Shown here: in pieces, positions 1-41,183 of the stretch
Layout: the number at the start of each line of letters is the position of its first letter
Position numbering within the stretch: the first letter of the stretch is position 1
Assembly: GCA_017938205.1 (NCBI GenBank)
Contig: JAGBCA010000051.1
Coordinates: forward strand, 1-41,183
Source: Clostridia bacterium
Lineage (GTDB): Bacteria; Bacillota; Clostridia; Oscillospirales; CAG-272
DNA: 41,183 nt
Reading direction: 5' to 3'
Made by a program: the position numbers and the translations under genes
Notes under the pieces: generated by a model
What the model saw: the letters and a program-made list of their open reading frames with translations, nothing else
Databases searched by the model: none
Told to the model about the DNA's origin: nothing

Positions 1-74
1 ATAAAAAACGAATTCAAACGAAGAAAACCGTAGGTTTTCAACCTCGATACCATTTAAATACCTATATAACAAAA

Positions 75-110
75 GTGGAGGCACTATTTCAATGTCTCCA
101 CTCGTTTTTT
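75..110 (+). terminator. Rho-independent terminator of a gene left of the window
   Basis: GTGGAG at 75-80 pairs with CTCCAC at 96-101, followed by TCGTTTTTT. It would end a plus-strand transcript entering from outside the window. The first 156 bases hold no other recognisable feature. Confidence 0.6.
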
Positions 111-156
111 ATTCGGTTATCCCTAAATGCGACAGCCCCTTCTATTATTTTAAATA

Positions 157-708
157 TTAAATCGCCTTGCCCTCGCCGTCAAAGAGCGGCAGGGGTGCAA
201 GATAGGTGATGTCCTTGCGGCCGATCGCATCGCCCTCGGCAAGAATGGCCATGCGGCCAACGATCTCACCGCCCGAGCGCGCAACGAGCTGCTCCAGGGC
301 GTGCAGGGATTCACCCGTGCTGATCACGTCATCCACGATCAGAACGCGCTTGCCCTTCATATATTCGGCATCCGCACCGTCAATATAAAGCGTCTGCTTT
401 GCGGCGGTGGTGATGGACTGCACCTCGCACTCCACAACGTCCTTCATATAGAGCTTAACGGACTTGCGTGCCAGAACGTAGCGGTTCTTTCCGCTCTCGC
501 GGCACATGGCGTGAATGAGGGGAATACCCTTGGATTCTGCCGTGATCATCACGTCGTGCGCGGGTGCTTTCGCAATCAGCGCTTTGGCGCAGCACTCGGT
601 CAGCTCCACGTCTCCGAAGAGAACGAAGGCGGCGATATTCAGATTTTCTCCGATGGGGCAAAGAGGCAGATCTCTCGTAAGACCCGCAACCTGTAATTTG
701 TATACCAT
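157..708 (-). CDS. Phosphoribosyltransferase, adenine phosphoribosyltransferase/PurR-like
   Basis: Type I phosphoribosyltransferase fold protein of 183 residues. The PRPP-binding loop is clear near residues 122-134 (VLIVDDVISTGES), preceded by a hydrophobic beta strand. An ESKGIPL segment near 58-64 resembles the E-S-R-G-I/F motif of adenine/xanthine-type PRTases. These enzymes transfer a purine base to PRPP, or act as PRPP-sensing regulators. The protein is cytosolic with no leader. The start was set at 708 because GGGAGAAAAAATC precedes that ATG; the longer reading frame to 804 adds a Cys/Lys-rich extension without a ribosome site. The base substrate cannot be decided from sequence; adenine is the best guess. 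It appears to be a single-gene unit. Confidence 0.85.
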   Translation of the reverse strand: MVYKLQVAGLTRDLPLCPIGENLNIAAFVLFGDVELTECCAKALIAKAPAHDVMITAESKGIPLIHAMCRESGKNRYVLARKSVKLYMKDVVECEVQSITTAAKQTLYIDGADAEYMKGKRVLIVDDVISTGESLHALEQLVARSGGEIVGRMAILAEGDAIGRKDITYLAPLPLFDGEGKAI

Positions 709-810
709 GATTTTTTCTCCCGTAAGGTGTTTTTTACAGAAATAGTATACAATACTTTTTGCCTTTTTGCAAGTCTTATGGAGAAAAATCTGCCAATTTT
801 TCAAAAAATC

Positions 811-1698
811 TTAAGCGTAAAAATCATGATGTCCGATCGTAAAGCGGTAGGGTCGATTGTTTGGCACCCACTGTGAGATCGCGATGCGCGGCTCTAAGAA
901 AAACAGGATCTCGGAGGAAACACTGTAGCCCTCAAGGCAGATCTTCGCTGCCGTCACGGAGACCTCGTAGGGGGCTTTATAAATGCTTCCATCCTTCACG
1001 GGGCTGAATTGCACGCCGTAGCGGCGGTCAAAGATCACGCCGTAGATCGTATTCGGATAGAGCGGAGAGCGCATACGGTTGAGCACAACGCTTCCTACGG
1101 CGATCTGGCCAAGCAGGGGCTCGCCTTGACTTTCCGCGCTGATGATGCGCGAGAGCCAATACAGAGAGTCCTTGTTATAATACCGATCGCCCGAAACGAG
1201 ATATTGCGCACCGCCTCCGATAGAAACGCTGCGTGTCTTGTCACTCCAGGAAACCGTCACACCCATAACCTTTGCCGCTATGCGCACGGGCAGATACATC
1301 CTTCCGTCGCTCATCACCACGGCGGGCGTAAGGGAATACAACGCGCGGCCGTTTGCGTAGATCACGTTGCCGCCGTCACTCACCAGCATTACGAGTCCCT
1401 CGTCCTCCACACTTGCCTGGCGGCTTACGCTATCATAACCGATATGTGCATCGGTGAGCACATCCGTAAAGGCGCGCAGAGGTATGTAGGTCGTATCGTG
1501 GATGAGGATTCCGCCGCCCGCCAGAGTTTCGCCGTTCACGGTGATGCGAACGCTCGGATAGCTGCCGACGCTTTTGTCGCGGATCGTTTTCGGGGTAAGC
1601 TCCGTCCGTTTTCCTGCGGCCAATGTGGGCAGAGCCGTCAAGGCGAGGAAAACAAGACAAAATAATAGTCCTAAAACCTTGTTTGTTGCTTTTGTCAT
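811..1698 (-). CDS. SleB/CwlJ-like cell-wall hydrolase with copper-amine-oxidase-like stalk domain
   Basis: Exported protein of 295 residues. Residues 1-27 form a signal peptide (lysines, long hydrophobic core, ending PTLA). Residues about 45-165 match the copper amine oxidase N-terminal-like repeat domain common in clostridial surface proteins (YIPLRA and YLPVRI half-repeats). Residues about 175-295 are a Hydrolase_2 (SleB/CwlJ) domain beginning WLSRIISAESQGEP, with Glu in the SAES motif as the likely catalytic acid, and a VLNRM helix. SleB/CwlJ enzymes cleave spore cortex or vegetative peptidoglycan; the stalk domain suggests wall attachment. AAAGGAG lies just upstream of the ATG at 1698. 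A leader with its own promoter and terminator precedes the gene (see 1736-1931), so expression may be controlled by attenuation. Confidence 0.88.
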   Translation of the reverse strand: MTKATNKVLGLLFCLVFLALTALPTLAAGKRTELTPKTIRDKSVGSYPSVRITVNGETLAGGGILIHDTTYIPLRAFTDVLTDAHIGYDSVSRQASVEDEGLVMLVSDGGNVIYANGRALYSLTPAVVMSDGRMYLPVRIAAKVMGVTVSWSDKTRSVSIGGGAQYLVSGDRYYNKDSLYWLSRIISAESQGEPLLGQIAVGSVVLNRMRSPLYPNTIYGVIFDRRYGVQFSPVKDGSIYKAPYEVSVTAAKICLEGYSVSSEILFFLEPRIAISQWVPNNRPYRFTIGHHDFYA

Positions 1699-1735
1699 AA
1701 ATCTCCTTTCCTTTGGATTTTTGCAGCGGCGTCCG

Positions 1736-1764
1736 AAAAAGAGAGAAAGCGATATTCGCTTTCT
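1736..1764 (-). terminator. Terminator-like hairpin in the leader of the SleB-like gene
   Basis: On the minus strand AGAAAGCGA-ATA-TCGCTTTCT is a perfect 9-bp stem followed by CTCTTTTT. It lies 37 bases upstream of the SleB-like start codon with no second promoter visible between them, so it either ends a separate RNA or acts as an attenuator. Confidence 0.65.
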
Positions 1765-1896
1765 GCTTATTACCGGAGCCAATTGCTAAGCAAGAACAAG
1801 GTGGTGCCGGGATCGTCAGATCGAACGCCTCTTCGGCGGGCGGCAAAAGGCAGTGCCGCAAAGCAGAGGGAGAAAAGATCCCCGCTTTCCGCCGAT
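1736..1896 (-). ncRNA. Putative structured leader RNA or small RNA, family unrecognised
   Basis: A predicted transcript of about 160 nt starts at A1896, 7 nt after a good -10 box, and ends at the terminator at 1736-1764. It has nested complementarity: TCGGCGG at the very 5' end pairs with CCGCCGA; inside are GGGGA/TCTCC and GCGGCA/TGCCGC stems; further on come GATC-TGAC-GATC and GCTTA/TAAGC. A TCTGCTT segment (complement of 1861-1867) can pair with AAGCAGA (complement of 1762-1768), which overlaps the 5' arm of the terminator, so a switch between two folds is possible. I compared it by eye with the ydaO (c-di-AMP), T-box, cobalamin, SAM and c-di-GMP consensus patterns and saw no match. Confidence 0.45.
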
Positions 1897-1902
1897 GAAA
1901 AA

Positions 1903-1931
1903 ATCATATCACATTCCCGCGCTCTTGGCAA
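1903..1931 (-). promoter_or_regulatory. Promoter of the leader RNA/SleB-like gene
   Basis: On the minus strand, -35 TTGCCA (1926-1931), 17-bp spacer, -10 TATGAT (1903-1908), with TGA before the -10. This is a good sigma-A-type promoter. Nothing else in 1765-2018 looks like a gene. Confidence 0.6.
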
Positions 1932-1970
1932 GGAACAATATATGGAAGAAAAGGAAGAAAACGGAAAGAG

Positions 1971-2004
1971 AAAAGGGACTGCCCGCATCGGGGCAGTCCC
2001 TTTT
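1971..2004 (-). terminator. Terminator of the APC permease gene
   Basis: AAAAGGGACTGCCC (1971-1984) pairs with GGGCAGTCCCTTTT (1991-2004): a 14-bp stem with T-runs on both strands, placed 15 bases past the permease stop. Confidence 0.85.
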
Positions 2005-2018
2005 AAGAGAGTATCTGT

Positions 2019-3449
2019 TTATGCTTCCTCGGAGGATTCTGCGGAATCCGCGATCTCAACGTTGTTCTTCTTTTTGTAGAAGATCACGCCGATACCCATA
2101 ATAACGGCAAATACGATGAGGTAGAAGAGGATGGGGAAGGCAAATTCGCCATTTGCGGCAGCCTTCTGATAGGGCGTTACGCCGTGTGCATAGAAGGCGG
2201 CAAAGATCATGAATGCCGATGCAATGGTTGAAAGGATGGGCATTACGAGGTTGCGAAGCTTGTCTTCCTTGCCGTACTTAATAGCAAACATGATAAATAC
2301 GGGGATATAGAAGGCGTAGATCGTAACGATCGGGATCTCGGAGGAATCGAAGGTGAAGAGGCCGAAGATGGAGTTCGTCAGATTTGCACCGTAGAAGTAG
2401 AAGAGCCAAGCGCCGCAAACCAGAAGACCGATCCAAGCGGAGTTGGAGGGCATATTGGTGGTGGGGCTGACCTCTGCCATCGTAACGGGGCGGGGACCCT
2501 GATGACGAACGCCCATTGCGTACATACCGCGGGAGCATCCAACGGCCAGGCCGTTTAAGGTACCAAGGCAGGAAATAACAACGAAGAGGTTAAGGAATAC
2601 GGCACCGCCTTTTCCAAACAGACCCTGGAAGCCAACGGTTGCACCCTTGTCCATCAGATCGCCAACGGGAGCGGCACCGGCAAGACCGATGAAGTAGAGA
2701 ACGTAGATAGCAACGATAACGATACCGCCGAGAAGCAGTGCCAAGGGAAGGTTGCGCTTTGCGTTCTTCAGCTCGGCGTTGATCGAGGTAGCAACGATCC
2801 AGCCCTCGTATGCGAATACGGTTGCGATGATGGCTGCGAAGAGACCGCCGCCCTGTGCATCGCTTGCAACGGCACCCGTGAAGGCGTTTACCGTGTTTCC
2901 GTTGATCAAGCCTGCGACCGTACCAACGATGGCAACGAGTCCCAGGGGGATCAGCTTGATCACGGTGGTGGTAACCTGGAACTTACCTGCGATCTTCGGA
3001 GCCAGTGCGTTCATTGCGAATACGGCACACAGGTAGAAGCAGGCAAGAGCGATACAAAGGCCGCTTGCGATCAGATCGTCATTGCCCGTGAAGAGCACCA
3101 GCGTGTAACGCGCGGATACCCAAGCGAGAACGCTCGTCATACCGGGGTAGTAGATCGTGATCATAAACCAGGAAAGGAAGTAAGCGTATCCCTTGCCGCA
3201 GGTTGCCTCTGCATAGTCAACCACGCCGTTGACCTTCTGGAACTTCATAGCGAAGCCCGCAAAGGTGATCGCGCAGATGATCATGATCGCGCCGCCGATG
3301 ATCCAGGCAAGAATGCCCGTACCAAGGTTGCCGTTCGTTGCGTTCAGGATGTTCTGACCCTTGAAGAACACGCCCGAGCCGATAACGATACCGATAACCA
3401 TGGCAATGGCGGTAAACAGACCGTACTTTTGTGTAAGTTTGTTTTCCAT
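2019..3449 (-). CDS. APC-family amino acid permease
   Basis: Integral membrane transporter of 476 residues with about 12-13 hydrophobic helices. The N-terminus has the family signature around residues 18-28 (IGIVIGSGVFF), the unwound first helix that binds the substrate carboxylate in APC transporters. The length fits the amino acid-polyamine-organocation family, closest in style to SteT-like exchangers and other single-component permeases. The C-terminal tail is short and acidic. AGGAGAAAAAC precedes the ATG. It is transcribed alone from a promoter at 3497-3526 and ends at a strong hairpin. Substrate cannot be assigned. Confidence 0.9.
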   Translation of the reverse strand: MENKLTQKYGLFTAIAMVIGIVIGSGVFFKGQNILNATNGNLGTGILAWIIGGAIMIICAITFAGFAMKFQKVNGVVDYAEATCGKGYAYFLSWFMITIYYPGMTSVLAWVSARYTLVLFTGNDDLIASGLCIALACFYLCAVFAMNALAPKIAGKFQVTTTVIKLIPLGLVAIVGTVAGLINGNTVNAFTGAVASDAQGGGLFAAIIATVFAYEGWIVATSINAELKNAKRNLPLALLLGGIVIVAIYVLYFIGLAGAAPVGDLMDKGATVGFQGLFGKGGAVFLNLFVVISCLGTLNGLAVGCSRGMYAMGVRHQGPRPVTMAEVSPTTNMPSNSAWIGLLVCGAWLFYFYGANLTNSIFGLFTFDSSEIPIVTIYAFYIPVFIMFAIKYGKEDKLRNLVMPILSTIASAFMIFAAFYAHGVTPYQKAAANGEFAFPILFYLIVFAVIMGIGVIFYKKKNNVEIADSAESSEEA

Positions 3450-3496
3450 TGTTTTTCTCCTAAAATTTATTAAAAATATTCTCTCGGAATAAAGAG

Positions 3497-3526
3497 ATCA
3501 AAGGAAGGGAAGGGGTGTTTTGTCAA
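3497..3526 (-). promoter_or_regulatory. Candidate promoter of the APC permease, with upstream palindrome
   Basis: Minus strand TTGACA (3521-3526), 18-bp spacer, TTTGAT (3497-3502, four of six consensus bases). Eight bases upstream of the -35 lies the odd palindrome ACGAAAATTTCGT (3534-3546), a possible operator. Confidence 0.45.
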
Positions 3527-3611
3527 AAAAATAACGAAAATTTCGTCATATTCGCTGAATAAATAAGAAACATATTATTCATATAAGTGAAAAATGAGAA
3601 GAGGAAAGATG

Positions 3612-3648
3612 CAAAATAAACAAAATAGGCACCGTCGAAGGTGCCTAT
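3612..3648 (-). terminator. Terminator of tRNA-Glu
   Basis: ATAGGCACC (3625-3633) pairs with GGTGCCTAT (3640-3648). The minus-strand transcript continues into TTTTGTTTATTTT. Confidence 0.8.
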
Positions 3649-3653
3649 AATAT

Positions 3654-3728
3654 TGGTGACTCGTACGGGAATCGAACCCATGTTTCAGCCTTGAGAGGGC
3701 CGTGTCTTAGCCGCTTGACCAACGAGCC
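3654..3728 (-). tRNA. tRNA-Glu (anticodon CTC)
   Basis: Minus-strand cloverleaf: acceptor GGCTCGT/ACGAGTC, D-arm with GGTCAAGCGGCTAAG, anticodon stem CGGCC/GGCTG closing the loop CTCTCAA (anticodon CTC, decoding GAG), and T-arm GGGTTCGATTCCC. The CCA end is encoded at 3654-3656. It has its own promoter and terminator. Confidence 0.95.
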
Positions 3729-3747
3729 AAATTTGCTTTGCCCGATT

Positions 3748-3776
3748 ATTGTATCACAGGTTTTTCGTTTTGTCAA
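3748..3776 (-). promoter_or_regulatory. Promoter of tRNA-Glu
   Basis: Minus strand TTGACA (3771-3776), 17-bp spacer ending TGTGA, TACAAT (3748-3753). Consensus -35 and an extended -10 (TGA before TACAAT), as expected for a strong stable-RNA promoter. Confidence 0.8.
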
Positions 3777-3815
3777 GCCCTTTTGAAAATATTTTGGCGA
3801 TTTTTTTGAAATTTA

Positions 3816-3844
3816 TTGATTTTCCCCTTGGAAAATGATACAAT
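3816..3844 (+). promoter_or_regulatory. Promoter and inverted-repeat operator of the AraC gene at 3899
   Basis: TTGATT (3816-3821), 17-bp spacer, TACAAT (3839-3844) with TGA before the -10. The spacer is nearly filled by a perfect 7-bp inverted repeat, ATTTTCC-cctt-GGAAAAT (3819-3836), well placed for repression or autoregulation. Confidence 0.65.
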
Positions 3845-3898
3845 GGAAGGGAAATAATGGAAAACGCTTTATTGATTATGATATGAGGAGAAGTGACG

Positions 3899-4666
3899 AT
3901 GGATCTGAATGCTTTGAACCCTGAGGTACGTGCCGTACTGCTTTTGGATAAAGGAATTTCGCAAACGCAAAGCAGCTTTCCCGAGGCGAGAGCCGTTTTC
4001 GTGCTTTCGGGGGATCTTGCGATCGACTGCGCAGGCGAAGTCACGCATATGCGCCCCGGTGCGTTTTGCTATCTGCCGCCCTTCTGCACATTTGCCGCAA
4101 AGAGCAAGCACGTGCGTGCCGTGGTGATCCGCTTTCTTCCTATATACGGTATAGAACCAACCGCATCGGAGGAGCAGGCGCTTTTCGTTGAGGATATGGC
4201 GGGGGAGAGGGAGACCTTTCTCCGTATGTGCGACATCTATAATTCCTCGGCAAGCGATGCGCAAGCGCGGCTTTCCGCGATGCTCAAGCTCCTTTTGCTC
4301 GGCGCGCTTGTCACCGAGGGGGAAAACGCTTTGCCTGTCGCCATGGCCGCCAACCTCGATTCCTATATCCGCGAGAATATGGCAGACGAGATCTCCAATA
4401 CCGAGCTTGGTGCCGTGTTCGGCTATCATCCCTTCTACGTGAGCCAGATGCTCAAAAAGAAGCTCGGCATCACCTTAAAGCAGTACGTGATCGCCTATCG
4501 CCTTCGCACGGCCTGCGCGCTTCTTGCTACAACGGAGAAAACAACGGCCGAGATCGCAGAGCAAACCGGTTTTACAGATGCTTCCTATTTTACCAAAAGC
4601 TTCAAGGCATCGTTTGGTAAAACGCCGAAGGAATATCGCAACGAAAACAAGATAGATACTCTTTAA
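3899..4666 (+). CDS. AraC-family transcriptional regulator
   Basis: Regulator of 255 residues. The N-terminal half is a cupin-type ligand-binding domain (LSGDLAIDCAGEVTHMRPGAFCYLPPF, quoted in pieces: LSGDLAIDCAGE and MRPGAFCYLPP). Residues about 155-250 hold the two helix-turn-helix motifs of the AraC domain, ending with the family signature AEIAEQTGFTDASYFTKSFK and GKTPKEYR. A GTG six bases upstream is in frame, but GAGGAG at 3885-3890 is only 2 bases from it and 8 bases from the ATG, so ATG 3899 is preferred. It sits upstream of rlmD in the same direction with no paired enzyme operon, unlike the other four AraC genes in this window, so its target is unclear. Confidence 0.9.
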   Translation: MDLNALNPEVRAVLLLDKGISQTQSSFPEARAVFVLSGDLAIDCAGEVTHMRPGAFCYLPPFCTFAAKSKHVRAVVIRFLPIYGIEPTASEEQALFVEDMAGERETFLRMCDIYNSSASDAQARLSAMLKLLLLGALVTEGENALPVAMAANLDSYIRENMADEISNTELGAVFGYHPFYVSQMLKKKLGITLKQYVIAYRLRTACALLATTEKTTAEIAEQTGFTDASYFTKSFKASFGKTPKEYRNENKIDTL

Positions 4667-4700
4667 TTGAAAACAAATATTTGCATTTTAGGAACTTTTT

Positions 4701-6077
4701 ATGAAAAAGAATGATATTGTACGCCTCGAGATCGAGGACCTGAACAATCTTGGATTCGGCGTTGCACGGATAGACGGAAAGGCTGTTTTTGTTTCCGGCG
4801 CGGTCACGGGAGATACCGTGGAGGCACAGCTCATTAAGGTGAACGCCTCGTATGCCGTTGCCATCGTGAAAAAACTGCTCGTCCGCTCTTCGCTGCGTAC
4901 GGAGGGGCGCTGCCCCTATCCTGCCTGCACGGCTTGCGCATATAAGAATATTGAATACGCCCATGAGCTGAAAACTAAGCAGGGTAACGTGCGTGCCTCC
5001 TTCCGCAAGGCGGGACTTTCGGAGATCGAGGTGTTGCCCGTTTTGTCCACGGGGCAGACCTGCGGCTATCGCAACAAGGCGCAGTATCCGATCGGCAAGG
5101 ATGCAAAGGGGAATTATGTTTTCGGCTTTTATGCGCCGAAGAGCCATACCGTCAAGGAAGCGGCCGCCTGCCCCCTCCAACCGAAGATCTTTGCAGAGAT
5201 TTTAGAGCTTTTGCGCGTGTTTTTTAAGGAAAACGATCTTTCCGTGTATGACGAAAAAACCGGAAAAGGGCTGCTTCGTCACATATATCTTCGCCGCGCC
5301 GAGAAAAACGGCGAGGTGCTTTTAACGCTCGTGATCAACGGCAGCGGCCTGCCCTGCGAGGAAGCGCTCGTTTCGCGCGTATGCGCGGCGTTTCCTTCCG
5401 TGGTCGGCATTCTTATCAACGAAAACCGCGAGGATACCAACGTGATCCTCTCGGATACCTACCGCACGCTTTGGGGGCAGAATTATATGACGGACGAGCT
5501 CTCGGGCGTAACGCTGAGGATCGCGCCCTCTGCTTTTTATCAGGTCAATCACGATGGCGCAGAGCTTCTGTACGGCGAGGCGAAAGCGCTTGCAGGCCTT
5601 AGAAAGACGGATCTTCTTCTTGATCTCTATTGCGGCACGGGCGCGATCGGCCTCTCCATGGCAAAGGACGTGCGCGAGGTGATCGGCATCGAGATCGTTG
5701 CCGATGCGATCGAATGTGCAAAGCAAAACGCAGCCCTTTCGGGCATCGAAAACGCCTCCTTCTTCGTCGGCGATGCCGCCGATGCGGAAAAGATCCTCGA
5801 AAATGCGGAAAAAGCACGCGGCGAGGCGATCCGCCCGGACGTGATCGTTCTCGATCCCCCGCGCAAGGGCTGCGACGCAAAGCTCCTTTCCTTCGTTGCC
5901 TCTCTTTCCCCGCGCACGATCGTCTACGTTTCCTGTGGCCCCGATACGCTTGCGCGCGACGTCGCGATCCTCGCTCCGCTCGGCTACACAACCGATAAAG
6001 TGCAGCCCGTGGATATGTTCCCGGGGACCGGGCATGTCGAGTCCGTCGTGTGTCTCACACGAGGACTCGACAACTAA
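4701..6077 (+). CDS. rlmD: 23S rRNA (uracil-5-)-methyltransferase, RlmD/RumA family
   Basis: SAM-dependent RNA m5U methyltransferase of 458 residues. Residues 1-60 form a TRAM RNA-binding domain. An iron-sulfur cluster is indicated by Cys71, Cys76, Cys79 (CPYPACTAC) and Cys157. The SAM loop reads DLYCGTGAIGLSMA, followed by the catalytic-domain motifs DPPRKGC and YVSCGPDTLARD, the latter holding the nucleophilic Cys. Members methylate U1939 and/or U747 of 23S rRNA; which position applies here is not visible (Gram-positive RlmCD does both). The extreme 3' end of the gene forms a 16-bp imperfect hairpin (6036-6071) and runs straight into the palindrome array. Confidence 0.93.
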   Translation: MKKNDIVRLEIEDLNNLGFGVARIDGKAVFVSGAVTGDTVEAQLIKVNASYAVAIVKKLLVRSSLRTEGRCPYPACTACAYKNIEYAHELKTKQGNVRASFRKAGLSEIEVLPVLSTGQTCGYRNKAQYPIGKDAKGNYVFGFYAPKSHTVKEAAACPLQPKIFAEILELLRVFFKENDLSVYDEKTGKGLLRHIYLRRAEKNGEVLLTLVINGSGLPCEEALVSRVCAAFPSVVGILINENREDTNVILSDTYRTLWGQNYMTDELSGVTLRIAPSAFYQVNHDGAELLYGEAKALAGLRKTDLLLDLYCGTGAIGLSMAKDVREVIGIEIVADAIECAKQNAALSGIENASFFVGDAADAEKILENAEKARGEAIRPDVIVLDPPRKGCDAKLLSFVASLSPRTIVYVSCGPDTLARDVAILAPLGYTTDKVQPVDMFPGTGHVESVVCLTRGLDN

Positions 6078-6320
6078 GTTCGCCTGCGGCGAGTGAAGTT
6101 GCAAGCAGTGAAGTTTCGGCTACCGCCGAAGTGAAGTTTGCGCCACGAGTGGCGCAAGTGAATAGTAGTTTAGGGCGAACTTAACTTCACTTTGCGAGTG
6201 AAGCGAGCAAAACTTCACTGTGAGGAAATTTGCAGAGCAAATTGACGAACAACTTCACTACGAGCGTTAGCGAGTAACTTCACCTTATCAGGCTTCACTT
6301 TTGCAAAGCAAAAACTTCAC
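6036..6320. repeat. Array of short palindromes separated by GTGAAGT / ACTTCAC spacers
   Basis: Left half: palindromes TGCaaGCA (6100-6107), TTCGGC-tacc-GCCGAA (6115-6130) and TTGCGCCAC-ga-GTGGCGCAA (6138-6157), separated by GTGAAGT at 6093, 6108 and 6131. Right half: palindromes such as AATTTGC-aga-GCAAATT (6227-6243) and TTTTGC-aaa-GCAAAA (6299-6313), separated by the reverse complement ACTTCAC at 6184, 6212, 6252, 6277 and 6314. An outer arm AAGTTCGCC (6076-6084) pairs with GGCGAACTT (6174-6182). The spacers change orientation near 6160-6183, so the whole could fold into a branched cruciform. A hairpin in the rlmD 3' end (6036-6071) adjoins it. Confidence 0.85.
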
Positions 6321-6328
6321 CAATAATC

Positions 6329-6502
6329 CCAAAGGAATTTCATATTGCTCTTAAGGAATGCGAGGAAACAGAGTGGTGGATTGAAATGCTTGGCGGTTCA
6401 AATGCGATAAGCGAATCAATTGAAAAAGCGCTTTTGCAGGAATGCGGAGCTATTCGCCGTATGCTTGTTAAATCTATCACCACCGCAAAGGAAAACAGTT
6501 GA
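6329..6502 (+). pseudogene. 3' remnant of a four-helix-bundle (S23/Avd-like) protein gene
   Basis: The frame from 6329 to the TGA at 6500-6502 encodes about 57 residues beginning PKEFHIALKECEETEWWIEM and ending TTAKENS. This resembles the C-terminal half of the four-helix-bundle family (23S intervening-sequence S23 proteins, Avd of diversity-generating retroelements), where a F-x-x-K-x-x-IALKE-x-x-E-x-x-YWL pattern is typical. No start codon with a ribosome site is present and the 5' half is missing; the palindrome array occupies the place where it should be. A perfect 8-bp hairpin CTTTCGAG/CTCGAAAG (6515-6535) follows the stop. Confidence 0.7.
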
Positions 6503-6582
6503 GGACAAATGTTGCTTTCGAGCAAAACTCGAAAGTGCATTTTACAGCGGTTTAGTATAACATATCGAAAGGAGCAGCCTTG

Positions 6583-7071
6583 ATGAAAGTCAAAATGAAA
6601 ATCAAATATCGAAAGCTTTGGCTATTTATGATTGGTGTTGCATTTTTGTTGACATTGCTCGTTTTAATGGCAGTAGCTTTTATTACTGAAGATCATAATT
6701 ATGCTTTGGCGATTTTATGTTTACTGCTTGGTGTTGTAATTCTTGTCGCTACTTATTTCCGTTTTAATTATGGAATAACGATTACTGAAAAACGTGTAGT
6801 AGCCATCGAGCAAGCAAGAATTAAAATACTGCGATATGACGATGTAAGCAGTATTGTTGTGAAATTTACTGACGAAAGTGTTGTTGCTTACATAAGAATG
6901 AAAAATCAGAAGGAATATACTTTTGTTTGGGACAGTATATTCTTGGGAACAAACGTTTTTCTGCCATCTCACAACAAAATTAAACTATATGATGAATGGG
7001 TGGAGAAAAGCATCGCGAATCTATCCAATTGCCCTAAGGTAAAAATTCAAAACTTTTATAGCACAGAATAA
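6583..7071 (+). CDS. Small membrane protein with two N-terminal helices and a PH-like domain
   Basis: Protein of 162 residues. After a basic N-terminus (KVKMKIKYRK) there are two transmembrane segments, about residues 11-35 and 42-60. A soluble beta-rich region follows (YGITITEKRVVAIE, then VSSIVVKFTDESVVAYIRMK), like the bacterial PH-domain membrane proteins. It is distinctly more AT-rich than its neighbours, as is the adjoining repeat region, hinting at acquisition. AAAGGAG is 8 bases from ATG 6583; the frame also opens at a TTG three bases earlier. Function unknown. Confidence 0.7.
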   Translation: MKVKMKIKYRKLWLFMIGVAFLLTLLVLMAVAFITEDHNYALAILCLLLGVVILVATYFRFNYGITITEKRVVAIEQARIKILRYDDVSSIVVKFTDESVVAYIRMKNQKEYTFVWDSIFLGTNVFLPSHNKIKLYDEWVEKSIANLSNCPKVKIQNFYSTE

Positions 7072-7312
7072 AATATACCTTTTGGCTTTACAACCCCCGT
7101 TTTTCGACCATTTTGAGACCTTTTGGAGTCTTGAGGCACGTTGAGTTGGTCGTTTGTCTTTCGCGCCATAGATAAAGGTTAGCCTTATGCTCAAAACCAT
7201 CCCCGCCGTGTCATCGATTGCAAGCGTTATGGGCTTTGAATGTGAAAAAGAAGGGGAAGGAAAAGCGATCGGCTGAATTTCTCTATTCCCGAAAATAAAA
7301 AGGAGACAAACC
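7072..7312. other. Intergenic region without a recognisable gene
   Basis: About 240 bases. No convincing reading frame on either strand. It contains a near-inverted pair (GAGACC...GGAGTCT) around 7121-7140 and an AAGGAAAAG-rich stretch before the next gene. It could be the decayed edge of the insertion that brought the repeat array and the membrane gene, but I have no direct proof. Confidence 0.4.
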
Positions 7313-7717
7313 ATGGGATTATTTGATTTTTTTAAAAGAAAAAAGAAGGAGCTACCCATTGAGGCGCAGAAATGGAACAAAATGTGGGAGCTATGGGCGG
7401 ATGAGGCGGCGGCCTCGCCGTATGCGGAGCTGATGACCTATCAAGCGGAGGTCAACAACGGCGGTCATGCGCAGTTTTTTGATAACGTTTCAAACACCTC
7501 CGATCTTCCGAAAACGGTGGAGGCTCTTTATACGGTTTTAGAGGAGGCTTTGCGTGAGAATATCGAAAAGGCGTATACCGCTTTCCTTGCCTACGATGAG
7601 AATGACGAGGAGGATACGATCAGCGCGCTTCTTGATGAATGTGACGCGGTTTTCTATGAGAATGAGAGCGAGATCGAACGCATCCTTCAGGCATATGCCG
7701 ATACATTAGAGCTTTAA
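7313..7717 (+). CDS. DMP19/DUF4375 family protein
   Basis: Soluble protein of 134 residues with a basic N-terminus (FDFFKRKKKE). The core pattern Y-x-x-E-V-N-N-G-G-H-x-Q-F-F-x-N (residues about 43-58) is the hallmark of the DUF4375 domain, related to the DNA-mimic protein DMP19, followed by an acidic helical half rich in Glu and Asp. No biochemical role is established for clostridial members; the acidity would fit interaction with a basic partner. AAGGAGACAAACC precedes the ATG. Confidence 0.8.
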   Translation: MGLFDFFKRKKKELPIEAQKWNKMWELWADEAAASPYAELMTYQAEVNNGGHAQFFDNVSNTSDLPKTVEALYTVLEEALRENIEKAYTAFLAYDENDEEDTISALLDECDAVFYENESEIERILQAYADTLEL

Positions 7718-7767
7718 TAAAAATACAGAATTGTAACTTGTTCTTATGTGTTATATGAGGTGAAAGA

Positions 7768-8514
7768 ATGAAAATTATCGATTTACATACGCATTGCAAT
7801 TCCGGCTCGCCGCTGGACGTGGAGCCAACACCCTTGCATAAGCGGAATTTTTCCTTCATGATGGAGGAATACAAGAGCGCAGGTATTTCGGCCGGGGGAT
7901 TTTCCTATTACAGTGCCGTTTTGCACACGGATGAGATCTACGAGCAAAACGAGAAGCTGGCCGAGCAGGCAAAAAACGATCCGCGCGTGTATCAGTGGCT
8001 TGTCCTGGATCCGAGGCAGGAGCGGTTGTTTGACCAGATCCAAAGAAGGATCGGGGATGAAAAGGTGCTCGGCATCAAAATCCATTCGGTCGGCCACAAA
8101 TACGATATTTGCGAATATGCGGACAAGATCTTTTCCTTCGCAAACGAGCTTGGCTGCTTCGTGCTGATGCACCCTGATAAGGTGCCCCTGATGCCGAAGT
8201 TTGCGGATCGCTACCCAAATATGAATCTGATCATCGCGCATATCCATTCCGTGGATTACGCGGAGGCCATTCGAAATGCCAAGCACGGCAATATCTATGC
8301 AGATACCTCGGGCGGTGATTCCCGGCAAAATAACGTGATCGAATACACCGTGGAGCGCGTTGGCGCAGAGAAGGTGTTTTTCGGTACGGATACGTATGCC
8401 GCGGGCTTCCAAAGAGGGCGCATTGAGTATGCGCGCCTGCGCGATGACGAGAAAGAAAAAATTCTGTACGGCAATGCGAAAATGCATTTTGCAAGACAGT
8501 TTGAAAGCATATAA
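7768..8514 (+). CDS. Amidohydrolase-family metal-dependent hydrolase
   Basis: TIM-barrel hydrolase of 248 residues. Metal-binding features are the N-terminal DLHTHC (residues 5-10), KIHSVGH and LMHPDK histidines in the middle, IIAHIHSVD, and the C-terminal FGTDTY Asp. This matches the amidohydrolase 2 (COG2159) group, which includes decarboxylases and hydrolases of small carboxylates or amides; the substrate is unknown. It is cytosolic. GAGGTGAAAGA precedes the ATG. The SGNH hydrolase gene starts 21 bases downstream and is likely co-transcribed. Confidence 0.85.
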   Translation: MKIIDLHTHCNSGSPLDVEPTPLHKRNFSFMMEEYKSAGISAGGFSYYSAVLHTDEIYEQNEKLAEQAKNDPRVYQWLVLDPRQERLFDQIQRRIGDEKVLGIKIHSVGHKYDICEYADKIFSFANELGCFVLMHPDKVPLMPKFADRYPNMNLIIAHIHSVDYAEAIRNAKHGNIYADTSGGDSRQNNVIEYTVERVGAEKVFFGTDTYAAGFQRGRIEYARLRDDEKEKILYGNAKMHFARQFESI

Positions 8515-8535
8515 GCATATAAAGGGGACTCAATC

Positions 8536-9180
8536 ATGAAAAAAATCGTTTTAATCGGAGATTCCATTCGCATGGGTTACGATAAATACGTAAAGGAAGC
8601 ACTCGCGGACGTAGCGGAGGTCTATTATCCGGACGAAAACTGCCGTTTTGCCGAAAACGTGCTTCGCTTTGCGCACGAGTGGAAAAATAAAATGGGCGCG
8701 CCCGATGACGTGGATCTCGTGCACTGGAATGCGGGACTTTGGGACGTTCTGGAGCTTTTTGGTGACGAGCCGCTCTCCACGCCCGAATATTATGCAAACG
8801 TGATTCCGCGCATCGATCGCCGCTTGCGCATGCTTTTTCCCAAGGCGAAAATCGTGTTTGCAACCTCCACCTCGGCAATCGAGGGGGCGCCGGGAGCAGA
8901 TTTTAATCGCCATGACAGCAATATTGAAAAATATAATGCCATTGCCGTTTCGGCTCTCAAAAATACCGATACGGTGATCAACGATCTGTATACGCTCTCA
9001 GCCTCTCTTCCCGCGGAAGCACATTCGGATTTCGTGCATTACTACACCGATCTCGGAACGGAAAAGATCGGCGGCAGAGTGCTTTCCGTGCTCTGTGAGC
9101 AGCTTGGCATTGAGGCCAAGGACGTAAGGCTCGATGGCTTTTCGCCCGAGAAGTATTCCAAGGATAATATCGGCTTTTAA
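8536..9180 (+). CDS. SGNH/GDSL-family hydrolase
   Basis: Protein of 214 residues. Block I is IVLIGDSIRMGY with nucleophile Ser10; the block III Asn is in HWNAGLWD near residue 66; the C-terminal catalytic Asp/His pair lies in HSDFVHYYTD. SGNH hydrolases are esterases, often deacetylating carbohydrates. No signal peptide, so it acts in the cytosol. AAAGGGGACTCAATC precedes the ATG. It is downstream of the amidohydrolase and upstream of the lipoprotein gene, in one direction with short gaps. Confidence 0.87.
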   Translation: MKKIVLIGDSIRMGYDKYVKEALADVAEVYYPDENCRFAENVLRFAHEWKNKMGAPDDVDLVHWNAGLWDVLELFGDEPLSTPEYYANVIPRIDRRLRMLFPKAKIVFATSTSAIEGAPGADFNRHDSNIEKYNAIAVSALKNTDTVINDLYTLSASLPAEAHSDFVHYYTDLGTEKIGGRVLSVLCEQLGIEAKDVRLDGFSPEKYSKDNIGF

Positions 9181-9221
9181 AGCCGGGAAAAGGAATGCTA
9201 AACAGTGCTTGGAAAACGAAA

Positions 9222-9650
9222 ATGAAACATTTTTTCTTAAAAATATTGTATACTTTTCTTTGCATTTCCATCCTTTTCTCGTTTGCTTCCTGCCACGCGG
9301 ATAGTTATTCGGCAACGATGCTTGTGAGAAGCGGCATCGGCGGAACGCTTTCGGTGCGGTTTGGCACGCTGAACGGGTACCTTTACGAATCCTTTCGCAA
9401 GGATGCGGATGGCGAAGGCGCACTTTCTTATACCGCCTCGCTCGGAGAGGGAAGTCTCTCGGTTTCTTATGAGGGCGCGGATGGCAAGATGTGTCCCTTG
9501 TTTTCCTTGAAGGGCGGAGAAAGTATTTCCGATATCGGCGGCTACGCTGAGGGGAAAAAGGGCACACGTATCCGCATCCTGATCGAAACGGACGGAAAAT
9601 GCAGAGACGGATCGGTGAAAATTCACTTTTACAACGGAGAAAAATCATGA
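9222..9650 (+). CDS. Putative lipoprotein of unknown function
   Basis: Protein of 142 residues with a lipoprotein-type signal: MKHFF, a hydrophobic core, then FSFASC with the Cys as likely lipid-attachment residue (about residue 24). The mature part is rich in Gly, Ser and short beta-strand patterns (GTLSVRF, GSLSVSYEG), suggesting a beta sandwich. An in-frame ATG at 9195 adds 9 residues, but its AAAGGA lies against the start codon; both starts are possible. The stop overlaps the next start (ATGA). No family recognised. Confidence 0.65.
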   Translation: MKHFFLKILYTFLCISILFSFASCHADSYSATMLVRSGIGGTLSVRFGTLNGYLYESFRKDADGEGALSYTASLGEGSLSVSYEGADGKMCPLFSLKGGESISDIGGYAEGKKGTRIRILIETDGKCRDGSVKIHFYNGEKS

Positions 9651-10432
9651 AACGCACCTTGATTTCAGCGTTGCCGACGGATGCGCCTGCCGCGGTCTTG
9701 CGGCTTCTTTGCGGCGCTTGCGTATACGATAGCTCCTGCTCGCCCGAGGCAAGGGTGTATTTCATTGAAAAAGGCAGGGGGTATTACCTCAAAACTGCCG
9801 CGAAGGGAAGCCTTGCGCGCGAGGCGGAAATGGGAGCGTATTTTCATAAAAAGGGCCTTGCGCCCGAGGTGCTTTCCTACGTATCCGATGCGGCCGATTG
9901 GCTTCTCACTGCACGCGCCGAGGGAGAGGATGCCACGCATACAGCCTTCCTTTCGGATCCTCTGCGGCTCGCCGCCGTGATGGGCGAGACCCTGCGTTCC
10001 TTGCATGAGACCGATGCACGGGATTGCCCCGTGCAGGATCGAATGGGCGAATATCTTGCCTTGGCGGATCAAAATTATGCAAAAGGGGCTTGCGACCTAT
10101 CTCTTTTCGGAGAAAAGCATCCCTTTGCCTCGGCGGCAGATGCGCACCGCGTGCTTTGCGAGGGGCGCTCGCTTTTGAAAAATGAGGTGCTGCTGCACGG
10201 CGACTATTGCCTGCCAAACATTATGCTGAAGGACTTCCGCATTACATCCTTTATCGATGTTGGAAACGGCGGCGTAGGGGATAGGCACGTGGATCTTTTC
10301 TGGGGCGCGTGGACACTGTGGTTTAATTTAAAAACCGACAGATACCGTGACCGCTTTTTCGATGCTTACGGAAGGGATAAGGTGAATACGGATCTGATGC
10401 GCGTGGTCGCAGCGGCTGAGGTGTTTGGGTAA
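9647..10432 (+). CDS. APH(3')-like aminoglycoside/small-molecule phosphotransferase
   Basis: Kinase-fold phosphotransferase of 261 residues, close to the usual 264 of APH(3') enzymes. Lys49 (YYLK) is the ATP-binding lysine; the catalytic loop is HGDYCLPNIM with Asp186 and Asn191; the metal-binding Asp is Asp204 in FIDVGNGGVGDRHVD, the exact APH(3') pattern. APH(3') enzymes phosphorylate the 3'-hydroxyl of kanamycin-type aminoglycosides; a chromosomal homologue in an anaerobe may have another substrate. The C-terminal region (DRFFDAYGRDKVNTD) aligns in style with FFDLLG of APH(3')-IIIa. It overlaps the lipoprotein stop by ATGA; CGGAGAAAAATC is the ribosome site. Confidence 0.85.
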   Translation: MKRTLISALPTDAPAAVLRLLCGACVYDSSCSPEARVYFIEKGRGYYLKTAAKGSLAREAEMGAYFHKKGLAPEVLSYVSDAADWLLTARAEGEDATHTAFLSDPLRLAAVMGETLRSLHETDARDCPVQDRMGEYLALADQNYAKGACDLSLFGEKHPFASAADAHRVLCEGRSLLKNEVLLHGDYCLPNIMLKDFRITSFIDVGNGGVGDRHVDLFWGAWTLWFNLKTDRYRDRFFDAYGRDKVNTDLMRVVAAAEVFG

Positions 10433-10443
10433 AAAGATGCGTC

Positions 10444-10472
10444 TTGCGCTTTTTTAAAAAGTGTGATACAAT
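10444..10472 (+). promoter_or_regulatory. Promoter of the FAD oxidoreductase gene
   Basis: TTGCGC (10444-10449), 17-bp spacer, TACAAT (10467-10472) with TGA immediately before, giving an extended -10. Confidence 0.55.
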
Positions 10473-10497
10473 AGACAAAATGCCTTTGGAGGTAAAA

Positions 10498-11679
10498 ATG
10501 CAATATCTTGAAAACAGAGATTACGACGTTGCTGTTTGCGGCGGCGGATTTGCGGGCATCAGCGCCGCGTTGGCCGCGAAAAGAGCGGGCGCGCGCGTGG
10601 TTCTTTTTGAAAAGGAATATATGCTTGGCGGCCTGGGAACGGCAGGTCTTATCACGATCTATCTGCCGCTCTGCGACGGATACGGTCATCAGGTGTCCTT
10701 CGGCATCGCGGAGGAGCTGCTCCGCCTTTCCATAAAGCATGGCGCAGAGGCGCGTTATCCCGAAAATTGGCTGGACGGTGTGGGCACGCGCACGGAGCAT
10801 GACAAGCGCTTCGAGGTGCAGTACAATGCGCAGACCTTTGCGATCCTTGCAGAGCAGCTTTTGCTCTCGGAGGGGGTGGATATTATGTACGGTAGCTATG
10901 CCGTGGATGCCACTGTGCACAGCGGAAAGATCGAAAGTCTGACTGTAGTGAATAAATCGGGACATACCAAATATTACACGAAGAGCGTTGTAGATGCCAC
11001 GGGTGACTGCGATATTGCACATTTTGCGAGTGCAAAAACCGAAACGCATCGCGTAGGAAACGTGCTGGCAGCCTGGTATTATTATGCGGACAAGGAAGGG
11101 TATCATCTGCGGCAGCACGGCTTCGCGGATATTCCCGAGGAGGAGCGCACGGGTAACGAGGCCGCGCCCTTGGTCGCGCGCCGCTTTTCGGGGCTTTCGG
11201 GCAAGGAGCTTTCGGAGCAGACGGTGCTTGCGCACGCGGAGATCTTGAAGAATTATCTCTCGCTCAGAAGTCAAACGCCCGATGCCGTGATCGCAACGAT
11301 CCCCTCGATCCCGCAGATCCGTATGACCAGAAAAATTGAGGGTGCGTACACCTTGAAATATGATGAGATGCACACGCGCTTTGAGGATTCGATCGGCCTT
11401 GTTTCCAACTGGAAAAAGAGAGGCCCCGTTTGGGAGGTTCCTTTTGGAACACTCTATGATCCTTTGGTTAAAAATCTTGTGGTTGCCGGCAGATGCACAT
11501 CGGTGGATGAACGCCTTTGGGACGTGATGCGTGTGATCCCGTGTTGCGCCGTAACGGGGCAGGCGGCAGGCACCGCGGCCGCAATTTCGGATGATTTTAG
11601 TAAACTAAACGTTGCATATTTGCAGGAAAAGCTGAAAAACAGCGGCGTTGTTCTTCATGAAAATGAAATTATAAGATAA
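10498..11679 (+). CDS. FAD-dependent oxidoreductase (FAD_oxidored family)
   Basis: Flavoprotein of 393 residues. The N-terminal Rossmann fold has the dinucleotide motif VCGGGFAGISAALAAKR followed by the acidic strand end VVLFEKE, then GGLGTAG as in FAD_oxidored (PF12831) proteins. Near the C-terminus, VAGRCTSVDERLW and GTAAAISDD match the family's FAD-closing region. Members are uncharacterised oxidoreductases, often linked to sugar or heterodisulfide metabolism. The start at 10498 has GGAGG upstream; the upstream frame extension has none. The promoter at 10444-10472 separates it from the APH gene. The substrate is unknown. Confidence 0.85.
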   Translation: MQYLENRDYDVAVCGGGFAGISAALAAKRAGARVVLFEKEYMLGGLGTAGLITIYLPLCDGYGHQVSFGIAEELLRLSIKHGAEARYPENWLDGVGTRTEHDKRFEVQYNAQTFAILAEQLLLSEGVDIMYGSYAVDATVHSGKIESLTVVNKSGHTKYYTKSVVDATGDCDIAHFASAKTETHRVGNVLAAWYYYADKEGYHLRQHGFADIPEEERTGNEAAPLVARRFSGLSGKELSEQTVLAHAEILKNYLSLRSQTPDAVIATIPSIPQIRMTRKIEGAYTLKYDEMHTRFEDSIGLVSNWKKRGPVWEVPFGTLYDPLVKNLVVAGRCTSVDERLWDVMRVIPCCAVTGQAAGTAAAISDDFSKLNVAYLQEKLKNSGVVLHENEIIR

Positions 11680-11695
11680 CGAAAAAGGAAAGAAA

Positions 11696-12244
11696 ATGAA
11701 AAACATATTGTATATTTTCCTTATCTCGATCCTTCCGATCGTGGAGTTGCGTGGCGCGATTCCCGTTGGCGCGGCGCTCGGCGTTCCGTTCTATTTAAAC
11801 TATCTCTGCGCCGTGATCGGCAATATGCTTCCCGTGCCCTTCATTCTTCTCTTTATTCCGAAGGTGCTGGACTTTCTTGCCCGCTTCAAGATCTTTCGTC
11901 CCATCGTGGAATGGGTGAGAAGAAAAGCGCATAAGCATAGCGGCAAGATCGTGGATCACGGTAAGAATGCGGCGGAAGACGGTGACAATGCCACCGAGGC
12001 GGCGGAGCCGATCGAGGAAAAAAAGCCGAAGCGCTTCGGCGGTGCCTTCTGGGGCCTTCTCCTTTTTGTTATGATCCCACTGCCGGGAACGGGCGCTTGG
12101 ACGGGCTCTTTGATCGCATCCCTCTTTGATCTCCCCAAGAAAAGCTCCTTCCTCGCCGCTCTGCTCGGCGTTCTTGGCGCGGGCGTGATCATGTGCCTGG
12201 CATCCTACGGCGTAGTTGGTTTTCTCAAAATCTTTATTTCTTGA
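11696..12244 (+). CDS. Small multidrug-export family protein (COG2426)
   Basis: Membrane protein of 182 residues with about four helices. It has the family signature ILPIVELRGAIPVG in the first segment and MIPLPGTGAWTGSL in the third, each with a helix-breaking proline; a charged Lys/Glu loop (about residues 80-115) lies between. It matches Sm_multidrug_ex (PF06695), whose transport role is inferred, not proven. AAAGGAAAGAAA precedes the ATG. The next gene starts 2 bases after the stop. Confidence 0.88.
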   Translation: MKNILYIFLISILPIVELRGAIPVGAALGVPFYLNYLCAVIGNMLPVPFILLFIPKVLDFLARFKIFRPIVEWVRRKAHKHSGKIVDHGKNAAEDGDNATEAAEPIEEKKPKRFGGAFWGLLLFVMIPLPGTGAWTGSLIASLFDLPKKSSFLAALLGVLGAGVIMCLASYGVVGFLKIFIS

Positions 12245-12246
12245 TT

Positions 12247-13167
12247 ATGGAATACAACAATCTCAGCGTGCTTTTGCGCCGCCTTTACGGCGCGAAGATC
12301 CGCAAATTTTGTATTGATGGCGGCTTTACCTGCCCCAACCGTGACGGAACGTGCGGTATTGGCGGTTGCATCTTCTGCGGCGAACGCGGATCGGGAGAGC
12401 ACATACAGAAAAAGGGCGTTGCGGCGCAGATGGAAGGCGCACTTGCAAGCGCAAAGCCGGGAGAAAAATACATCGCGTATTTTCAGAATTTCACGGGCAC
12501 GTACGCGCCGATCGATGTTTTGAAGGAGCGTTACGATGCCGCCCTGTGTGACGGTCGCATCGTTGCCCTCACGGTGGGAACACGGCCGGACTGTATTGAC
12601 GAGGACGTGGCGTGTCTGCTTGCATCTTATAAGGATAAAACCGACGTCTGGATCGAGCTTGGCCTGCAAACCGAGAGTGATGAAACGGCCGCGCGTATCA
12701 ACCGCGGCTATAAAAAGGAAGCTTTTGAGCATGCGATGAAGATCCTTTCGAGCCACGGTGTGCGTGCCGTGGTGCATCTGATGGCGGGGCTCCCGGGCGA
12801 GGACAGAGAACAGCTCCTAAAGACCGTGGACTACGTAAACCGTTTTCCGCTTTTTGGCGTGAAGCTGCATTCCACGTATGTTTCGCGCGATACCGAGCTT
12901 TGCCGTATGTATGAAAGAGGGGAATATACGCCGCTGACCTTTGATGGCTACGTGGAGGATGCCATCGCGGTGCTTACGCATTTGCGCCCGGATTTCTGGA
13001 TCCACCGCCTCACGGGGGATTCGCCCGGCGATCTTTTGGTCGCGCCGCTTTGGGTGCGGAAAAAGGATCCCGTCCTGATCGAGATCCGCCGCCGTATGTC
13101 TGAGCGCGGTCTTTTTCAGGGGTGCGAATATCGGGGCACGTCCTATCCCGTCATAGAAAAGCCGTAA
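12247..13167 (+). CDS. ytqA: Radical SAM protein, TIGR01212 (YtqA) family
   Basis: Protein of 306 residues with the [4Fe-4S]/SAM motif spaced as in Elp3-like enzymes: Cys29 (CPNRDGTC), Cys41 and Cys44 (GGCIFC). The segments IELGLQTESDETAARINRGY and VHLMAGLPGED are typical of this family's core barrel. The function of YtqA/YhcC proteins is uncertain. The start at 12247 follows the previous stop by 2 bases; a longer in-frame extension overlaps the membrane protein gene and was rejected. Probably translationally coupled. Confidence 0.9.
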   Translation: MEYNNLSVLLRRLYGAKIRKFCIDGGFTCPNRDGTCGIGGCIFCGERGSGEHIQKKGVAAQMEGALASAKPGEKYIAYFQNFTGTYAPIDVLKERYDAALCDGRIVALTVGTRPDCIDEDVACLLASYKDKTDVWIELGLQTESDETAARINRGYKKEAFEHAMKILSSHGVRAVVHLMAGLPGEDREQLLKTVDYVNRFPLFGVKLHSTYVSRDTELCRMYERGEYTPLTFDGYVEDAIAVLTHLRPDFWIHRLTGDSPGDLLVAPLWVRKKDPVLIEIRRRMSERGLFQGCEYRGTSYPVIEKP

Positions 13168-13241
13168 AACATTTTTTTGCATAAGCGTGGGTGCTTTCGC
13201 ATAGAGTAAAATACCAAACAATCCACCCGGAGGTCATCGGT

Positions 13242-13724
13242 ATGTTTATTTATTCTGTGCGGGCATCCACGCTTCGCTTTTTTGGTATTCTTGCGCTAAC
13301 GGTTTCGCTGTTGGTCGGCATTATGGCGTTCTCGGGCGCGGACAGCGTTTCCGCCATGAGTGACGGCGCATATCGCTTCTCGGATATCAGCACCAAGGAG
13401 GATCGTATTGAATTTCTCTCGCAGTTCGGGATCTGCGCATCGGCGGATTCGGAGGCGGAGGAAAGCTTCACGATGCCCGAGACGCTGGATCGTGTTCTGC
13501 TTTCGTATAATGAGATCCAGAAGGCACAAGGGCTGGATCTTTCGGGTTACTGTAAGAAAAAAGTACAGAGATATACTTATACTGTAGAGAATTATAAGGA
13601 TTCAAATCTCACGGTGTATGCAAACGTGATCGTATACCGCCACCGTGTGATCGGCGGAGACATCAGCGCATCGGGAGAGGGCGGCTTCGTCCTGCCCTTT
13701 ACCGCCTTTTTAGCGGCAGAATAA
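13242..13724 (+). CDS. DUF4830-domain protein, membrane-anchored
   Basis: Protein of 160 residues. A basic N-terminus is followed by one hydrophobic helix (FFGILALTVSLLVGIMAF) acting as membrane anchor or uncleaved signal. The extracytoplasmic part carries the DUF4830 pattern: R-I-E-F-L-S-Q-F-G, then a P-E-T-L-D-R-V-L-L-S-Y-N-E-I-Q-K-x-Q-G-L-D-L stretch, then Y-T-V-E-N-Y and VIGGDIS near the end. The family is found in Clostridia and has no known function. GGAGGTCATCGGT precedes ATG 13242. Confidence 0.85.
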   Translation: MFIYSVRASTLRFFGILALTVSLLVGIMAFSGADSVSAMSDGAYRFSDISTKEDRIEFLSQFGICASADSEAEESFTMPETLDRVLLSYNEIQKAQGLDLSGYCKKKVQRYTYTVENYKDSNLTVYANVIVYRHRVIGGDISASGEGGFVLPFTAFLAAE

Positions 13725-13818
13725 AAAGCATTTCAATCACCAAAGTTTTTTCTTCGCATATGATGGTATTAAGCAAGCGAAAAAGGCTTGCAAAAGCATC
13801 ATTTGGAGGAAAACATAT

Positions 13819-13917
13819 ATGAACAACAACTGCCTGTGCCATCTCTTTGACGATAACTGCACCTGGATCATTATTCTGGCTATTGTGATTGTATTTTGCT
13901 GCTGCTGCAACAATTGA
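13819..13917 (+). CDS. 32-residue Cys-rich single-helix microprotein
   Basis: A very short gene with an excellent ribosome site: GGAGG at 13805-13809, 9 bases before ATG, stop TGA 13915-13917. The product begins MNNNCLCHLFDDNCTW, continues with an 11-residue hydrophobic stretch (IIILAIVIVF) and ends CCCCNN. Such small Asn/Cys-containing one-helix proteins recur in Clostridia and resemble the YjcZ-like sporulation proteins in size and layout. Seven cysteines in 32 residues suggest metal binding or disulfide/thioether cross-linking at the membrane. It follows the DUF4830 gene by 94 bases. Confidence 0.7.
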   Translation: MNNNCLCHLFDDNCTWIIILAIVIVFCCCCNN

Positions 13918-14322
13918 GCAAAAGGCATCTTTCGGTGAGATCGAAAACGGTCGAGCGTAAAATGAGATTGTAGAATATCAAGGTTGAATTTCTCCGAAAT
14001 TCTCCGTTTTATGAAAGACCGTTTTCTATCGCCGTTCCCGTCCCTCGCCGTACCTATGTACGCCTCACGGGGCGGGAACAACGATTCTCCCGCGAAACCT
14101 GCTCTTTTGGAGAGCTTTAGCGCAAAGCCCCGAACGCTCCCATTCGCCGTATGTAAATACGGCTTCGGGTCGCGCTCGGGGCTTATCATCTGAAATTTCC
14201 TCGCTTGGTTGCTCTGTACGTGGGAAGATTTTTTTAGGTGAAAACTTCTCTTTTGGAGATTCTTAAAAAATGAAAAATTGTATTTTTCAAAGATTTATAC
14301 CGTGATGGAACAAAATTTATGT
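13918..14322. repeat. Gene-free region with several nested inverted repeats
   Basis: About 400 bases without a credible gene. GAAAACGGTC (13943-13952) is the inverse of GACCGTTTTC (14017-14026). GTTCCCGTCCC (14034-14044) pairs with GGGGCGGGAAC (14069-14079) around an inner CGTAC-ctat-GTACG. GCCCCGA (14127-14133) pairs with TCGGGGC (14176-14182) around CCGTAT-gtaa-ATACGG. The regular architecture suggests a structured RNA or a small palindromic mobile element. Confidence 0.6.
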
Positions 14323-14358
14323 AAAAAAGAATGCGCGTTTTTTTGCGCATTCTTTTTT
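14323..14358 (-). terminator. Terminator of the AraC gene at 14357-15127
   Basis: AAAAAAGAATGCGC (14323-14336) pairs with GCGCATTCTTTTTT (14345-14358): a 14-bp stem, T-runs both ways, overlapping the AraC stop codon. Confidence 0.85.
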
Positions 14359-15127
14359 ATTTTGCATAGTCGCTGGGCGAGCATCCCGTGTGACGCTTAA
14401 ATTCTCTTGAAAAATGCGTTTCCTCAAAGTAGCCGCAAAGCGCCGCAACCTCGCGAACGGTAAAGCTGCCGTCCGATAAAAGCCGCCGCGCTCGTTCGAT
14501 GCGCATATCGATCACGTATTCCTTGGGGCTTTTTCCGTGAAGGGCGTGGAAAATGCGGCGAAAGTAGACCTCGCTGATGCCGCAAAGCGCGGCAAGCTCT
14601 GCGATGCGAAGCTCATTTTTATAAAATTCGGCGTGGATCTTTGCCATCGCGGGCGCGAGCTGGGCGGCGCGGCTGTCCGGCACGTAGGCGTGCTTTTCTT
14701 CCTCGTAGCCTGCAAGGAGGATCTCGCAGATCGAGCGCTGCGCAACGGTGAGTCCCGTTATGCCGGTACCAAAAACGCGAGCCGCCTCGCGAAAACTACG
14801 GCGCACGCTCTCTGCGTTTCTCAGTACTTGCATAAAGGGGGCGGCAGAAATCTGTGGGGTAAAATCAAAATTGATGGCGTAGCAGCCGCCCTTGCCGCTG
14901 ATGCGCTGCACGCGATAGCTCGAGCCCTTTGGCAGATAAAAAAGCGTGTTCCCCTCGGTGTGCAGAACTTTTCCATCTTCAAATATATAGTCGCGCGCGA
15001 CGCCGGGATCGTTCAGCACGAGGCCGTGATACGGGCGGTTTGTGTGCAATAATTTTCCAAATGCCGGCGGCACAAAGTCCGCATAGTGTACGTAGCAAAC
15101 GGCACTTCCCAAAAGATCCAAAAACAT
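14357..15127 (-). CDS. AraC-family transcriptional regulator, divergent from glycyl radical enzyme
   Basis: Regulator of 256 residues. The N-terminal cupin domain spans about residues 1-115 (TEGNTLFYLPKGSSYRV is its typical metal-free cupin strand pair). The C-terminal AraC DNA-binding domain spans about 160-256, with HTH1 IAELAALCGISEVYFRRIF and HTH2 VREVAALCGYFEETHFSREF, ending GCSPSDYAK. GGGAGG precedes the ATG. It is transcribed away from the glycyl radical enzyme gene across a 152-bp intergenic region holding both promoters, so it probably controls that operon in response to its substrate. Confidence 0.92.
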   Translation of the reverse strand: MFLDLLGSAVCYVHYADFVPPAFGKLLHTNRPYHGLVLNDPGVARDYIFEDGKVLHTEGNTLFYLPKGSSYRVQRISGKGGCYAINFDFTPQISAAPFMQVLRNAESVRRSFREAARVFGTGITGLTVAQRSICEILLAGYEEEKHAYVPDSRAAQLAPAMAKIHAEFYKNELRIAELAALCGISEVYFRRIFHALHGKSPKEYVIDMRIERARRLLSDGSFTVREVAALCGYFEETHFSREFKRHTGCSPSDYAK

Positions 15128-15159
15128 AATGCTGAGCCTCCCGTTTTTTCTATACCTTC

Positions 15160-15188
15160 ATTATAACCTTTTGTTTCGATTTCGTCAA
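15160..15188 (-). promoter_or_regulatory. Promoter of the AraC gene (14357-15127)
   Basis: Minus strand TTGACG (15183-15188), 17-bp spacer, TATAAT (15160-15165). Near-consensus. Confidence 0.7.
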
Positions 15189-15205
15189 GTGTTTTGTTTT
15201 CTTTA

Positions 15206-15233
15206 TGGACTTTTTTTCGCTCTGTGATATACT
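15206..15233 (+). promoter_or_regulatory. Promoter of the glycyl radical enzyme operon
   Basis: TGGACT (15206-15211), 16-bp spacer, TATACT (15228-15233) preceded by TGTGA. The -35 is poor, as expected for an activator-dependent promoter; two TTTTGTTT copies (15169, 15192) lie just upstream. Confidence 0.5.
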
Positions 15234-15279
15234 GAAAACAGAAAAAACGGCGTTTTGCCTGCTTTAGGAGGATTTTGTT

Positions 15280-17511
15280 ATGCAATACATTCGCCCGCAA
15301 GATGAAAAATATATTATGAAAAAATATTACGATCGCGAATCTTTTATAGGACTTGTGCATCAGAGAAATCGCTTCGTGAGAAACGATGCCTATTTTTCGC
15401 CCGAAACGGGCAAAAGCGGTGAGGAAATATATGCGCTGATTGAGAAAACCGATGCGGAAAATGCAGATCTGCCGCACGCAATTCGTAAGTCGCTTGCATT
15501 TGAGGTCGTTTTGAAAAACACAAGAATCCGTGTGGATGCAAGAGATCCCTTTCCTGCGATCTGCATGATCGACCGCCCCTTGGATAAAACCGTGACCGCA
15601 AAATGGCGGAAAGAGGTTTTTGAAGAGATCATTCCCGAGGTGGGCAAAAAGCGCGCGCACTTTGAATCTCGCGGTATCGCAACGATGTGGCCGGACTACG
15701 ACCATAGCGTGCCCGTGTGGGAGCGCATTTTTTCGCTTGGTTTTGCAGGGCTTCTTGCTGAGAGCGAGCGCATTCGCCGCGAAAAGGAGAGAACCGCCGA
15801 GGAGGATGCATTCTTTGAGAGCGTTCGTATCACCTATGAGGCGCTTCTTATGCTCGTGCACCGCCTTCTTGATCTCGCTGAAAAAACCGAGGGCTGTGAA
15901 AAAATGGCAAAGGCGCTCAAAACTATTTCCATAGGTGCGCCCGATACCTTCTATGAAGCCCTCCTTATCTCCTACATCTACTTTATGGTCAGCGAGCATA
16001 TCCAGGGGCTACAGGTGCGCTCGCTCTCGAATTTCGACCGTTTGTATCAGTCTTTTTACGAAAAGGATATGGAAAGGGGCGTGAGCGAAGAGGAGATCCG
16101 AACCGATCTTGCGTACTTTTTCCTGCAATTCACCGCGATCGGCAACTATTGGAATCAGCCCGTGTATCTCGGCGGCGAAAAGGCGGACGGAACGACCGAG
16201 ATCAACGAAATGTCCTATCTCTTCCTTGACGTTTACGATAAAATGGGAATCTATAACCCCAAGATTCAGATCAAGGTTGCCGAAAGCACGCCGAAGCCCT
16301 TCCTCGAAAAAGCTCTCGATATGATCCGCAGAGGGCATAACTGTATCGTTTTCGTTTGCGATGCCACCATGCGTAAGGCCTTGGTGAAGAGAGGCGCAAC
16401 CGAGGAGCAGGCGCGTCTTTGCCACGTGACGGGCTGCTATGAGTACAGTGTGCAGGGTTCGTTTGGTTCGGGTATGAATTGCGTCAATCTCTTAAAGCCC
16501 CTGGAATACACGCTCCACGAGGGCAAGGACGGCGTGACGGACGAGTTTTGCGGCAGAAAGTCACCCTCACTTTCCGCATACGAAACCTTTGATGCCCTCT
16601 ATGCGGAATACAAGAAAAATCTTTTGTACGTGATCGATAATATCATCGAGATCGTCAACGCCTACGAGGCGTATCACGAATACGTCAACCCACAGCCGAT
16701 GCTCTCCGCCACCTTCCCGACCTGCCTTGAAAAGGGCAAGGATGCAATGAAGGGCGGCGCCTTGGAAAACGGCACGCAAATGAATTTCGGTTTCCTTGCG
16801 GACGTCGCGGATTCGCTTGCCATGATCAAAAAATACGTCTACGATAAAAAAGAGATCTCGCTTGAAGCACTCGTAGAGATGCTGAATAAGGATTTTGAGG
16901 ACGATGAAAAAATGCGCCTTCGCCTTCTGCGCGATCCCGATAAGTACGGCAATAACCGCGATCTTCCGGATTTCTTTGCCAAGGATATTTCGGACTTTTG
17001 CACGCAGAATGTCAGTGGCAGAAAGAATACCGAGGTGCGCGGTGGCATCTGGAGCTGTGGCTTCCACGTGGCGAGAATGTCCTATACGCAGGCACCGATG
17101 ACCGCATCCTCCCCGAACGGAAGAAGAAAGGGTGAGGAGCTTGCAAAGAACGCATCCGCCTCGATGGGACAGAGCCGCTCGGGCGCAACCGCCGCTATCC
17201 TTTCGGCAACGAAGATCGATGCATCCTCCTTCTGCGGTGATGCCTGCCTTGATTTTGCCTTGCATCCAACGGCTGTGCAGGGCGAGGACGGACTTGCCGC
17301 CATGCTGGGGCTTCTTCTCACCTTTATGCGCCGCGGCGGTCACGCCATTCATATGAACGTTTTCTCCGCGGACACGCTGCGCGAGGCGCAGAAAGATCCG
17401 GAAAAGTATCGCGATCTGCAGATCCGCGTTTGCGGCTGGAACGTTCTCTTTAATAACATCACGAAGGAAGAGCAGGACGGCTTTATCCGCCAGGCGGAGG
17501 CGCTTTGCTGA
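15280..17511 (+). CDS. Glycyl radical enzyme of unknown substrate (PFL-like family)
   Basis: Oxygen-sensitive radical enzyme of 743 residues. The thiyl-radical Cys386 sits in TGCYEYS with Glu388 two residues on: the Cys-x-Glu layout of dehydratases/lyases (glycerol and propanediol dehydratase, choline TMA-lyase, HypD), not the Cys-Cys of pyruvate formate-lyase. The radical loop near the C-terminus reads QIRVCGWNV with Gly719; the usual following Tyr is Trp. KYGNNRDLPD is the family GND-like motif. AGGAGG precedes the ATG. The activase gene overlaps the stop by one base. The sequence GCYE and the shorter length (many relatives have about 790-850) leave the substrate open; an eliminase acting on a sugar- or polyol-derived compound is plausible given the neighbourhood. 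Confidence 0.9.
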   Translation: MQYIRPQDEKYIMKKYYDRESFIGLVHQRNRFVRNDAYFSPETGKSGEEIYALIEKTDAENADLPHAIRKSLAFEVVLKNTRIRVDARDPFPAICMIDRPLDKTVTAKWRKEVFEEIIPEVGKKRAHFESRGIATMWPDYDHSVPVWERIFSLGFAGLLAESERIRREKERTAEEDAFFESVRITYEALLMLVHRLLDLAEKTEGCEKMAKALKTISIGAPDTFYEALLISYIYFMVSEHIQGLQVRSLSNFDRLYQSFYEKDMERGVSEEEIRTDLAYFFLQFTAIGNYWNQPVYLGGEKADGTTEINEMSYLFLDVYDKMGIYNPKIQIKVAESTPKPFLEKALDMIRRGHNCIVFVCDATMRKALVKRGATEEQARLCHVTGCYEYSVQGSFGSGMNCVNLLKPLEYTLHEGKDGVTDEFCGRKSPSLSAYETFDALYAEYKKNLLYVIDNIIEIVNAYEAYHEYVNPQPMLSATFPTCLEKGKDAMKGGALENGTQMNFGFLADVADSLAMIKKYVYDKKEISLEALVEMLNKDFEDDEKMRLRLLRDPDKYGNNRDLPDFFAKDISDFCTQNVSGRKNTEVRGGIWSCGFHVARMSYTQAPMTASSPNGRRKGEELAKNASASMGQSRSGATAAILSATKIDASSFCGDACLDFALHPTAVQGEDGLAAMLGLLLTFMRRGGHAIHMNVFSADTLREAQKDPEKYRDLQIRVCGWNVLFNNITKEEQDGFIRQAEALC

Positions 17512-18389
17512 TGAAAGCAACAATTTTTGAGATCAAGCGTTTTGCCGTTCACGATGGAGACGGTATTCGCACCACGGTGTTTTTTAAGGGATGCCCATTG
17601 AAGTGTGTTTGGTGCCACAATCCCGAGGGGATTTTCATGAAGCCGGCACTTGCGTATTATGCGCATAAATGCATCGGATGCGGTGAATGTGCAAATATTT
17701 GTTTGCAAAACGCGCACAAAATGGAAGAAAACGGACATATTTTCAAGCGTGAACGATGCATTGGCTGCGGTGTGTGTGAGAGCGTTTGCCTTGGCGAAGC
17801 CTTAACGCTTTACGGCAAGGAAACGAGCGTGGAAGAGCTTTTGCCCATGCTCCTTGAGGACAAGGAGTTTTACGATAATTCGGGCGGCGGCGTTACGCTT
17901 TCGGGCGGCGAATGCCTTATGCAAGCGGATTTTTGCGCCGCGCTTTTAAAGGCGCTGAAGGAAAACGGCGTGCATACCGCCGTGGATACCTGCGGCTTTG
18001 TTTCGCGCAAAGCCTTTGAGAAGGTGATCCCCTACACCGACGTATTTTTATACGACGTCAAAGCGATCGATCCCGCGGTGCATAAGCGCTGCACGGGCGT
18101 GGAAAACGGCCTCATTCTTGATAATCTTCGCTATCTTGATTCTCTCGGAAAAAGAATCGAGATCCGCATTCCCTTTGTGCCGGGATGGAACGATTTGGAG
18201 ATCGGCGCGATCGCCGCTTTCGTAAAAACACTCCGAAACGTCACGGGTGTGCGCGTGTTGAAATATCATAATTACGCGCGCTCTAAATACGAGGCACTCG
18301 ACATGGAAAACACGCTGCCCGACGTTCTTCCAACGGAGGAGGAAATAGCCGCCGCTGAGGCACTTTTTGGAGATTTAATTAAAAAGTAA
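17511..18389 (+). CDS. Glycyl radical enzyme activating enzyme (radical SAM)
   Basis: Activase of 292 residues that installs the glycyl radical on its partner. The radical SAM motif is GCPLKCVWC (Cys28, Cys32, Cys35). An inserted bacterial ferredoxin domain with two [4Fe-4S] motifs follows (CIGCGECANIC and CIGCGVCESVC), the layout of the dehydratase/decarboxylase activases rather than short PflA. SGGGVTLSGGE is the SAM-binding GGE region. Its ATG overlaps the enzyme's TGA (TGATG), with GGAGG in the enzyme's last codons, ensuring coupled translation. Confidence 0.95.
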   Translation: MKATIFEIKRFAVHDGDGIRTTVFFKGCPLKCVWCHNPEGIFMKPALAYYAHKCIGCGECANICLQNAHKMEENGHIFKRERCIGCGVCESVCLGEALTLYGKETSVEELLPMLLEDKEFYDNSGGGVTLSGGECLMQADFCAALLKALKENGVHTAVDTCGFVSRKAFEKVIPYTDVFLYDVKAIDPAVHKRCTGVENGLILDNLRYLDSLGKRIEIRIPFVPGWNDLEIGAIAAFVKTLRNVTGVRVLKYHNYARSKYEALDMENTLPDVLPTEEEIAAAEALFGDLIKK

Positions 18390-18433
18390 AAAACGGCCCG
18401 CGCTCCCGAAGGGATAAAGCGCAGGCCGTTTTT
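18388..18433. terminator. Bidirectional terminator between activase and glycosidase genes
   Basis: AAAAACGGCC pairs with GGCCGTTTTT, extended by GCGCT/AGCGC, serving both convergent genes. Confidence 0.85.
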
Positions 18434-18441
18434 ATGCTATT

Positions 18442-19899
18442 TTAAACGATCTCAACCGATCTTCGGCGTGCTACACGCTCGCAGATCTTGTCATAGGGCA
18501 CGGTGGGATCCCAGAGGATCTCGGCGCAGCAGGCCTCGTTGTACCAAAGGCCGCCCGCAAACTGCCCCGCCATACCGAGGGCGATATCGGGGTGGTTTTC
18601 CGTAAGCACGTGGTTGGTCATATCGTAGACCGCCTTGCCGCCGCCGAGCATCCACTCGGTCTGCAGATGGCGCCACATCGGCTCCATAATTGCGCGGTCG
18701 TGATCCACGAGGCGCTTGTGGCTTTTTCCAAGCACGAAGGAGCCCTTCTGCGGCACGAATTGCTGCCAGGCAAGCGTGGTGAAGCCGCGCATCAGCATCG
18801 AAACCTTGGCATCGCCGCGCAGATTTACGATCTTGGAGGCGAAATCCTTCGTTTGCTCAAAGTAGGCGGGATCGGGGATCTTCGGCGTGTAGCTAAAGGG
18901 GAATTCGCCGCAGTCCTCCCACATGATCTCGATGCGGGGGTCAACCTTGGAAATAAAGGAGAGGTGATCCTTGACGGACTGCGCGTGCAGGCCGAACTGA
19001 ATGTAAAGGTCGGGATAGCGTGTAAGAAGCGCGTCGGCGGTTTCGTTCACGAAATCGGTTACCATATCGGCAACGAGCCTGCCCTCAATGTAAGCACCCG
19101 TGTTCTCGGTGAAGGACTGGAAATAGATGCCGTCCACGCCGAGGGGCGCGTATTCGCGCTCGAATTTTTCGAGCACGCCTGCCTTGATCTTTTCAAGATC
19201 CGCCACGCGGAAGTCCGCGCAGGACTTCGGCGACCAGCCCCAGGCATAGCCCCAGATCAGCTGAATGCCGTATTCGTGCGCGTAGTCCACGATCTCCTTT
19301 GCGTTGATCGGCACGAAGTCGTTCCAGATGATCAGCTGATTGAGCTTCAGGCGCGCCATGTTTTCGATATAATTCCTAAAGTCATTGATCGGATGTCCCC
19401 AGGTGAAAACGCAGCGGCGCTTGATCTTCGGCGCGGTGGCGTGGAAGTATTCGGGCAAAGCACCGTAATTTTCATCAAACATCGTGTGCAGCATACGCAG
19501 GCATCCGTCCGCAGGGATGGCCTTTGCAAAATAATCGTCCACAAAGTCAACCGCACCGTAGAAAATCTGCTGCGGCTCGTGCGCGGTGATCAGAGCAAGC
19601 ATACGGCTCTTGTCCTCGGGATCGCGCATCACCTTCACGGCGTAGCCGCCCTCGGGGATCTCGCTTTCCTCCATATAGCGGCGGATCAGCGCGTTCTCGG
19701 AATACACGCCGAGGATCACGGCGCTCGAATCGATCACGGCCTCGTCTGCCTTCTCGCAGGGAAGCACGTACAAGGAATACACGCCCGCATCACGGCTCAC
19801 GTAAGAGCCAAGCTCCGCGCTCACAAGGTCCACGGCCTTTTTCTCAAGCCCCTCGTAGCGGGAGTAGATCAATTTCCAGCATCTTTTGTTGTCTGCCAT
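18442..19899 (-). CDS. TIM-barrel glycoside hydrolase-like protein, family unassigned
   Basis: Protein of 485 residues, no signal peptide. The first ~115 residues resemble the beta-rich N-terminal domain found in alpha-glucuronidases (GH67) and beta-hexosaminidases (GH20), ending with the strand/helix Q-Q-I-F-Y-G-A-V-D-F-V-D-D-Y-F. The barrel follows: a VFTWGHPINDFRNYIENMARL start, LNQLIIWNDF, IQLIWGYAWGW, then GVDGIYFQSFTENTG and IEIMWEDCGEFP, whose acidic residues are catalytic candidates. The closing segment FAGGLWYNEACCAEILWD is typical of such barrels. AGGAG precedes ATG 19899; the extension to 19938 has no ribosome site. It is divergent from an AraC regulator, which probably controls it. 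Confidence 0.7.
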   Translation of the reverse strand: MADNKRCWKLIYSRYEGLEKKAVDLVSAELGSYVSRDAGVYSLYVLPCEKADEAVIDSSAVILGVYSENALIRRYMEESEIPEGGYAVKVMRDPEDKSRMLALITAHEPQQIFYGAVDFVDDYFAKAIPADGCLRMLHTMFDENYGALPEYFHATAPKIKRRCVFTWGHPINDFRNYIENMARLKLNQLIIWNDFVPINAKEIVDYAHEYGIQLIWGYAWGWSPKSCADFRVADLEKIKAGVLEKFEREYAPLGVDGIYFQSFTENTGAYIEGRLVADMVTDFVNETADALLTRYPDLYIQFGLHAQSVKDHLSFISKVDPRIEIMWEDCGEFPFSYTPKIPDPAYFEQTKDFASKIVNLRGDAKVSMLMRGFTTLAWQQFVPQKGSFVLGKSHKRLVDHDRAIMEPMWRHLQTEWMLGGGKAVYDMTNHVLTENHPDIALGMAGQFAGGLWYNEACCAEILWDPTVPYDKICERVARRRSVEIV

Positions 19900-19911
19900 A
19901 AAAAACTCCTC

Positions 19912-19939
19912 TTGACAAAATTTGTATCTGTGATACAAT
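19912..19939 (+). promoter_or_regulatory. Promoter with embedded operator between glycosidase and AraC genes
   Basis: TTGACA (19912-19917), 16-bp spacer, TACAAT (19934-19939), driving the AraC gene. A perfect 7-bp inverted repeat, TTGTATC-tgt-GATACAA (19922-19938), covers the spacer and -10. Minus-strand -10 candidates TATAAT (complement of 19938-19943 and 19943-19948) for the glycosidase overlap the same region, so one bound protein could affect both directions. Confidence 0.65.
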
Positions 19940-20013
19940 TATATTATAAAAATCGCCGTAAAACTATTGTTTTTTTGCCATGCATTATAATAATTTTGAC
20001 ATAAGAGGGAATT

Positions 20014-20859
20014 ATGTTTGACGATCATTTCAAGAAAAGATATAAAACCATCCCCTTTGCCTACGTTTCCAACGATTATGAAAAGGAGGATAACCGCCTC
20101 CATGGCAACCGTATCTTTCACCATCATAAGGAATTTGAGATCCTGATCATCCGCAAGGGGCGCGCGGAGCTGCGCATCGAGGGGGAGAGTGAGGCCTTGC
20201 CGCTTTCGGAGGGGGACGTGGTGCTGATCCCGCCGCTTCTGCCGCATTGCTACTCGAAGGAGGTCTTGGCACCCTTTTCGCATGATTGCGTTTGCTTTGA
20301 TCTTTCCTTGCTTGCGGATCGCGCTTTGGCCGAGGGGCTTGAAAACGGCACGCTCCGTCCGCCTGCGGTGCTTTCGGGCGAAGCGGCATCCAAGGTCTAT
20401 GCGCTCGTGCGTGCCGCCGTGGATGCCTGCCGCGAGGGCGGCAAGGGCTGGGAGCTGGAGACCGTGGCACGGCTTTCTCTCGTTTTTTCCTATCTTTTGC
20501 GAGAGGGGAAGATCGAGGCAAGCACCCTCACGGCGCGTGACGGCTTTTGTGCACGCGTCAGCGAGATCCTTTCGCAATACTATACAGAGGCGATCTCCTC
20601 CTCTTTCGTGGCGGCAAAGCTCTATATGAGCCACGCCTATTTTTGCCGCCGCTTCCGCGCGGCCTTCGGCCTTCGCTTTATGGAATACCTCGCGATGTAC
20701 CGCGTGGAAAAATCCAAGGCTTTGCTAAGGGACGGCACGCTTCCGATCTCCGAGATCGCGCTCGCCGTTGGCTTTCACAGCTTCTCGCATTTCACGAAGA
20801 CCTTCAAGGCCTATGCCTGCAATACACCGAGCGCCTACCGCGCACGCCGCGGTGTTTAG
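20014..20859 (+). CDS. AraC-family transcriptional regulator with cupin domain
   Basis: Regulator of 281 residues. The cupin-type AraC-binding domain covers about residues 15-110 (FHHHKEFEILIIRKG and LPLSEGDVVLIPPLLPH, the latter a textbook cupin strand). The AraC DNA-binding domain covers about 185-281, with HTH1 SSFVAAKLYMSHAYFCRRF and HTH2 ISEIALAVGFHSFSHFTKTF, ending NTPSAYR. GAGGGAATT precedes the ATG. Divergent from the glycosidase at 18442-19899. Confidence 0.92.
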   Translation: MFDDHFKKRYKTIPFAYVSNDYEKEDNRLHGNRIFHHHKEFEILIIRKGRAELRIEGESEALPLSEGDVVLIPPLLPHCYSKEVLAPFSHDCVCFDLSLLADRALAEGLENGTLRPPAVLSGEAASKVYALVRAAVDACREGGKGWELETVARLSLVFSYLLREGKIEASTLTARDGFCARVSEILSQYYTEAISSSFVAAKLYMSHAYFCRRFRAAFGLRFMEYLAMYRVEKSKALLRDGTLPISEIALAVGFHSFSHFTKTFKAYACNTPSAYRARRGV

Positions 20860-20870
20860 CCAATTTCGGG

Positions 20871-20917
20871 AAACAAAAAGCAATCCACCATTCTGACGCG
20901 TGGATTGCTTTTTGTTT
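20871..20917. terminator. Bidirectional terminator between AraC and barstar genes
   Basis: AAACAAAAAGCAATCCAC (20871-20888) pairs perfectly with GTGGATTGCTTTTTGTTT (20900-20917), an 18-bp stem. Confidence 0.9.
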
Positions 20918-20937
20918 CATTCTGATTTATTTGAATA

Positions 20938-21273
20938 TTATTCCAAAAATGTTTTCGTACCGTTTTTTTGATCAATGATTTCTATTTGTATTATATCGAC
21001 AAATGAATCGTTTTCGTAATGCTTGAATTCTTGAAGAAGATCGATCAATATTTTGGCCTCGTTCTCGAATCTTTTCTGTTGAATCACTTCCAATCCAATG
21101 ATTTTTATATAGAGTGGTTCGCCGGCAAGATCTGTCAAGCAATCCCAACATGCATCCCAGTTGCAACCGTAGTAAGCGGGAAAATCGAGCGAATCTCTTA
21201 TAACCGAATGCATTTCAAAATAGGTTTTCACATTGGTAAAGTCGATTGTATGTTCTCTGATTTTTTCGTTCAT
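20938..21273 (-). CDS. Barstar-family protein, copy 1
   Basis: Small acidic protein of 111 residues of the barstar (barnase inhibitor) family. The inhibitory helix pattern PAYYGCNWDACWDCL (about residues 32-46) carries the two Asp positions that contact the RNase active site in barstar. The first 46 residues are identical to copy 2 (24070-24405), the middle third is divergent, and the end (IIDQKNGTKT) is again identical: a mosaic pair. No barnase-type toxin gene is in the window. Unlike copy 2 it lacks the promoter segment upstream, since only 17 bases separate its start from the terminator hairpin at 21290. Confidence 0.88.
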   Translation of the reverse strand: MNEKIREHTIDFTNVKTYFEMHSVIRDSLDFPAYYGCNWDACWDCLTDLAGEPLYIKIIGLEVIQQKRFENEAKILIDLLQEFKHYENDSFVDIIQIEIIDQKNGTKTFLE

Positions 21274-21289
21274 TTTAGCCTCTTTTTGC

Positions 21290-21360
21290 AAAAGCGGTGT
21301 CACCGTATTGGCGACACCGCTTTCAGGGGTAATTTAATTCTGCTTATACCCATCAAGCAA
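21290..21360 (-). repeat. Duplicated alaA 3' end plus terminator, copy 1
   Basis: 71 bases matching 24480-24550 at 62 of 71 positions: the hairpin AAAGCGGTGT/ACACCGCTTT followed (on plus) by AGGGGTAATTTAATTC and the last codons for DGYKQN. On the minus strand the hairpin plus short T-run acts as terminator for the 420-residue protein gene. Confidence 0.85.
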
Positions 21361-22596
21361 TATATATAGATTTTCTCCATCTGTAATCATAGCGTTTTCG
21401 GTATTATATAGTAAATTCACAGATTTTAGATTTTCAATGAAAGGATTAACTCTATTGTCTTCAAGTACTGAGAATGTATGGATTTTGCGTTCTATAGCAT
21501 CTTGATTGTGCTTTCCGATCGACGCTCCTGCACTAATAAGAGCTTCATCAATTGTACCATCTTTTATGATGGGAATAGATCCGATCGCTTTACCGAGTCC
21601 TGTAGTAGCCATTCCAACAACATCAAGAAGTTTGGCTTCAAGAGCAGAGTGTTGATATTTTGAAACTTGTGAATAGCAATCTGCATATAGCGCTTCGTAG
21701 CGTTGTGCCATTAACTTTATTTTTTCTGTAACACTTTCTATGACAACCGTATCAAAAGTCTTTTGAAGGAGCACATCCAAGAAAGAACTAAAGGCATACA
21801 AATGACACGCAAGCTGATATTCTGCAAATTGATATGTAACTGCATCAAGAACATTTTTAGCATCTTTGGAGCTATGGAGTCCTTTTTGTTTTTGCAATTC
21901 ATTAGCAATTTGGTTTTGATAAAAATCAATATCCTGATAAGAGGCAGTTTTTATGGATAAAACCTCGCTGATTCGTGATACACAGAACTGTTCATTTTTG
22001 CAATTCAGTTTATAATCTTCCATAATCTCCATCAACATATTAAGATTTCCGCGCTGACGAGATTGCTTTTCTTGTTTTAAGAACTGTAAAACAGTTTCGA
22101 TGCTTTGCTGAATTCCATCAAGTTTTTTCTCGATGGTCATTAGTGCCACAGCAATAACCATAAGTGTGGGATCGAGAGGCAACGTAGTGGTTGAAGTTTC
22201 GGTTACCGGTAGATTATCTATTTCATTAAATTGTAATCTCGCGGCAATAACATTTTCATGCATAATATTTCCGTTAATACCGTATTTTCCACGTTGCAGA
22301 GGTCCTTGAATCCCTTTCGGGTTTATGGCTCTGTATAATGGTTCACTTGTAGCTATCTTTTTTTCAATGGTTTGAGTAATCGTTCTAGCGCCCTCAGGCA
22401 ACTGCGAAAAAGCTGTTCCCAACGTCGAAAGGCTCGCAATCGGGATTTTCTTATATGCTTCTAACTGACCCTCTTGTAGTCTAACCACAGGAAATGCATC
22501 GCTGGCAAACGGTGCAATAGCGGATTCCTCTTTGGGGACAATCTCGGTAGACTCTGATTTTTTGAACATTTTTCCCAAGAAACCTTTTAATGACAT
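21334..22596 (-). CDS. Protein of unknown function with central coiled coil
   Basis: Soluble protein of 420 residues, family not recognised by name though it feels like a recurrent uncharacterised Bacillota family. Visible features: a Lys/Ser-rich N-terminus; a Y-R-A-I-N-P-K-G-I-x-G-P-L-Q-R region near 88-102; STTTLPLDPT (135-144) followed by a short hydrophobic stretch and a coiled-coil-like helix (IEKKLDGIQQSIETVLQFLK, about 155-174); a helical second half; and PFIENLKSVNLLYN near the C-terminus. The last residues (LDGYKQN) coincide with the last residues of AlaA, and the DNA match continues beyond the stop, so the 3' end is probably a fusion created by rearrangement. It is AT-rich against its GC-richer surroundings. 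GGAGGATATATTT precedes the ATG; it follows the ATPase by 38 bases and may be co-transcribed. Confidence 0.75.
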   Translation of the reverse strand: MSLKGFLGKMFKKSESTEIVPKEESAIAPFASDAFPVVRLQEGQLEAYKKIPIASLSTLGTAFSQLPEGARTITQTIEKKIATSEPLYRAINPKGIQGPLQRGKYGINGNIMHENVIAARLQFNEIDNLPVTETSTTTLPLDPTLMVIAVALMTIEKKLDGIQQSIETVLQFLKQEKQSRQRGNLNMLMEIMEDYKLNCKNEQFCVSRISEVLSIKTASYQDIDFYQNQIANELQKQKGLHSSKDAKNVLDAVTYQFAEYQLACHLYAFSSFLDVLLQKTFDTVVIESVTEKIKLMAQRYEALYADCYSQVSKYQHSALEAKLLDVVGMATTGLGKAIGSIPIIKDGTIDEALISAGASIGKHNQDAIERKIHTFSVLEDNRVNPFIENLKSVNLLYNTENAMITDGENLYILLDGYKQN

Positions 22597-22634
22597 AAAT
22601 ATATCCTCCAGTATATTTTCTCCGATAGATGTAT

Positions 22635-23843
22635 TTATTCAGCCGAAAGAAGGAAGTCTGCAACGTGCATCGTTTTGATGCCTTGGTAGTTGCCTCCGGC
22701 AAAGTCATCCGTCAAGAGAACGTATTTTGGATGGTTATCCGAAATGGCAAGCAGACGGTCATATTCTCTGTGCTCGGTCTTTTCCGAACGAATTTCTTGG
22801 GTGACTTGAATATAGAGCTTTTCGTTTTGACGGGTTGCAACAAAGTCGATCTCGCCGTCTACGGTTTTGCCGATGTTTACGGTGTAGCCACGGCGGCAAA
22901 GCTCTAAGTAAACCACATTCTCAAGACTTGCAGCCACAGTGTCGGCATTGTATCCGAGAACACTATAACGCAGAGCGGTGTCCGCAAGATAGAACTTCTC
23001 CTGCGTTTTGAGAACTTCCTTGCCTTGCATATCGTAGCGGGAGCAACGGTGCAAAAGGTATGCCTTTTCTAACTTTTCAAGATAACTGTAAACGGTCTCA
23101 TTATCGAGCGTTCTTTTCTCGGCTTTAAGATAGTCGGATATTGATTTTGCGGAAAAGGTATTACCTACGTTATCGAATGTGTATTTTACAACACGCTCAA
23201 GCTGGTCAACCTTGCGAACTTGATTGCGCTTGACGATATCTGAGAATACCGTGGAATTATAAATGTCTCTTACAATAGTATAAATCTCGTCCGGCGTATA
23301 CGCTTGCAGATGTGTTGCCGGAAATCCGCCAAGCTTGATATAGTTGGCAAGCTCTTCACGGGGAGTGCCCACGGCCGTGTATGCGGACTTGAAGGTCAGA
23401 TACTCGGCAAAGGAAAGGGTGTAGATTCTGAAAGTAATATATCTGCCCGTCAGATAAGTGGAAATCTCCGAGGACATCATACGGGAGTTGGAACCGGTGA
23501 CATAGATATCCACGTTAAAATCCGAGGCAAGCGAATTGACGATTTTTTCCCAACCGTTTATCTCTTGAACCTCGTCGAGGAAGAGATAGGTCCTTTTAGA
23601 GGGGGCAAGGCGGGACTTGATATCGGCATAGATCTGCTTTGCCGTCATATCCTCATATTCCATTGAATCAAAGCGGTAGGACAGAATACGTTCTGCAGCA
23701 ATTCCACGCATAGTATTCAGTTTTTCCATAATCATTTTGAGAATGGTAGACTTTCCGCACCGCCGAACTCCGGTGAGAATTTTTACAAAAGGCGTGTCGG
23801 TATACGCCATAATTTTATCAACGTACATAGGTCTTTCTATCAT
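22635..23843 (-). CDS. AAA ATPase with DUF4143 domain
   Basis: Protein of 402 residues. Walker A is GVRRCGKST (about residues 25-33), Walker B is YLFLDEVQE (86-94), sensor-like VTGSNSRM follows, and the C-terminal half contains the DUF4143 domain with a PD-(D/E)XK-like end (GEIDFVATRQNEKLYIQVTQE) seen in this ATPase group. These proteins are widespread, often in variable chromosomal regions, and of unknown physiological role. GGAGGTGATCAC precedes ATG 23843; the longer frame to 23951 runs through the promoter and was rejected. Two inverted repeats upstream suggest dedicated regulation. Confidence 0.9.
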   Translation of the reverse strand: MIERPMYVDKIMAYTDTPFVKILTGVRRCGKSTILKMIMEKLNTMRGIAAERILSYRFDSMEYEDMTAKQIYADIKSRLAPSKRTYLFLDEVQEINGWEKIVNSLASDFNVDIYVTGSNSRMMSSEISTYLTGRYITFRIYTLSFAEYLTFKSAYTAVGTPREELANYIKLGGFPATHLQAYTPDEIYTIVRDIYNSTVFSDIVKRNQVRKVDQLERVVKYTFDNVGNTFSAKSISDYLKAEKRTLDNETVYSYLEKLEKAYLLHRCSRYDMQGKEVLKTQEKFYLADTALRYSVLGYNADTVAASLENVVYLELCRRGYTVNIGKTVDGEIDFVATRQNEKLYIQVTQEIRSEKTEHREYDRLLAISDNHPKYVLLTDDFAGGNYQGIKTMHVADFLLSAE

Positions 23844-23865
23844 TGTGATCACCTCCGTTGATAAT

Positions 23866-23960
23866 AGTATACCACAATCGAAAGCAAAAATCAACACTTT
23901 TGCGGATATAATCGCAAAACTATAAAAAATATTTGGGTTTTGCGGATACAAACCGCAAAA
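23866..23960 (-). promoter_or_regulatory. Promoter and paired operator-like palindromes of the DUF4143 ATPase
   Basis: Minus strand TTGATT (23889-23894), 17-bp spacer, TATACT (23866-23871). Immediately upstream are two related palindromes: TTTTGCG-8 nt-CGCAAAA (23898-23919) and TTTTGCGG-7 nt-CCGCAAAA (23938-23960), 40 bp apart start to start, about four helical turns. Confidence 0.7.
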
Positions 23961-24069
23961 TTGTGAGCTGCTTTATGGAGCGTTATATCAAACAAAAAGA
24001 TGAATTGCGGAGCAAAAATAAAGAGGGTAACTCAAGTTCAAAACTTATAGAAAGTATCTTTATTGCGAT

Positions 24070-24405
24070 TTATTCCAAAACTGTTTTTGTACCGTTTTTT
24101 TGATCAATGATTTCGATGAGGATGGTGTCGGCGTATTTGTCGTTTTTGTAGTGTTTGAAATCCTTCAATAAATCTATAAAGGCTTCTCCCTCCCCTGAAA
24201 AAGAATCTTGTTGCAACACTTCAAGTCCTATAATTTGGATATGAATCGGTTGATTGATTATTTCATGCAAGCAATCCCAACACGCATCCCAGTTGCAACC
24301 GTAGTAAGCGGGAAAATCGAGCGAATCCCTTATAACCGAATGCATTTCAAAATAGGTTTTCACATTGGTAAAGTCGATTGTATGTTCTCTGATTTTTTCG
24401 TTCAT
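24070..24405 (-). CDS. Barstar-family protein, copy 2
   Basis: Second barstar homologue of 111 residues. Its first 46 residues, including the YYGCNWDACWDCL inhibitory segment, equal copy 1, and 148 bases of DNA around the 5' end (24268-24415) match 21136-21283 at 145 positions. Residues about 47-95 differ markedly (HEIINQPIHIQIIGLEVLQQ versus TDLAGEPLYIKIIGLEVIQQ), then the ends match again. Barstars bind and block barnase-like RNases; duplicated immunity genes without a toxin are common in toxin-immunity neighbourhoods. It has its own consensus promoter. Confidence 0.88.
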   Translation of the reverse strand: MNEKIREHTIDFTNVKTYFEMHSVIRDSLDFPAYYGCNWDACWDCLHEIINQPIHIQIIGLEVLQQDSFSGEGEAFIDLLKDFKHYKNDKYADTILIEIIDQKNGTKTVLE

Positions 24406-24433
24406 TTCAGCCTCTGTATTATGTATTTGACTT

Positions 24434-24462
24434 ATTATATCATATCTATTTCTTCATGTCAA
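24434..24462 (-). promoter_or_regulatory. Promoter of barstar copy 2
   Basis: Minus strand TTGACA (24457-24462), 17-bp spacer ending ATGA, TATAAT (24434-24439). Full consensus. The corresponding segment is absent upstream of copy 1. Confidence 0.75.
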
Positions 24463-24479
24463 ATCTATCCAAAGGCAAT

Positions 24480-24550
24480 AAAAGCGGTGTCACCGTGGAG
24501 GTAACACCGCTTTTAGGGGTAATTTAATTCTGCTTATATCCGTCAAGGAA
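24480..24550 (-). repeat. alaA 3' end plus terminator, copy 2 (probable original)
   Basis: Stem AAAAGCGGTGT/ACACCGCTTTT ends the alaA transcript on the minus strand. With the adjoining last codons of alaA it forms a 71-base unit repeated at 21290-21360. Confidence 0.85.
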
Positions 24551-25741
24551 ATTGCCCATGCGCTCCATGGCCTCTTTCAGCTTTTCGGGGCGGGGGAGCA
24601 TAACGATACGGAAGTGGTCGGGCTTCTCCCATTCGAAGCCGCTGCCGGGAACGATCAGGATGTTCGTGGCCTCCAGAAGATCGCCGGCAAATTTCTTGTC
24701 GTTCGTGATGTTGAAGCGTGCAACGTCAAGCTTCGGGAAGAGGTAGAGTGCCGCCTTGTTCTTCACGTAGGAAATGCCGGGGATGTTATCCAGAGCGCGG
24801 ATCGTTGCCTCTCTCTGCTCGTAGATACGGCCGCCCTTGGAGATCATAGAGGTAGGCGTTTCGTCATCCGCAATGGCCGCGGGAATAACGATCTGCGCAA
24901 GCGCGTTGGAGCAAAGACGCATCGAGGTCAGCTTCACGATGCCCTGGCGGTAGCTCTCAGTCAGCGCTCTCGGACCGCTGATCAGCATCCAGCCCGTACG
25001 GAAGCCGCAAAGGCAATGAGACTTCGAAAGTCCGTTCATCGTGATGATCGGAAGATCGGGAGCGAGCGCGGCGATCGAGGTATGCTTTGCACCGTCCATA
25101 ACGAGGCGGTCATAGATCTCGTCGGAGAAGATCAGGAGATTGTGCTCTCTTGCGATGTTTGCGATCTCCATGAGGATCTCGTCCGAATAGAGCGCACCCG
25201 TGGGGTTGTTGGGGTTGATGATGATAATGGCACGGGTCTTGTCCGTAATTTTCTTGCGGATGTCAGCACAGTCGGGGTTCCATTCGCTTGCCTCATCGCA
25301 GAGATAGAAGCGGGGCTTTGCGCCCGTGAGGCGCACGCAGTTGCTCCAAAGAGAATAGCAAGGGGTGGGCATCAGAACCTCGTCACCGGGGTTGAGAAGC
25401 GCCTGCATAGCGAAGCTTGCAACCTCGCTGATACCGTTGCCGATGAAAACGTCATCTGCCGTGGCATCTGCGATGCCCTTGCCTCTGTGATAAGCGGCGA
25501 TGGCCTCTCTTGCCTCGGGCATACCGCGAAAATCGCAATAGCCAAGGCCCTTGGGAATCTCGTTCTGCAGAGCAGAAAGAATGCTGTCGGGCATGGTAAA
25601 GCCGAAGGCTGCGGGGTTGCCCGTGTTCAGCTTCAGCACCTCAATGCCGTTCTTCTGCATTTCAAGTGCCTTGTAAAAAAGCGGGCCTCGAATGTCGGAA
25701 TGCACCTCGTCGAGTCTTTGTGCGGTGTATATTTCCTTCAT
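24524..25741 (-). CDS. alaA: Alanine/aspartate-type aminotransferase, AlaA-like
   Basis: PLP-dependent class I aminotransferase of 405 residues, the same length as E. coli AlaA. Conserved landmarks: SDIRGPLF near the N-terminus, NTGNPAAFGF (substrate loop), INPNNPTGALY, FSDEIYDRL, PLP lysine Lys240 in NGLSKSHCLCGFRTGWM, and FRIVMLPR with the carboxylate-binding Arg. AlaA makes alanine from pyruvate and glutamate. GGAGGAAACC precedes ATG 25741; the upstream in-frame ATG at 25753 overlaps that site. Single-gene transcript from a consensus promoter to the hairpin at 24480. Confidence 0.93.
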   Translation of the reverse strand: MKEIYTAQRLDEVHSDIRGPLFYKALEMQKNGIEVLKLNTGNPAAFGFTMPDSILSALQNEIPKGLGYCDFRGMPEAREAIAAYHRGKGIADATADDVFIGNGISEVASFAMQALLNPGDEVLMPTPCYSLWSNCVRLTGAKPRFYLCDEASEWNPDCADIRKKITDKTRAIIIINPNNPTGALYSDEILMEIANIAREHNLLIFSDEIYDRLVMDGAKHTSIAALAPDLPIITMNGLSKSHCLCGFRTGWMLISGPRALTESYRQGIVKLTSMRLCSNALAQIVIPAAIADDETPTSMISKGGRIYEQREATIRALDNIPGISYVKNKAALYLFPKLDVARFNITNDKKFAGDLLEATNILIVPGSGFEWEKPDHFRIVMLPRPEKLKEAMERMGNFLDGYKQN

Positions 25742-25775
25742 GGTTTCCTCCAAAATCTTTTAATATATTGACCTT

Positions 25776-25804
25776 ATTATACTCCTATACCGCGATTTTG
25801 TCAA
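25776..25804 (-). promoter_or_regulatory. Promoter of alaA
   Basis: Minus strand TTGACA (25799-25804), 17-bp spacer, TATAAT (25776-25781): perfect consensus, so expression is probably high and constitutive. Confidence 0.85.
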
Positions 25805-25848
25805 GCACCTAATGATTGAGATATAAAAAAATTAAAAATTAAAAAGAT

Positions 25849-26940
25849 TTAAACCTCTCCGAGAATGATTCTGTGCATTTTCTCGCTTAGTATCTTTCTT
25901 TCGTCATCGTCCACGAGGCTGAAGCGGTTGCCGTCGTTCGGCGTGCTGAGATAGTTCCAAACGCAATAGGGAATATCCATTTCCTTCAGAAGCGTGATCA
26001 CGTCGCGCATCCAGTTTTCGCGCCAATCGATGCGCGCGTGGCGGATGGTGCCGAATTCGCCGCACCAAAGCACCTTGTCGGGATGCGCCTCGATAAATTC
26101 CTTTGCGGGCGCAAGATAGGAGCGCAAAAATTCGATGTCCATGCGCGTAAGGTCGGGATAGGCGTTTTCTTCTCCGCGGTTGAGGCGGTAAAATTCCCGA
26201 TAGCGCTCAATATCGTCCGAGGGGTAGGGGACTTTACGGTTGTAATAGAGCTGCTCCGCCTGCAAAACGCCTTGTTGGTGTGTAAATTCGTGCGGCGCGT
26301 AGCAGTGGAAGGTGTAGATAATATTTTCATCGTCAAAGACCTTGACCTTTGGCAATGCGGGCGGATTGTTCCATTCCACGCCGCCAACGATCAGAAGCCG
26401 CTTTTCGTTCTTTTCGCGGATGGCAAGAACCGTTCTTTCCGCGAGCGCGTTCCATTCCTCGGCCGTTGCATTCACGACCTCGTTGAGAAGCTCGAAGATC
26501 ACGCTTTCGTCCTCGTGAAATTCCTCTTCGAGTTTTAGCCATAGCGCAATGAAGCGATCCTGTAGCTCCCCATTTTGCATCAGTCCTTTTTCTTCGAGGA
26601 TGTCGCAGTAGTTGCCAACGGCCTTGTGCATATTCAGAACGGCACGCAGACCGTATTTTTTGCACCAGGAAACGAATTTTTTCAGAATGCCGAGAATGCT
26701 CTCGCGGTATTCGTAAGGGCGCTCCTCCAAAACGATCTGGTCAAAGCCGAGGCGGATGTGATCCATGCCGAGCGATGCAATGTAGGCAACGTCCTTTTCG
26801 GTGATATAGCTTTCAAAATGCTCCATATCGCCAACCGTAATATCCAGTCTGCGCTCGGGGGGCAGAACGTGAAAACGCTTATAATTTGTAAGCCAGCCGC
26901 CGATGCCCATGCCGCGGCTGAGTCCTTCGATCTGTTTCAT
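25849..26940 (-). CDS. Glycoside hydrolase family 5-like enzyme, intracellular
   Basis: TIM-barrel retaining glycosidase of 363 residues. The N-terminus GMGIGGWLTNY matches the GH5 'G-x-N-L-G-x-W' start; HIRLGFD carries the conserved Arg; the acid/base is Glu154 in LLNEV and the nucleophile is Glu295 in WCGEFG. HCYAPHEFTHQ is the expected His/Tyr strand. There is no signal peptide, so it acts on imported oligosaccharides or glycosides. AGGAGGATAAAAA precedes the ATG. On the minus strand its -10 (TATAAT, complement of 26975-26980) has no recognisable -35, consistent with activation by the divergent AraC regulator at 27072. Confidence 0.88.
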   Translation of the reverse strand: MKQIEGLSRGMGIGGWLTNYKRFHVLPPERRLDITVGDMEHFESYITEKDVAYIASLGMDHIRLGFDQIVLEERPYEYRESILGILKKFVSWCKKYGLRAVLNMHKAVGNYCDILEEKGLMQNGELQDRFIALWLKLEEEFHEDESVIFELLNEVVNATAEEWNALAERTVLAIREKNEKRLLIVGGVEWNNPPALPKVKVFDDENIIYTFHCYAPHEFTHQQGVLQAEQLYYNRKVPYPSDDIERYREFYRLNRGEENAYPDLTRMDIEFLRSYLAPAKEFIEAHPDKVLWCGEFGTIRHARIDWRENWMRDVITLLKEMDIPYCVWNYLSTPNDGNRFSLVDDDERKILSEKMHRIILGEV

Positions 26941-27023
26941 TTTTTATCCTCCTGAAAATTTCTATTTTGTATTCATTATAATATGATCTCATCCTGAAGC
27001 GGTATGAAAAAATATATATTAAC

Positions 27024-27052
27024 TTGTATAAAAGATAGATTTGTGATATAAT
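27024..27052 (+). promoter_or_regulatory. Promoter of the AraC gene at 27072
   Basis: TTGTAT (27024-27029), 17-bp spacer ending TTGTGA, TATAAT (27047-27052), with the TGA extended -10. Confidence 0.65.
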
Positions 27053-27071
27053 GACTGTAGGAGGTGACGGT

Positions 27072-27791
27072 ATGTATTTGCAAATTCACCGCACGGAAAA
27101 CGGTTGTATCCGCTATCCTTTACATACGCATAAGAATTATGAGATCATGCTATATCTGAACGGTTCGGGAAGCCTTTGTACGTCGGAGGGGGATTATCCC
27201 TTTGAGGAGGGAACGGTTTTGATCGTTCCGCCCGGCGTTTCCCACGGATCGACTTCAAAGACGGGCTTTCGGAACATTTCCGTCGAGGGGGAGTTTCAGG
27301 GTTATTTTTGCTTTGATAGCGTGAAGGTCCTTGCGGATAACGAATCGCACGATGGGCAAACGCTTGCTAAAATGCTTTATGAAAACCGATGCGGCAGTAT
27401 AGCTCTTTTAAATTCGCTTTGTCAGGCGTATCTCTGCTTTTTGATTGAGAGAATGGAGGTTGAGGATCGGATGTACCGTAGCGTGGAGCGCATTGTGGCA
27501 ATGATCCGTGAGCACGCCTTTGATCCGCAGCTGCGCGTATCGGAGATCCTGTCAACAAGCGGTTACGCCGAGGATTATATCCGCGCTGCCTTTAAAAAGA
27601 TCATTGGCAAAACGCCCATGCGGATGCTGACCGAGATCCGCATTCATCACGCCTGCTTTTTGATGGATGTGTATAAGCACGAAATGCCGCTTTCGCGGAT
27701 AGCGGAGCTTTGTGGATTTCTTGATTATGTATACTTTTCGAAAAAATTTAAGGCTCTGATGGGAATGACACCGCGTGCTTATCTTTCTTAA
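27072..27791 (+). CDS. AraC-family transcriptional regulator, divergent from GH5 enzyme
   Basis: Regulator of 239 residues. The N-terminal cupin is shown by YPLHTHKNYEIMLYLNGSG and the YPFEEGTVLIVPPGVSHGS strand. The C-terminal AraC domain (about 145-239) has HTH1 VSEILSTSGYAEDYIRAAF and HTH2 LSRIAELCGFLDYVYFSKKF, ending TPRAYLS. AGGAGGTGACGGT precedes ATG 27072; a frame extension starting in the -10 box was rejected. Shares a 131-bp divergent intergenic region with the GH5 gene. Confidence 0.9.
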   Translation: MYLQIHRTENGCIRYPLHTHKNYEIMLYLNGSGSLCTSEGDYPFEEGTVLIVPPGVSHGSTSKTGFRNISVEGEFQGYFCFDSVKVLADNESHDGQTLAKMLYENRCGSIALLNSLCQAYLCFLIERMEVEDRMYRSVERIVAMIREHAFDPQLRVSEILSTSGYAEDYIRAAFKKIIGKTPMRMLTEIRIHHACFLMDVYKHEMPLSRIAELCGFLDYVYFSKKFKALMGMTPRAYLS

Positions 27792-27865
27792 CTATATCCG
27801 CCGAAAAAGAGAAAAATGATCCAAATGACAACCAAACTTTGCTTATTTGACTTTTTTGGGGCGCG

Positions 27866-27911
27866 AAAAACGCTTGAGCATATGCTGTGGCATGTAGCTC
27901 AAGCGTTTTTT
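27866..27911. terminator. Bidirectional terminator between AraC and SDR genes
   Basis: AAAAACGCTTGAGC (27866-27879) pairs with GCTCAAGCGTTTTT (27897-27910), with an inner ATGC/GCAT in the loop. Confidence 0.88.
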
Positions 27912-27913
27912 CT

Positions 27914-28696
27914 TTATTTCTTCCAAAGCTCGCGGTTGATGTTCGGGGTGAGCTGGGCAAGCATACCGCCATCTACAACGATCTCTGCGCCCGTGGTGTT
28001 GCGCGAAAGCTCGCTGCCGAGGAAGTACGCGGCGTTTGCCACGTCCTCAAAGGTGGCAATATCCTCTATCGGGGTGTAGTTCGGCAGGCAGTATTTTGCG
28101 TTGTTCACGTTGTTTTCCCAGCGCTCGGTCTTGATCATGCCGGGGAGAACGCAGTTGGAGCGGATGCCGTATTTTCCAAAATCCACGGCAAAGGATTTGG
28201 ACATGGCGTTGATCGCGCTCTTGGAGGAGCAATAGGCGCATCGGTTCTCCGTTACGCGCACGGAGGAGTTTGATCCGATGAAAACGATCGCGCCGCCGCC
28301 CTTTTCCTTCATCTGCTTGGCGGCCTCGCGCGCCATCAGGAAGTTCCAGCCGATGTTGGTGGTGAAAACGCCCATGAAGTCCGCAATATCCACCTCAAGG
28401 CTCACCTGCCCGATGCCGAGATTGGCCGCGTTGAGCACGAGGGTGTCAAGAAGGTAGCCCTCTTTTCTTATATCGGCAAAAATGCTCTGCACCTCTTTTT
28501 CGTCGAGAACGGCGGTCTGATAGGCATAGCCCTTAGCAAAAACCCCGAAGCTGTCACGCAGCTTTTTTGCCGCACTTTCGGCCTTTTCGATGCTGCGGCT
28601 GCCAACGAAAACGGCGTAGCCCTCTTTAGCGAAGCGCGAGGCAATGGCAAAGCCCGTTCCGTCATGCGCACCGCTGACAAATACTGATTTTTTCAT
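27914..28696 (-). CDS. Short-chain dehydrogenase/reductase, last gene of the sugar-oxidation operon
   Basis: NAD(P)-dependent SDR of 260 residues. The cofactor motif is VSGAHDGTGFAIA (variant of TGxxxGxG, Ser for Thr), then LNAANLG (NNAG variant), catalytic Ser about 142-145 (IGSNSS), and Tyr155/Lys159 in AYCSSK. The end GAEIVVDGGMLAQ is typical of classical SDRs. In this operon it most likely oxidises an aldose to its lactone, or a later hydroxyl group. AGAGGTGGG precedes ATG 28696, 13 bases from the dehydratase stop. Confidence 0.9.
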   Translation of the reverse strand: MKKSVFVSGAHDGTGFAIASRFAKEGYAVFVGSRSIEKAESAAKKLRDSFGVFAKGYAYQTAVLDEKEVQSIFADIRKEGYLLDTLVLNAANLGIGQVSLEVDIADFMGVFTTNIGWNFLMAREAAKQMKEKGGGAIVFIGSNSSVRVTENRCAYCSSKSAINAMSKSFAVDFGKYGIRSNCVLPGMIKTERWENNVNNAKYCLPNYTPIEDIATFEDVANAAYFLGSELSRNTTGAEIVVDGGMLAQLTPNINRELWKK

Positions 28697-28709
28697 TTTC
28701 CCACCTCTT

Positions 28710-29861
28710 TTACCAATCTGCAATGCTGCCATCCTCGAAATACTGTCTCGGAGTGGTCCATTTTCCGTCGTAAAGCTTATCGGCCAGCGCCTTCTCGTCC
28801 AGCTCCACGCCGAGGCCGGGCTTCGTGGGAAGGTCGATATAGCCGTTCTTGATCACGAAGGGCTCGGTGATGTAGCCAACGCCGAGGTCGCTCTTGTCGG
28901 GATTGCCGGGATGCTCCTGCACGAGGAAGTTCGGAGAAGCGGCATCCACCTGCAGGCAGGCCGCAAGCGAGATCGGGCCGAGGGGGTTATGCGGCGCGAT
29001 CGAGCCGTAGTAAAGCTCCATCATCGTTGCGATCTTTCTGCCTTCCAGAATACCGCCGCAATGGCAGATGTCGGGCTGAACGATGCTGATGGCCTGCTTC
29101 TCGATCAGCTCGCGGTATTGCCACTTGCTGAAAAGACGCTCACCCGCCGCGATCGGAATGCTCGTTGAGCGCGCAATGTTCACCATGCAGTCCACGTTTT
29201 CGGGAAGGCAGGGCTCCTCGATAAAGAAGGGGGTATAGGGCTTCAGCGCATCTGCAAGGCGCAGGGCCATCGCAGGGCTGACTCTGCCGTGAAAGTCGAT
29301 CGCAAGGTCAATGCTGCGGCCGATATGCTCACGCACCCTTGCAAAGCGCTCCACGTGCGCATCTATATTGGCCGGGGTGTCTACCTGGCGGATGGGCGGA
29401 ATGATGGAATATTTTAAGGCGGTATAGCCGTCGGCTAAGCGCTGATCCGCAATGGAGAGCATCTCCTCAATCGGAAATTCGCCTGCCACGCCGGCGCGCT
29501 TGATATGGGTATACATACGGATCTTATCTCTGCACTTGCCGCCGAGCATTTCGTATACGGGACAACCGTAGTATTTTCCCTTGATGTCCCACATCGCCTG
29601 CTCGATGCCGCTGATGGCGGAGAGCATCAGAGGGCCACCGCGATAAAAGCCGCCGCGGTACAACGCCTGCACGTGGTGCTCGATCATCATCGGATCCTTG
29701 CCGATGAGGTACTCCTCAAATTCGCGGATCACGGCCTCCACGGAGGTGCAGTGCCCCTCTAGAACGGGCTCGCCGAGGCCGTAAATATCGGTATCGGTAT
29801 GCATCTTCAAAAACATCCAACGGGGCTTAACCTTCAGAACCTCAAGTCTTGTGATCTTCAT
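28710..29861 (-). CDS. dgoD: Enolase-superfamily sugar-acid dehydratase, D-galactonate dehydratase-like
   Basis: Protein of 383 residues aligned throughout with DgoD (382 residues), e.g. PRWMFLKM, GFYRGGP and TKPGLGVELDE. Metal ligands Asp189, Glu215 and Glu241 and catalytic His191 (DFHGRV) and His291 (APHNPLGP) fall at a constant +6 offset from DgoD. These enzymes dehydrate aldonates to 2-keto-3-deoxy-aldonates; galactonate is the best guess but related acids share the motifs. Its ATG overlaps the stop of the metallo-hydrolase gene (ATGA). Confidence 0.88.
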   Translation of the reverse strand: MKITRLEVLKVKPRWMFLKMHTDTDIYGLGEPVLEGHCTSVEAVIREFEEYLIGKDPMMIEHHVQALYRGGFYRGGPLMLSAISGIEQAMWDIKGKYYGCPVYEMLGGKCRDKIRMYTHIKRAGVAGEFPIEEMLSIADQRLADGYTALKYSIIPPIRQVDTPANIDAHVERFARVREHIGRSIDLAIDFHGRVSPAMALRLADALKPYTPFFIEEPCLPENVDCMVNIARSTSIPIAAGERLFSKWQYRELIEKQAISIVQPDICHCGGILEGRKIATMMELYYGSIAPHNPLGPISLAACLQVDAASPNFLVQEHPGNPDKSDLGVGYITEPFVIKNGYIDLPTKPGLGVELDEKALADKLYDGKWTTPRQYFEDGSIADW

Positions 29862-30538
29862 TTCAGTACGATCTCCTTATAAAAATTCGGAATGATTTTT
29901 TTCTCGTATGCAAAGTCGTTTAGATCCTTGCCATCAAAAAGGCCGCAGTGCATTGGAACGGCGGGGGCGCCGATCTTTTCGCAAAAGCGCTTGGCATCCG
30001 TCATATTCATATTGTTCCCGACACCGTTGACGGGGATAAAAACGCAGTCGATGTGCTTAGGCAGCTCCGAAAGGATCCGCGCATTATACAGCGTGTCGCC
30101 CGTGACGTAGTAAACCTTTCCCTCCGCCTCGATCAGAACGCCGATGGCGTGAGAATCGGAATGCTCGGCATAGACCGCCCGAAAGCGAATGCCTCTCTCG
30201 GTCCATTCCGTGCCCGCGTTGAAGCGAACGTAATTGTTTTTTAAGCCGCCGAAGCGCTTTCTGACATTTAAGTAAGCGTTTTCGGAGGCAAGCACGCAAA
30301 CGGAGGTGTTCTCTCCGAGATAGTGCGCGAGCGTTTCGGGATCGGTGTGATCGAGGTGGTTGTGCGTGAGCACAAGAATATCCGGTGTAACGGAAAGAAA
30401 GCGCTCGTCCACAGGCACTCTTCTTTCGTTGTGCGGCTCGATCGCCGCCACGCTGTTGGAAAGATAGGGGTCAACTATGATACAAACGCCCTCGGTTTCG
30501 AGCATAAGGCCGGCTTGGCCAAGCCAAGTGATCTTCAT
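29858..30538 (-). CDS. MBL-fold metallo-hydrolase, UlaG-like (putative sugar lactonase)
   Basis: Protein of 226 residues. Metal site: His59, His61, Asp63 and His64 in THNHLDHTD; further ligands in AEHSDSH, TGDTLY and the C-terminal MHCGLFDG. The short single-domain layout matches the UlaG group, whose namesake opens L-ascorbate-6-phosphate lactone. Between a mutarotase and an aldonate dehydratase, lactone hydrolysis is the natural role. It starts 1 base after the mutarotase stop and overlaps the dehydratase start. Confidence 0.88.
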   Translation of the reverse strand: MKITWLGQAGLMLETEGVCIIVDPYLSNSVAAIEPHNERRVPVDERFLSVTPDILVLTHNHLDHTDPETLAHYLGENTSVCVLASENAYLNVRKRFGGLKNNYVRFNAGTEWTERGIRFRAVYAEHSDSHAIGVLIEAEGKVYYVTGDTLYNARILSELPKHIDCVFIPVNGVGNNMNMTDAKRFCEKIGAPAVPMHCGLFDGKDLNDFAYEKKIIPNFYKEIVLK

Positions 30539-30539
30539 T

Positions 30540-31463
30540 TTAAAATTCCTCCAGATAGATTCTTGATCGGAACGCTTGCGATGCGCCTGCCTCTAAGAAG
30601 GCAAATCCCGCTTTCTCTCTTGGAAAGGGAGAATTTTGGCAGTTGGCAAGGCAGGTCTGCGGTTCAAGGCAGATATATCCCTCTTCGCCGCCGTTAAAGA
30701 TCAGGCGGAATTTGTACGCCGCATCGTTTTCGTATACCATTCGCACCCGCCGTTTCACATCTGTGAGTGTCATAAGGCCGCATCCGCGGTAGTGACGGCT
30801 GGCAGTGCCCTCAAAGGGGTTATATTCTCCCTCTGCAAGTGCACGGGAAACGGCATCAAAGGGAAGGATCTTGCCCGTTGGCAGATAGTTTACCTCCATA
30901 TTCCGCTCGTATTCCTCGGTAATATCGGCAAATACGCGGATGTCCTCGGGGCGGCTGTCCTTTAAAAATCGGCTGTTAAAGGTGGTGTGAAAGCCGAGCA
31001 TCAGCGGCATATGCGTGTCCGATCGGTTGGTCACGGTCACGGTGTGATGAAAGCCGCTCTCGCTTACGGCGTATTCCATCGTCACCGTAAAGGCGTGGGG
31101 AAAGGAAAGATAGGGCGCATCCGCGGTTGCTTCGTAGCGGAAAACGGCGCGGCTCTCTTCGGCCTCGATCACCTTGAACGGCGTTTCGTGCAGAATGCCG
31201 TGCAGGTGGCAGCCCGTTTTCGGCTCGTTGATCGGAAAGCGGTAGCACCGTCCCTCAAAGAGAAATTCGCCGCCCGAAATGCGGTTGACGGGGAAGAGGA
31301 TCGGCATTCCGTAAAGGTACGGATTATCGAGAACGCCGTCCTTCGGCGGCTCGCGGAGCAGAGAAGCGCCGCCCTCGTGGGAGAGGGAGATGCAGTTTGC
31401 ACCGCGCAAGGGATCGATCACAGCGCGGTAGCCGCCGCCTTGGATATAAATTTTCTTATCCAT
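30540..31463 (-). CDS. Aldose 1-epimerase (mutarotase)-like protein
   Basis: GalM-type beta-sandwich protein of 307 residues. Conserved residues are Asn60-Arg61 (FPVNRISGG), His in GCHLHGILH (about 86-89), His in LGFHTTFN, and the catalytic Glu in YICLEPQTC near the C-terminus. Mutarotases interconvert sugar anomers, giving a dehydrogenase the form it needs. The ATG at 31463 overlaps the upstream glycosidase by 8 bases, indicating coupled translation. Confidence 0.88.
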   Translation of the reverse strand: MDKKIYIQGGGYRAVIDPLRGANCISLSHEGGASLLREPPKDGVLDNPYLYGMPILFPVNRISGGEFLFEGRCYRFPINEPKTGCHLHGILHETPFKVIEAEESRAVFRYEATADAPYLSFPHAFTVTMEYAVSESGFHHTVTVTNRSDTHMPLMLGFHTTFNSRFLKDSRPEDIRVFADITEEYERNMEVNYLPTGKILPFDAVSRALAEGEYNPFEGTASRHYRGCGLMTLTDVKRRVRMVYENDAAYKFRLIFNGGEEGYICLEPQTCLANCQNSPFPREKAGFAFLEAGASQAFRSRIYLEEF

Positions 31464-32553
31464 TCTTTTCTCTCTCAAAATCCGCATCCGCGAGCGCGCA
31501 GAATTTCTGTATCAGCTCGATCTCTCTCGGATCGTAGGGGCGGTGGTTCGGGCGGTAAAGATCGTGGAACCACTTGGTGAAATCCACGTTTGTGTTCGTT
31601 CCGTTGTAATACTGCTCCCAAGTGCCCTCCCAGGGCTCATAGGTCTGATACTTTCCTGCAACGAAGCCCCAGTTGTAGCAACCGATCTTTTCAAGATAAA
31701 AGAGGGGAATGAGCGAGAAAACGTCGTTGCCGAAGATCCTTCCGAGCCATTCGGTGTTGAAAATCGGGCGACCCTCTCTTTTTAAGCGGTGGATCATCTC
31801 TATATGCTCGCTGTAGCCGCCGTAGAAATGGTAGGAGATAACGTCCGAGCTTTCAAGAGAAAAACGCATAATCTCGTTTTCCTCCTTCAGTCCGTCAACG
31901 CCCGTCCAGATGCCGCAGGTCAGCGGCTGGCAGGGCTCGCAAGAACGCACCAGTGCAAACATTTCTTTAAGTATCGGAAGGGTTAATTCGGCGCGGCGGC
32001 TGTTTCCCGGCTCGTTGAAAACGTCCCAAACGCAGATGCGCGCGTCATCCTTGTACTTTGTAACAAGCTCGCGCACCATACAAAAGTAGTCCTCGCGCGT
32101 TGCGGGATCGTCAAGATAGAAGTGCGGCGCGGGACCCGTATGCGAGCCGTGCTGGGAATGCATCTTGCCGCCGTGATAGCCCCAGTCGTAGGTCTGCTCG
32201 CCAACGTAAGGCAGCTTCCAACGGTCGGTCTTCGGGGGCATACAGTCGTTCGCAAGCACGATCATGGCCGAAATGCCGTATTTTGCAAGGAGCGAAAGAT
32301 AGCGCTCGAAGCGCTCCATAAAGCCGTCGTGCTCCTCCTTCCATACCACGTATTCGAGAATCAGACGCACGGTGTTAAAGCCGGTCTTCTGCATCAAGGC
32401 AAGCTCGCGCTCTGTGGTCTCCATTCTTTCCTCAAAGCCGAGGGCCTGCCATTGATCCACGCGGTTGGCACAGTCCGCACTCATGTAATTGCAGCCGCGC
32501 AGCCAGGGGCGTGCATTGTACCAATCCCAAACCTTTTCCTTGCTCCAGCGCAT
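31456..32553 (-). CDS. Glycoside hydrolase (GH5/clan A-like), first gene of the operon
   Basis: Intracellular TIM-barrel glycosidase of 365 residues. It begins WLRGCNYMSAD, and FNTVRLILEY carries the conserved Arg. The acid/base is Glu181 in WDVFNEPGN and the nucleophile Glu268 in IFNTEWLGR, the standard clan GH-A strand 4 and strand 7 positions. No signal peptide. It heads the five-gene operon divergent from the AraC regulator at 32657 and probably supplies the sugar oxidised by the downstream enzymes. AAAAGGAGCTTCG precedes the ATG. Confidence 0.88.
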   Translation of the reverse strand: MRWSKEKVWDWYNARPWLRGCNYMSADCANRVDQWQALGFEERMETTERELALMQKTGFNTVRLILEYVVWKEEHDGFMERFERYLSLLAKYGISAMIVLANDCMPPKTDRWKLPYVGEQTYDWGYHGGKMHSQHGSHTGPAPHFYLDDPATREDYFCMVRELVTKYKDDARICVWDVFNEPGNSRRAELTLPILKEMFALVRSCEPCQPLTCGIWTGVDGLKEENEIMRFSLESSDVISYHFYGGYSEHIEMIHRLKREGRPIFNTEWLGRIFGNDVFSLIPLFYLEKIGCYNWGFVAGKYQTYEPWEGTWEQYYNGTNTNVDFTKWFHDLYRPNHRPYDPREIELIQKFCALADADFEREKNG

Positions 32554-32571
32554 AAAACGAAGCTCCTTTTA

Positions 32572-32632
32572 ACCGTTTTTATTTCAGTATAGCACCGTTT
32601 CTATTGACAAGCAAGCCAAAAAAGGGTATAAT
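32572..32632. promoter_or_regulatory. Divergent promoters and direct-repeat half-sites between operon and AraC gene
   Basis: Plus: TTGACA (32604-32609), 17 bp, TATAAT (32627-32632), perfect consensus for AraC. Minus: TTGCTT (32609-32614), 17 bp, TATACT (32586-32591) for the operon; the two -35 boxes overlap by one base. Direct repeats ACCGTTTTTATTT (32572) and ACCGTTTCTATTG (32594) match at 11 of 13 positions and are 22 bp apart, two helical turns, as AraC-type monomers bind. Confidence 0.7.
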
Positions 32633-32656
32633 AGTTCCAAAAGGTTAGGTGATGGT

Positions 32657-33433
32657 ATGATATATCAAAACGAAAACTTCGGCGGCGCGTATGATTTTCG
32701 CAGTGGTCTGCACGAGGGCTGGCAGGTGGATGCACATTTGCACGAATACAGCGAAATCCTCTATTGCAGGCAGGGCGAAGGGAAGGTGACCGTCAACGGA
32801 AAGGCTCTCACGATCGGTGCAGGACAGCTGATCTGGATCCCGCCCAATTATATTCATAGCTACGACTGTGAGGGGGCAGAGGTCGCGTGCGCGGTATTTT
32901 CCAATGATTTTGTGCCGCTTTTCTTCCGCGCCCTGGAGGGGCGGTACTTTTGTCCCTCTGCTACCGATATGGGGGAGCTATGCGAGGCGCTTTCGCGCTT
33001 TCATACCCTAAAAAAGGAGGACTATCTCGTCATCGGCGGTTATCTGCAGCTGATCGGCGCAAGAGTGCTTGCAAACGCACAGCTTTCGGAGGCAAGACAA
33101 ACGGACGGCGCTTTGTACCAAAAGGTCATTTCCTATCTCTCGGAGCACTACACCGAGAGCATTTCTCTCTCCTCCGTGGCAAAAACCTTCGGCTACAACG
33201 AAAAATATCTCTCACATCTTCTCCACGATCTGACGAACATGCATTTTTCGAAGCTGATCGCGCTCTATCGCGTTGAACACGCAAAGCATCTTTTTGAAAC
33301 CGAGCCCCAGCAAAGCGTGACCGAGGTGATGGCACATAGCGGCTTTTCGGCTCTCAACACCTTTCACCGCGCCTTCAAGGAAATGACGGGGTGCACCCCT
33401 CTTGAATACAAGAAAAGATTTAAAGCTTCTTGA
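32657..33433 (+). CDS. AraC-family transcriptional regulator of the sugar-oxidation operon
   Basis: Regulator of 258 residues. The cupin domain has AHLHEYSEILYCRQGEG and ALTIGAGQLIWIPPNYIHSY. The C-terminal AraC domain (about 160-258) has HTH1 LSSVAKTFGYNEKYLSHLL and HTH2 VTEVMAHSGFSALNTFHRAF, ending CTPLEYKKRF. AGGTGATGGT precedes the ATG. Divergent from the operon 27914-32553, whose inducer it likely senses. Confidence 0.92.
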   Translation: MIYQNENFGGAYDFRSGLHEGWQVDAHLHEYSEILYCRQGEGKVTVNGKALTIGAGQLIWIPPNYIHSYDCEGAEVACAVFSNDFVPLFFRALEGRYFCPSATDMGELCEALSRFHTLKKEDYLVIGGYLQLIGARVLANAQLSEARQTDGALYQKVISYLSEHYTESISLSSVAKTFGYNEKYLSHLLHDLTNMHFSKLIALYRVEHAKHLFETEPQQSVTEVMAHSGFSALNTFHRAFKEMTGCTPLEYKKRFKAS

Positions 33434-33438
33434 TATTT

Positions 33439-33468
33439 TAAGAAAAATGCAAACAATTGTTATAAAAA
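33439..33468 (+). repeat. 3' element upstream of a terminator, copy A
   Basis: A 30-base segment beginning TAAGAAAAATGCAAACAAT matches 37835-37864 at 28 of 30 positions. In both places it lies between a plus-strand stop codon and a terminator hairpin. Confidence 0.6.
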
Positions 33469-33502
33469 TGCGGCTTTTGCATTGTGCAAAAGCCGTATTT
33501 TT
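33464..33502. terminator. Bidirectional terminator between AraC and aminotransferase genes
   Basis: AAAAATGCGGCTTTTGCA (33464-33481) pairs with TGCAAAAGCCGTATTTTT (33485-33502) with one mismatch. Confidence 0.85.
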
Positions 33503-33518
33503 ATATTTGAAAAAGAAT

Positions 33519-34688
33519 TTATTTTGTTCCGAAGGCTATTTTCATTCGTCGCAGAGCTTCCTCAATATCCTCGTATTTTGAGGCGTAGCAGATGCGGATA
33601 TAGCCCTCGCCGTCAGGCCCAAAGGCATCGCCGGGCGCTGTAACCACGTGCGTTTTTTCGAGGATATATTCGGCCGCCTCGCGGCTGGTCATATGAAAGT
33701 CCTTGATGCTTGGAAAAACGTAAAACGCACCCTTCGGGCAGAGGCAGGAAAAGCCGCGGATGCAGTTGAGCCCATCCACGATCCGATGGCGGTTTCTGTC
33801 GTAGTATTCCACCATGCGTCTGACGTCCTCTTCTCCGTGGTAGATCGCCTCCACCGCCGCGAGCTGCATCGGCTCGGGCACGCTTGCGATCATGTTTTCG
33901 TGCAGCTTGATCAGATTTTCCACGATGGTTTCGTTCGCACATATGTAGCCCACGCGAAAACCCGTCATGGCAAAGGTCTTGGAAAAGCTGTTCACGGTCA
34001 GAACGTAGTCCTCGATCCCCGGAATGGATGCAAGGCTTTTTTGCACGAATCCGTCGTAGACGAGCTTTTCGTACGGCTCGTCGGAGATCACGAAGATCTT
34101 ATGCTTTTTTACAAGCTCTGCGATCTTCAAAAGATCCTCGTATTCGAGAACGCCGCCCGTGGGGTTGGAGGGAGAGTTGATGATAATGAGCTTCGTCCTT
34201 TCTGTGATCAGGGGCTCGATGACGTCCGCCGTCATTTTAAAGCCGTTTTCTGCACTTACCCTGGCGTATACGGTTTTTGCGTTCACCATATCGATCTGCC
34301 CCTTGTAGTCGGGCCAGTTCGGTCCTTGAATGATGACCTCATCGCCGGGATCAACGAGGGCTATCATTGCGAGCATCAGCGCTTGGGTTGCCCCTGCGGT
34401 CACGATCAGATTTTTGTTGGGATCGCACTTGATGCCGTTTTCTTTTTCGAGCTTATATGCGATCGCATCTCTTAGCTCCTTGATGCCTGCGTTGGGGGTA
34501 TATTTTGTTTTTTTGTCCTCAAGAGCCTGCATCCCTGCGCGGATGATATGCTCGGGTGCGGTGAAGCCGGGCTCACCAAGCGTCAGATTGATCGTATCGG
34601 GATATTTTTTTGCAAGCTCAAACATTTTTCGCACACCGCTCGGCAGTGCATTCTGCGCGGCGGTGCTGAGTGTGATCTCCTTGTTCAT
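33519..34688 (-). CDS. PLP-dependent class I aminotransferase
   Basis: Protein of 389 residues. LTLGEPGFTAPEHI is the N-terminal substrate segment, TAGATQALML binds the cofactor phosphate, NSPSNPTGGV and SDEPYEKLVYDG follow, Lys237 in SFSKTFAMTGFRVGY forms the internal aldimine, and YIRICYASKYEDIEEA contains the carboxylate-binding Arg. It belongs to the aspartate/aromatic aminotransferase Igamma group, not AlaA. Third gene of an Lrp-M20-aminotransferase operon, 13 bases after the M20 stop; the ribosome site (TAAGG) is weak. It would transaminate the amino acid released by the M20 enzyme. Confidence 0.9.
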   Translation of the reverse strand: MNKEITLSTAAQNALPSGVRKMFELAKKYPDTINLTLGEPGFTAPEHIIRAGMQALEDKKTKYTPNAGIKELRDAIAYKLEKENGIKCDPNKNLIVTAGATQALMLAMIALVDPGDEVIIQGPNWPDYKGQIDMVNAKTVYARVSAENGFKMTADVIEPLITERTKLIIINSPSNPTGGVLEYEDLLKIAELVKKHKIFVISDEPYEKLVYDGFVQKSLASIPGIEDYVLTVNSFSKTFAMTGFRVGYICANETIVENLIKLHENMIASVPEPMQLAAVEAIYHGEEDVRRMVEYYDRNRHRIVDGLNCIRGFSCLCPKGAFYVFPSIKDFHMTSREAAEYILEKTHVVTAPGDAFGPDGEGYIRICYASKYEDIEEALRRMKIAFGTK

Positions 34689-34701
34689 TTCATATTTCGC
34701 C

Positions 34702-35844
34702 TTATAGGCTCATAACGTAGGCGCAAAAGGCGCGGATCGCCGCCCTCATGCCCTGCTCGTCTAAGCAAAAATCGCTGTTGTGGACCACGGTCTGATGCTC
34801 GGATGCGGCATTCTTTGTTCCGAAGCGGAAAAGCATACCGGGGATCTTCGTCAGATACCAGCCGAAATCCTCCGAGCTCATTTTTTTCTCCGCTGTCACG
34901 CAGGAAAGCCCTGCCTCGGTGGCGGCCGCTTCAAAGCGCCGTACGGTCGCAGGATCGTTCATCACGGGGCCTACGCTCATATTCCAAAGCACCTCGCATT
35001 TTCCGCCGTAGCGTGCGGCAACGGAGGTGCAGATCTCCTTCACTCTTTCTTCCACGCGGCCCGCAAACGCCATATCGTAAAAACGGAAGGAAATATCCAT
35101 TTCGCAAAGCTCCGAGATCACGTTGTGCACCTGTCCGCCGCTGATACGGCCGACCGACCATATATAAGGCGCAGCATCGCCCGCCTCCTCCTTTACAGCC
35201 TCGCGCATTCTCTGATAGGCCTCTACAGCCATCGCGTTGGCATCGATGCCGAACTGCGGCAGAGTCGCATGGGAGGTCTTGCCAAAGAAGCGAACGGTCA
35301 GCGGTACGCAGGCTGCCATGTAATCACCTGCGCGAATGCCGATTTTGCCTACGGGCATCGTGTTCTCGCAATGCGTGCAAAGAATGTGCGAAACACCGTC
35401 GCAAACGCCGTTGTCCACCATCATTTTCGCGCCGCTGACTGCGCCCTCCTCGCTGGGCTGAAAGATCAGCCGCACCCGACAGCGCAGTGCCGCTTCGTTT
35501 TCCTTGAGATACTTTGCAACGGCCAAAAGAACGGCCGTGTGCGCATCGTGGCCACAGGCGTGCATTGCACCGGGGATCTCGGATTTATAGGGAAGATCGG
35601 TTTTTTCATCTATGGGCAAAGCATCCATATCGGCGCGCAGGGCGACCGTAAATTCCCCTTGTCCAAGCTCGGCAACCACGCTGCCCTCTCCGTATTGATA
35701 GGTATAGGAAATACCAAGCGCATCCAGCGTATCCGAAACCAAGCGCACGGTTTTTTCAAGCGCAAAGCCGATCTCGGGATACCTATGCAGCTGCCGCCGT
35801 ATTTTCACGGCGTATTCGTAAAGCAGATCTGAATTTGTTTTCAT
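34702..35844 (-). CDS. M20-family metallo-amidohydrolase (N-acyl-amino-acid hydrolase type)
   Basis: Zinc-dependent enzyme of 380 residues. Metal-site motifs: HACGHDAHTAVL, QPSEEGAVSGA (catalytic Glu pair), CTHCENTMPVG, and near the C-terminus HQTVVHNSDF. RADMDALPI is the conserved strand before the first ligands. The layout is that of M20D amidohydrolases such as hippurate hydrolase, IAA-amino-acid hydrolase and N-acetyl-diaminopimelate deacetylase. No signal peptide. GGATAAAAAA precedes the ATG, 4 bases after the Lrp stop. Confidence 0.92.
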   Translation of the reverse strand: MKTNSDLLYEYAVKIRRQLHRYPEIGFALEKTVRLVSDTLDALGISYTYQYGEGSVVAELGQGEFTVALRADMDALPIDEKTDLPYKSEIPGAMHACGHDAHTAVLLAVAKYLKENEAALRCRVRLIFQPSEEGAVSGAKMMVDNGVCDGVSHILCTHCENTMPVGKIGIRAGDYMAACVPLTVRFFGKTSHATLPQFGIDANAMAVEAYQRMREAVKEEAGDAAPYIWSVGRISGGQVHNVISELCEMDISFRFYDMAFAGRVEERVKEICTSVAARYGGKCEVLWNMSVGPVMNDPATVRRFEAAATEAGLSCVTAEKKMSSEDFGWYLTKIPGMLFRFGTKNAASEHQTVVHNSDFCLDEQGMRAAIRAFCAYVMSL

Positions 35845-35848
35845 TTTT

Positions 35849-36325
35849 TTATCCTTTCATTTCGGTGAGATCATCCTCCATATCCGGCAAAACCGTTGGC
35901 AGGAATTTATGATCCATCAGAGAGATCATCGTATGGCTCTTCATAACGCCCTTTTTGCTTTTGATATTCAGGATCTTTTCCTCGAGCGATTCAATATCCT
36001 TTGCGCAGATCTTCAGCATATAGTCGTATTCGCCGGTCACGGAGTAGCATTCCAGAATATCGGGCTCGTTTTCCGCATATTCAAGCAAGGCCTTGATGCT
36101 TTCGCCGTATCGCATCACGATAAAAACGAAGGCGGTGATGGTTTTTCCGAGCTTTTTCGGATCGGTCACCACCGTATGAAAACGGATGATGCCGTTTTTT
36201 TGCATACGGAGGATGCGTTTGTTCACGGCGGGAACGGAGAGATTTACGGCGTTTCCGATCTCCGTTGTGCTGGCGGATGCATTGGTCGAGAGAATTTTCA
36301 GGATCCTTTTATCCGTGATATCCAT
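35849..36325 (-). CDS. Lrp/AsnC-family transcriptional regulator
   Basis: Protein of 158 residues. Residues 1-50 form the HTH (DITDKRILKILSTNASAST, then GNAVNLSVPAVNKRILRMQ); residues 60-140 are the RAM/ligand domain (VTGEYDYMLKICAKDIESLE). Lrp/AsnC proteins sense amino acids as octamers. First gene of the operon with the M20 hydrolase and aminotransferase, so these are its likely targets. AAAGGTG precedes the ATG. Confidence 0.93.
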   Translation of the reverse strand: MDITDKRILKILSTNASASTTEIGNAVNLSVPAVNKRILRMQKNGIIRFHTVVTDPKKLGKTITAFVFIVMRYGESIKALLEYAENEPDILECYSVTGEYDYMLKICAKDIESLEEKILNIKSKKGVMKSHTMISLMDHKFLPTVLPDMEDDLTEMKG

Positions 36326-36353
36326 AGCCGTACACCTTTCCTGTTTTTAATTT

Positions 36354-36382
36354 ATTTTACCATATTGGTAGAAAAAATGCAA
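36354..36382 (-). promoter_or_regulatory. Promoter and operator of the Lrp operon
   Basis: Minus strand TTGCAT (36377-36382), 17-bp spacer, TAAAAT (36354-36359). The palindrome TACCATATTGGTA (36358-36370) overlaps the -10 and spacer; it fits an Lrp-type autoregulatory site. Confidence 0.65.
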
Positions 36383-36526
36383 TATTTTAATGAAAAACGG
36401 AGCGAAGATAAATAAAAAAAAGAAAATTATTAAAAAATGCTCTTTCGCGATCGTTTTTGAAGGGAAAAGATAAAAATCTGCTTTCTTCTGTTTTTTTCAA
36501 AAATCGGAGCATATATAAAAAAACAC

Positions 36527-36555
36527 TTGCATTTCTTCTCGGTTTGTGGTAGAAT
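36527..36555 (+). promoter_or_regulatory. Promoter of the isocitrate dehydrogenase gene
   Basis: TTGCAT (36527-36532), 17-bp spacer, TAGAAT (36550-36555). A small hairpin GGCGAA/TTCGCC lies in the predicted 5' leader (about 36563-36579). The upstream 36383-36526 is AT-rich with no gene. Confidence 0.65.
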
Positions 36556-36619
36556 ATGCGCGGCGAAGTGCTTTCGCCTGTTGTTTTATTCAAATTTTTA
36601 GAGTTCGGAGGTATTGAAC

Positions 36620-37837
36620 ATGGAAAAGATTAAAATGACAACACCGCTTGTGGAGATGGACGGCGACGAGATGACAAGGATCATCTGGAAGATGATCAAG
36701 GACGAGCTTCTCTATCCCTTTATCGACCTGAAAACCGAGTATTACGATCTCGGCCTTCCCGAAAGAGAGCGCACCAAGGACAAGGTGACCTTTGATGCGG
36801 CGTACGCCAATCAAAAGTACGGCGTCAGCGTAAAGTGCGCAACCATCACGCCCAACAAGCAGAGAGTGGAGGAATATAACCTCACCGAGATGTGGAAGAG
36901 CCCGAACGGCACCATTCGTGCGATTTTGGACGGAACGGTGTTCCGCGCACCGATCCTGATCGATTCGATCAAGCCCGCCGTTCGCAACTGGAAGAAGCCC
37001 ATCACCATTGCCCGCCATGCCTACGGTGACGTATACAAGGCAACCGAATACAGAGTTCCCGAGGAAGGCAAGGCGGAGCTCGTTTATACGGACAAGGCAG
37101 GCAAGGAGACCTTCCGCCAGACCGTGTACGATTTTGAGTGTCCCGGCGTTTTGCAGGGTCAGTATAATAAGGATAGCTCGATCCGCTCCTTCGCGCATTC
37201 CTGCTTCAACTACGCGATCCAGACCAAGCAGGATCTCTGGTTTGCAACGAAGGACACGATCTCAAAGCAGTACGATCAGACCTTCAAGCTGATCTTCAAG
37301 GAGATCTACGACGAGTGCTATAAGGAAGAGTTTGAAAAGCTCGGCATCACCTATTTCTATACGCTGATCGACGATGCCGTGGCAAGAGTGATCCGCTCCG
37401 AGGGCGGCTATATCTGGGCCTGCAAGAACTACGACGGCGACGTGATGAGCGATATGGTTTCCACGGCGTTCGGCTCGCTCGCTATGATGACCTCGGTGCT
37501 CGTTTCGCCCGACGGAAAGTATGAGTACGAGGCCGCACACGGCACCGTTACCCGTCACTACTACCGCTACTTAAAGGGCGAGGATACCTCGACCAACCCG
37601 ATGGCAACCATCTACGCATGGTCGGGCGCTCTTCGCAAGAGAGCAGAGCTTGATGGACTTTCGGAGCTTGCTGCCTTTGCGGACAAGCTGGAGGAGGCTT
37701 GCATTGAAACGCTGAACGACGGTATCATGACCAAGGACCTCGTCGGCCTCGTTGAGAAGGACTTCAAGGCCACCGCCGTGAACACGAAGGACTTTATCCT
37801 CGCGATCAGAGAAAGACTTGAAAAGAAGCTTGCATAA
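36620..37837 (+). CDS. icd: NADP-dependent isocitrate dehydrogenase, eukaryotic-like dimeric type
   Basis: Enzyme of 405 residues converting isocitrate to 2-oxoglutarate with NADPH formation. The sequence [13 protein letters not shown] at the start, [29 protein letters not shown], the metal-binding [28 protein letters not shown] and [14 protein letters not shown] are diagnostic of subfamily II IDH, shared by eukaryotes and many Clostridia, unlike E. coli Icd. CGGAGGT is 8 bases before ATG 36620; a TTG six bases upstream is in frame but too close. It stands alone, and would supply 2-oxoglutarate for glutamate synthesis in an incomplete TCA cycle. Confidence 0.96.
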
Positions 37838-37864
37838 GAAAAATGCAAACAATAGTTGTAAAAA
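37835..37864 (+). repeat. 3' element upstream of a terminator, copy B
   Basis: Begins at the icd stop codon and matches 33439-33468 at 28 of 30 positions; the following hairpins are unrelated in sequence. Confidence 0.6.
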
Positions 37865-37897
37865 ACCGCCAATCGGAACGTCCGATAGGCGGTTTTT
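37861..37897. terminator. Bidirectional terminator between icd and glycosidase genes
   Basis: AAAAACCGCC-A-ATCGGA pairs with TCCGAT-A-GGCGGTTTTT, one internal mismatch, loop ACG. Confidence 0.88.
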
Positions 37898-37905
37898 GTG
37901 ATATT

Positions 37906-39708
37906 TTAAATACTATGGATTGCAAAAAGAGCGGTGTCGTTTGCTTCAAGCGTGAAGCGGATCGTTTGCGTGATCTGTGCGGGGATCTCTGCGCCGAAGA
38001 CGGGACAGATCTTACACATAGAGGGAAGCGTGAGAAGCTTTTCGCCGCCCTTGTCGGAATGCAGGGCGATATATCCTTCACCGAGATATACAACGTCCCC
38101 CTCGTCACTATAGAGATGCACACCGTTTTGCTTTAAAAATGCGTGAATTTCTTTTGCGGTGCAGATCGGGTGATCCAAGGAAGCCGAGAGATAGGGAATG
38201 CCGAGCGCCTTGCATTTTTCCATCGCACGCTCGCCTGCTTCGGAGGGCACGGGCGCGCAGAATACGGCGGCGGCATAGCCGTCCGCGAGCGCATCCGCAT
38301 CCTCGACGAGAATAAAATCAAAGGGAATGCCAACGAGGCCGATCTCGGTGCGCGATTTTTCCACTGCGAGTATTTCCTCGGTGCCGGCACAGAGGTTTGC
38401 GTAGGCACTCTCGTCTGCAAAGAAGGCAACGCGCGGCAGGGGCTTTTCGTGTACTTTCGTTTTTTCGAGATCGTAGATCCGTTTCATGTCCTCGATGTCC
38501 TGCATCAGCATCGGATCGTCATACCAGCCGCCCCACATATCAAACCACCAGATCGCTGAGCCCTTCGTCAGCTGATGGGCAAAGCACTTGCGAAGCGCAA
38601 AGCGCGAAAGAAGTGCGGTCGGCGGTCCAACCCAGACCGAAGCGCCGTCTCCCGTGCGGTACATATCGTCTGCATATTCGCCGGGGCGCAGATCCTGAAT
38701 GGCGCACGTCAGATAGGTGCGGATGTCGCATTCGATAAAGCAGAGCTTGCCGTGCCGTGTGATCGAATCCACGGGGAGCATATCCGCCCAGTCGATGCCG
38801 AAGCGCCGTCCTTGCGCGTATGCGTTCGGGGAAGAGAAGAAGTCGAGATTTTTTGAGTTCAAAAGGCTTCGGATGCCGTGCGAGCCGAAGAGGGGCGTGT
38901 TTCCCGAATGATAGGCATAGCCGTAAAACGAGCCGACGATCTGCGTGCGGTTCGTTTCCTCCTTCACCGCCTCTGCAAAGAGATCGAGCGTTTTTGCAAC
39001 GGCAAGATCGGCAAAGATCGCGTAGCGCCGTGCGTTTTCCGAGGTCTGCAAGGGACTGCCCTTGGCCTTAAAGTCCTCGGGGGAGGGGAGAGCGGCCGCC
39101 GTGCCGTATTCGCAAAGGTGCCAGTCTGCATAGGCCTTCTTCGCCGCTTGACCGAGCAGACCGCCCAGCATATCGGGATAGAACCATTCCTGCGTTTGTC
39201 CGCCGCAGATCTGCCAGCCGCCGATGCGCGGCGCGTAGTCCGCATTCTTGATATGGCGCACGATACGAAGCAGCAGTTCTTTTGCATCTCTTCGGAATAC
39301 CTCGGAGAAAAGGATCTCGCGCTTGCCTGCCTTGCGCGTATCCACAACCTCGTCGGGGTAGCGCTCGGTCCACCATCTCGGCATACTCACGTAAATGCGC
39401 GGAAAAATGATCGCATCGGGGCAGGCACGCAATATTTTCGTTACCGCCGCCTCAAATTCGGAATAATCCTCCTTGCCCTCCTCGTCGAAAACGCCCACGT
39501 GAAAGGGCGTGAAGCCGGTTTCGTAGCTGTTGATGGGAAGCGTCGTCATCGCCACGTTGACGAAGAAGATGCGGTAGCCCGCCTTCAAAAAATCAAGATA
39601 GGCGCTCCGCTCCTCAAAATAGGTGGTGTAGGCGATCGCGGTGGTGATTTCGCCGTCGATCACAAGGCGCGGCGCACCGCCGTTATTTCGGATCTCGCTT
39701 GTCAGCAC
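37906..39708 (-). CDS. Beta-galactosidase-like (clan GH-A) glycoside hydrolase, family unassigned
   Basis: Intracellular protein of 600 residues. The barrel starts with VIDGEITTAIAYTTYFEER; the strand-4 position reads WQICGGQTQEW with Glu174 as probable acid/base in place of the usual Asn-Glu; Glu326 in LCFIECDIRT is the probable nucleophile. After GSAIWWFDMWGGWYDD comes a flavodoxin-like domain (about 425-520, resembling the GH42 trimerisation domain) and a small beta domain. The frame opens with a TTG at 39723, but GGAGG lies after it and 8 bases before a GTG at 39708, which I take as the start. The unusual active-site strand means the family is uncertain. Confidence 0.72.
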   Translation of the reverse strand: MLTSEIRNNGGAPRLVIDGEITTAIAYTTYFEERSAYLDFLKAGYRIFFVNVAMTTLPINSYETGFTPFHVGVFDEEGKEDYSEFEAAVTKILRACPDAIIFPRIYVSMPRWWTERYPDEVVDTRKAGKREILFSEVFRRDAKELLLRIVRHIKNADYAPRIGGWQICGGQTQEWFYPDMLGGLLGQAAKKAYADWHLCEYGTAAALPSPEDFKAKGSPLQTSENARRYAIFADLAVAKTLDLFAEAVKEETNRTQIVGSFYGYAYHSGNTPLFGSHGIRSLLNSKNLDFFSSPNAYAQGRRFGIDWADMLPVDSITRHGKLCFIECDIRTYLTCAIQDLRPGEYADDMYRTGDGASVWVGPPTALLSRFALRKCFAHQLTKGSAIWWFDMWGGWYDDPMLMQDIEDMKRIYDLEKTKVHEKPLPRVAFFADESAYANLCAGTEEILAVEKSRTEIGLVGIPFDFILVEDADALADGYAAAVFCAPVPSEAGERAMEKCKALGIPYLSASLDHPICTAKEIHAFLKQNGVHLYSDEGDVVYLGEGYIALHSDKGGEKLLTLPSMCKICPVFGAEIPAQITQTIRFTLEANDTALFAIHSI

Positions 39709-39734
39709 TACGGTTTCCTCCAAGTTTTTTCTTC

Positions 39735-39763
39735 ATTATAGCACAGTAAAAGCAAAAAGGCAA
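39735..39763 (-). promoter_or_regulatory. Promoter of the glycosidase gene
   Basis: Minus strand TTGCCT (39758-39763), 17-bp spacer, TATAAT (39735-39740). The -35 lies inside the stem of the terminator of the preceding activase gene. Confidence 0.6.
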
Positions 39764-39787
39764 ACAACGCTTGGTTGTTTGCCTTTT
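39755..39787 (-). terminator. Terminator of the activase gene
   Basis: AAAAGGCAAACAAC (39755-39768) pairs perfectly with GTTGTTTGCCTTTT (39774-39787): 14 bp, 5-base loop, 3 bases past the activase stop. Confidence 0.85.
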
Positions 39788-39790
39788 GTA

Positions 39791-40621
39791 TTAGGAAAAA
39801 ATGTGACGAAGCACATCCATCCGCTCCTTGCTCGGCACGGAAAAGACCTCTGCTTCTTTTCCAAGTGCCTCGTATTTATGTTCACCCATCGCGTGGTAGG
39901 GAAGAAGCTCAATCTTTTCGGGTTTTCCGAAGGCATCGAGAAGCGCCTTTATGCCTTGCATCTCCTCTTTTGTATCGTTCACCGTGGGGATCACGGGGAT
40001 GCGCACCCAAACGGATGCGCTGCATTTTAGGAGCCTTTCAAGGTTTTCGAGGATGCGTTCGTTTTTCACTCCCGTATACTTTTCGTGCTTTTCGCTGTCG
40101 AGGCATTTTATATCATAGAGAAAAAGATCGGTGTAGGGCAGAATGCGCGCAAAGGATTCAAACGGCACGTGCCCCGCGGTGTCCACGGCGGTGTGAATGC
40201 CGTTTTCCTTGCACGCCTTCAGAATCTCGGTGAGAAATTCGATCTGCAGCATGCATTCGCCGCCCGAGAAGGTCACGCCGCCGCCCGATCCTTCGTAGAC
40301 CGCCTTGTCCTTTAATACCTCGCGCATCACCTCGTCTACGGTGTATTCCTTGCCGCAGATCTCTCTTGCATCGTGCGGGCAATAGAGAGCACATTTTCCG
40401 CAAAACTCGCATTTTTCAAGGCTGAATGCGCACTTTTCTTTGCATTTTCCGCATCCCACGCACCGATTTTTATAAAAAAGCATCTCTTTTTTTGGATTCT
40501 GGCTTTCGGGATTGTGGCACCAAGCGCACCGCAGATTGCAGCCCTTGAAGAACACGGTCGTGCGAATGCCCGGTCCGTCAACGAACGAGGCTCTTTGAAT
40601 ATCAAATACGTTTGCTGTCAT
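39791..40621 (-). CDS. Glycyl radical enzyme activating enzyme (radical SAM), second pair
   Basis: Activase of 276 residues with Cys28, Cys32 and Cys35 (GCNLRCAWC) as radical SAM ligands, then a ferredoxin-like insert with two Cys clusters (CVGCGKCKEKC and CEFCGKCALYC), and SGGGVTFSGGE. It is a clear paralogue of the activase at 17511-18389 but not a recent duplicate. Its ATG overlaps the stop of the upstream glycyl radical enzyme (ATGA). Confidence 0.94.
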   Translation of the reverse strand: MTANVFDIQRASFVDGPGIRTTVFFKGCNLRCAWCHNPESQNPKKEMLFYKNRCVGCGKCKEKCAFSLEKCEFCGKCALYCPHDAREICGKEYTVDEVMREVLKDKAVYEGSGGGVTFSGGECMLQIEFLTEILKACKENGIHTAVDTAGHVPFESFARILPYTDLFLYDIKCLDSEKHEKYTGVKNERILENLERLLKCSASVWVRIPVIPTVNDTKEEMQGIKALLDAFGKPEKIELLPYHAMGEHKYEALGKEAEVFSVPSKERMDVLRHIFS

Positions 40622-41183
40622 TTTTGCTCCGTTCTTGCGATAATATCGTCCTGCAGGTCTTCGTTAAGCTTTACGAAATAGTCGGAAAAACCCGAAACGC
40701 GCACGCGCAGGTGCTTATAATCGTCGGGCCTTTGCTTTGCGCAAAGGAGTTCTTCCTTTGATACGTAGTTCAGCTGGAAGTGAACGCCGCCGTTTTCAAA
40801 ATAGGAAAGGAAAAAATCCACGGTTTTTTCAAAATTCTCATCGTTTTTAATCAGCGATTCGTCGAGCGTTATATTCGTAACCGTCGCGCCGCATCCGATG
40901 CCGTACGGATCTGCCTTTGCAATCGAATTTAAAAGCGCAGACAGCCCTTCGCGATCGTGTCCGCCGCTTTGGCCGCGACCGAATTTCAGGGGCTCGCCGT
41001 TATACCTTCCATCGGGAGTTGCAAGCGTCAAGATGCCAAACCACTTGTTGTGCGGATGATATCCGATGAGATCTCCGATCAGGAAATGATAGCCGAAAAG
41101 ATTGGTTTTATCCTTCAGATGCTCGTAAAGCGCGCGATAAAAGCTTTGCGCTACGAGGTTTGAGGTTTCGTCATCGTTTCCGA
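40618..41183 (-). CDS. Glycyl radical enzyme, C-terminal part (cut by window edge)
   Basis: The frame is open to the right edge, so only the last ~188 residues are seen. Reading in: GNDDE (family motif) at the edge, then GYHPHNKWFGILTLATPDGR, GQSGGHDREG, and the radical loop VRVSGFSDYFVKLN with the Gly of SGF as radical site, ending LQDDIIARTEQ. The DGR-x-x-GEPL and QDDII patterns fit the dehydratase/lyase branch rather than pyruvate formate-lyase. The active-site Cys and the substrate motif lie outside the window. It is a different subfamily from the enzyme at 15280-17511. Confidence 0.9.
   Translation of the reverse strand, partial: GNDDETSNLVAQSFYRALYEHLKDKTNLFGYHFLIGDLIGYHPHNKWFGILTLATPDGRYNGEPLKFGRGQSGGHDREGLSALLNSIAKADPYGIGCGATVTNITLDESLIKNDENFEKTVDFFLSYFENGGVHFQLNYVSKEELLCAKQRPDDYKHLRVRVSGFSDYFVKLNEDLQDDIIARTEQK

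Follow-up and report, generated by a model that had tools for sequence, protein, structure and literature searches.

The stretch of DNA analysed here (the window, 41,183 nucleotides) is contig C45 of the source assembly, a Clostridia genome of 2.36 Mb in 73 contigs that is 84% complete. It contains an array of palindromes spaced by copies of a seven-base word, and directly behind the array lies what looks like half of a four-helix-bundle (4HB) gene. The arrangement raises the question of whether the array has invaded the gene, or whether both are parts of a larger unit.

The array occupies positions 6075-6320 and consists of three GTGAAGT followed by five ACTTCAC spacers, mostly separated by hairpins. 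In its left half (6075..6183, + strand), which contains hairpins and is closed by a 10-bp stem, exact GTGAAGT copies start at 6093, 6108 and 6131. In the right half (6184..6320, + strand), also with hairpins, exact ACTTCAC copies start at 6184, 6212, 6252, 6277 and 6314, a variant spacer, GCTTCAC, is found at 6292, and an extra GTGAAG lies within a hairpin at 6198. Most spacers are set apart by a single hairpin, and the spacer strand switches at about 6183. A previous sequence-only reading of this DNA had described the same three and five copies with palindromes in between, and a flip of the spacer orientation at the centre of the array, and in both respects it is borne out. The 9-bp outer arm that it reported is also present, with 10 bp (6075-6084 and 6174-6183), but encloses the left half and not the whole array. 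As single-stranded DNA, the 288 nt from 6034 to 6321 are predicted to fold with -73.3 kcal/mol, compared to a mean of -40.7 in 200 shuffles (z = -7.9; 0/200 shuffles as low), and in the predicted fold the left GTGAAGT copies pair with the right ACTTCAC copies. An Rfam scan of the window at gathering cut-offs returned tRNA only.

The frame that follows the array (6332..6502, + strand; codons 6332-6499, stop codon 6500-6502) matches positions 62-105 of PF05635 with 25.5 bits (E 1.6e-5), which is below the Pfam cut-off of 33.8, and positions 66-118 of our own 4HB profile. From the PF05635 match, it most likely encodes the C-terminal part, about half, of an S23/IVP four-helix bundle with the start deleted, in agreement with the earlier description of an in-frame half gene. 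An intact relative, L158, scores 82.7 bits against PF05635. We know of no established function of the S23/IVP proteins, which are known from rRNA intervening sequences. The L158 protein, rather than the remnant, was modelled (pLDDT 92.4). By structure comparison, the model has the fold of 2rld (TM 0.81-0.85) and 2gsc (0.80-0.85), stand-alone S23/IVP proteins with five chains in each PDB entry, and more weakly resembles 4dwl, the DGR Avd protein of a Bordetella phage retroelement. Avd forms a pentamer ring. Among phage records, 2 of 50,697 match the 4HB family, and among plasmid records 25 of 72,556 do.

The relatives indicate how the window gene came to be incomplete. GTGAAGT arrays accompany nine of the 95 other 4HB genes of our set (L046, L062, L082, L122, L124, L152 with two, L156 and L158), and the suggested link between array and 4HB genes is upheld. 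All nine arrays stand upstream of the gene in identical strand order, and further loci agree; L046 has additional GTGAAGT copies downstream as well. In both L158 and L252, CAATAATCCCAAAGGAG comes after the array and leads up to the start codon of the 4HB gene. In the window, the counterpart of CAATAATCCCAAAGGAG runs directly into the FHIALKEC codons, which marks a deletion junction with respect to these two loci. What is missing is the start region together with some 60 initial codons, about 0.2 kb in all, and by this comparison the window gene is a deletion relic. Since the array stands upstream of an intact gene in relatives, the window array did not invade a gene. The idea that it had replaced the 5' half of the gene does not hold: the loss is an internal deletion of about 0.2 kb. 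Nor do the nine GTGAAGT arrays sit at a codon inside a 4HB gene, as all are upstream of it. An intact gene in relatives with a simple deletion here had been named beforehand as an observation that would count against insertion, and it is what we find; insertion into the 4HB gene is rejected.

The array belongs to a unit of about 1.1 kb, made up of mirror arm, array, 4HB remnant, core, cargo ORF, right-end motif and repeat. The unit follows an rlmD/rumA-like methyltransferase gene (4701..6077, + strand; PF05958, E 8.6e-20, with a TRAM domain; the name is assigned here) with the C-terminus ...MFPGTGHVESVVCL, and the 3' end of this gene is the insertion site. The last rlmD codons contain the left 23-bp direct repeat (6033..6055, + strand); 30 of 98 genomes have its pattern, CAYGTNGARNNNGTCGTNTGTCT, and none has the reversed control. 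Together with the mirror arm GGACTCGACA, rlmD codons form a terminal hairpin (6035..6072), an inverted repeat with 10/10 bp. Behind the 4HB remnant lies a conserved core (6503..6565, + strand), a hairpin followed by TTTACAGCGGTTTAGTATAACATAT at 6541-6565, which occurs in 16 of 89 genomes at no more than one mismatch (reversed control 0). The cargo gene (6583..7071, + strand) encodes about 163 aa with no Pfam family above cut-off. It is followed by the right-end motif TACCTTTTGG ... TTTTGGAGTCTTG (7076..7133, + strand) and the right 23-bp direct repeat (7137..7159, + strand), in which the rlmD gene-end stretch recurs with differences. Directly after the unit is a DMP19-like gene (7313-7717; PF14300, E 4.8e-12), which is either a host gene or older cargo.

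Elements with the words GTGAAGT, ATGAATT, GTGATAT and CGATATG share one common point at the rlmD gene end. A second site is the end of a gene that we take to be guaA-like from its C-terminus INRVLYDLTPKPTGTIEWE. It is used by GTTATGA elements and also by ATGAAGT/ATGAAAT elements, and other genomes have neither there. Further arrays come, judged by eye, after tRNA genes and terminator hairpins. Going by these sequences, the elements insert at the 3' ends of host genes and do not target the 4HB gene. Of the earlier proposal of a mobile palindromic element directed at the inside of 4HB genes, the first part stands, in that the array is part of something mobile, and the choice of target does not. 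At 7 of 60 loci (control 0/60), a sequence to the left of the array is repeated in direct orientation downstream, and at least three of the seven cases fall within repeated array sequence, so that most non-rlmD loci show none in the sequence examined.

The rlmD elements, and part of the guaA ones, open with an inverted copy of the last bases of the gene. The mirror arm fits the gene end of its own host with a mean score of 11.45 versus 6.43 for 33 distinct ends or end copies at rlmD (0/5000 permutations), and 11.57 versus 7.57 for seven distinct ends at guaA (5/5000), in permutations that treat genomes as independent although they are related. Pairing of the arm with the resident gene is poor (score below 10) for 8 of the 33 rlmD and 3 of the 7 guaA ends. 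Of 19 rlmD ends with an array, 11 have a TCN serine codon, compared to none of 11 ends that lack one (Fisher p = 0.0016, related genomes again being counted as independent), and the arms of L250 and L311 fit the allele of another species. The serine codons and these two arms tend to favour an arm that is carried by the element over one that would be freshly copied from the target at insertion. The data can be read as the element bringing an rlmD end along and swapping it into the gene, as integrases do at gene ends.

Of twenty further stretches compared, 19 belong to rlmD loci or their continuations; the remaining one is contig C19 of the source genome itself. The rlmD units stand singly or in tandem, with a similar order of parts and differing cargo. 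For several homologous cargo proteins, identity between genomes is 84-97% where that of the rlmD proteins is 44-70%, which argues that the units move. The window cargo, for example, is 90.8% identical to its copy in G070, whereas the rlmD proteins of the two are only 49.4% identical. Other shared ORFs beside rlmD, some of them host neighbours, are 30-83% identical, and some are no more alike than rlmD itself (30-79%). Judged by these identities, the units have spread between species. Three rlmD units (L294, L305 and L306) have neither array nor 4HB gene. Among 26 ORFs in or next to units (6 + 20), no Pfam match to a recombinase, transposase or reverse transcriptase was found, and 11 of the 20 ORFs of the second set had no Pfam match at E 0.01. 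The ORF L289:1565-2605 and its counterpart in L306, 89.7% identical at an rlmD identity of 50.3%, belong to the metallo-beta-lactamase-fold superfamily (a generic match). At another place, L159 (G045:C2, 1953-5928), five ATGAATT arrays stand in a row of 4 kb, 0.7-1.2 kb apart and with a different ORF between each. Three of the five also hold three or four GTGAAG copies. No 4HB match and no rlmD repeat were found in the row, which is perhaps a second kind of cassette row.

A search of the array against the host genome and its relatives, as recommended in the sequence-only reading, found it in both. The pattern AACTTCACN{10,36}AACTTCAC has 14 matches per strand in the source genome (reversed control 0), on contigs C3, C14, C25, C38, C45, C49, C50 and C55, and a second pattern adds C19, 37 bases from the contig end. 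Contigs C25, C49, C50 and C55 terminate within an array, as expected because the repeat breaks the assembly. The array-only copies sit at places other than the rlmD unit. Those on C3, C14, C25, C38, C49, C50 and C55 have a variable terminal hairpin, and the copies on C25, C49 and C55 share an identical terminal hairpin in different surroundings. The pattern is present in 57 of 147 genomes, source included (reversed control 3/147), although the single matches in G084 and G085, which are counted among the 57, may be due to chance. The majority of the assemblies used are not complete.

Heptamers also flank 4HB genes in general. The set of 96 genes comprises the one in the window, another in the source genome and the rest from relatives. 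It holds the strongest among the matches listed and three genes (L046, L062 and L158) brought in via arrays, and omits matches that cover fewer than about 85 profile positions (the window excepted), the duplicate L040, and L003 and L004, which match PF05635 weakly. In the 280 nt before and the 200 nt after each gene, the most repeated 7-mer reaches at least five copies for 67 of the 96 genes, compared to 16 of 390 control segments taken from these loci (part of the controls being adjacent arrays), and 4/96 in shuffles. At least six copies are reached by 54/96 genes and 12/390 controls, and by none of the shuffles. The words include GTGAAGT, ATGAATT, GTGATAT, ATGATGT, ATGAAGC, GTTATGA, ATGAAAT and others. 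In named genomes, at least five copies were found at 46 of 80 4HB loci versus 12 of 283 controls, the 80 being the best of at least 589 confirmed stretches and not a random draw. Loci with at least five copies come from Clostridia, Bacteroidota, Cyanobacteria (Richelia), Acidobacteria, Ignavibacteria, Verrucomicrobia, Lentisphaerae and Gammaproteobacteria; the few loci from Planctomycetes, Epsilonproteobacteria, Nitrospirota and Fusobacteria have three or four. Exactly one strand flip is present in 55 of the 67 loci with at least five copies (expected 7.7), and in 35 of the 46 from named genomes (expected 5.5). The array lies upstream of the gene in 42/67 loci of relatives and 5/46 of named genomes, and the gene sits between the two halves, at the strand flip, in 12/67 and 23/46, respectively. 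A stem of at least 5 bp is found in 105 of 229 distinct inter-heptamer segments (shuffled mean 4.9, maximum 11), and heptamer spacings of 7 and 14 correspond to words in simple tandem.

Within a lineage, S23/IVP proteins tend to be accompanied by one and the same seven-base word. Mapped onto a tree of 51 labelled 4HB proteins, the 11 words, with similar or shifted words grouped by hand, require 12 changes, where the minimum possible is 10 and shuffled words require 36.6 on average (0/200 as low as 12). Excluded from this count were 44 of 95 proteins that are unlabelled, either because copies are few or because the heptads are simple AT-rich ones. Several adjacent clades use similar words (ATGATGT/GTGATGT, ATGAAGC/GTGAAGT, ATGAAAT/ATGAAGT), and GTGAAGT is found in two separate clades. 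As array and gene are physically linked, tracking of the tree alone is no proof of binding. Within one array, however, the copies of the word are mostly alike, whereas the hairpins differ and reappear as modules in changed order, and a joint change of many word copies would be harder to explain without recognition or regeneration.

We consider it slightly more likely than not that the array serves as a recognition module at the left end of a mobile gene cassette, which is partly decayed in the window. The 4HB protein would bind its own heptamer once the DNA strand folds into hairpins, and would keep the element end assembled while strands are exchanged at the gene end. The mirror arm may fold onto the target codons and mark the exchange point. 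The element would supply its own copy of the last codons, so that the host gene would stay intact. The strand-exchange enzyme would act in trans, and the array-only copies elsewhere in the source genome would be non-autonomous relatives.

Alternatively, the rlmD units could be CIME-like and moved by the rumA-specific serine integrase of a conjugative element, with array and 4HB gene as passengers or regulators. We think this less likely. In L330 (G028), rlmD runs on into a sequence that resembles the C-terminus of a rumA-type serine integrase, which would place a conjugative element at the units' own site, and the units that have neither array nor 4HB gene fit as well. According to PMC4701971, ICEs with a serine integrase are known to use rumA as a site, where they have direct repeats of 2-21 bp and exchange the 3' part of the gene. 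The window unit, inserted at a rumA 3' end with direct repeats, has these same traits of target gene end, repeats and 3'-part exchange, which are those of ICEs and CIMEs. It differs from both in its hairpin array and mirror arm and in the lack of an integrase among the scanned ORFs. Against the integrase, 0 of the 26 ORFs in or adjoining units match a recombinase family, mirror-arm arrays occur also at the guaA-like gene and arrays after tRNA terminators, and in many genomes 4HB genes have flanking 7-mers away from rlmD.

The array could also serve the 4HB gene as a regulatory site or structured leader, in which case the whole would be an ordinary selfish gene unit. The strong fold of the array would suit a leader, and only 10-21 nt lie between the start of the last repeat and the 4HB profile match in L062, L152, L156 and L158. 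However, several loci have, by eye, promoter-like sequence between array and gene, the loci with the gene at the strand flip have repeats on both sides of it, and arrays also exist alone, all of which makes a leader improbable. Least of all do we expect a REP or IS200/IS605-type palindromic element with a Y1 transposase, or a retroelement with an Avd-like 4HB protein and a reverse transcriptase: hairpin ends and insertion next to hairpins, typical of single-strand transposition, and the Avd-like fold recall them, but the source assembly (84% complete) has no match to PF01797 (Y1) or PF00078 (reverse transcriptase) at E 1e-5, and Y1 in 12 and reverse transcriptase in 11 of the 57 pattern-positive genomes (hand count), against 44 and 33 in all 144 genomes searched (of 147), indicate that neither goes with the arrays.

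REP/RAYT or IS200/IS605 elements and diversity-generating retroelements are disfavoured by the same searches of the source assembly, which also agree with the earlier statement that no reverse transcriptase is visible and set the unit apart from DGR Avd systems. In being dispersed, intergenic, multi-copy hairpins with array-only copies, the arrays are like REP/BIME and MITE sequences, from which they differ by a cognate 4HB gene, constant spacer words, variable hairpins and no link to Y1. Like integron cassettes, the units are small, stand in tandem, are in many cases uncharacterised in function and have variable folded ends; unlike them, they have another end structure and are fixed at the end of a housekeeping gene.

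Among the closest known systems are the 23S intervening sequences (IVS). In PMC4990558, the IVS of Coxiella burnetii is a single element with a 28-bp terminal stem and tandem GACAGAT heptamers just before the S23p start, is termed selfish and suspected to be mobile, and has an internal S23p deletion in one strain. It shares with the present units an S23/IVP 4HB gene in an element with complementary ends and heptamers, a combination found in relatives (67/96; 46/80), with the gene truncated in the window. Unlike the IVS, which sits in an rRNA helix and is excised by RNase III, the present units are intergenic at gene 3' ends, that of the window behind rlmD, and have hairpins between heptamers, direct repeats and cargo genes. 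In the open-access literature we found no general link between 4HB genes and heptamers; PMC4990558 describes heptamers beside S23p in the single Coxiella element. A word search of the text of papers on heptamers in Xanthomonas/Nostoc, Thiomargarita and Beggiatoaceae (PMC4692102, PMC4853749, PMC4679880) found no helix-bundle or S23 terms.

A broader interpretation, which we offer tentatively and with less than even confidence, is that S23/IVP 4HB proteins may be specificity factors of widespread bacterial mobile elements. Each lineage would read a seven-base word of its own, with oppositely oriented copies around the gene or at the element end. In these Clostridia-like relatives, the element, its words spaced by hairpins, would have become a gene-cassette system with a mirror arm for docking on the final codons of housekeeping genes. 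The elements would make up a site-specific class without a recognised recombinase, of which the classic rRNA intervening sequences would be special cases. The word tied to each protein lineage makes binding by S23/IVP proteins directly testable and is a clue to the role of the family. To judge by the rlmD and guaA units, small and mostly uncharacterised genes may pass between related bacteria via gene ends, a route that ordinary mobile-element annotation has perhaps overlooked.

Two other arrangements were seen among the 4HB loci. In L075, L077, L088, L089 and L090, 4HB genes with plain tandem heptads stand directly upstream of a tRNA gene that, by eye, is one for tRNA-Leu. In L151, a 40-bp tandem repeat with TTATAAC in each unit lies upstream of the 4HB gene, unlike the other arrays.
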